In this document: one piece after another, positions 1 through 28,623 of the stretch
Layout: each line of letters starts with the position of its first letter
How positions within the stretch are numbered: the first letter of the stretch is position 1
Source: a virus
Direction: 5' to 3' (one strand)
Length of the DNA: 28,623 bases
IMG/VR virus record: IMGVR_UViG_3300047386_000057
Location: 1-28,623 of that record
The notes under the pieces: generated by a model
The model's input: only the letters and a program-made list of their open reading frames with translations
Database searches by the model: none
What the model was told of the DNA's origin: nothing
Program-made: the position numbers and the translations under genes

Positions 1-1
1 T

Positions 2-199
2 GGCTGGTGTTGCGTACTAGGTATGATGGGCAACTTTATGGTCATACCGTTTACCAACTTTGTACTAGCTTTGTTAGCTATTGAAGTTACTATACCACTC
101 ATTGACCTAGAGACTATGATGCCTGTACTAATGGGTATGCTTGGTCTTGGTGCTATGCGCTCTTATGAAAAAACCAAGGGTGTATCAAGGGAAAAGTAA
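2..199 (+). CDS. Holin, 3-TM type, C-terminal part (5' truncated)
   Basis: Reading frame open from the window edge to a TAA at 197-199; 65 codons are visible. The visible protein has a hydrophobic stretch (residues ~5-35, VIPFTNFVLALLAIEV), a second one (PVLMGMLGLGAM) and a basic tail ending RSYEKTKGVSREK. The ending LGMLGLGAMRSYEKTKGV resembles the C-terminus of three-TM phage and gene-transfer-agent holins, which make the membrane lesion that releases endolysin. Its stop directly abuts the ATG of the next gene, so the two are in one plus-strand late operon. The matching endolysin candidate is far away (23143-23493), so lysis genes are split. The family call is from memory of the pattern, and the missing N-terminus cannot be assessed. 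Confidence 0.72.
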   Translation, partial: GWCCVLGMMGNFMVIPFTNFVLALLAIEVTIPLIDLETMMPVLMGMLGLGAMRSYEKTKGVSREK

Positions 200-3100
200 A
201 TGGCATATTACATAGGCACACAAGAGTTTGCAACTATTGGTGAAGCCACGGACTTCATGCGTAGGAATCCTGACGTAGCAGAAGAAGGTTTACGCATCAC
301 GTCTGAGCCTGTAGAAAGCGAAGGTATGTTGACTGGCGGAGTAAAAGGTGAGCCTACAAAGCAGGCCCCTATCGTTCCTGACGAGTCTCCTTCTGCTACA
401 ACTCCTCAAACCTTTACGTTTGTTGAGGGCCGTGAAAAAGGCGATGGAGACTTCCAAAACTACCTCTACGGTCAAACCGGAGAAGTCCAACAAGTTACTG
501 TAGACGAACTGCGTGACTACTTTGAAAGTGACGAGGTAAACCGCCTACGTGAAATGTTTGGCACGTTTGATAACTACCTTGCTTACATGACAGAACGTGA
601 GCAGTTAATTCAGTCTGGTGATTACGACACAGGCAACTGGTCAGAGGCCGACGCTGGTTTTACCGAAGATCAAGAAATGATCCTTGAGGGTGACGCTGAC
701 CTTACTATTGACCCTAGCGATCCCGGCCAAAACCTAGAAAACTTACGTAGACAACAAACCAGCACACAGCAAGGTGCTTACAACAACTGGTTGAACTCTG
801 AAGCTAACCAAGCGTTGCTACAGAAGTACGGTGTACAGTCTACAGTGTACAGTGGGTCTGGTGATAAATTCCAATGGAACGGCTCTGCGTACGTTAAGGT
901 AGAAGAAGTAAGCAACCCCGGAGTTACTGATTTTGCAAAGTCAGGAATCTTGGCTGCTATGACGTACTACATGGGGGCAGGATTAACTGATTTTCTTTCG
1001 TCAAGCACATTGACAACAGCTTCGGGTCAGACAATAGCTGGACCCGGTTTAAGTTCTTCGCTTGCTACAGGAGCATCTTCCGGTATTGCAAATGCTGCGA
1101 TGCAGTTAGTAGCTACAGGTGATTTAGACTTTGGAGAAGCTTTGGAGTCAGCGATAACCGCTGGTCTAGGTGCAGAAGCTCTCAGACAAATTCAACAGTC
1201 TGGTGTTTTAGATCAGATTGTAGAAACAGTAGGCGAATACACCGAAAGACAAGATTGGGTTAGTTTAGAAGACGGGACTTTATTTAAATTAGTAAACGAA
1301 TATGACGCCAATGGTAATTTAGTAGACTCTCTTAGTCGTGTTTTAATGCCAAACGGCGGGACTTTAAGTTTTGAAAACTTCTTACAGTTTGCCGCCGAAG
1401 GAAATTTTGGAAGTCCAGTTCTTTTAAACGCTGTAGGTCTTCCTGTTTTCTTTTTCAGAGAAGGTTTACAAACACCTGAGTTTATAGATAGACTAATACA
1501 GGCAGCGTCTGATGCTTATTCTGAAAATGGATCTGCTTTTAATCGAATTGTTAACTTTCTTTCTGGAGGGTCTTCTTCTGGAGGAGGCAGTAGTTCGTAC
1601 GAAGCAGTCTTGACTGGAGACTTAAACAGCACTTCAAATAATGTTACACTTTTAAACATGTTAAGAAGTGAACTAGAAAACACAACAGACCCAGAAACAA
1701 GAGCAGATCTTGAGCGACAAATAGAAGCTTACGAACAAACAGTAGAAGATGAAGATGAAGAAGAAGTAGACGTAACCGAAGACGACACAGTAGAAGACGC
1801 TGATTCAGCACTGGCGGACACGACTGCGGACAACGCTCCGGGCATTACAGAAGAAATGTTCCAAGACGTTGTGGACCAAGTCAGAGCAGACAACCAAGTT
1901 GAAACGCAAGAAATTATTGACGCCCTTAACGCTCTTGGCGTTGCTGACTTACCTACTCTATCTCAGATAGAAGCAGCGTTTCCTGAGTTAAATGACGTAT
2001 CTCTTGGTGAAATTAAGGACACTGTTTCTACCTTGCTGTCTGAAGCAGGTCTATTGACTACAGAGCAGTTTACTGAGGCTATGGCTGGTATACTAACCCC
2101 AGACCAACTGGCTACTGCTTTGGCTGACCTGCCTTATGGTGACGCACAAGACTTTATAGACGCTATTAGTAATGCTGGTTACGCTACACCAGAAGACGTT
2201 GCAACTGCTTTGAACAATGCAGACCTAATGAGCAACGAAGACTTTAACACTTACATGGAGCAGTTTAGAGAAGACGTTGTAGGCGACGTAGGTGCGCTAC
2301 TAGACACAGCTTTTGCTGAGTTTGCTTTCCCTGAGACGTTTACAGACGAACAAATACAACAACTTAGGGACAGCATTGTAATACCCGAAAGCGCCTCTAT
2401 GGAGCAAATACAGGCTGCTCTAGACGCTTTGGCAGAACAGATACCTACTGCTGCTCCTACTTTAGAAGAAATGCAGACTTTGTTTAACACAGAGTTGGCT
2501 AACTTAGATATAGCAAGTCCACAAGACGTAAGAGACGCTTTAGCAGAGTTTAACTTTAGTGAAGCTCAAATTGCACAAATAATCAACGCTTTGCCTGAAG
2601 GCTTGTCTGTTGCAGACTTGGGAACAGCTTTAGAAGGTGTCGTAGTAGGAGAAGATTTAGACGCTGCTGTTACAACCATTACTGACGTTATTGGTGGCTT
2701 AGATATTGCTAGTCCAGACGATGTCCGTGAAATCCTAGCTAACTATGGCTTTACTGACGCCCAGCTTGAACAGATTGCAGGATCAATAACAATACCTGAG
2801 TCTGCTACTGTTGCGGAAGTACAGGCCATTGTTGATTCTATTCCTGTAGGATTAACAGCAGAAGAAGTTGCTACACAGTTAAGCAGCCAGTTTGAAGGAC
2901 TTACCACAGGTATTGCAGGAGTTCAAAGCGGCATTGACCAGTTAGCCGAAGACTTAGGTTTGTCTACGGAAGGCCTTATTGCTGCTATCAGTGGACTTGG
3001 TGAAGCAACCGGAGAAGACCTAACTGAGCTACAGACAAACATCCTTGAAGGTTTAGGGATGCTTTCTGAAAACTTGGGCGTAGACATTGGCGACGTAGTT

Positions 3101-4300
3101 ACCTCTGTTACTGACCTAGGCGAAGGCGTTGCCGAAGGTATTGAAGGTTTAGGCGAGCAGCTAACGGGTCTTGGCGAAGGCATTACAGGTGTCCAAGGCG
3201 GTATCGAAGAACTAGCAGAACAACTAGGTCTGTCTACAGAAGACTTAATAACCGCCATTGGAAACTTAAGCACTGCAACAGGCGAAAGCTTAACAGGCTT
3301 AGAAACGTCTATACTTACTGGCTTAGGAAGCCTAGCAGACACTTTAGGGTTAGACGTAGGCGAAGTTGTTACCTCTGTTACTGACTTAAGTGCTGACGTT
3401 GTTGAAGGCATCGAAGGTTTAGAAAACCAATTAACAACAGGCTTTGAAGGTGTCCAAGGTGGTATTAATGCCTTAGCAGAACAACTAGGCGTATCCTCTG
3501 ACGACATCGTAACTGCTATCGGCAACCTAGGCACTTTGACTTCTGAAGAACTAACAGGGTTTGAAACCTCAGTCCTAACAGGGTTGACTGACTTGGCTAG
3601 TACATTAGGCCTAGACATTGGTGATGTAGTTACTTCTGTTACTGATCTTGAAGCAGGTCTTACAGAAAATATTACTGGTCTTAGTGACCAACTTACTGGT
3701 GTTGAAGAAGCAGTAGGAGGAGTTACTACAGCCGTAAACCAAGGCGTAGAAGACCTAGCAGAGGCTTTAGGCGTACAGACAGACGACATTACGTCTGCCA
3801 TTGTTACCTTAGGTTCGGGCCTTGGTGGAGAACTGACAGAGTTAGAAACATCGGTACTCAGTGGTTTGACAAGTCTTGCAGACAGCTTAGGCACTGACGT
3901 AGGCACTGTAGTAGACTCCATTGGTGGTCTTGGTACTGGAATTAGTGAAAACATTCAGGGACTCTCTGACACGCTTACAGAGCAACTGGGTACAGGCTTT
4001 GGTGGTATCGGTGGACAGCTTGAGTCTGGCTTTGGGCAGCTTGGGCAGCAGCTAGGGTTGGCTACATTAGGACTCTTTGGTTTAGGCGCTAAACAACCAA
4101 CGGCTCAACAGATTGCTGCTGCAAAGCCCTTTGAGTTTAAGCCTTTTGAAGAAAAAGCGTCACCAAGGCAAGTACAGCAGGTAGTACGGTCAGGGCCTAT
4201 AAAACAACAGCCTTCTGCCTTACAACAACTTAATCAATTTTTAGACAGGCAGTCGACTACACCACAGAAACCCCCTAGAAAACCGGGAATGTTAGCATGA
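200..4300 (+). CDS. Large repeat-containing virion protein (fibre- or ejection-like), unknown function
   Basis: 1366 residues; AAGGGA lies 7 nt before the ATG. I do not recognise the N-terminus. Visible architecture: charged N-terminal part (1-235); Gly/Ala/Ser-rich hydrophobic part (~245-330); a Gly-Ser linker near 455-465; a very acidic linker (~513-545, EDEDEEEVDV); predicted helical repeats (~560-905); four tandem 87-90-residue repeats (907-~1262); a Gly/Leu-rich stretch; and a basic Gln/Pro-rich tail ending PRKPGMLA. Each tandem repeat carries a GVQ-like start, LAE-LG, ETS-L-GL-LA and VVTSVTDL. Such regular Leu/Ile-Gly spacing suggests a long, elongated, probably coiled structure. The position between holin and tail adaptor supports a tail or virion role. 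A long fibre, a tape-measure-like protein or an ejected channel protein are all possible; sequence alone does not decide. Confidence 0.85.
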   Translation: MAYYIGTQEFATIGEATDFMRRNPDVAEEGLRITSEPVESEGMLTGGVKGEPTKQAPIVPDESPSATTPQTFTFVEGREKGDGDFQNYLYGQTGEVQQVTVDELRDYFESDEVNRLREMFGTFDNYLAYMTEREQLIQSGDYDTGNWSEADAGFTEDQEMILEGDADLTIDPSDPGQNLENLRRQQTSTQQGAYNNWLNSEANQALLQKYGVQSTVYSGSGDKFQWNGSAYVKVEEVSNPGVTDFAKSGILAAMTYYMGAGLTDFLSSSTLTTASGQTIAGPGLSSSLATGASSGIANAAMQLVATGDLDFGEALESAITAGLGAEALRQIQQSGVLDQIVETVGEYTERQDWVSLEDGTLFKLVNEYDANGNLVDSLSRVLMPNGGTLSFENFLQFAAEGNFGSPVLLNAVGLPVFFFREGLQTPEFIDRLIQAASDAYSENGSAFNRIVNFLSGGSSSGGGSSSYEAVLTGDLNSTSNNVTLLNMLRSELENTTDPETRADLERQIEAYEQTVEDEDEEEVDVTEDDTVEDADSALADTTADNAPGITEEMFQDVVDQVRADNQVETQEIIDALNALGVADLPTLSQIEAAFPELNDVSLGEIKDTVSTLLSEAGLLTTEQFTEAMAGILTPDQLATALADLPYGDAQDFIDAISNAGYATPEDVATALNNADLMSNEDFNTYMEQFREDVVGDVGALLDTAFAEFAFPETFTDEQIQQLRDSIVIPESASMEQIQAALDALAEQIPTAAPTLEEMQTLFNTELANLDIASPQDVRDALAEFNFSEAQIAQIINALPEGLSVADLGTALEGVVVGEDLDAAVTTITDVIGGLDIASPDDVREILANYGFTDAQLEQIAGSITIPESATVAEVQAIVDSIPVGLTAEEVATQLSSQFEGLTTGIAGVQSGIDQLAEDLGLSTEGLIAAISGLGEATGEDLTELQTNILEGLGMLSENLGVDIGDVVTSVTDLGEGVAEGIEGLGEQLTGLGEGITGVQGGIEELAEQLGLSTEDLITAIGNLSTATGESLTGLETSILTGLGSLADTLGLDVGEVVTSVTDLSADVVEGIEGLENQLTTGFEGVQGGINALAEQLGVSSDDIVTAIGNLGTLTSEELTGFETSVLTGLTDLASTLGLDIGDVVTSVTDLEAGLTENITGLSDQLTGVEEAVGGVTTAVNQGVEDLAEALGVQTDDITSAIVTLGSGLGGELTELETSVLSGLTSLADSLGTDVGTVVDSIGGLGTGISENIQGLSDTLTEQLGTGFGGIGGQLESGFGQLGQQLGLATLGLFGLGAKQPTAQQIAAAKPFEFKPFEEKASPRQVQQVVRSGPIKQQPSALQQLNQFLDRQSTTPQKPPRKPGMLA
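2918..3985 (+). repeat. Four in-frame tandem repeats of 87-90 codons
   Basis: Repeat units begin at 2918, 3188, 3449 and 3719 (residues 907, 997, 1084 and 1174), giving spacings of 90, 87 and 90 codons. Each unit runs from G-V-(Q/T) through LAE-(D/Q/A)-LG, an AI--L segment, ELTELETS-like, L-GL--LA--LG-D-G-VV and S(V/I)--L to I-GL. DNA identity between units is clearly lower than protein similarity, so the duplications are old and under selection. A degenerate fifth start (GFGGIGGQLESGFGQLGQQLG) follows. The second repeat unit differs in length from the others only by a three-residue indel. Confidence 0.85.
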
Positions 4301-4944
4301 CGTATTTAAACCTAATGAACAACGTGTTGCGTAGACTTCGGGAAGACGAAGTTACTACAGTTACTGCCAACACGTACAGCAAAATGGTTAGTGATTATAT
4401 TAATGACGCTAAGAAGATAGTAGAAGAGTCTAACGATTGGTCAGCTTTACGTGACACTATTGTTGTGTCTACTACTGCTTCCGACAACAGTTACTCTCTG
4501 ACAGGCGCTGACGACAATGTAAAAGTCATGTCAGTAATTAATGACACACAGAACTGCTTCATGGGTTACCAAACTAAAGACTGGTTTAACGAGCAGTTGT
4601 ATGTTAATGAAGTAGTAGAAGGCGCACCACGGTACTACACGTACAGCGGTTTGGACTCTAGTGGTGACACGCAAGTACTCGTTAGCCCAACACCAGACGG
4701 TGTCTACAGCTTGCGGTTTGACGTGATTAAGAGACAGGCAGACTTAACTAGCGACACAGACGTACTACTTGTACCAGCGATGCCTGTAGTCCACCTTTCG
4801 GTAGCTTTGTTGGCCCGTGAGCGTGGTGAGACAGGCGGTACTTCTACTGCTGAGTACTTTGCTATTGCTGACAAGTTCCTGTCTGACGCTATTGCTATAG
4901 ACGCTGCAAAACATCCTGAAGAAATGGTATTTAGGACTATTTAA
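4297..4944 (+). CDS. Podovirus tail adaptor / tail tubular protein A-like
   Basis: 215 residues, near the size of T7 gp11 (196) and P22 gp4 (166). The N-terminus TYLNLMNNVLRRLREDEV is the usual opening of the adaptor family in podoviruses. The rest is a helical N-terminal part, a beta-rich centre (residues ~60-150, SYSLTGADDNVKVM and APRYYTY) and a C-terminal helix rich in Ala (HLSVALLARERGETGG). The family forms the ring that bolts the tail to the portal after DNA packaging. The start codon overlaps the previous stop as ATGA, which indicates translational coupling. The next gene (tail hub) is the expected neighbour. Assignment to the broad adaptor family is fairly firm; whether it is closer to the T7 or the P22 version is not settled. 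Confidence 0.85.
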   Translation: MTYLNLMNNVLRRLREDEVTTVTANTYSKMVSDYINDAKKIVEESNDWSALRDTIVVSTTASDNSYSLTGADDNVKVMSVINDTQNCFMGYQTKDWFNEQLYVNEVVEGAPRYYTYSGLDSSGDTQVLVSPTPDGVYSLRFDVIKRQADLTSDTDVLLVPAMPVVHLSVALLARERGETGGTSTAEYFAIADKFLSDAIAIDAAKHPEEMVFRTI

Positions 4945-4945
4945 T

Positions 4946-6469
4946 ATGGCACAAGAATTACGTAGCATCAATCTTGTAGCCCCGGCGTTTAAAGGTGTTA
5001 ACACCGAAGACTCGCCGTTGGCACAGGACCCATCCTTTGCTGAGATCGCAGACAACGCTGTGATTGACAAGCGTGGTCGTATTGCTGCACGTAAGGGCCA
5101 CGACGTAATTACGACTAACAAAACTGTCCTTGGGTCTGACTCTATACGCTCCATAAAGGAATTTAAGGACAACGCAGGAAACACTAAGGTTTTTTCTGTT
5201 GGTAACAACAAGATTATCAGTGGCACAACTACGTTAGCTGACGAGACTCCCGGTAGTTACACAATTACCGCTGACAACTGGAAGATGGTTAACTTTAACG
5301 ACAACACCTATTTCTTCCAGAGAACATACGAACCGTTAGTGTACAACAACACAAGTGGCTCTGTTGTCAAGCTAAGTACTGTTACAGGTGCGTCAGCAAC
5401 AGCGGACATTCCAAAAGCCAACGAAGTGTTGTCTGCTTATGGTCGCCTCTGGTGTGCTGACGTAAGCAACAACAAGTCTACTGTTTTTTGGTCTGACCTA
5501 CTGATCGGCCAAAACTGGACGGGTGGTACTAGCGGCTCTATTGATATCTCAAAGGTATGGCCTGATGGCTATGACGAAATTGTAGCTTTAGCCGCACACA
5601 ACGGCCTTCTTATTATCTTCGGTAAGCATAGCATTGTGGCGTATCAAGGTGCAGAGGCCCCAGCAAGTATGACACTGGCTGACACTGTAGCTGGCGTAGG
5701 TTGTGTCGATAGGGACACCGTGCAGTACACAGGCACAGACGTGCTATTCTTGTCACACACTGGCCTTAAGAGCTTCGGTAGGACAATACAAGAGAAGTCC
5801 TTGCCTATCAGTAGTTTGTCAGGAAACATTACCAAGGACATCATCGGTGCGCTACAGACAGAAAACCAGTTCTTTAGATCTGTCTATAGTCCAGAAGAAG
5901 GTTTTTACCTATTGACTTTTGTAGGTCAGGACGTAACCTACTGCTTCGACGTTCGAGGAACAACAGAAAACGGGTCGTACCGTGTAACACGTTGGGTGTC
6001 TACAGGGTTTACTTCGTACACTAGAAAAGAAGACGGTACGTTGCTCATTGGAACGTCTAAGGGAATCAGCGAGTACGAAGGATACCAAGACGACGGAAAC
6101 CCTTACCGCTTTAAGTACTACAGCCCAAGCCTAACGTTTGGTGATAGCTCTAGAATCAAGATATTGAAGAAGTTGAAGCCGACACTAGTTGGTGCAAACA
6201 ACGCAACAGTATTCCTTAAGTGGGCTTATGACTTCAAGAGTTCGTACGCAACAGCAGAATTTACAGTAGGTGACCAAATTACTGGTTTCTTTGGTGTAAG
6301 TGAGTTTACCGCCGTAGAGTTTACTGGTGGTGCTTTGACAAACCAGAAAAGTTTAAACGCCACAGGATATGGCACAAGTATAGTAGTTGGACTAGAGGCC
6401 GATATTGACGGGTCTCAATTATCACTACAGGAGATTAACGTAATGGCCTTAATAGGTAAGTTGCTTTAA
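4946..6469 (+). CDS. Tail hub / DNA stabilisation protein (P22 gp10- or T7 nozzle-like)
   Basis: 507 residues, beta-rich throughout. The N-terminus has the pattern F-KGVNTEDSPLAQDP and A--ADNAVID-RGRI-ARKG, common in podovirus tail hub proteins. Later come LWCADVSNNKSTVFWSDL, VALAAHNGLLIIFGKHSI and GC-D---VQYTG-DVLFLS-TGL-S, which recall beta-propeller blades of P22 gp10-like packaged-DNA stabilisation proteins. It would form the nozzle below the adaptor ring. The start lies one base after the adaptor stop; AGGA is 9 nt upstream. The C-terminal ~100 residues look like a separate beta domain. T7 gp12 is longer (794 residues), so the P22-like hub of ~470 residues fits the length better. Confidence 0.8.
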   Translation: MAQELRSINLVAPAFKGVNTEDSPLAQDPSFAEIADNAVIDKRGRIAARKGHDVITTNKTVLGSDSIRSIKEFKDNAGNTKVFSVGNNKIISGTTTLADETPGSYTITADNWKMVNFNDNTYFFQRTYEPLVYNNTSGSVVKLSTVTGASATADIPKANEVLSAYGRLWCADVSNNKSTVFWSDLLIGQNWTGGTSGSIDISKVWPDGYDEIVALAAHNGLLIIFGKHSIVAYQGAEAPASMTLADTVAGVGCVDRDTVQYTGTDVLFLSHTGLKSFGRTIQEKSLPISSLSGNITKDIIGALQTENQFFRSVYSPEEGFYLLTFVGQDVTYCFDVRGTTENGSYRVTRWVSTGFTSYTRKEDGTLLIGTSKGISEYEGYQDDGNPYRFKYYSPSLTFGDSSRIKILKKLKPTLVGANNATVFLKWAYDFKSSYATAEFTVGDQITGFFGVSEFTAVEFTGGALTNQKSLNATGYGTSIVVGLEADIDGSQLSLQEINVMALIGKLL

Positions 6470-6483
6470 CTAGGAGAATATGA

Positions 6484-7419
6484 ATGAGCCTTTTAGATTA
6501 TTTATTACAACCAGAGGTCGCTATACCGGGGTTTCTTGGTGGTTTGCTGACCGCTGAAGAATATAATAGACTATCGGACATAGGCGAAGAAGCTCTAGTT
6601 GGCACTACTGTCCGTGGACGTGAAGTACCGGGAGCCTTAGACATTGCCCAGATGGGTCTAGACCAAACTCAGTTTAGGCCGTTTACAGTCACTACTGCTA
6701 CTGGGGGACAGTTTGGTACACAAATTGATCCTACTACTGGTCAGTTTAGGACAACCTTGGGTTTGTCTCCTCAAGAGCAAGCCATGCAGCAACAGTTGTT
6801 TGGTGGTGCAGAACAATTCTTTGGACAGGCGCAGCAACCGACTACAGGACGTGAACAAGAAATCTTCGAGCGTCTACGGGCTGTACAGACCCCTGAGGAG
6901 CAACGACAGCGTTTAGCTTTAGAAGAGCGTCTGGCGTCTCAGGGCCGCTTGGGTGTACAAACAGCACAGTTTGGCGGTACTCCAGAGCAACTGGCGTTGG
7001 CTAAGGCTCAGGAAGAGGCACAGAACACAGCCGCTGTACAAGCCATGCAACAGGCACAAGCAGAGCAGATGCAACAGGCCGCTCTGGGTCAACAAATGTT
7101 GGGCGCTAGTTACCTGCCTCAGGCACAGCTACTCGCTGCTACTCAACCGTCTCAAGAACTGGCGTCACAACAAGCAGGACTTCAGCAGTACGGCGCTGGT
7201 CTCTTTGGTGAAACAGCTATGTCCGGCCTTGAGCAACAGCTTCTCATGGAACGTGCTAGAGCAAACCTCTTGGGTCAAGTTGGTGGAAGCATGCTTAACC
7301 AAGCCTTTAGCGTTCCTCAAGGTGGCGGCTCAGGTGGTAACATAATTGAAGACATTATTAGCGGCGCTCGTGGTATGTTTGACAACACCCGTGATTTTTT
7401 TGATGGGTTATTTGACTAA
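6484..7419 (+). CDS. Gln/Ala-rich virion protein, probable internal/ejection protein
   Basis: 311 residues starting at the ATG that has AGGAG 7 nt upstream; another ATG at 6480 is out of frame. The N-terminal 90 residues contain a short beta-like section (FRPFTVTTATGGQFGTQIDP). Residues ~95-250 are strongly helical and very rich in Gln, Ala and Leu (for example AVQAMQQAQAEQMQQAALGQQ). The C-terminus is Gly-rich, then amphipathic and acidic (DIISGARGMFDNTRDFFDGLFD). No catalytic motif is visible. Position directly after the tail hub and before three more large helical proteins matches the block of internal virion proteins in podoviruses. These are ejected ahead of the DNA to build a channel. 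The role is inferred from position and composition only. Confidence 0.75.
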   Translation: MSLLDYLLQPEVAIPGFLGGLLTAEEYNRLSDIGEEALVGTTVRGREVPGALDIAQMGLDQTQFRPFTVTTATGGQFGTQIDPTTGQFRTTLGLSPQEQAMQQQLFGGAEQFFGQAQQPTTGREQEIFERLRAVQTPEEQRQRLALEERLASQGRLGVQTAQFGGTPEQLALAKAQEEAQNTAAVQAMQQAQAEQMQQAALGQQMLGASYLPQAQLLAATQPSQELASQQAGLQQYGAGLFGETAMSGLEQQLLMERARANLLGQVGGSMLNQAFSVPQGGGSGGNIIEDIISGARGMFDNTRDFFDGLFD

Positions 7420-7430
7420 GGAGAGAAACC

Positions 7431-8693
7431 GTGGCTAAGTTTTCACAAGAATTTTTAAGACAGATGGCAAGTCCAATGGGCTCTGTCCAAGGTGGTCTAT
7501 TGTCTGCTGTGAAGGGTGCAGCGACTTTGCCTCAGCAACTTAGGAAGCAAGAGCAGATTCAAACACAAAAGCAACAGTTGTCTCAGATGGACCCTAATAC
7601 TCCAGAAGGCTTGGCGCAGTTAGCTAAGTTTTATCAAGAGCAGGGTGACATGGAAAACGCTGTGAAGTACGCAAAAGCAGCGCGTGATTTGCAAGCACAA
7701 GGAGCAGCACAGGCTCAACTAGGTGTTTTTCAAGAGCAGGTAGCTCAAGCAGCAGAAGCAGCAGGCCTAACGGATCAAGCAGCGACTGCAAGGTCTACTA
7801 CGGACATGGACGAGCTACGTGCTATCAGCAAGGACGTACGAGAGTTTCAGATTGAGCAACTGCCTCTGGACAACCCACAGGTCATCAAAGCACGACTAAA
7901 AATGGCTGGCTTTAGTCCAGCTCAGATTACGGCTATGGGTGACCTTTCGGCTGAAGAAGCAGACGACTTACTAAAAGGACGCACTGGTAAGCTAGAGGCT
8001 TGGCAGGACTCAGAGGGTAAAATTCAGGCCGTCAACGTCAACGACTTTGGTTTAGTCTACAATGACCAGACTAACACTTATGTTAAGGCCAGTGAGCTAG
8101 GGTTGGTACGTAAGGCCCCACAGGTTCAAGAAGTTGTTGACAAAGGCCAAGAAGTCGGTGCAAAAGCAATGGCAGAAGCCAATGTCAAGAGTTTTGTTGA
8201 GTTTAACACCAAGGCCCAAGATGCTCGTGACATGATTGAGTTGATCGACAGACAGACTGCCCGTTTAGAAGGTGGTATGCCTACGGGACTGTTGGCTGAG
8301 ACAGAGCTAAACCTAAGACGCTTTGGTGAACTCATTGGTTTACCTTACGATCCTAATGTTACAAACGCTCAGGAGTTTGTGTCTGAAGCAGGTAAGATTG
8401 TTGCTGACCAGATCAAAGACTTTGGTTCAGGTACTGGCTTGTCAGATGCGGATAGAGAGTACGCTAAGTTAATTGCTGCTGCTGACATTACTACACAACA
8501 AGAAGCCTTGTTTAACTTGTTGAAGATCCGTAGACGTGCTATGGTTGAGACCGTGAATAACTTTAACAAGGTTAGAACTGCTACTGCAAAACGTGTAGGC
8601 GAGCAGAACATGACCAGCTTCCCAAGCATAACCATGCCAGAGGAGCCAGAAGCACCAGAAGCAGAACTTCCCGAAGGTTTTGAATTGGACTAA
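7431..8693 (+). CDS. Probable internal virion (ejection) protein with TPR-like segment
   Basis: 420 residues from a GTG start preceded by AAGGAGAG, an excellent ribosome site, and no earlier in-frame start is needed. Almost entirely helical. Residues ~55-88 (TPEGLAQLAKFYQEQGDMENAVKYAKAARDL) have the spacing of a tetratricopeptide hairpin. A conserved-looking motif near residue 325 (KDFGSGTGLSDADREYAKL) occurs, as I recall, in many phage DNA-injection or internal proteins. The tail is acidic and Pro-rich (PEEPEAPEAELPEGFELD). It sits in the middle of the four-gene block after the tail hub. No enzyme signature is visible. The function is an inference from motif and context. Confidence 0.78.
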   Translation: MAKFSQEFLRQMASPMGSVQGGLLSAVKGAATLPQQLRKQEQIQTQKQQLSQMDPNTPEGLAQLAKFYQEQGDMENAVKYAKAARDLQAQGAAQAQLGVFQEQVAQAAEAAGLTDQAATARSTTDMDELRAISKDVREFQIEQLPLDNPQVIKARLKMAGFSPAQITAMGDLSAEEADDLLKGRTGKLEAWQDSEGKIQAVNVNDFGLVYNDQTNTYVKASELGLVRKAPQVQEVVDKGQEVGAKAMAEANVKSFVEFNTKAQDARDMIELIDRQTARLEGGMPTGLLAETELNLRRFGELIGLPYDPNVTNAQEFVSEAGKIVADQIKDFGSGTGLSDADREYAKLIAAADITTQQEALFNLLKIRRRAMVETVNNFNKVRTATAKRVGEQNMTSFPSITMPEEPEAPEAELPEGFELD

Positions 8694-8696
8694 GAC

Positions 8697-10304
8697 ATGA
8701 AGACAGCGACTAATCCACAGACAGGACAGAAAATATACTGGGACGGTGAACAATGGTTGCCGCTCAAGACTGCCACTAACAAACAGACAGGAGAAGTCAT
8801 TGGTATTGTTGAGGGAGAAACATTTACTGTAACCCCTCCACGCCCTCGTGAACCTGAGAGTATGCGAGAGATGATTAGGGAGACTCCAGAGCGTTTTCAG
8901 GAGACTCGTGAGCGTTACAGAAGTACTCTTGCTGGGGATGTCGAAAGACTACCCGGTAAGTTCAGAGTAGGCACCTCGCTTGCCGCTGGTGTTGGAGCTG
9001 CTGGAGAGACGTTAGGAGAAGTAGCAGGAGAAGCCTACCGTAGGTACACTCCTGAGACTGTCCAACGTGGTGTCTCAGAGGCGTACGAAGGTTCTATGCT
9101 TCAGCGTGGCATGGAAAAGGTAGGTGAGTTAGCTCAGGCGTACCCAGAGGAGGCTACTACTGCTGAAGCCCTCCTCAACATTGCTGGTGCTGGTCCCAAG
9201 ATGGCGCTCCCGTCCATCCCTAGGCCTAGTGCGTCAGTACGTATGGCCTCAGGAAGAGCAACACAGGCTGTCCTAGAGGAAGAACGTAAGGCAGTAGCAG
9301 ATAGTCTACTACCTGAAGACTACGTCAAAGCTCCGGGAACTGTGGAGCCTACAGGGGCCATGAATCGTAACGTGTACGTACCGTCGCCTTCCGAAGACAA
9401 CGTGATTGACTACTTGGCAAAACTTCCTGAGTACAAAGGTGACCGAAACCCCGCTGTAAACGCTAAGGTTGTAGACGGACAGTTGGCAAGACATGAGGCA
9501 GACCTACAGTCGTACATCAAGCGGTCTAAGAACCCCAAGACTGACGTAGCTGACCTATCTGGAACTCTGGAAGAACTCAAGGCTGGCTTCCATGACCTTG
9601 ATGACTACGTTGAGTTGATGCCTGATGCACAGAAGAAGGTAGACCTGTTGATCGACACGTCTATCAAGAGGCTCAACGACAAAGCGTCCAAAGGCGGCAA
9701 GATTACCGCTAGAGACATCCTTGAAGTCCGACGAGCCCTTGACAAGCAGATCTTCCGTAAGAAGCCCACAGCAGGTCTTGAGAACCCTGACCTAGCAGGA
9801 GCAAAAGAAGTAGCAGGTAAGTACGTAAGGGACGAGTTGAACCAAGCGTTCCTGAAGCTTATGCCTGATGACGAAGCCTATCGTCTTATCAATGGTATGG
9901 CTATGTTGTTTAGAGCTAAGAACCTACTGGACGTTAAGGCAGGTAAGGCCATAAACCAGACCATGTTGGGACGTACGGTCAAAGGTGTCGAAGACTTCTC
10001 TGGTCTTCGCTTCCCGACCACACCGTTGGCCCTTGGTGCTACTGCTGCTGCTGGTACTGCTGCGGTAGGTGGTATGCCTGTAGTTGCCGCCATCGCTGCA
10101 GGCACCGGGGTAGGCGTAGGTTTGGCCCGATTGTCACGTAAGCGCAGACGTGCGGAGATTCTTCGGGAGTTAATTAAGACTACTGACCGTATGATCCAAG
10201 GCGCTAACGTGACCGCAGAGACTATGGCTACCCTACGTGCCGACAAAGTTATGCTGGCGCAGATGCTAAATGAAGTTAATCAGGAGCCTGAGAATGAGCA
10301 ATGA
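8697..10304 (+). CDS. Probable internal virion/ejection protein with C-terminal membrane segment
   Basis: 535 residues. The start follows the previous stop by 3 nt and has no clear Shine-Dalgarno, so it is probably coupled. The N-terminus holds a duplicated KTATN-QTG motif (residues 2-10 and 24-32) around KIYWDGEQWLP, a small module often seen at the start of phage ejection proteins. The middle is mostly helical and charged. Residues ~443-479 are Ala/Gly/Val-rich and long enough for one or two membrane passes, followed at once by a basic RKRRR cluster. That layout fits a protein inserted into the host membrane on DNA entry. No lytic transglycosylase or peptidase motif was found. Function is inferred. 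Confidence 0.78.
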   Translation: MKTATNPQTGQKIYWDGEQWLPLKTATNKQTGEVIGIVEGETFTVTPPRPREPESMREMIRETPERFQETRERYRSTLAGDVERLPGKFRVGTSLAAGVGAAGETLGEVAGEAYRRYTPETVQRGVSEAYEGSMLQRGMEKVGELAQAYPEEATTAEALLNIAGAGPKMALPSIPRPSASVRMASGRATQAVLEEERKAVADSLLPEDYVKAPGTVEPTGAMNRNVYVPSPSEDNVIDYLAKLPEYKGDRNPAVNAKVVDGQLARHEADLQSYIKRSKNPKTDVADLSGTLEELKAGFHDLDDYVELMPDAQKKVDLLIDTSIKRLNDKASKGGKITARDILEVRRALDKQIFRKKPTAGLENPDLAGAKEVAGKYVRDELNQAFLKLMPDDEAYRLINGMAMLFRAKNLLDVKAGKAINQTMLGRTVKGVEDFSGLRFPTTPLALGATAAAGTAAVGGMPVVAAIAAGTGVGVGLARLSRKRRRAEILRELIKTTDRMIQGANVTAETMATLRADKVMLAQMLNEVNQEPENEQ

Positions 10305-11946
10305 TTACTTAGAGCTACGTAAAGCGGCCTCTAGGGCAGGGCCAAAAGCACAAGAATACTCTAAACAAGCAGTAAAGACTGCGTCTGCTGCTTTTGAACC
10401 CATGTTAAATAAGCCTTTTGGTACTGCCCCTGTTCGTGTAGAGCGTATGAGAGGAGGCCCTAACGCCTTCGGTCCCGTGGAAACAACTACGGTTGATGCC
10501 TTAGCCCCTCTTAACTTTGCCGCTGAAGAGTTAAGCACTCCTGCTGCTGCCGGAGGAATGCTGACACGAGCACCTGCTTTAGCTGGACGTGCTTTAAACG
10601 CTGTTGTTGAAAACGTACCTACTTATTTAGACCGTTTTTATGAAAGAAGTCCTATAGGTCAGGCATACGTCTTTGGTAAAGAATCCTTAGGCGCTGTTCC
10701 TCAAGCCACTAAACAAATGTTAAGCCCACAAGCTGCCGCTAACGCCAGAGTCAAAGGAACAGGAGAGCGTAGGATAAAAGAGTTCCAACAAGCTGACCCA
10801 AACACCGCACAAGGCAATATGCAAGCCAACGTGTACATGAGAGCGCAACAGGAAAACAGAAGCACGTTTGATAAAACTCTTTCAGACGTGAGTCCTCTGA
10901 ACCAAGTCGAAACAAGAATGACTACTACTTCTGACAAGCCTTTAGAGGTTAAGAAAGGGTTGACTTCTGACTTTGACGTGCCTGAGGACATTGTAGACGA
11001 CATGATGAAAACTGTGTTTGAAGCTCAAAACGCCACAGGCCGAAGTAAGCCCACCACAGTTGTAATTAGAAACCCTCGCGCTGGCTCTAGTACGTTAGGG
11101 GAGCAGTCAGTAGGTCTCTCCGGAAAGACTTCTTCTATGGCGGCTCGTGTATTGTCTAATCAAAAAAGAGTAGACGACATGAAAGCCATCTATAAAACAG
11201 ACGAGCTAACTAAAGATCAGTACAAAGAAATTCTTGAGTTGTCTGGTATGTTTAACACACAGAACGTGCCTAAAATAGCCACACACCTTCCCAAAAACAT
11301 GAGGAAAATGGATGGGTATGAGCTATTTAAAAACTATTTGTCATACACAAAAAAGAGTCAAAGGGGGCTGTCTGGAGGTAAAAACCAGAAACCTATCTTT
11401 GAGGCCGTAGAAAAAGCCAAGACAACTAAAGTTCCTAAGATGAAAGTCGGGCCTTCTAAAGTAGAAGAAACAAAAGAAGGAGTACTCAAGCTGAAGACAG
11501 GTTACGTCTCAGAAGCTCAGGAGTTAGGCGGTGTTGGTCATTTAGTAGTAGTAGACACTAAAAACAAAGACCTATATGGATTAGTGCACGACGGGCACGA
11601 CATGTTTGGTATTACGCCTCCCGGAGGAAACTTCTTATTGAATGTTGCTCCAATACAGAAGATCAAGATTGGTCAGGGCGGGGGAATAAAGACTAAGAAG
11701 AGGAAGACAGTAGAAGGCAAAACAGAAGAAAAGGCCGTAAAAGAACTAGGAAGACGTACAGGAATTGAACGTCAACCTAGAGAAAGCCTATTGGCCTATC
11801 AACGTCGCGTAATGGGTGACTATCAAGCCCCAGTAACATCACAGGACAAGGCCGCTGTAACCCGCAATATAGCTGACACAGCGGCAGTAACCGGAGGCGC
11901 TGGGATGTTGACAGGTAATCTAATGAAAGACAAAGAAGAGCGCTAG
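10294..11946 (+). CDS. Large unknown virion-operon protein
   Basis: 550 residues if started at the ATG at 10294, which has AGGAG 7 nt upstream; an in-frame ATG at 10270 would add eight residues but lacks such a site. It overlaps the previous gene by 11 nt and closes the plus-strand late operon. I do not recognise it. The N-terminal third is Ala-rich and helical. The centre is lysine-rich (KTTKVPKMKVGPSKVEETK). Residues ~405-465 appear to be a compact beta fold (GHLVVVDTKNKDLYGLVHDG, then FLLNVAPIQKIKIG). The C-terminus has a short Gly/Ala hydrophobic patch and ends KDKEER. Placement suggests another ejected protein. It ends against the convergent 44-residue ORF. Confidence 0.78.
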   Translation: MSNDYLELRKAASRAGPKAQEYSKQAVKTASAAFEPMLNKPFGTAPVRVERMRGGPNAFGPVETTTVDALAPLNFAAEELSTPAAAGGMLTRAPALAGRALNAVVENVPTYLDRFYERSPIGQAYVFGKESLGAVPQATKQMLSPQAAANARVKGTGERRIKEFQQADPNTAQGNMQANVYMRAQQENRSTFDKTLSDVSPLNQVETRMTTTSDKPLEVKKGLTSDFDVPEDIVDDMMKTVFEAQNATGRSKPTTVVIRNPRAGSSTLGEQSVGLSGKTSSMAARVLSNQKRVDDMKAIYKTDELTKDQYKEILELSGMFNTQNVPKIATHLPKNMRKMDGYELFKNYLSYTKKSQRGLSGGKNQKPIFEAVEKAKTTKVPKMKVGPSKVEETKEGVLKLKTGYVSEAQELGGVGHLVVVDTKNKDLYGLVHDGHDMFGITPPGGNFLLNVAPIQKIKIGQGGGIKTKKRKTVEGKTEEKAVKELGRRTGIERQPRESLLAYQRRVMGDYQAPVTSQDKAAVTRNIADTAAVTGGAGMLTGNLMKDKEER

Positions 11947-12077
11947 AGACGCTCTAGCACCCACTTCAGACCCATGATCTCACCTCTAATCTCGTTGTTG
12001 CGAGCAGCAGGTATGGACTTGTGTAGCTTGTTCTCAAGTACTCTAATGCGAATCTCAATGTCACGTTTGATGTTCAT
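11943..12077 (-). CDS. Small helical protein, 44 residues
   Basis: Found by reading the gap between the convergent blocks on the minus strand. ATG at 12077-12075, TAG at 11945-11943; AAGG lies 7 nt before the start. The product (MNIKRDIEIRIRVLENKL, then a segment ending EIMGLKWVLERL) is highly charged with Leu/Ile at heptad-like spacing, so a short coiled coil or helical hairpin is likely. Its stop overlaps the last codons of the plus-strand gene. It is the last gene downstream of the RNR on the minus strand. I recall similar short proteins in other phages, but no function is known to me. Confidence 0.62.
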   Translation of the reverse strand: MNIKRDIEIRIRVLENKLHKSIPAARNNEIRGEIMGLKWVLERL

Positions 12078-12096
12078 AATCTAACCTTGAAAGAAC

Positions 12097-12118
12097 GGGG
12101 GCACTAAGGCCCCCTTTT
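12097..12118 (+). terminator. Rho-independent terminator ending the late plus-strand operon
   Basis: GGGGGC, loop ACTAAG, GCCCCC, then TTTTGTTT. The 6-bp all-G/C stem with a following T-tract is a classical terminator for plus-strand transcripts. It lies between the convergent blocks, just outside the RNR stop codon, so it would stop late transcription before it runs antisense through the RNR. In the minus direction the stem is followed by GTTCTTT, a weaker tail, so partial two-way function is possible. Confidence 0.85.
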
Positions 12119-12120
12119 GT

Positions 12121-13992
12121 TTACAACTCGCAGTTGTTACCTGTACAAGCCAACTGTTGCGACCCTTCAGTCATGTCAGAGTTCTCAGAGATGTTCCAGT
12201 CGATGGTCTCAGGAAACTCCTCCTTCAACTTCTCAAACGTCTCCAGATCAATTGGTTCATAAGGAGCCTGTTGGTACGTATGCTCTGAATAAGGCAGGAA
12301 GCTTACGCCACTGATCTTGTCGAACTTGTTGTACAACCACTGACCCACCTCAAGGAACTCGTCGTCACGGTAGTAACACGTCATTGACGGCTTATGTTCA
12401 CACCAGAAGTCCTGATAGATCTCCCAAAGCTCAAGTTGCTCCATAGCACCCATCTCAGAGGCCACCACAGCCCCGTCAGGCGCCTTTATGGGGAAGGAGA
12501 ATACCTTGGTAGTGGGTGACATTACGTCGTCCTCTACGGGTATTCCTGCTGCCTCAAGGACGGTACAGAGGGGGTCTCTTGCGTCCGCTCTAACTCGTCT
12601 AATGTATTGATCTGAGTATCTAGGGTGGATACCACTAGCAGAATCAACCAACTGACTAACAGTACCGGAAGGTTTAACAGCAGTAATGGCAGCGCTAAGA
12701 TTAATACCAAGCTTGCCAGCCCATTCCGCATTAGTACTAATTGATTCCTCTTTGAGAGCCACGAGCCAATCCTTAAGTTTTTCACGATCATCCCTCCCTG
12801 ACAACACAGCGTGGTCCATGATTCCTGTTAGTGATACACCAAGAAGTGCTTCTTCTTCTGTATTCTTCTGCCACACCTTGCGGAGGTAGCGGAAGTCGGT
12901 TAGCGTAGCCTGAAGAGACCCAAGGATAGTTGCAACACGTACTTTTCGCTTGAGGTCTGACAACGTATCTCCTGCCCTGACAACAACTTCCGAAAGATTA
13001 CAGAACTGGTAGGGCCGGAGGATGATCTCTGAGCATGGATTAGTTCCAAAATCATAGGTAGCATCTCGTCGCTCGTTCTTTGCAGCTTGCTTTTGACTTG
13101 CGACTCTAGAGAACATACCTCGTTCTCCGGAGCGGGACTCGTATAAACTTTTCCACTCATTTAAAAATGCCTCAAAGTCTGGCTTCTCTGTATAACACGC
13201 TGAGTTATTCGCTAGTCCCCGCTGAGGATTATCTTGCCACCATTGTCCTGACTTGCATCGTCTAAGTCTATCGTCGGTAAGATTAGACAGACTGATGAGA
13301 GCGGACCTGCGTACACCCCCGACAACGACGATCTGTGCAATCTTACAGCAGAGATCGTGACATTCGATGGAGCTAAGTTTACGTCCAGCAGCTTCCCGAA
13401 AGACACTGACTGTGAAGTTGAACAGATCGACAAGAGGCTCTGGACCAGATGCTCTACCCCCGAAAGTCTTAAGGGTTGCCCCTGCAAGTCGTACTCCAGA
13501 CACGTCCCATTTTGGAACTTGGCCTGAATAGAGCAGGCTGATAAGTTCTCTGTAAGCCTTAGCCCATCCAATTTTGCTGTCAGCGACGTGTATAACGGTA
13601 TCTGTGGCATGGAAGTCCTCTGCTACTTCTGGTAATTTAGTTACGTACTGACGTTCCACACTGAAGCCCACACCAGTGCCGCACATAAGTACGTACATCA
13701 TCTCGTCAAATGCTTTAGGGTGGTCGATAGGCATGTAGGAGCAGTTAAACCCAGCTACATTGTCACGGTCTAAGGCCTCTCCAGCAGTCATGAGTGCTCG
13801 CATGGAAGGCATCACGTTCATGTCGTGAATGTCTGCAAAGATGCCGTTAGCTTCTTCAAGGCTCAACTTACCCTTCTCAATCCAGAAGTTTAAGTACCTG
13901 TCTATAGTTTCTTCCCAAGTCTCCCGTCGCTGTTCCTCTGGTAGGTAACGAGCGTAGCGTGACTTGTGTATGTACTGTTGATATGCGTCCAT
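12121..13992 (-). CDS. nrdJ: Class II (adenosylcobalamin-dependent) ribonucleoside triphosphate reductase, monomeric type
   Basis: 623 residues; reduces ribonucleotides to deoxyribonucleotides using a cobalamin-derived thiyl radical. Compared with Lactobacillus leichmannii RTPR (from memory: C119, N406, C408, E410, C419, C731, C736) the equivalents appear at C84, N318, C320, E322, C331, C616 and C621. The motif TNPCSEI gives N318, C320 and E322, with C331 exactly 11 residues after C320 as in RTPR. KPSGTVS (440-446) is the phosphate-binding region, and CTGNNC near the end is the redox-active pair that re-reduces the site. It is about 115 residues shorter than RTPR (739), with loss spread over the chain. 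AAGGA lies 9 nt before the ATG; the start overlaps the DUF3310 stop (TAATG). The host or its environment must supply B12. Confidence 0.95.
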   Translation of the reverse strand: MDAYQQYIHKSRYARYLPEEQRRETWEETIDRYLNFWIEKGKLSLEEANGIFADIHDMNVMPSMRALMTAGEALDRDNVAGFNCSYMPIDHPKAFDEMMYVLMCGTGVGFSVERQYVTKLPEVAEDFHATDTVIHVADSKIGWAKAYRELISLLYSGQVPKWDVSGVRLAGATLKTFGGRASGPEPLVDLFNFTVSVFREAAGRKLSSIECHDLCCKIAQIVVVGGVRRSALISLSNLTDDRLRRCKSGQWWQDNPQRGLANNSACYTEKPDFEAFLNEWKSLYESRSGERGMFSRVASQKQAAKNERRDATYDFGTNPCSEIILRPYQFCNLSEVVVRAGDTLSDLKRKVRVATILGSLQATLTDFRYLRKVWQKNTEEEALLGVSLTGIMDHAVLSGRDDREKLKDWLVALKEESISTNAEWAGKLGINLSAAITAVKPSGTVSQLVDSASGIHPRYSDQYIRRVRADARDPLCTVLEAAGIPVEDDVMSPTTKVFSFPIKAPDGAVVASEMGAMEQLELWEIYQDFWCEHKPSMTCYYRDDEFLEVGQWLYNKFDKISGVSFLPYSEHTYQQAPYEPIDLETFEKLKEEFPETIDWNISENSDMTEGSQQLACTGNNCEL

Positions 13993-14285
13993 TAATTTAG
14001 TTCCTTAATTAGTCGTTCTATGTACCAGCGACACTTCCGTAGATCTTCGATTGGTTTACCTTTGTAGTCGTAGCGCCAGAGGTATTTCAGTGCGTTACCC
14101 TTGAGATAACCGTTGAACTCGTGTTCAGGCATGGACGCTTTGATTGCTTCGATGGCTTCGATTGCTCCTTTGTTGTAGTGGTCAGGCTGGTCCACAGGGT
14201 CTGCCTGCTTCGGCTTTCTTATGGACAGGTTGTTCAGTGCTACCACTGCATCCCACTCTTCAGGAGCTGCATCATCAATACTCAT
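13992..14285 (-). CDS. DUF3310 family protein
   Basis: 97 residues. The core DQPDHYNKGAIEAIEAIKA, then GYLKGNALKYLWRY, then DLRKCRWYIERL matches the DUF3310 family, a small helical domain very common in phage replication and nucleotide clusters. Proteins with this domain are sometimes labelled nucleotide kinase, but no P-loop is visible here. AGGAGG lies 6 nt before the ATG. It overlaps the upstream 58-residue gene by 11 nt and the RNR start by one base, so it is co-translated with the RNR. A link to nucleotide metabolism is suggested by context only. Confidence 0.9.
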   Translation of the reverse strand: MSIDDAAPEEWDAVVALNNLSIRKPKQADPVDQPDHYNKGAIEAIEAIKASMPEHEFNGYLKGNALKYLWRYDYKGKPIEDLRKCRWYIERLIKELN

Positions 14286-14451
14286 TTTCTTCCTCCTCTA
14301 GCTCTTGTTCAAACACATCTAGTCTGTTGATTAACTTGTCCTCAAACCTGTCCAGTAGTTGCTCTGAGGTTATCTGTAAGGCCTCCAGTAGGTCATCCGG
14401 GTCAAAGGTTTTCAAGAGGCGTTCCTTAACTTCCTCTAGTGTTAGCGACAT
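14275..14451 (-). CDS. Small acidic helical protein, 58 residues
   Basis: Starts at ATG 14451 (SLTLEEVKERLLKTFDPDDL), with AGGAG 10 nt upstream; a TTG two codons earlier is a poorer choice. The protein is strongly acidic and helical and ends EQELEEEENEY. Its 5' end overlaps the endonuclease gene by 26 nt and its 3' end overlaps the DUF3310 gene by 11 nt, the normal spacing in this operon. Similar TFDPDDLLEAL-type proteins occur next to endonuclease genes in other marine phages as far as I recall. No function is known to me. Confidence 0.8.
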   Translation of the reverse strand: MSLTLEEVKERLLKTFDPDDLLEALQITSEQLLDRFEDKLINRLDVFEQELEEEENEY

Positions 14452-14815
14452 GGTCAATCAACTCCTGTAGTGTCTCTATAGTATACCATAAAATGTTCTC
14501 TTTGTCACACCATTCTGACATAGTCATCTTGGCCCCCTTCCGAATCTTCTTGTTCGGTTGCATGAGGACAAAGATTAACTCTTGTCCTTCGGGGAGTGAG
14601 TCCCTGATGCTCGTATATTTTTTCGTATCTCCGTCTCTGAAATATCCTTTGCATTCAACAAGAGATAAACCGCTGCTATCGACAAAATCAGGACGATAAG
14701 ACCTAGAAATAGTGTAGGGGATAGTGAAAGGCTCATAGTCAAACTCCTTTAGTACTTTGCTGACATCGTCTTCAAACGTGCTACGAAATCGTGATTTCTT
14801 GGACTTTCGGCTCAT
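14426..14815 (-). CDS. Endonuclease I (T7 gp3-like Holliday junction resolvase)
   Basis: 129 residues, close to T7 endonuclease I (149). PD-(D/E)XK core: E15 in the first helix (RSTFEDDV), D43 in YRPDF, E54 and K56 in LVECKGYF, matching T7 E20, D55, E65 and K67 in order and spacing. Beyond that come a helix (DTKKYTSIRDSL) and the strand LIFVLM. The N-terminus is basic (SRKSKKSRFRS). The enzyme cuts branched DNA, resolving replication intermediates before packaging and helping degrade host DNA. GAGG lies 6 nt before the ATG. It overlaps the exonuclease gene upstream by 35 nt. Confidence 0.88.
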   Translation of the reverse strand: MSRKSKKSRFRSTFEDDVSKVLKEFDYEPFTIPYTISRSYRPDFVDSSGLSLVECKGYFRDGDTKKYTSIRDSLPEGQELIFVLMQPNKKIRKGAKMTMSEWCDKENILWYTIETLQELIDHVANTRGS

Positions 14816-15647
14816 TATGTACCTCTGTTAAATAACGGGGACCTGAAGAATAGGCGAAGGCGCGAACGGTAGGCCAGCAAACCTTTTTGTAGGAGCAGTA
14901 GGAGCATCCGACGGCGAGTTTTTGGTTCCCACTCTTTCCATCGTCGATAGTGCCGTAGCATACGTCGGGCGGGGTTGGATGCTCCACTAGCTTTTTTACG
15001 TGTTCAATGCGCTCCTTGATGTCGTAACTTATGAGATCATAGACAGGGGCCTGAGTGTCCTCCTCGTCGTACATGAGGTACGTGAGGTGACCATTCTGCT
15101 TGTCCATTGCTAACCATCCAAATTTAGTAGCACCTTCTGAATACGCGTATCCTTTAATTTGAGCCACGTATCCAAATGGGTCGTCATAAGCCAGTGAACC
15201 GTCTTTGAATTTCCTAAACCCATAAGTTGAAGTGCTTTTAACGTCAGTAACAATACCGTTGATTTTACAGTCCATCGAACCTGTAATACCGTTAACTTCA
15301 CACTTCTTTTGTTCATCCGTTACCTCATGACCTGCAGCTCTAGTTAGAAACAGTAGCATCTCCTCAATGAGGTGACCGTAGAGGAACTTGACATAGGTAT
15401 GGCCTTGGATCTCATCGGACTTTTCTACGTCGTTGTAGACGTTCCACAGGTAGCGGTCCTCGCGCCCAATGTTAGACATGCGTAGCTTACGTCCGTCACG
15501 CTTACGTCCACCAAACTCGTTACGCATGAGGTCCTTGACGTTCTCTCCGAAGAGATCAATAGCAGACTCTAGGTCCACGCCTTCTGCTACTTCTTTCGTC
15601 TCCATCAGTTTGTAGATGTCCGACACCAGTGTGTACACGCTCTTCAT
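14781..15647 (-). CDS. PD-(D/E)XK exonuclease with C-terminal Cys cluster (RecB/Cas4-like)
   Basis: 288 residues. A RecB-type nuclease core is visible: H92 and E95 (YGHLIEEML), D126 (GSMDCKI), D135-V-K137 (VTDVKST) and the Q163...Y167 motif (QIKGYAY). Four cysteines near the C-terminus (C230, C248, C251, C257; the last three in CSYCSYKKVC) are positioned like the iron-sulfur cluster ligands of Cas4 and AddB nucleases. It occupies the place of T7 gp6 exonuclease, next to polymerase and endonuclease I, so it probably degrades host DNA and removes primers or prepares recombination ends. GAGG lies 7 nt before the ATG, 9 nt after the polymerase stop. The iron-sulfur role is inferred from cysteine spacing. 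Confidence 0.87.
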   Translation of the reverse strand: MKSVYTLVSDIYKLMETKEVAEGVDLESAIDLFGENVKDLMRNEFGGRKRDGRKLRMSNIGREDRYLWNVYNDVEKSDEIQGHTYVKFLYGHLIEEMLLFLTRAAGHEVTDEQKKCEVNGITGSMDCKINGIVTDVKSTSTYGFRKFKDGSLAYDDPFGYVAQIKGYAYSEGATKFGWLAMDKQNGHLTYLMYDEEDTQAPVYDLISYDIKERIEHVKKLVEHPTPPDVCYGTIDDGKSGNQKLAVGCSYCSYKKVCWPTVRAFAYSSGPRYLTEVHNEPKVQEITIS

Positions 15648-15656
15648 ACGTTAGCC

Positions 15657-17288
15657 TCAGTGGGTTTCTGCCCACGTTGTTCCGATTTGGAATTCTCCGT
15701 CAAGGGGACATCTGAGGTTAAAGTGAACCCCTGCCGCCTTGAGGCATTCGACTGCAAGCCAACCGTACTTCTCTGCTTGGTCTGCAACCACCTCCGATTG
15801 TACCTCATCATGTATGTTTCCTATAAAGTTGTAGTCTAGTTTCCACTGCGTTGCGTAGTCGTCCAGTATGACTAGGGCCTTCTTCATAACGATAGCCCCA
15901 GCCGCCTGCAACAACGTATTCAATGCAGCATGTTCAGATCTAACTCTAAGTCTTCGACCGTCAAGTCCTGTGAGATAGCCTCTCCCAGAAGCTCTAGCAA
16001 CGCGTTCTCGTAGACTTTCAAGAGCAGGTGTATTTGATAGAAATCGTCGCTTAAGATGTGCGCCGTCTTTTGCGCTTCCGCCAACGATAGTTCCGATCTT
16101 TGCATCTCCTGCTCCGTAGAGGAAAGCGTAGATGAAAGTCTTAGCTTGAGGTCTTGTTTCAAGCCCTGCAGCCATTTGGTTTCTGGTGTGTATGTCTTCG
16201 GTGAGGAGGACATTAGTAAACTCCTTATCGTCCATGTAATGTGCCAACATTCGTAGCTCAAGGCCACTAGCGTCGAAACCTACTAGCTTCTTCCCTTCAG
16301 GCACAGTCCAGCAGGAGCGACACTCGTGCCCATACGGGCTATAGCTTGCTGGGACTTGAGCCATGTTGGGACTCTGGTGGGTCATACGTCCAGTGACTGC
16401 GCCGTTGCTAATGACACGACCATGAACTCTACCGTCGTCCTGCAAGTGTTCTAACCATGAGTGTACCTGTGCGTATCTCTTTTGTAGCATCAAGTATTCA
16501 CTAACGGAACGAGCCTCTGGCAGGTCAATGGTGTCTAGTACAGCCTCATCAACGATGGGGTTGCCTTTCTCCGTAACTTTGTCAAAGACCACACCAAGCG
16601 TCGATAGCCTACGCGCAATCTGTTGTCTAGATCCGACATTGAAGATCTCAACTTTGTCTTTGAGACGCTTACCAGTTTTCTCAGACCACCTCTCATGTAC
16701 AATCGGAGGAAACTTCTCTTGTAGTTCCTCTTCAATTTCATTCATTCTCTCCTTAAATGTTGCTAATAATTCACGCGCCAGTTGCTGGTCCAAGACCCAC
16801 CCGTTGCGCTCCTGTTGCTGGACTATGTACTGCACCTTGTGTTCCAGCTTGATTGACTCAGGGTCAAACGCAGACATATCTCTGGTCAGACTCTTGTGCA
16901 CTGCTTCTGTGACTTCTACGTCACGCTTGCAGTACTCGATCATCGCGTCAGAGAGCATAGACCAGTCGTCGTGGTCGCCCTTTGGGAAACCCAAGGTCTC
17001 GCCCCAAGCTCTCAATGAGTGTCCACCCTGTCTGCTTGGGTCAAACAGACGTGACAACACCAGTGTGTCCACTATGCGCTCAGGGGCCACAGAGATCCCC
17101 CAGAGACGTTCTAGCACTGGGAGGTCATAACCTATCAGGTTGTGTCCACAAACGCTCACAGAGCCTTCTAGGGCCTCACAGAGGGTATCAGGGTCTAGGT
17201 GTACCGTGTTTACACCGTCCTCCCGTGTTACCACACACCAAACGATGTCGGGAGTAAGGCCGTTGGCTTCCAAGTCAAGGTAGATCAA
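15657..17288 (-). CDS. Family A DNA polymerase with 3'-5' exonuclease (T7 gp5-like), TTG start
   Basis: 543 residues. Exonuclease: D5 and E7 (LDLEANGL), D55 (HNLIGYDLPVL), Y119 and D123 (YCKRD). Polymerase: motif A D339 (VGFDASGLELR), motif B R379, K383, Y387 (RPQAKTFIYAFLYGAG), motif C H493-D494-E495. Y387 sits where T7 has Y526 and E. coli Pol I has F762. The enzyme is ~160 residues shorter than T7 gp5 (704); the thumb (~262-292) has no room for the ~75-residue thioredoxin-binding insert, so its processivity must come from elsewhere. The start is TTG (17288-17286), sharing TTGA with the helicase stop, with AGGGGA 6 nt upstream. It is supported because D5/E7 then fall exactly where T7 has them. 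Confidence 0.96.
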   Translation of the reverse strand: MIYLDLEANGLTPDIVWCVVTREDGVNTVHLDPDTLCEALEGSVSVCGHNLIGYDLPVLERLWGISVAPERIVDTLVLSRLFDPSRQGGHSLRAWGETLGFPKGDHDDWSMLSDAMIEYCKRDVEVTEAVHKSLTRDMSAFDPESIKLEHKVQYIVQQQERNGWVLDQQLARELLATFKERMNEIEEELQEKFPPIVHERWSEKTGKRLKDKVEIFNVGSRQQIARRLSTLGVVFDKVTEKGNPIVDEAVLDTIDLPEARSVSEYLMLQKRYAQVHSWLEHLQDDGRVHGRVISNGAVTGRMTHQSPNMAQVPASYSPYGHECRSCWTVPEGKKLVGFDASGLELRMLAHYMDDKEFTNVLLTEDIHTRNQMAAGLETRPQAKTFIYAFLYGAGDAKIGTIVGGSAKDGAHLKRRFLSNTPALESLRERVARASGRGYLTGLDGRRLRVRSEHAALNTLLQAAGAIVMKKALVILDDYATQWKLDYNFIGNIHDEVQSEVVADQAEKYGWLAVECLKAAGVHFNLRCPLDGEFQIGTTWAETH

Positions 17289-18892
17289 AAGTCGTCCCCT
17301 ATGTGTGGATTAGGGACTTCAGACAGTCTACCCGTAGTGCGGTCATAGGCTAACCAACAGGCAGGTCCGGTTTCTCCCGTGTACCTGTTCTTCAACACTC
17401 GAACAGTCGTGGTGTTCCTTATGTCTTCGTTGGTGTTCTGTTGGTCGCGCTCCATACCTATGACAATGTCGGACAACTGAGCGATAGCTTGACTACCCCG
17501 TAGTTCACCCAAGCTGATCTGAGCACCGTCCTCGTGTGCCTTACCTTGGGATCGACGTAGGTGTGACACGAGGAACAGACAAATGCCCGTCTCTGCCACC
17601 AAGGTCCGTAGCTTAGTCATGATCTCGTCTATGGCTTTTCTTTCGTCTCCTGACTCTTGGGAAGACACGACGATTGACAAGTGGTCCAATATGACGTACC
17701 GGCAGTCAAGCGCTTTTGCCATATAGCGAACACGGGCGAGGAGGTTATCTGCTGAAGTTGACCCCCAATGGTCGAATAGGTAGTAACGTCCTGTTCCCAG
17801 TGTGCTCTCCCAAAACGGTCGTAGTTGGTCCACAGGCGTGTCCTCTTCCAAGTGTAGAGGCCTGTTTGCCGCCACCGACATGATACCAAGCGTTGTTCGG
17901 GCCAGATCTTCCTCAAGCGCCAAGACTCCAATATTGCCTTCGCATCGGCGTAGAAGATCGTACTCAATTTCTCTGATAAATTGGGACTTGCCCATACCAC
18001 TGCCGCTAGTGATCGTGACGAGTTCATAGGGTCTATGTCCTCTGGTTATGTGATTAAGGCCTTCCCAAGGGTACGGGATGGACTTCACGTTTCTCTTTTC
18101 TACTAACTTGTCCCATGTGTCAGTGCCAGCTATGATACCGTCGGGCCTGTAGACCTTCGCATTCCACCAGTGTTGCGTAAAGTCCTTGACCCTGTTCGCC
18201 ATGAGCATGTCACCAGCGTCCTTTAGGGGTAGCTTGCAGATCTTGAGCTTGTCAGGGCTAAAGAGATCCTTGACCTGCTCTACTGCTTCTTCTCCTGCCT
18301 TGTCGTTGTCAAAGCAGAGGACTACCGTGTCGTACCCTTCGAGCCACTCTAGCTGGGCCTTGATCTCCTTGGCGGCATTACCTGCTCCTGACCGTAGAGA
18401 CACAACGTCCCACTGCTTACCTGACATCTCATAGATTGCCAAGGCGTCCAATTCGCCCTCAGTAATCGTGATATAGGTATCTCTATTGCACTGTTGTTGT
18501 CCGAAGAAGCCGACGTTGGCTACGTCCCCCATTGACATGAACCCTTTGGTTTTGACCTCGCGTACCTTTGCCGCGCATAGGTCACCAGTGGACATGTCGT
18601 AGTAGGGGTAGTAGTGTTTCTCTATTTCACCTGTGGATGTGTACTCAACGGTGACTCCGTAGCGCCCACAGGTGTCCTGAGATATGCGCCGTTGGGGTAT
18701 GCTTGAGACCACTCCCCTGAAATTAAGGGGCTTGGCCTTAGGTAATTCTGAGGTCATGCCTTGGTCTCCACCGTGAACGTGATGCTGACAGCTAAAGCAG
18801 TGTTGACCACCGTCGCTGTAGATAGCGAGAGCGTCCGAAGAATTACACTCCGGACAACTCTCGTGTCTTAGGAACTTAGAAGTCTGCGGCAT
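17285..18892 (-). CDS. Primase-helicase (T7 gp4-like)
   Basis: 535 residues (T7 gp4: 566). Zinc-binding primase part: C13, C16, C32, C35. TOPRIM catalytic part: E145 (ITEGELDAL), D195 and D197 (CFDNDKAG). Ring helicase part: Walker A GSGMGKS (297-303), Walker B ILDH (D403), H444 in SHLR (T7 H465), and R503 in KNRYTG as the arginine finger (T7 R522). All key residues are present, so it should both prime and unwind at the fork, partnering the SSB upstream and the polymerase downstream. The start overlaps the SSB gene by 17 nt with no good ribosome site, indicating coupling; the stop overlaps the polymerase start as TTGA. Confidence 0.96.
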   Translation of the reverse strand: MPQTSKFLRHESCPECNSSDALAIYSDGGQHCFSCQHHVHGGDQGMTSELPKAKPLNFRGVVSSIPQRRISQDTCGRYGVTVEYTSTGEIEKHYYPYYDMSTGDLCAAKVREVKTKGFMSMGDVANVGFFGQQQCNRDTYITITEGELDALAIYEMSGKQWDVVSLRSGAGNAAKEIKAQLEWLEGYDTVVLCFDNDKAGEEAVEQVKDLFSPDKLKICKLPLKDAGDMLMANRVKDFTQHWWNAKVYRPDGIIAGTDTWDKLVEKRNVKSIPYPWEGLNHITRGHRPYELVTITSGSGMGKSQFIREIEYDLLRRCEGNIGVLALEEDLARTTLGIMSVAANRPLHLEEDTPVDQLRPFWESTLGTGRYYLFDHWGSTSADNLLARVRYMAKALDCRYVILDHLSIVVSSQESGDERKAIDEIMTKLRTLVAETGICLFLVSHLRRSQGKAHEDGAQISLGELRGSQAIAQLSDIVIGMERDQQNTNEDIRNTTTVRVLKNRYTGETGPACWLAYDRTTGRLSEVPNPHIGDDF

Positions 18893-19253
18893 CGCCTACG
18901 GCAATCTCTGCTTCCTCTAGTACTTTGACCGCCTCAAGGTAGGTTGCTACGCCATGCACTGGGTGAGGCTGACCCAGCTTGTACTTCAGGCGGACTGTGG
19001 AGTTGTATGGGACTTCTCCGGTGTAGGGTGTGCCCTCTGCGTCAAAGACTTTGATCTCGTACTTTGATTTGAACTTGCGTTGCTTGTTGCCTTGGTAGTC
19101 CTTGATCTTGACACCGTTGGCTGCAAGCTCCGCAGCGTCGTCTTCTGACATTGTGATTGTCATGGAGTAGGCTCCAGTGGACTGACCGTTGAACACGTCA
19201 TGTGCAGTCAGGTTGCTGAAGTTAACTACGCCTTCTACTGTTGTTGCTGTCAT
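18876..19253 (-). CDS. Single-stranded DNA-binding protein (gp2.5-like)
   Basis: 125 residues, first gene after the strong promoter at 19314-19342. The sequence is beta-rich (AYSMTITMSED, KYEIKVFDAEG, VRLKYKLGQP), consistent with an OB fold, and ends in an acidic tail with terminal phenylalanine (EIAVGDAADF). That tail is the hallmark of T7 gp2.5 and bacterial SSBs, where it contacts polymerase and helicase. It is only about half the length of T7 gp2.5 (232), so it would be a minimal OB-fold version. GGAG lies 8 nt before the ATG. Context, directly ahead of primase-helicase and polymerase, strongly supports the call even though the core is too divergent to align by eye. Confidence 0.85.
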   Translation of the reverse strand: MTATTVEGVVNFSNLTAHDVFNGQSTGAYSMTITMSEDDAAELAANGVKIKDYQGNKQRKFKSKYEIKVFDAEGTPYTGEVPYNSTVRLKYKLGQPHPVHGVATYLEAVKVLEEAEIAVGDAADF

Positions 19254-19313
19254 GGAATAATCTCCGTTGGGTTGCTTTGGTTTAGTCCTGAGGATGTCTC
19301 AGAACATACTAAT

Positions 19314-19342
19314 AGTATACACTAAATGAATTTACCTGTCAA
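19314..19342 (-). promoter_or_regulatory. Sigma70-type promoter for the replication operon
   Basis: On the minus strand TTGACA (19342-19337), 17-nt spacer, TATACT (19319-19314): -35 perfect, -10 five of six. Expected start near 19307, about 53 nt before the SSB ATG. The predicted transcript opens with a small hairpin (CTGAG, 5-nt loop, CTCAG; 19288-19302) that could protect its 5' end. The -35 box lies inside the 3' end of the 50-residue membrane-protein gene, whose stop falls in the spacer. Confidence 0.85.
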
Positions 19343-19474
19343 AAAAGAATCTATGATTTGTATGCAGGTGTACATAATGAACATCATAAACCCTATACCC
19401 CCAGCAGGACAGATCACATTGGCTTTCCACGGGTTGTCCCGTATCCACTGCTCTAGCTCCTGCTCTGTCTTCAT
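19322..19474 (-). CDS. Small single-pass membrane protein, 50 residues
   Basis: Read directly from the minus strand: ATG 19474-19472, TAG 19324-19322. The start overlaps the previous stop as ATGA, strong support for a coupled real gene. The first ~20 residues are polar and acidic (MKTEQELEQWIRDNPWKANV); then a hydrophobic span of ~22 residues (GGIGFMMFIMYTCIQII) predicts one membrane helix; the tail is short and basic. Function unknown. Tiny membrane proteins in early phage operons often act on host membranes or membrane enzymes, but nothing here shows a target. Its 3' end doubles as the -35 region of the replication promoter. Confidence 0.75.
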   Translation of the reverse strand: MKTEQELEQWIRDNPWKANVICPAGGIGFMMFIMYTCIQIIDSFLTGKFI

Positions 19475-19749
19475 ATTATGTTCACATATTCATCGTTAAT
19501 GATTGTCTGCACATGGACGTACCCTTCGGGCCAGTACGTGTAGGACTCTTTAAGCGCCTTGGCTGTCCTACGTACTGAGGCCTCAAAGTGTTCGAACATC
19601 CCTAGTTCCTCTTTATAGTACCAGAAGGGGATACGTAGGACTGGCTCCGCTGGTCCATGTTCCTCGTAGTACACAATGATCTCAGCGTCGTTGCCTATAG
19701 GCCCGTCGTTACCAAAGTGTTTCGAATGCTTGTTCTGTGGTTGTTTCAC
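19471..19749 (-). CDS. Small early protein, 92 residues, unknown
   Basis: Starts at GTG 19749, sharing GTGA with the stop of the preceding 55-residue gene; AGGAGG lies 4 nt upstream. The protein has a polar start, a beta-like section (AEIIVYYEEHGPAEPVLRI), an aromatic patch (PFWYYKEELGMFEHF) and ends EYVNII. I recognise no family. Both ends are coupled to neighbours by 4-nt overlaps (GTGA upstream, ATGA downstream), so it belongs to a tight early operon. Confidence 0.8.
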   Translation of the reverse strand: MKQPQNKHSKHFGNDGPIGNDAEIIVYYEEHGPAEPVLRIPFWYYKEELGMFEHFEASVRRTAKALKESYTYWPEGYVHVQTIINDEYVNII

Positions 19750-19913
19750 TCGTCCTCCTCTAGTTCAATACCTTGGAACTCTTCGTCTATGTAGTTGTAC
19801 TCTGAATCATGAATTTCTGTCTTCAGTAGTGCCAACGCTTCGTCCTCTGTTTCTGCAGAGATACGGTAGACGTGCTCTATCGTTTCAATGGTCTTGATAC
19901 AGTACCTATTCAC
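19746..19913 (-). CDS. Small acidic early protein, 55 residues (beta-alpha fold)
   Basis: Frame found between two listed genes: GTG 19913-19911, TGA 19748-19746, with GGAGG 7 nt before the start and 4-nt GTGA overlaps at both ends. Product begins MNRYCIKTIETIEHVYRISA, continues ETEDEALALLKTEI and ends in an acidic ELEEDE tail. The strand, then acidic residues, then -EA--L helix pattern is the same as in the 58-residue gene at 21178-21354 (VYEVKVEAESREQAEEIF), so the two may be paralogues. Function unknown. Confidence 0.78.
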   Translation of the reverse strand: MNRYCIKTIETIEHVYRISAETEDEALALLKTEIHDSEYNYIDEEFQGIELEEDE

Positions 19914-20161
19914 TGTTCACCCTCCGGTAGTTCGTCACTGGCTAGGAACAAGATTTTGTCCAGTGTGTTCCTAGACATCACCACGTTGCCACGGTCGTCC
20001 AGAGACAACTCTAGGTCCTTACGTAGGACAAAGGGTATGCCACCCCAAGGGTCCCGCCTCATGATGTCATTGGTCACTGTACGGGCTTGTGTGTAGCCGA
20101 AGCAGTAGACGGAGTAGTCACCCCCGTCGACCACATAAATACTCTTTTCGTCTATAAACAT
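19910..20161 (-). CDS. Small early protein, 83 residues, unknown
   Basis: ATG 20161 with AGGAG 7 nt upstream; first gene after a 72-nt gap carrying two palindromes and AT-rich sequence, so it may head a sub-operon. The sequence looks like a compact alpha/beta protein (SIYVVDGGDYSVYCFGYTQA, then TLDKILFLASDELPEGEQ). The NDIMRRDPWGGIPFVLRKDL centre is distinctive, but I cannot tie it to a family. Its stop is coupled (GTGA) to the 55-residue gene. Confidence 0.8.
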   Translation of the reverse strand: MFIDEKSIYVVDGGDYSVYCFGYTQARTVTNDIMRRDPWGGIPFVLRKDLELSLDDRGNVVMSRNTLDKILFLASDELPEGEQ

Positions 20162-20173
20162 AAGTTTACTCCT

Positions 20174-20196
20174 GTAGTACTACTGTAGTTAACTAC
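20174..20196. promoter_or_regulatory. Two adjacent palindromes, candidate operator
   Basis: GTAGTACTAC (20174-20183) and GTAGTTAACTAC (20185-20196), both perfect palindromes with the same GTAG...CTAC half-sites, separated by one base, lie 13 nt before the ATG of the 83-residue gene. Two TATACT hexamers (20212-20217 and 20226-20231, minus strand) lie just upstream but without a good -35. The layout fits a protein-binding site or overlapping hairpins in the leader. No binding protein is identified. Confidence 0.45.
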
Positions 20197-20233
20197 TACT
20201 GCTTCTACTTTAGTATATATACCTAAGTATACC

Positions 20234-20425
20234 TTAGTAGAGGGTATCATAGTTTTCGTCTTCTGTAAATATCTCATATTGGTAATATTCCATAGTTTCT
20301 GAGTCTACTCCCGCGCTAGCACTAGCAGAAAGGCAAATGCCGCAAATATCAAGAAAGTTACCATGTGCGTCCTTTTTAGTTAATTCTGATTCCTCTAGTA
20401 TTCGATTACAGGCCTTACAACGCAT
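20234..20425 (-). CDS. Small zinc-ribbon protein, 63 residues
   Basis: Start chosen at ATG 20425 (MRCKACNRILEESEL), which has GGAGGA 8-9 nt upstream; a longer reading would need a TTG. Two CxxC pairs (C3, C6 and C28, C31 in MRCKAC and DICGICLS) form a four-cysteine zinc-binding knuckle. The remainder is polar and acidic (ETMEYYQYEIFTEDENYDTLY). Small ribbons of this kind are frequent early phage proteins that bind host RNA polymerase or nucleic acid, but no partner is indicated here. It overlaps the 74-residue gene by 11 nt. Confidence 0.78.
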   Translation of the reverse strand: MRCKACNRILEESELTKKDAHGNFLDICGICLSASASAGVDSETMEYYQYEIFTEDENYDTLY

Positions 20426-20639
20426 CTCTCCAGTCCTCCCCGTGTATTTCAATCATCATACGCTCTAGATGTCTAGTGTTGAGCCTAGAGTATTTACGTA
20501 GGCAGTCCAAGCGAAACATCTCAGTCTCAAACTCGACTATGTGGTCCACCATTGCTTGCTCCTCTGGGTCTCTGGAAGGCTCTGGGATGTCCCCAGAGTC
20601 CTCCCCGTAGTAACCCCTCTCGTATTCCTCAAACGTCAT
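20415..20639 (-). CDS. Small acidic early protein, 74 residues, unknown
   Basis: ATG 20639 preceded by AGGGGG 6 nt upstream. The N-terminal half is very acidic with aromatic residues (MTFEEYERGYYGEDSGDI); the C-terminal half is helical (EFETEMFRLDCLRKYSRLN). It overlaps the upstream 53-residue gene by 11 nt and the downstream zinc ribbon by 11 nt. No family recognised. Acidic, helical small proteins in this position can mimic DNA, but this is only one possibility. Confidence 0.78.
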   Translation of the reverse strand: MTFEEYERGYYGEDSGDIPEPSRDPEEQAMVDHIVEFETEMFRLDCLRKYSRLNTRHLERMMIEIHGEDWRDAL

Positions 20640-20790
20640 TGTAAGCCCCCTGCATACGTTGTATAAGCTCGTCGATGATCTTCTGCTCCTCCTCCTTCCA
20701 CTCCTCTATATCGTCAAGGCCCTCGTAGTCCTCAGCCTCAAGTGTGTCGTAGTAGTAGTCGTGCGCTTCTTCCCATGATTCTCTAGGCAT
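20629..20790 (-). CDS. Small highly acidic early protein, 53 residues
   Basis: Read directly from the minus strand: ATG 20790-20788, TGA 20631-20629; AGGAG lies 9 nt before the ATG within the sequence GGAGACATAGACG that also ends the preceding gene. The protein (MPRESWEEAHDYYYDTLEAE, then DIEEWKEEEQKIIDELIQRM) is strongly acidic and helical. It overlaps the 43-residue membrane gene upstream and the 74-residue gene downstream. Unknown function. Confidence 0.72.
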   Translation of the reverse strand: MPRESWEEAHDYYYDTLEAEDYEGLDDIEEWKEEEQKIIDELIQRMQGAYNDV

Positions 20791-20914
20791 CGTCTATGTC
20801 TCCTGTGTTGGCTTTAAGTGTTGCACTCACTGTTAGCACTAAGGCGGCAAGGGCCACGATAGGCAACAGGAAAGGCACCATAAGCAGTCCTAATCCTCCC
20901 ACAATGTACCTCAT
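20783..20914 (-). CDS. Small membrane protein, 43 residues
   Basis: ATG 20914-20912 with AGGAG 10 nt upstream, in the same GGAGACATAGACGA context as the next gene. A longer reading starting from GTG 21052 exists in this frame but would override two better small genes. The product MRYIVGGLGLLMVPFLLPIV, then ALAALVLTVSATLKANTGDIDDA, has a ~28-residue hydrophobic span with a proline in the middle, enough for one membrane helix or a hairpin, and an acidic end. The start overlaps the 33-residue gene stop as ATGA. Function unknown; a holin- or pore-like role cannot be excluded. Confidence 0.72.
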   Translation of the reverse strand: MRYIVGGLGLLMVPFLLPIVALAALVLTVSATLKANTGDIDDA

Positions 20915-21012
20915 TCGTCTATGTCTCCTTTTATGTATAACCAGAGTGTGATTATACCAGATGCCGCTAGTAATAACAATACGTCCCAAAATGGTTGCCA
21001 GCTCTCGAACAT
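20911..21012 (-). CDS. Tiny membrane protein, 33 residues
   Basis: Read directly from the minus strand: ATG 21012-21010, TGA 20913-20911. AGGAGG lies 10 nt upstream. The protein starts MFESWQPFWDVLLLLAASGI, has one clear membrane helix (VLLLLAASGIITLWLYI) and ends KGDIDE. Its stop overlaps the ATG of the 43-residue membrane gene (ATGA), so two consecutive coupled genes encode tiny membrane proteins, both ending in a GDID motif. Unknown function. Confidence 0.68.
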   Translation of the reverse strand: MFESWQPFWDVLLLLAASGIITLWLYIKGDIDE

Positions 21013-21014
21013 CT

Positions 21015-21173
21015 CTAGTCATCCTCCTCAAACAGTCCCAAGTCCTCAGCACAGTAAATACAGACGTGCTGATCCACGGCTGTAGGCTGTGCCTCCATCG
21101 TGTCTAGGTGTAGCACGTAGCTCTCATTTCTGTACCACTCGCCACACTCAGCGCATTCGTATACCTCGCCCAT
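21015..21173 (-). CDS. Small zinc-ribbon protein, 52 residues
   Basis: Read directly from the minus strand: ATG 21173-21171, TAG 21017-21015, AGGAGG 9 nt upstream. Two CxxC pairs (C7-AE-C10 in YECAECGEW and C38-IY-C41 in VCIYCAED) form a zinc ribbon with a ~27-residue connecting part; the tail is acidic (FEEDD). It lies 4 nt after the 58-residue gene and 2 nt before the 33-residue gene. A second ribbon protein sits at 20234-20425. Function unknown. Confidence 0.75.
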   Translation of the reverse strand: MGEVYECAECGEWYRNESYVLHLDTMEAQPTAVDQHVCIYCAEDLGLFEEDD

Positions 21174-21177
21174 GCTT

Positions 21178-21354
21178 CTAGTCCTCCTGTCGTAGCGTGA
21201 GGTAATCCGCTGGCTCTATGTCCAGCGTATGAACCCGCAGTAGTTCCTCCCAGTCTCCGAAGTTGTCGAATATTTCCTCCGCCTGTTCTCTGGACTCTGC
21301 TTCAACTTTGACCTCGTATACTTTGGTCATGATTACTTGATATGTACGCTTCAT
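21178..21354 (-). CDS. Small early protein, 58 residues (beta-alpha-beta fold)
   Basis: Start set at ATG 21354 (MKRTYQVIMTKVYEVKVEAE) because GGAGG lies 8 nt upstream; an in-frame ATG twelve codons earlier lies within the preceding gene and is less likely. Pattern: strand, strand, acidic turn, helix (SREQAEEIFDNF), then strand. It resembles the 55-residue product at 19746-19913 and could be its paralogue. No family name or function known to me. Confidence 0.76.
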   Translation of the reverse strand: MKRTYQVIMTKVYEVKVEAESREQAEEIFDNFGDWEELLRVHTLDIEPADYLTLRQED

Positions 21355-21356
21355 CT

Positions 21357-21581
21357 CTAGCGCCTCCCTTGTCGTAGCTTGGACCACCATCGTATGACTC
21401 TCCAGAATCTCCGGTGGTTCTTATCAGTGTCTAGGAATCCTAGCTTGTCTCTCAACCCACACAGAAGCCGTGAGTAGTTGTTAATGGTGTACTCTGGGTA
21501 CATGAAGCCCTTGCGTCCGTCGTAGATGTCCCAGACGTGGTCTTCGTGGTTGTACCAGATTGTGTATCGTCCAAAGTTCAT
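21357..21581 (-). CDS. Small basic/aromatic early protein, 74 residues
   Basis: Start at ATG 21581, which shares ATGA with the stop of the preceding gene; the longer open frame upstream lies inside that gene. N-terminus MNFGRYTIWYNHEDHVWDIY is beta-like with many aromatics and His; YPEYTINNYSRLLCGLRDKL looks helical; the end is strongly basic with Trp (RRFWRVIRWWSKLRQGRR). The basic tail could bind nucleic acid or membrane. Family unknown. Confidence 0.76.
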   Translation of the reverse strand: MNFGRYTIWYNHEDHVWDIYDGRKGFMYPEYTINNYSRLLCGLRDKLGFLDTDKNHRRFWRVIRWWSKLRQGRR

Positions 21582-21817
21582 GCTGTAGCCCTCGCGTTTA
21601 TGCTGTCCTGTGTCAGTGTGTCGCAGTAGTCCGCACCTCTGGACTTCAACCACTGGTTAATGTGCTTCGACGTGGTGACGCTCCAGAAGTCCTCTGTCTT
21701 GAAGTAGTTACCCTCTGCCGTCTGCAGTGCAACGGGTGTCTCGTAGCTGAAAAACACTGTAGTGCCGTCGGTGAATTCAACCTCTGTCTTGTTACTGCCT
21801 AGTTGTCGTAGTTGCAT
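21578..21817 (-). CDS. Small phage protein, 79 residues (DUF8033-like)
   Basis: ATG 21817 with GGAGGG 9 nt upstream. Sequence MQLRQLGSNKTEVEFTDGTT, then VFFSYETPVALQ, then YFKTEDFWSVTTSKHINQWL matches from memory a widespread small phage family (I believe named DUF8033), whose signature is FFSY-TPVA and SVTTS-HIN-WL. Mostly beta strands. No function is known. It is preceded by a promoter-like pair (21863-21891). Confidence 0.8.
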   Translation of the reverse strand: MQLRQLGSNKTEVEFTDGTTVFFSYETPVALQTAEGNYFKTEDFWSVTTSKHINQWLKSRGADYCDTLTQDSINARATA

Positions 21818-21862
21818 AGTCTTAAGCCCTCCAGTGGCTCGTGTGTTGACTCACTGCTGGAC

Positions 21863-21891
21863 ACTCTAGTGAATGCCCAACGATTAGTCAA
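21863..21891 (-). promoter_or_regulatory. Probable sigma70-type promoter for the small early genes
   Basis: Minus strand TTGACT (21891-21886), 17-nt spacer, TAGAGT (21868-21863): -35 five of six, -10 four of six. It lies in the 79-nt gap between the 109- and 79-residue genes, so expected transcripts begin near 21856, about 39 nt before the ATG. It is weaker than the other promoters in the window. The AGGAGG beside the -35 has no usable start codon and may be chance. Confidence 0.55.
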
Positions 21892-21896
21892 CCTCC

Positions 21897-22226
21897 TTAT
21901 GCCGCGTATTCAAACTGGTCGAAGTATTCGTCAGGCCTTGAGTTTATACATAGATCAACGTCGATGCCAACCGATCTCAACTCCTTACCGATCTCTTGCA
22001 TCTCTCGAATAATGTAGTTGCGTCTCTTCATCAACTTAACGTGCTCTGGTAGGTCCTGACCGTAACCACTGTTCTGCCACTCGTCGCTAGCGTAGTACTG
22101 TGACAGCTCCTCTAGAATCTCTGTCCAATCGCTGTAGTAAATGGCGTACATCTCAACAGCGGTAGACAATGTGCGGTGGCTGTTCTCAAGTGTCTCGTGG
22201 AGACCGTAGTTAACTTGCTTAGTCAT
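21897..22226 (-). CDS. Helical early protein, 109 residues, first minus-strand gene
   Basis: Starts at ATG 22226 (MTKQVNYGLHETLENSHRTL), or five codons earlier at ATG 22241 (MRIII). Neither has a good ribosome site. The frame stays open to 22400, but that part has no phage-like composition, so I treat it as leader. The protein looks helical with many Tyr and charged residues (WTEILEELSQYYASDEW, then RNYIIREMQEIGKELRSVGI) and ends DEYFDQFEYAA. No family recognised. Its start codon lies within a Fur-box-like palindrome, which would make its expression sensitive to iron if the host regulator binds. Confidence 0.72.
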   Translation of the reverse strand: MTKQVNYGLHETLENSHRTLSTAVEMYAIYYSDWTEILEELSQYYASDEWQNSGYGQDLPEHVKLMKRRNYIIREMQEIGKELRSVGIDVDLCINSRPDEYFDQFEYAA

Positions 22227-22242
22227 GATAATGATTCTCATT
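22224..22242. promoter_or_regulatory. Fur-box-like palindrome over the first early-gene start
   Basis: On the minus strand the 19-mer AATGAGAATCATTATCATG matches the Vibrio-type Fur consensus AATGANAATNATTNTCATT at every specified position but the last. Against the E. coli 19-bp consensus (GATAATGATAATCATTATC), in a shifted alignment, it matches 15 of 19. It overlaps both candidate start codons of the 109-residue gene. Only the sequence match is seen; binding is inference. Confidence 0.5.
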
Positions 22243-22401
22243 TGGGGTGGCTTCGGTCCCCGTCTCGCCATGTGTGTAGTAAACCAGAAACCCAGTTGAG
22301 AAACAAGGGTAAATATTTCACACAAATAGACTATTGACCACAGCCCATGATGTATGCTAATCGCGTGTGCGCGTGTAATAAATAGCTCGCGTAGCAACAA
22401 T

Positions 22402-22493
22402 CATGCCAACCTATGGGGACCAACATAAGCCCACACACTTGTCAACTCATGCAAATCCCATGCCAAGTTACCCCATGCAAGGACCATGCCAAC
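22402..22493 (+). repeat. Iteron-like CATGCCAA/CATGCAA repeats
   Basis: CATGCCAA at 22402, 22459 and 22485; CATGCAA at 22448 and 22474. The last four form two copies of an arrangement CATGCAA, 4 nt, CATGCCAA, with starts 11 nt apart, repeated at 26 nt. Eleven-nt spacing puts the sites on one face of the helix, as in iterons or arrays bound by an initiator or repressor. Confidence 0.6.
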
Positions 22494-22709
22494 TCTAGTC
22501 GCTACCATAGGCCGCGCCCTGTGTCAACTTTTGTTGAAACCCGCGTAGAAACTAGGGGCGGGGGAGGGGTTGACATGTGTTAGACTTTTGTAGTAGCTAC
22601 CTAGGCACAAAATAGGGTAAAATTAGGAAAATTACCCCTAAATTAAACTCGTGTAAGCCGTTGATTATACTCGTGTTTGTACTTCTACTGCTTTTACCTC
22701 TAAAATAGC

Positions 22710-22738
22710 TTGACTTTTATGTAAACTTATGGTATACT
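22710..22738 (+). promoter_or_regulatory. Sigma70-type promoter for the packaging operon
   Basis: TTGACT (22710-22715), 17-nt spacer, TATACT (22733-22738); five of six in each box. Expected start near 22745, about 22 nt before the ATG of the AT-hook gene. The spacer ends TATGG, as does the spacer of the promoter at 28046-28074. Confidence 0.82.
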
Positions 22739-22766
22739 ATTGTTGTAATCAGGGATAATTTATGTT

Positions 22767-23153
22767 ATGACCGACGTTGTTAAAAAAAGAGGTCGTGGCA
22801 GACCCCGGAAGTCAGAAGTAGCCGCTGTAAAGCCCGGTAACAAGGGTGTAGTAGGCCGACCAAAGGGTGACGCAGCGATAATTAACGAGTACAAAGCTCG
22901 TATGCTGGCTAGTCCTAAGTCACGTAAGGTCCTAGAGACAATATTTGATGCTGCTTTGGACCATGACCATAAAAATCAAGCTGCTGCTTGGAAACTTGTG
23001 ATGGACCGTATACTACCAGTGGGTGCCTTTGAGAAGGACGTAGTAAAAGATGCTGGTCGCAACGCTATACAAATTAATATTTCTGGTGTTGGTGCTGTTG
23101 ACGTGGGCACTCCTGAAATCATCGAAGGAGAAGTAGTAGAAGATGACTCTTAA
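22767..23153 (+). CDS. AT-hook DNA-binding protein, candidate small terminase subunit
   Basis: 128 residues. Two AT-hook-like motifs in the basic N-terminus: RGRGRPRKS (~8-16) and VGRPKG (~29-34), which would grip the minor groove of AT-rich DNA. The middle is helical (IINEYKARMLASPKSRKVLE, then NQAAAWKLVMDRILP); the C-terminus is beta-like and acidic (INISGVGAVDVG ... VVEDDS). It is the first gene after the packaging promoter, upstream of endolysin and large terminase; small terminase subunits often sit here and recognise the packaging site. ATG 22767 is used because the ATG at 22762 hits a stop two codons on; AGGGA is 11 nt upstream. The small-terminase role is inferred. Confidence 0.8.
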   Translation: MTDVVKKRGRGRPRKSEVAAVKPGNKGVVGRPKGDAAIINEYKARMLASPKSRKVLETIFDAALDHDHKNQAAAWKLVMDRILPVGAFEKDVVKDAGRNAIQINISGVGAVDVGTPEIIEGEVVEDDS

Positions 23154-23493
23154 GTACTTTACTAGAGAAGAATTCGACTGTCAGGTCACTGGTACTAACA
23201 ATATGGAACAAGAGTTCCTAGAAAAGTTAGACCAATTGCGGGGTGCATGTGGCTTCCCCTTTGAGGTAACGTCAGGTTACCGTCATCCAACTCAGCACCC
23301 TATTGAAAGAAAAAAGGAAGTGCCGGGAACACATGCGCAGGGGATTGCGGCTGACATAAAAATAACAAACGCCGCTCACCGCTACACCATTGCAGCTAAT
23401 GCTTTAAACCTTGGTTTTACTGGTATAGGCATTGCTGATACGTTTGTACATGTGGACACTAGGGGCACTACTCCAGTGCTTTGGTTGTACTAA
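23143..23493 (+). CDS. Peptidase M15-type endolysin
   Basis: 116 residues, a single catalytic domain of the M15 (D-Ala-D-Ala carboxypeptidase/endopeptidase, zinc-dependent) family. The motif SGYRHP (44-49), then GTHAQGIAADI with H64 and D71 (H-x6-D), and FVHVD with H103 and D105 give the usual zinc ligands and catalytic site. It should cut peptidoglycan cross-bridges or stems for lysis. No signal peptide or binding domain is present, so it needs the holin for export. It overlaps the AT-hook gene by 11 nt. Confidence 0.92.
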   Translation: MTLKYFTREEFDCQVTGTNNMEQEFLEKLDQLRGACGFPFEVTSGYRHPTQHPIERKKEVPGTHAQGIAADIKITNAAHRYTIAANALNLGFTGIGIADTFVHVDTRGTTPVLWLY

Positions 23494-23846
23494 TGTTATA
23501 CACAAAGAACAAGAACCTGACAGACACCAGTACGCAAACAATTGTAACTATTCCTGACGGTTACGTTGCACACTGGAACATGGCGTTTGTAGCTAACCTA
23601 CATAACTCTACTAACAGTATTACGTTGTTTGTAGACAAACCTAGTCCAACAGAAGATGTGTATATTTACAATGGTACTAACATATCGTCAAAAGAAAACC
23701 TATTGCTTGACGGTAATGCAGTGTTTGTTTTACAGCCGGGGGACATTATTAAGGCGTCTAGTGGTAGTGCGGGGAACGTAGAAGTAGTAGTTACGTTTGA
23801 TTTAATAGAAGCATCACCGGTGTTTAATAATTTTAATGGATCTTAA
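23493..23846 (+). CDS. Small beta-rich structural-type protein, 117 residues
   Basis: Start taken at ATG 23493 (MLYTKNKNLTDTST), which shares one base with the previous stop (TAATG); the longer reading needs a TTG. Strand-rich throughout (TIVTIPDGYVAHWNMAFVAN, NSITLFVDKPS, AVFVLQPGDIIKASS, VEVVVTFDLIEA), like a jelly-roll or immunoglobulin-like phage decoration or fibre domain. It lies between endolysin and terminase. No function recognised; a virion role is inferred. Confidence 0.75.
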   Translation: MLYTKNKNLTDTSTQTIVTIPDGYVAHWNMAFVANLHNSTNSITLFVDKPSPTEDVYIYNGTNISSKENLLLDGNAVFVLQPGDIIKASSGSAGNVEVVVTFDLIEASPVFNNFNGS

Positions 23847-25086
23847 TATAGAACTACTGCCTTGGCAGCAAGATGTTTGGGCAGACGACACAAGATTTAA
23901 AATAGTAGCTGCTGGTCGACGTACGGGTAAGTCTAGGTTAGCAGCGTGGATGTTAATAGTAAACGCACTACAGGCGGACAGAGGCCATGTATTTTACGTC
24001 GCACCTACTCAGGGACAAGCCAGAGACATCATGTGGCAAACCCTTTTGGAACTGGGACATCCTGTTATTAGTGGTAGTCACATTAATAATTTGCAAATTA
24101 AGCTGGTCAACGGAGCCACAATCAGTCTCAAAGGTGCAGACAGACCAGAGACTATGCGAGGTGTCAGCCTCAAGTTTCTAGTCATGGACGAATACGCTGA
24201 CATGAAACCAGAGGTATTCGAGCAGATACTTAGACCCGCCTTGGCGGACCAAAAGGGCTGTGCGATGTTCATTGGGACACCAATGGGAAGAAACCATTTT
24301 TACGAACTTTACAAATATGCGGACTTAGATGATGACCCTACGTACAAAGCTTGGCACTTTACGAGCTATGATAACCCGTTGTTGGACCCCAGTGAAATCG
24401 ACATTGCTAAACGCTCTATGTCTTCTTATGCGTTTCGTCAGGAGTTTATGGCGTCGTTTGAAGCCCGTGGGTCAGAAATGTTTAAGGAAGACTGGGTTAA
24501 GTTTAGTGAAGATGAGCCGGAAGTAGGAGATTACTACATTGCTGTTGACTTGGCAGGCTTTGAAGAAGTCAACAAGAAAAAGACTAAGAACTCCAAGCTT
24601 GACGACACAGCCATCGCAGTGGTTAAGGTCAATGAGCATGGTTGGTATGTTGACAATATCATATACGGTAGATGGAGTCTTGACGAAACAGCAGCTAAGA
24701 TATTTCAGGCCGTTAGAGATTACCGTCCCGTGTCGGTTGGAATCGAAAGAGGTATTGCTAAACAGGCTGTAATGTCTCCGCTTGTTGACATGCAGAAAAG
24801 ATATGGTATGTTCTTCAGAGTAGAAGAACTTACCCACGGTAACAAAAAGAAGACCGACAGAGTAATGTGGGCACTACAAGGTCGTTTCGAAAACGGCTAC
24901 ATTACATTAAACAAAGGTGAATGGAATTCTAGATTTTTAGATCAGTTGTTCCAATTCCCTGATCCTTTGACGCATGACGACTTGATAGACGCTTTGGCGT
25001 ATATTGACCAACTGGCAAATGTAGCGTACGACTACGACTACGAAATTGAGGACCACGAAATCTTAGACGTGGTAGCAGGATATTAA
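23836..25086 (+). CDS. terL: Terminase large subunit
   Basis: 416 residues, the ATP-driven DNA-packaging motor and headful/cos nuclease. ATPase: Walker A AGRRTGKS (26-33), Walker B FLVMDEYAD with D118-E119, coupling motif IGTP (146-149). RNase H-like nuclease: D238 (AVDLAG), E304 (VGIERG), D385 in HDDLIDALAY. All motor and nuclease residues are present. It overlaps the upstream gene by 11 nt and has no clear ribosome site. T7 gp19 is 586 residues, so this is a compact type. The portal follows at 25088. Confidence 0.96.
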   Translation: MDLNIELLPWQQDVWADDTRFKIVAAGRRTGKSRLAAWMLIVNALQADRGHVFYVAPTQGQARDIMWQTLLELGHPVISGSHINNLQIKLVNGATISLKGADRPETMRGVSLKFLVMDEYADMKPEVFEQILRPALADQKGCAMFIGTPMGRNHFYELYKYADLDDDPTYKAWHFTSYDNPLLDPSEIDIAKRSMSSYAFRQEFMASFEARGSEMFKEDWVKFSEDEPEVGDYYIAVDLAGFEEVNKKKTKNSKLDDTAIAVVKVNEHGWYVDNIIYGRWSLDETAAKIFQAVRDYRPVSVGIERGIAKQAVMSPLVDMQKRYGMFFRVEELTHGNKKKTDRVMWALQGRFENGYITLNKGEWNSRFLDQLFQFPDPLTHDDLIDALAYIDQLANVAYDYDYEIEDHEILDVVAGY

Positions 25087-25087
25087 T

Positions 25088-27139
25088 ATGAGTAAACTAT
25101 ACGATACAGACCCTTTGCTGGTTGAAGAAACAATTGAGGACTGGGTCATTACCAAATGTGAGGATTGGCGTGACTATTATGAGTCGAATTATGAACAGCG
25201 TTTTGAGGAGTATTACCGACTCTGGCGTGGTATATGGGATCCTGCTGACAGCCAGCGTGGGTCTGAGCGTTCCCGTATTATTTCTCCTGCACTTCAGCAG
25301 GCAGTTGAGTCTAATGTAGCGGAACTAGAAGAGGCTACGTTTGGTCGTGGTAAGTGGTTCGACGTTAGTGATAATCTAGGCGACACCAATAAACAAGACG
25401 TACAGTTTCTACGTAACAAGCTTACGGAAGACTTTGAAGAGTGCATGGTGCGTAAAGCAGTAGCAGAATGCCTTATTAACGCAGCAGTCTTTGGTACAGG
25501 CATTGGTGAAATCATAATTGAAGAAATGAAGGAGATGGCTCCTGCTACACAACCTATCATGGGTGGAGACTTACAAGCAGTAGGAGTAAACATTACTGAC
25601 CGTGTAAAAGTCAAGCTAAAGCCTGTACTACCTCAGAACTTCCTAATTGACCCTGTAGCAACGTCTGTAGAAGACGCCATGGGTGTTGCTGTAGATGAGT
25701 TTGTAAGCCTACACCAAGTAGAACTTTTGCAGGAACAAGGAGTATATCGTGACGTATACGTTGGTCCTGCTGCTCCTGATACTGACTTGGAGCCTGACCA
25801 AGACATAACAATCTACAACGATGATAAAGTAAGACTGACTAAGTACTACGGTCTTGTCCCACGAGAGCTTCTACAAGGGGCTACAGAGGACGATACAGAA
25901 GAATTAGTATCTGAGCAAGACTCTAAATCAAGATACGTAGAAGCAGTCGTAGTAGTCGCCAATAGCGGCATTCTGTTAAAAGCAGAAGCTAACCCTTATA
26001 TGATGACTGACCGTCCTGTAGTTGCTTTTCCTTGGGACGTAGTACCCGGACGTTTCTGGGGCCGTGGCGTATGTGAAAAAGGTTACAACAGTCAAAAGGC
26101 TTTGGATACTGAGTTAAGAGCCAGAATTGACGCTTTAAGTCTTACGATCCATCCTATGATGGCTATTGACGCAACTAGGCTACCTCGTGGTGCTAAACCT
26201 GAAGTACGCCCCGGAAAGATGATACTGACCAGTGGAAATCCTAAAGAAGTACTTCAACCGTTCAACTTTGGTAATGTTAACCAAATTACTTTTGCCCAAG
26301 CCGGAGCACTGCAGCAGATGGTACAACAAGCTACCGGAGCAGTGGACTCAGCAGGAATCGCTGGTAGTGTTAACGGCGAGGCTACTGCCGCTGGCATTAG
26401 TATGTCTCTTGGCGCTATTATTAAACGTCATAAGCGTACACTAATTAACTTCCAGCAGTCTTTCTTGATTCCGTTTGTCAAAAAAGCAGCCTATCGGTAC
26501 ATGCAGTTTGACCCTGAGAACTACCCTGTAGCAGACTACAAGTTTAACGCAAGCAGTACTCTAGGCATTATTGCTAGAGAGTACGAAGTAACCCAGCTTG
26601 TACAACTACTACAGACTATGCAAAAAGACTCTCCGTTGTACAATACACTAATTCAAAGCATTATTGACAACATGAACTTGTCTAACCGTGAAGAGCTTCT
26701 TACGGCTATGCAACAAGCTATGCAACCTAATCCACAGCAGCAACAAATGGCTCAGGCAGCACAACAAGCACAGCTTCAACTACAACAGTCCCAGACAGCG
26801 GCTCTCAGCGCACAAGCGCAAGAGTCTTCAGCTAGGGCCACCAAGTTGGCTGCAGAGGCTCAGGCAGTGCCTATGGAGCTTGAGATCGACCGTATTAACG
26901 CTGTCACCCGAAACCTTCGTGAAGGTGACGCAGAAGATAAAGAGTTTGAGCGCCGTATGAAAGTGGCCGATACTCTCCTCAAAGAAAAGCAGATAGAAGG
27001 TAAAACAAATGTTAACCGACCGGGAACTCCAACTCCTACTCAACCAAGTCCACAACCACTTCCAAGGAACATTCCAACACCTAGCGGACCTAGAAACCAA
27101 GGTGGACCACTTGGAAACCAAGGTGGAGGAACTCAGTAA
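25088..27139 (+). CDS. Portal protein (podovirus head-tail connector)
   Basis: 683 residues, forming the dodecameric ring through which DNA is packaged and ejected. The N-terminus (YESNYEQRFEEYYRLWRGIW, then ERSRIISPALQQAVESNVAE) and FGTGIGEIIIEE are typical of podovirus portal proteins, as is VVAFPWDVVPGRFWGRG with NSQKALDTELRARID in the stem region. The last ~150 residues are Gln/Ala-rich helix (QPNPQQQQMAQAAQQAQLQL), fitting a long barrel, ending in a Pro/Gly-rich tail. AGGA lies 7 nt before the ATG; its stop overlaps the next start (TAATG). Order terminase-portal supports the call. Confidence 0.93.
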   Translation: MSKLYDTDPLLVEETIEDWVITKCEDWRDYYESNYEQRFEEYYRLWRGIWDPADSQRGSERSRIISPALQQAVESNVAELEEATFGRGKWFDVSDNLGDTNKQDVQFLRNKLTEDFEECMVRKAVAECLINAAVFGTGIGEIIIEEMKEMAPATQPIMGGDLQAVGVNITDRVKVKLKPVLPQNFLIDPVATSVEDAMGVAVDEFVSLHQVELLQEQGVYRDVYVGPAAPDTDLEPDQDITIYNDDKVRLTKYYGLVPRELLQGATEDDTEELVSEQDSKSRYVEAVVVVANSGILLKAEANPYMMTDRPVVAFPWDVVPGRFWGRGVCEKGYNSQKALDTELRARIDALSLTIHPMMAIDATRLPRGAKPEVRPGKMILTSGNPKEVLQPFNFGNVNQITFAQAGALQQMVQQATGAVDSAGIAGSVNGEATAAGISMSLGAIIKRHKRTLINFQQSFLIPFVKKAAYRYMQFDPENYPVADYKFNASSTLGIIAREYEVTQLVQLLQTMQKDSPLYNTLIQSIIDNMNLSNREELLTAMQQAMQPNPQQQQMAQAAQQAQLQLQQSQTAALSAQAQESSARATKLAAEAQAVPMELEIDRINAVTRNLREGDAEDKEFERRMKVADTLLKEKQIEGKTNVNRPGTPTPTQPSPQPLPRNIPTPSGPRNQGGPLGNQGGGTQ

Positions 27140-27405
27140 TGCCAAAGTCCAAGGACCCAAAACTAGCACGAGCGGGCGTAAGCGGGTACAACAAACCAAA
27201 GCGGACGCCTAGCCACCCAACAAAGAAGTTTGTGGTAGTAGCCAAGGAAGGCGACAAGACTAAGACTATTCGTTTTGGCGATGCCAAGATGACTATTAAG
27301 AAAGACCAGCCCGCACGACGGAAATCGTTTAGAGCACGTCACAAGTGTGACACAAACCCACCTAGTAAACTAACAGCACGATACTGGTCGTGTAAAAAGT
27401 GGTGA
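27139..27405 (+). CDS. Small basic phage protein, 88 residues (DUF6321-like)
   Basis: ATG 27139 overlaps the portal stop (TAATG); GGAGGA is 8 nt upstream. Sequence GVSGYNKPKRTPSHPTKKFV, then VVAKEGDKTKTIRFGDAKM, then RKSFRARHKCDTNP, ending KLTARYWSCKKW matches from memory a small cyanophage/marine-phage family (I believe DUF6321). About a quarter Lys/Arg; two cysteines (C70 and C85). First of five consecutive basic proteins. Function unknown; nucleic-acid binding is plausible. Confidence 0.85.
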   Translation: MPKSKDPKLARAGVSGYNKPKRTPSHPTKKFVVVAKEGDKTKTIRFGDAKMTIKKDQPARRKSFRARHKCDTNPPSKLTARYWSCKKW

Positions 27406-27409
27406 TTAT

Positions 27410-27556
27410 ATGAAAGTAAGTGCGCCTAAAGGCCATCACTGGATGAAGAGTGGTAAAGGCTATAAACTAATGAAAGACCCTGCGGACGGCTACAAGCCAC
27501 ATAAGGGTGCGTCTAAATCTGCAAACTTTGAAGTACAGAAAGTTCACAAAAAGTAA
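27410..27556 (+). CDS. Small basic protein, 48 residues
   Basis: Read directly: ATG 27410, TAA 27554-27556. Product MKVSAPKGHHWMKSGKGYKL, then MKDPADGYKPHKGASKSANF, ending EVQKVHKK. Rich in Lys and His with no acidic run. It follows the previous stop by 4 nt; the ribosome site is weak, so coupling is likely. It continues the basic cassette. Unknown function. Confidence 0.75.
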   Translation: MKVSAPKGHHWMKSGKGYKLMKDPADGYKPHKGASKSANFEVQKVHKK

Positions 27557-27566
27557 GGAGAATATT

Positions 27567-27632
27567 ATGGGATACGGAAGTAGCGCATACGGCGGTAAAA
27601 AGAAAAAAGTAAAGAAGCCAAAGGGTAAGTAA
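27567..27632 (+). CDS. Micro-protein, 21 residues, lysine-rich
   Basis: ATG 27567 with AAGGAG 7 nt upstream, TAA 27630-27632. Product starts MGYGSSAYGGKKKKVKKPKG, so a Gly/Tyr/Ser half is followed by a lysine-rich half. The strong ribosome site and fit between two genes support a real gene despite the length. I recall similar MGYGSS-Y micro-proteins in other marine phages. Function unknown. Confidence 0.65.
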   Translation: MGYGSSAYGGKKKKVKKPKGK

Positions 27633-27634
27633 CC

Positions 27635-27796
27635 ATGCCTAAAGCTAAAACTAAAAAGGCTAACGACGCTTGTGCAAAGAAGGTTAAATCCAGATACAAA
27701 GTCTGGCCTTCTGCATACGCCTCTGGTGCTGTAGCTAAATGCCGTAAAGTCGGCGCTAAGAACTGGGGTAATAAAAGTGGCCGTAAGAAAAAGTAA
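27635..27796 (+). CDS. Small basic Cys-containing protein, 53 residues
   Basis: ATG 27635, TAA 27794-27796; AAGGG 9 nt upstream. Sequence CAKKVKSRYKVWPSAYASG, then AVAKCRKVGAKNWGNKSGR. The VKSRYKVWPSAYASG--VKCRK--AKNWG signature is a recurrent small phage family, also found in some giant eukaryotic viruses as I recall. Two cysteines (C13, C36) frame the core; a third of residues are Lys/Arg. It overlaps the next gene by 20 nt. Confidence 0.82.
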   Translation: MPKAKTKKANDACAKKVKSRYKVWPSAYASGAVAKCRKVGAKNWGNKSGRKKK

Positions 27797-28049
27797 GAAA
27801 GGTGCTGCTCTTAAGAAGTGGTTTAAGGAGGAATGGGTAGACGTAAAGACAGGCAAACCCTGTGGACGTAAGTCTGCAAAGAAGGGTGAGTCTAAACGTC
27901 CGTACCCCTCTTGTAGACCTAAAGCTGTTGCGGCTAAGATGACCAAAGCTGAAAAGGCTTCTTCTGCACGACGTAAGACAGGACCTAAACGTATAGCACA
28001 TGCAGTTACTGCTTCAGGCAAACGTAGGAAATCTACAAGAAATGCTTGA
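27777..28049 (+). CDS. Small basic protein, 90 residues (DUF5872-like)
   Basis: GTG start at 27777 with GGGG 8 nt upstream; the first in-frame ATG comes only at residue ~55. Core LKKWFKEEWVDVKTGKPCGR, then GESKRPYPSCRPKAVAAKM, is the pattern I associate with DUF5872 (WF-E-WVD--TGKPCGR and YP-CRP). The tail is Lys/Arg-rich (ARRKTGPKRIAHAVTASGKR). Its stop codon lies within the -35 box of the next promoter. Last of five basic proteins; possible DNA condensation or RNA binding, unproven. Confidence 0.85.
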   Translation: MAVRKSKKGAALKKWFKEEWVDVKTGKPCGRKSAKKGESKRPYPSCRPKAVAAKMTKAEKASSARRKTGPKRIAHAVTASGKRRKSTRNA

Positions 28050-28074
28050 CAACTGCTAAAAAGTATGGTATAAT
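28046..28074 (+). promoter_or_regulatory. Perfect-consensus sigma70-type promoter for the capsid operon
   Basis: TTGACA (28046-28051), 17-nt spacer, TATAAT (28069-28074): both boxes match consensus exactly. Expected start near 28081, 25 nt before the ATG of the 84-residue gene. The -35 overlaps the TGA stop of the preceding gene. Such strength fits high-level expression of scaffold and capsid genes just beyond the window. Confidence 0.9.
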
Positions 28075-28105
28075 AAAACTATAGTTAACAACATTAGAGG
28101 AAACT

Positions 28106-28360
28106 ATGACTCCTGAGCTTGAAACCTACTTCGACAACTACAACGAACTCTTCAATCACGAAGGTTTCAAACAACTCTTGCAAGAGCTTTCCACAAACGC
28201 ACAACAGTTAGCAGATATACAGACTGTAAAAGACGTAGAGGATCTCTTCTTTCGTAAAGGTCAGGTAGCTGCTTTTGCAACAGTAATTAATCTACAGGGT
28301 ACTATTGAAGCTGCTAGAGAGCAGGCTGAAGTAGAAGAAGAAGGCCCAGTAGATGTATAA
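28106..28360 (+). CDS. Small acidic helical protein, 84 residues
   Basis: ATG 28106 with GAGG 5 nt upstream, first gene after the perfect promoter. Helical and acidic (MTPELETYFDNYNELFNHEG, then LLQELSTNAQQLADIQTVKD, then LQGTIEAAREQAEVEEEG). Small proteins of this kind sit between portal and capsid genes in several podoviruses, as I recall. Function not recognised. It overlaps the next gene by 8 nt. Confidence 0.8.
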   Translation: MTPELETYFDNYNELFNHEGFKQLLQELSTNAQQLADIQTVKDVEDLFFRKGQVAAFATVINLQGTIEAAREQAEVEEEGPVDV

Positions 28361-28577
28361 AATCTATGACTTCCGTTGTACTAACGGACATGTCACAGAA
28401 GAATTTGTAAAGGACAACGTCACAGAAAGTAGGTGCAAAACCTGTGGCGAACCCTCTACAAGAATGGTATCTGCCCCGTCTTTTCACCTTGATGGTTCTA
28501 CTGGGGACTTCCCCGGTCAGCACATGAAGTGGGTACGAGAACACGAAAAAGCAGGTAGAAAGAAATCTCCACAATGA
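28353..28577 (+). CDS. FmdB-like zinc-ribbon protein, 74 residues
   Basis: ATG 28353 with AAGG 8 nt upstream. The opening YKIYDFRCTNGHVTEEFV, then SRCKTCGEPSTRMVSAPSF, is a single-zinc ribbon: C9, H13 and C28, C31. It resembles the FmdB-type regulatory-protein ribbon (YDF-C--GH-FE) that many marine phages carry near the capsid gene, followed by a FHLDGSTGDFPGQHMKW segment common in these phage versions. Metal binding is likely; biological role unknown. Confidence 0.85.
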   Translation: MYKIYDFRCTNGHVTEEFVKDNVTESRCKTCGEPSTRMVSAPSFHLDGSTGDFPGQHMKWVREHEKAGRKKSPQ

Positions 28578-28598
28578 TTATAATCACGGAGTTTAATT

Positions 28599-28623
28599 AT
28601 GTCAAAAGCTATGATGCTTGATC
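28599..28623 (+). CDS. Start of next gene (probable scaffold/capsid-region gene), truncated
   Basis: ATG 28599 with GGAG 7 nt upstream; only MSKAMMLD is visible before the window ends. The position after portal and the small ribbon gene is where podoviruses keep the scaffolding protein, followed by the major capsid protein. Identity is inferred from order only. Confidence 0.55.

Follow-up and report, generated by a model that had tools for sequence, protein, structure and literature searches.

The locus studied here raises the question of why two tiny neighbouring genes in a viral genome, orf33 and orf43, end in the same letters immediately before the next gene begins. They lie in the window, that is, the whole stretch of DNA analysed, a 28.6-kb IMG/VR virus record with its early genes on the minus strand (Table 1). 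The original prediction held that one shared segment ends both the 33- and the 43-residue gene, that it encodes a C-terminal G-D-I-D each time while supplying the GGAG for the next start, and that either the segment was duplicated or a dual coding and ribosome-site function is selected. The shared segment is there, as AGGAGACATAGACGA, 15 nt on the minus strand, and it supplies the GGAG ahead of the next start at both orf43 and orf53. GDID is encoded in both tails as well, but not at the very end, the last residues before the stop being GDIDE in orf33 and GDIDDA in orf43. Exact matches to GGAGACATAGACGA in the window are limited to 20915-20928 and 20790-20803; the preceding A is also common to both, which makes the shared stretch 15 nt, and the last A of the second copy is at the same time the A of the orf53 ATG.

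Table 1. Coordinates of the genes, overlaps and repeat copies discussed in the text.
Feature	Position	Strand	Description
orf33	20911..21012	minus	33 aa (MFESWQPFWDVLLLLAASGIITLWLYIKGDIDE), hydrophobic, tail KGDIDE; conserved, left border of the exchangeable slot
orf43	20783..20914	minus	43 aa (MRYIVGG...NTGDIDDA), hydrophobic; exchangeable slot gene
orf53	20629..20790	minus	53 aa (MPRESWEE...), conserved; right border of the slot
orf33/orf43 overlap	20911..20914	minus	ATGA: orf43 start ATG over orf33 stop TGA, 4 nt
orf43/orf53 overlap	20783..20790	minus	ATGCCTAG: orf53 head containing the orf43 TAG stop, 8 nt
orf52	21015..21173	minus	upstream of orf33; the Shine-Dalgarno (SD) site of orf33 lies in its tail, EEDD (GAGGAGGATGAC)
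AGGAGACATAGACGA, copy 1	20915..20929	minus	encodes GDID(E) of orf33; GGAG at 20925-20928, 10 nt before the orf43 start
AGGAGACATAGACGA, copy 2	20790..20804	minus	encodes GDID(D) of orf43; GGAG at 20800-20803
gp2.5-like ssDNA-binding/annealing protein	18876..19253	minus	phrog_112, E=6.1e-9

The best 19-residue Kyte-Doolittle mean is 1.88 for orf33 and 2.65 for orf43, which is consistent with tiny membrane proteins and is no proof of them. In searches of Pfam and PHROGs, orf33 was without a match and neither protein had a PHROG at E 0.1, and the one Pfam model drawn by orf43, DUF4870, stayed below the cut-off (E 0.024, 15.1 of 25 bits). Upstream of orf33, the genes of the pairs orf70/orf52 and orf52/orf33 are 4 and 2 nt apart, and in both pairs the SD is within the upstream tail; orf52 has two CxxC pairs and was matched in 8 of 80 loci. 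In the same region (21015-21200) a second pair of look-alike ends before a start was observed, formed by the end of orf52 (GGAGGATGACTAG) and that of the preceding gene (GGAGGACTAG). The GGAG before orf43 is predicted to lie in an unpaired stretch, and the predicted RNA fold across both junctions is ordinary, with no unusual structure (z 0.68).

With up to two mismatches allowed, 0.12 occurrences of GGAGACATAGACGA are expected per shuffled window, and none of 100 shuffles held two. Repeated 15-mers averaged 0.4 in 200 mononucleotide shuffles and numbered 7 in the window, six of which stem from two repeats within the gene at 200-4300. A 15-nt direct repeat anywhere in a window of such size is unremarkable; it is the close pair that is remarkable, the two copies being 125 nt apart. 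For repeated 14-mers within 200 nt, 0.025 were expected and 3 observed, two of which are the 15-nt repeat. The gene at 200-4300, which encodes 1366 aa, looks internally repetitive, its two direct repeats of at least 15 nt lying at 3098-3490.

Relatives were fetched by the annealing-protein gene and then by alignments of orf53 and orf33, each search retaining its 80 best among 248, 115 and 105 confirmed stretches, respectively, and this gave 239 loci, many of them from the same contigs, since one contig is often present under several locus ids. Both orf33 and orf53 were found in 187 sequences, the window included. Seven of these were dropped: five in which over 2500 nt separate orf33 from orf53 (L214, L217, L225, L227 and L230), L117 with orf33 off the end and L201 with a bad start. 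The remaining 180 represent 80 distinct arrangements, told apart by the exact sequence that begins at the orf33 start and includes the first 60 nt of orf53, and 79 of them, the window included and L131 left out, were chained into genes with 226 junctions. Many of the compared sequences are close kin, which grouping at 85% identity corrects partly. The family labels are our own, "YIVG" for the family of orf43 among them, and the BLASTP clusters MIEN+YIVG, WEPL+MIND and METxVL+orf33 were split by eye.

A SD core, taken as GGAG, GAGG, AGGA or GGGG at -18 to -4, precedes the next start in 219 of the 226 junctions, and in 216 of these 219 it lies entirely inside the sense codons of the upstream gene. 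Moreover, the upstream stop overlaps the downstream gene in 215 of 226, by 8 nt (81 junctions), 4 nt (67), 1 nt (35) or 11 nt (32). Both junctions in the window, orf33/orf43 and orf43/orf53, follow this rule, with an overlapping stop and the SD in the upstream tail. The seven junctions without a core were four from orf33 to MIND, which read GGTGAG (three) or GGCGAG (one), two in L216 and one in L067. The head of orf53 is ATGNNTAR in 76 of 78 arrangements, so it stops any upstream gene that enters in the right frame, and its codon 2 sets the last residue of the upstream protein in 71 of 71, as the layout of an 8-nt overlap dictates. The overlap class is better told by the downstream than by the upstream family (0.32 vs 1.03 bits, n=113), but downstream families are more numerous, which biases this comparison, and we draw no conclusion from either result. 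The core occurs in all three codon phases (71, 54 and 29 of 154 distinct cases). We consider it very probable that both segments in the window are instances of one rule of this lineage, by which a small gene's final codons also serve as the next SD and the head of the next gene overlaps the stop.

The choice among synonymous codons bears on the same point. A tail Gly codon at -13/-14 has its third base within GGAG, and all 75 distinct junctions with Gly there use GGA or GGG, compared with 8 of 20 for Gly at -10 (Fisher 2.3e-10), although this split was chosen after the table of positions had been seen and -10 is a control that is not fully neutral. Pairing with the anti-SD may persist in GGAGGT or GGTGA. 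The background share of GGA/GGG among Gly codons is 0.385 in the same small genes and 0.41 in the large genes of the window, and all tail Gly codons at -16 to -8 together gave 89 of 102 (binomial 2e-24 against 0.385). With junctions of one gene pair and 85% body identity taken as a single group, the two positions gave 51 of 51 and 4 of 11 groups, respectively. In orf33 with a 4-nt overlap, the Gly codon was GGA or GGG in all 25 cases, the next codon being GAC, GAT, GAA or GAG and the following one taking six forms. The orf33 Gly at -10 before MIND (8-nt overlap), which serves as a within-gene control, was GGA in three, GGT in three and GGC in one, and here too GGTGA and GGAGGT may still pair. 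As a separate observation on the orf33 tails with a 4-nt overlap, the next-to-last codon was GAC in 25 of 25; GAC makes up 206 of the 272 Asp codons in the large genes of the window, and GAT at this place would make a decoy ATG four bases ahead of the true start. Synonymous choice is biased where the base belongs to the GGAG, and this bias, together with the SD cores, supports the part of the original prediction by which a dual coding and ribosome-site function is selected. The dual use is real and general in the sampled lineage.

The peptide written by these codons varies. Across the relatives, orf33 ends in KGELDE, KGELD, KGELTDD or KGELDD. The METxVL gene has the tail GEDR before WEPL and RLFIW, GDSDE or GDSDK before F9, and GGDSDA, GDNDA and others before orf53, and MIEN has GDKDT before WEPL and GDKDND before orf53. 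METxVL before YIVG ends in GENDA, near the GDNDA that it has before orf53, so the switch of tails is not absolute. The SD core is kept near each next start, in the codons of the upstream gene, as peptide, phase and neighbour change. Since the SD occurs in three codon phases and the tails change with the neighbour, the tail appears to be written for the ribosome first. The reverse order, in which an acidic tail G-D-x-D is selected in the protein, for example for contact between small membrane proteins, and the ribosome site merely follows, would agree with a share of 30% D/E in the last 8 residues across the 226 junctions and with the frequent K-G-[DE]-x-D of orf33. Against it, the tails of the same proteins differ from one neighbour to another, some tails are basic (IRKRRCTK, IDKKERDK) yet keep the SD core, and synonymous choice is biased where the SD is made. 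We regard this reading as quite unlikely.

The other branch of the original prediction, duplication of the segment, can be judged from how alike the two ends are within and across genomes. Among single-insert genomes, the best 14-nt match of the two ends was 8.75 within and 8.48 across genomes with the window excluded (n=36, permutation p 0.03), and 8.89 and 8.57 with the window included (n=37, p 0.01). Shuffled ends gave 7.50, against about 8.5 between junctions of different genomes, and thus part of the identity of the repeat is set by function. A local duplication or gene conversion that copied the 15-nt end from one gene to the other would fit the exact identity over so short a distance and the within-genome excess of 0.27 of 14 bases without the window; moreover, a 60-bp shared 3' end in mycobacteriophage Island3 is read as a trace of recombination in the consulted part of PMC3029335. 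However, exact 14/14 identity of both ends occurs in 1 of 37 single-insert genomes, which is the window itself. A scan of the IMG/VR contigs other than the window's own record found none with GGAGACATAGACGA twice at a spacing of 110-140 nt, and none with the second end followed by ATGNCTAR. A degenerate form of the first end, the copy in orf33, is present in two IMG/VR contigs, those of L002 and L003, beside different second ends. The nearest relatives of the orf43 end (L036, L085 and L169) read GGAGACACAGACA, two substitutions away, and have a different first end (GGAGATCCAGACGA). Furthermore, the bases preceding the two copies are unlike (ATAAA vs AACAC). With likeness nearly equal within and across genomes and the exact pair private to the window among the contigs scanned, duplication is not supported, and we give it a low probability. 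The letter-for-letter identity is probably incidental, because part of it comes with the SD and the orf43 copy stands so near to its relatives; as far as the search reached, it appears private to the window, and few substitutions would be needed to produce it. The original prediction had let its case depend on the two gene ends being related in relatives. In the relatives searched they are unrelated in their letters but related in function.

Between orf33 and orf53 the relatives differ widely. In 78 arrangements this slot holds one gene in 36, none in 7 and two to eight in 35, and directly after orf33 there are 13 kinds of gene (the labels being partly ours) or none. By a best 19-residue Kyte-Doolittle mean above 1.6, YIVG (13 of 13), the kind found in the window, MIND (10 of 10), WEPL (4 of 4), MIEN (2 of 2) and METxVL (31 of 31) are hydrophobic, as is orf33 in 60 of 79 arrangements. 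The RLFIW gene is borderline (none of 7 over 1.6, median 1.51), and F2, F3, F7 and F9 are among the kinds that look soluble. The small hydrophobic gene METxVLxLLW...IKG (in L014, L021, L054, L063 and others) clusters with orf33 (BLASTP E 1e-3), and it may be an orf33 paralogue in the same slot. Unusual inserts were also seen, namely eight genes in L216 and three in L238, one of them of 194 aa.

At both borders of the slot, similarity between genomes breaks at the start codon. In pairs of genomes with alike orf33, the same overlap class and a different gene after orf33 (150 pairs), identity is 0.82 over the ten bases before the start and 0.99 at the fourth base (ATGA), and it falls to 0.27 at the fifth base and 0.22 over +11 to +20; with the same gene after orf33 (128 pairs) it stays at 0.93. 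At the other border, pairs with different genes before orf53 (252 pairs) have an identity of 0.26-0.32 at -60 to -21 and 0.46-0.49 at -20 to -1, where it peaks at 0.96 in position -13, and of 0.92 from the orf53 start onward, and pairs with the same gene (92 pairs) have 0.75-0.87 upstream, the genome pairs in all these profiles not being independent. Upstream of orf53, different genes share little beyond the SD. This shows modular replacement at the gene border, and the profile fits recombination at the seam and crossovers in the conserved genes alike. A stronger reading is that the junctions are recombination seams, short shared borders retained to permit exchange or deletion of cassettes through the gp2.5-like annealing protein. 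The wide variation of the slot, the break of similarity at the start codon on both sides, the seven direct joins of orf33 to orf53 and the presence of a gp2.5-like protein in the window are in its favour, and the protein is a candidate agent of cassette exchange. Yet ordinary crossovers within orf33 and orf53 would yield the same profile, and the similarity upstream of orf53 goes little beyond the SD. The direct joins in L047 (= L044) and L052 end in ETKDD and ETKND, like the GETKDG and GDTKDD of the MIND gene, which would suit hybrid tails. In ungapped comparisons over 16 nt, however, L052 comes closest to a WEPL tail (3 mismatches; MIND 6) and L047 to METxVL and WEPL tails (4 mismatches), with MIND absent from its five nearest, and we rejected hybrid tails as proof of seam recombination, the evidence being too weak for the claim. 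Recombination at seams is unlikely in our judgement, and it could operate alongside the dual use of the gene ends.

For that dual use, the most likely mechanism is termination-reinitiation coupling in modular small-gene cassettes, and we infer the coupling from the overlaps. A ribosome that ends one small protein would be kept or recaptured by the SD and would restart at the overlapping ATG, which would give several small, often hydrophobic proteins in linked amounts. The slot could in this way take different small genes, each head closing the previous frame and each tail opening the next. Going further, one may imagine a plug-in slot, in which a portable head and tail stop, start and couple whatever gene is inserted, the seams are kept both for translation and for joints made by the annealing protein, and the neighbour sets the last residues; this is a tentative idea, which we think is probably not correct in full. 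The overlaps might also be taken as sites of programmed frameshifting that fuses the small proteins. The frame of orf43 is open upstream through orf33 as an 89-aa frame (20783-21052), and an A-run stands ahead of the first SD, that before orf43. But the overlaps of 4, 8, 1 and 11 nt, with some gaps, among the relatives mean that no single shift is conserved, and the starts with their SD are conserved. Frameshift fusion is disfavoured by these varying frame relations and was rejected as highly improbable.

Regarding the virus itself, the window encodes a family A DNA polymerase, the gp2.5-like ssDNA-binding protein and a ribonucleotide reductase, for which the B12-dependent insertion domain gave a match. 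The best-ranked match of the polymerase in the phage collection is Pelagibacter phage HTVC103P (48.7% identity), whose early region has small hypothetical genes in a row. Among cultured phages no match was found to the DNA of 18001-24000 (near search) or 20629-21390 (distant search), nor to the proteins of orf33 at E up to 1 and orf53 at E up to 0.1. The terminase has partial matches there, the best-ranked at 32-42% identity across 54-71% of the protein.

The 79 arrangements form a natural experiment that separates selection for a ribosome site from selection for a peptide in overlapping genes. They indicate that gene swapping in phages can preserve translation signals while altering the C-termini of proteins, and they caution against reading every short tail repeated among the proteins of a packed operon as a protein motif, since it can be a ribosome site instead. 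None of the literature titles was recognised as describing the orf33-orf53 slot, and we do not claim that the slot is unpublished.

In lambdoid phages, short conserved boundary sequences stand at gene borders and possibly serve module exchange. The junctions described here resemble them in having a conserved border sequence that could serve such exchange, and differ from them in that the conserved part is explained by translation, seam recombination being only a candidate. Boundary sequences are named as a hypothesis in the consulted part of PMC3029335 (PLoS One 2011), and that of PMC3556154 uses the term in another sense, for genome ends. The former, as far as its consulted part goes, describes gene replacement in the mycobacteriophages Brujita and Island3 with breaks near stop and start codons and an altered pair of last residues in the upstream protein. 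Breaks at stop and start, changed C-terminal residues and adjacent genes with a common 3' end are also seen here; however, the shared end in Island3 has 60 bp and points to recombination, whereas the one here has 15 nt, occurs in one genome and is largely explained by the rule of SD and overlap. According to the consulted part of PMC6728339 (Nat Commun 2019), prokaryotes commonly have overlapping gene pairs whose upstream gene contains an SD. In the experiments covered by that part, 13 of the 14 pairs tested were strictly coupled, the SD contributed to differing degrees among pairs, and its removal reduced reinitiation in 4 of 5 E. coli pairs, the effect being nil or small in some. The junctions studied here share with those pairs the overlapping genes and the intragenic SD in the upstream gene. 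They differ, as far as the consulted part of that paper allows comparison, in that several tiny genes stand in a row, that 8- and 11-nt overlaps occur often alongside those of 4 and 1 nt, that the partner gene is exchangeable among relatives, and that the coupling tested there is derived here from gene arrangement. The arrangement belongs to a known kind, of which it is a clear example, and gives it a modular twist.

Follow-up and report, generated by a model that had tools for sequence, protein, structure and literature searches.

The stretch of DNA analysed here, referred to as the window, comprises 28,623 nucleotides of a viral record (IMGVR_UViG_3300047386_000057). It includes an intergenic region between divergent transcription units, with leftward genes from 22226 and rightward genes from 22767, in which the initial annotation had correctly placed a short array of repeats. 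The leftward operon consists of T7-like replication genes with small early ORFs at its head, and the array is followed on the right by terS, a gene for a peptidase-type lysis protein, and terL. The AT-rich DNA described beside the array does exist and lies on its right, where the 150 bp from 22618 form the second least stable stretch of that length in the window. From left to right, the features of the locus are:

12121–22226, minus strand: early and replication genes (RNR, endonuclease, Cas4-like exonuclease, DNA polymerase, primase/helicase, SSB and small early ORFs)
22393–22409, minus strand: sigma-54-type site 1, TTGGCATG-ATTG-TTGCT, leftward and outside the hypervariable box; 14 of 17 specified consensus positions; its -12 half was overlooked initially
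22416–22446, no strand assigned: left conserved element GGGACCAACATAAGCCCACACACTTGTCAAC, which borders the variable box and recurs upstream of otherwise unrelated boxes
22447–22554, no strand assigned: hypervariable box, with two sigma-54-type sites here and DnaA, LexA, Fur or other arrays in relatives
22448–22466, minus strand: sigma-54-type site 2, TTGGCATG-GGAT-TTGCATG, leftward, immediately right of the left conserved element; 14 of 17 positions
22474–22492, minus strand: sigma-54-type site 3, TTGGCATG-GTCC-TTGCATG, leftward; 15 of 17 positions; kept in relatives
22555–22569, plus strand: conserved G-run GGGGCGGGGGAGGGG, next to boxes clade-wide with small variation (boxes were extracted with a pattern that included a G-run)
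22590–22638, plus strand: conserved core GTAGTAGCTACCTAGGCACAAAATAGGGTAAAATTAGGAAAATTACCCC, at the start of the low-stability region (alignment, viral-contig pattern search and duplex stability)
22710–22738, plus strand: sigma-70-type promoter TTGACT-N17-TATACT with TG extension, upstream of terS; 10 of 12 in a consensus scan; kept in relatives
22767–23153, plus strand: terS, terminase small subunit-like protein with an N-terminal AT hook (AT_hook, Pfam), adjoining TerL
23836–25086, plus strand: terL, terminase large subunit, the query for finding relatives

The conserved core (CGGGGGAGGGG followed by A-rich sequence) is situated to the right of the hypervariable box and upstream of terS. The adjacent G-run resembles CSB II of human mitochondria, which we take to be a site where a T7-like replisome is primed from an R-loop; the likeness is offered as a lead only. 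At the left-hand end of the region, TGATAATGATTCTCA (22226–22240) overlaps the region around the start codon of the first leftward gene; it agrees at 13 of 14 positions with what we presume to be the 7-1-7 Fur box, and may instead be a ribosome-binding region. Similar palindromes, GAGAATCATTCTC, occur left of the box in L220, L250, L257 and L311.

All five repeat copies reported by the initial annotation are real. CATGCCAA starts at 22402, 22459 and 22485, with no further copy on either strand of the window, and CATGCAA starts at 22448 and 22474, the two additional isolated copies elsewhere in the window amounting to about chance for a 7-mer. The phasing is likewise as described, with half-repeats spaced 11 nt inside each pair and 26 nt from pair to pair. 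The 'two identical pairs' are identical in their repeat halves but not in their 4-nt spacers (ATCC versus GGAC); on the minus strand both read TTGGCATG-N4-TTGCATG. The lone CATGCCAA at 22402 turns out to be the right half of a bipartite site (22393–22409) whose partner is AGCAA rather than TGCAA, and which on the minus strand reads TTGGCATG-N4-TTGCT. The interpretation as five separate iterons was rejected, because the bipartite 11-nt unit accounts for all copies and exposes a sixth half-site. Taken alone, three occurrences of CATGCCAA against 0.65 expected in the window are mildly unusual (three or more in 2 of 100 shuffles). The composite pattern TGGCAY-N5-TTGCW has three matches in the window, all at the array and all leftward, with 0.06 expected in Markov-1 random sequence. 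As in a host-regulator cluster, the three sites share one intergenic region and none lies elsewhere in the window.

In sequence and spacing, the three sites are matches to the sigma-54 (RpoN) -24/-12 consensus, and as putative promoters they point toward the leftward replication operon. The consensus of 186 sigma-54-dependent promoters is mrNrYTGGCACG-4bp-TTGCWNNw (PMC2725144); the window sites fit its core, with GG near -24, GC near -12 and the spacing TGGCAYG-N4-TTGCW, but have T where C is commoner, and agree with 14 to 15 of the 17 specified positions. Chance yields a score of this size elsewhere in the 28.6 kb, and it is not significant for a single site by itself, so that the weight of the sigma-54 case falls on the exact core and on what the relatives show. 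Among 58 non-redundant relatives, 159 of 212 pairs of TGGCA and TTGC half-sites that point leftward, and 48 of 53 that point rightward, have a spacing of exactly 11 nt. A frequency table for the clade, anchored on TGGCA only, recovers Y (C/T), G, a variable N4, TTGC (86–93%) and W (A 68%, T 23%), and the upstream flanks (A, A/G, A, G, T) fit the m-r-N-r-Y of the consensus. That the spacer varies while both halves persist argues for selection on a protein site in two parts whose geometry is that of sigma-54. The earlier proposal of master-regulator binding would thus be a good fit, as the motif is that of sigma-54 and relatives carry apparent sites of other host regulators in the same box; the motif, whose conservation at this locus had been suggested as a check, is kept in dozens of relatives. 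The sites are multiple and often tandem, which is unusual for sigma-54 promoters and might be taken as a sign of another regulator with a motif that resembles them by chance. However, the match extends to the core positions and the exact spacing, to both degenerate positions (Y and W) and to four positions in the flanks, and such a coincidence seems very unlikely.

The 150 non-redundant relatives came from searches with TerL and with the core, one seed search using the sigma-54 motif itself; more distant TerL relatives were inspected for gene order only. Neither a DNA-level search of isolate phages nor a scan with one pattern built on a long fixed core gave a match. An assignment of the host from bacterial genomes was discarded as not trustworthy, as the three TerL hits were MAG contigs of discordant phyla (Sphingobacteriales, Verrucomicrobiales and Planctomycetaceae).

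The core is common to the relatives; the box to its left is not. Among 40 motif patterns applied to 107 boxes, sigma-54 (163 sites versus 0.13 expected), DnaA (78 versus 0.23), LexA (12 versus 0.02) and Fur boxes (6 versus 0) stand out, and nearly all remaining patterns are at about chance or below, with a weaker excess for an OxyR-like motif (7 versus 0.6). These four had first been spotted by eye, and one of the seed searches was itself based on the sigma-54 motif; the test therefore gauges the strength of the signals rather than amounting to an unbiased discovery. For every motif other than sigma-54, including DnaA, LexA and Fur, the pattern is what we assume the consensus to be.

Several relatives have the box filled by arrays beyond these four types. 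Repeats of 11–12 nt like TTGCATTCTGC, phased as response-regulator half-sites, are present in L022, L030, L049, L080 and L247, tandem palindromes TTGGCAY-N5-RTGCCA in L073, L225 and L230, 22-nt repeats GTTCTATTTTGGTACTGAGTAG followed by DnaA boxes in L241, L259 and L280, and repeats like AACAAACAAGCGTGACTGTTTAAAACAA in L223, L232, L242, L244 and L276. A pair of adjacent LexA boxes (CTGT-N8-ACAG) lying 18 bp apart occupies the box next to the G-run in L227, L249, L257 and L273; we take this type of LexA box to suggest gamma- or betaproteobacterial hosts for the members that carry it.

The contents of the box differ even between close relatives. L018 (DnaA) and L019 (sigma-54) are 97.6% identical over 1.7 kb right of the box and have different arrays, as do L009 and L010 at 96.6%, and L227 (LexA) and L250 (Fur) are 95.4% identical there (spans compared 1.1–1.7 kb). 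The right flanks of L240 and L260 are 98.5% identical, with four sigma-54-type units in both directions in L240 and none in L260. On a 135-tip FastTree tree, with recombination ignored, parsimony requires at least 34 changes of array type, or 14 when sigma-54 presence is counted alone. Sigma-54 and DnaA arrays do not strictly exclude each other; there is only a tendency to do so (Fisher p = 0.05), and mixed arrays exist. This exchange at one spot suggests that close relatives swap host-regulator sites and that these phages repeatedly exchange the host signal to which they would respond.

The factor that binds the array would more likely come from the host than from the phage, since no left-arm gene tracks the array, TerS is conserved and the replication genes are common to different array types. 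A comparison of 54 left arms, up to about 6.4 kb long, revealed no gene family that is general among sigma-54-type phages and also confined to them, and no initiator gene that tracks the repeat type. TerS retains 109–128 identical residues of 129–131 across array types, and the window protein is 91–95% identical to those of the DnaA-type relatives L009, L012, L013 and L033 and 89% identical to that of L029. RpoN would be the host factor whose consensus fits. No phage-encoded sigma-54 activator was found in 18 long phage records, so that activation would depend wholly on the host.

The conservation of TerS also bears on DNA packaging. The array adjoins terS, and one could imagine it as a pac or cos site recognised by the small terminase subunit, the more so as a contig end lies within 700 bp of the core in five of the 19 listed contigs of at least 25 kb (L123, L221, L222, L226 and L278). 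Yet TerS hardly differs between the window and DnaA-type relatives with unrelated arrays, and contig ends are scattered on both sides of the core, as assembly breaks at a variable repeat would give; the five ends are probably breaks of this kind at the variable box. A packaging function of the array is very improbable. Binding of the array by TerS was rejected on the grounds of TerS conservation across array types, and fixed genome ends at the core because of the scatter. The conserved core itself could still be a packaging site.

Sigma-54-type arrays hold two to nine sites. In the window's sub-group the units are strongly biased leftward, and in another sub-group leftward and rightward units alternate. 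Arrays of up to nine units, their double orientation in one sub-group and the variety of unrelated host factors are what would be expected of a sponge that titrates RpoN, DnaA, LexA or Fur from host promoters or oriC while the phage multiplies, and multicopy titration of such host factors is established for plasmids. Set against this are the leftward bias, the fixed place of the arrays next to the core, whereas a sponge could sit anywhere, and the presence of two LexA or two to three Fur sites only, which are few relative to abundant proteins; titration is improbable on these grounds.

At least two DnaA boxes are present in the boxes of 29 of the 150 relatives, mostly in one orientation (95 versus 18), head to tail and helically phased with spacings often of 11, 12, 22 or 33 nt, and the last one ends 2–11 bp from the G-run in 20 of 27. 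The window contains no DnaA box beside its low-stability region or elsewhere; it has lost, or never had, the DnaA part. The distant relatives L166, L201, L410 and L453 have a leftward sigma-54 unit immediately inside the left element, at the position of site 2, and DnaA boxes that adjoin the G-run, a layout suggestive of an origin next to a leftward promoter. An outlying unit placed much as site 1 is retained in some DnaA-array relatives (L024, L029, L040 and L041).

The suggestion of a replication origin thus gains indirect support from oriC-like consensus DnaA arrays at the same place in many relatives, beside the G-run and the A-rich stretch. The cumulative GC skew, put forward as a check, has an interior minimum at the array, but skew follows gene direction and the result is confounded. 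A role of the locus as a replication origin is plausible, and the G-run and the A-rich core probably constitute the origin and early control region.

The origin could in principle make iterons of the repeats themselves, bound by a phage or host initiator that melts the A-rich core, with DnaA doing the same job in relatives. Direct repeats on one helical face next to a low-stability region agree with this idea, as do the phased DnaA arrays ending close to the G-run. The motif is nevertheless probably not an initiator iteron, because the replication genes and TerS are common to different array types: the array is replaced wholesale among phages with homologous primase/helicase and SSB. No initiator gene was recognised, no left-arm gene follows the motif type, and in its flanks and its pattern of degeneracy the motif agrees with sigma-54 sites. 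This part of the initial annotation is therefore disfavoured, and initiator iterons are an unlikely explanation.

The explanation that we favour, with moderate confidence, is that three sigma-54 promoter-type sites directed toward the early and replication operon are the form that a swappable host-regulator array takes in this phage, next to the probable origin and early control region. Host RpoN-RNA polymerase would bind the array as a stable closed complex, and an active host AAA+ enhancer-binding protein would then trigger leftward early transcription. This firing, together with the sigma-70 promoter that points rightward at 22710, could underwind the core in between and help to open the origin. 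Infection would thereby be tied to the state of the host, such as its nitrogen status, motility or pili. The best leftward sigma-70-type promoter in the window scores 7.3, below the 8.0 of shuffles. Counting against the promoter reading is the number of sites, two to nine, which exceeds what a promoter needs. Several members of the alternating-unit sub-group, with sigma-54 arrays running both ways (L064, L106, L121 and L173), have a strong leftward sigma-70 promoter and would not need the sigma-54 units as promoters. As neither LexA nor Fur starts transcription, the function common to all arrays may be binding as such. A bolder and doubtful extension is that RpoN-RNA polymerase and its AAA+ activator replace DnaA as the opener of the phage origin, in a plug-in arrangement whose trigger (DnaA, RpoN, LexA, Fur or others) is exchanged by recombination between near-identical phages.

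A widespread clade of uncultured marine phages appears to keep a fixed socket in which host-regulator sites are exchanged while the neighbouring genes hardly change. If so, the choice of host signal would be a rapidly evolving trait, readable from metagenomes, and RpoN, DnaA and Fur would join LexA, Spo0A and CtrA among the regulators known to be used in this way. The locus offers a concrete place for asking whether host regulators gate phage replication.

Parts of this arrangement have counterparts in well-studied systems. The sites resemble sigma-54 -24/-12 promoters (PMC2725144) in sequence, 4-bp spacer, GG-GC distance and flank preferences, and differ in that the phage genomes have two to nine closely spaced copies. 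Like bacterial oriC, the relatives have consensus DnaA boxes that share one orientation and are helically phased, with a GC cluster and an A-rich stretch of low stability beside them, whereas the window has no DnaA box and these phages encode their own primase/helicase and polymerase. The lambda origin, with its transcription-stimulated initiation (PMC3985674), likewise interleaves origin and promoters in a compact phage control region, but relies on its own phage-encoded initiator, O, and on different promoters (pR and pO). A sigma-54-type phage array, or a fixed socket that exchanges host-regulator sites, was not found in the open-access literature searched. Phage clusters are already known for CtrA, and LexA and Spo0A as single systems, at least as cited in PMC9437464: the Spo0A sites of Phi29 and the LexA sites of GIL01 control lytic development and also place host-regulator sites on a phage genome, with, as far as that account goes, one regulator per phage and no exchangeable array. 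The closest parallel is provided by the CtrA-site clusters of alphaproteobacterial phages, described under the term 'lytic deferment' (Mascolo et al. 2022, PMC9437464), in a study that saw no such clustering for DnaA. In both cases dense sites of a host master regulator are gathered in one intergenic region, for CtrA sometimes between divergent gene blocks, and the CtrA clusters likewise have several independent origins and are read as host-state sensing. The CtrA work includes experimental binding data, whereas the present array is a finding from DNA sequence; the regulator differs, and here near-identical phages appear to exchange one regulator for another at a single fixed locus.
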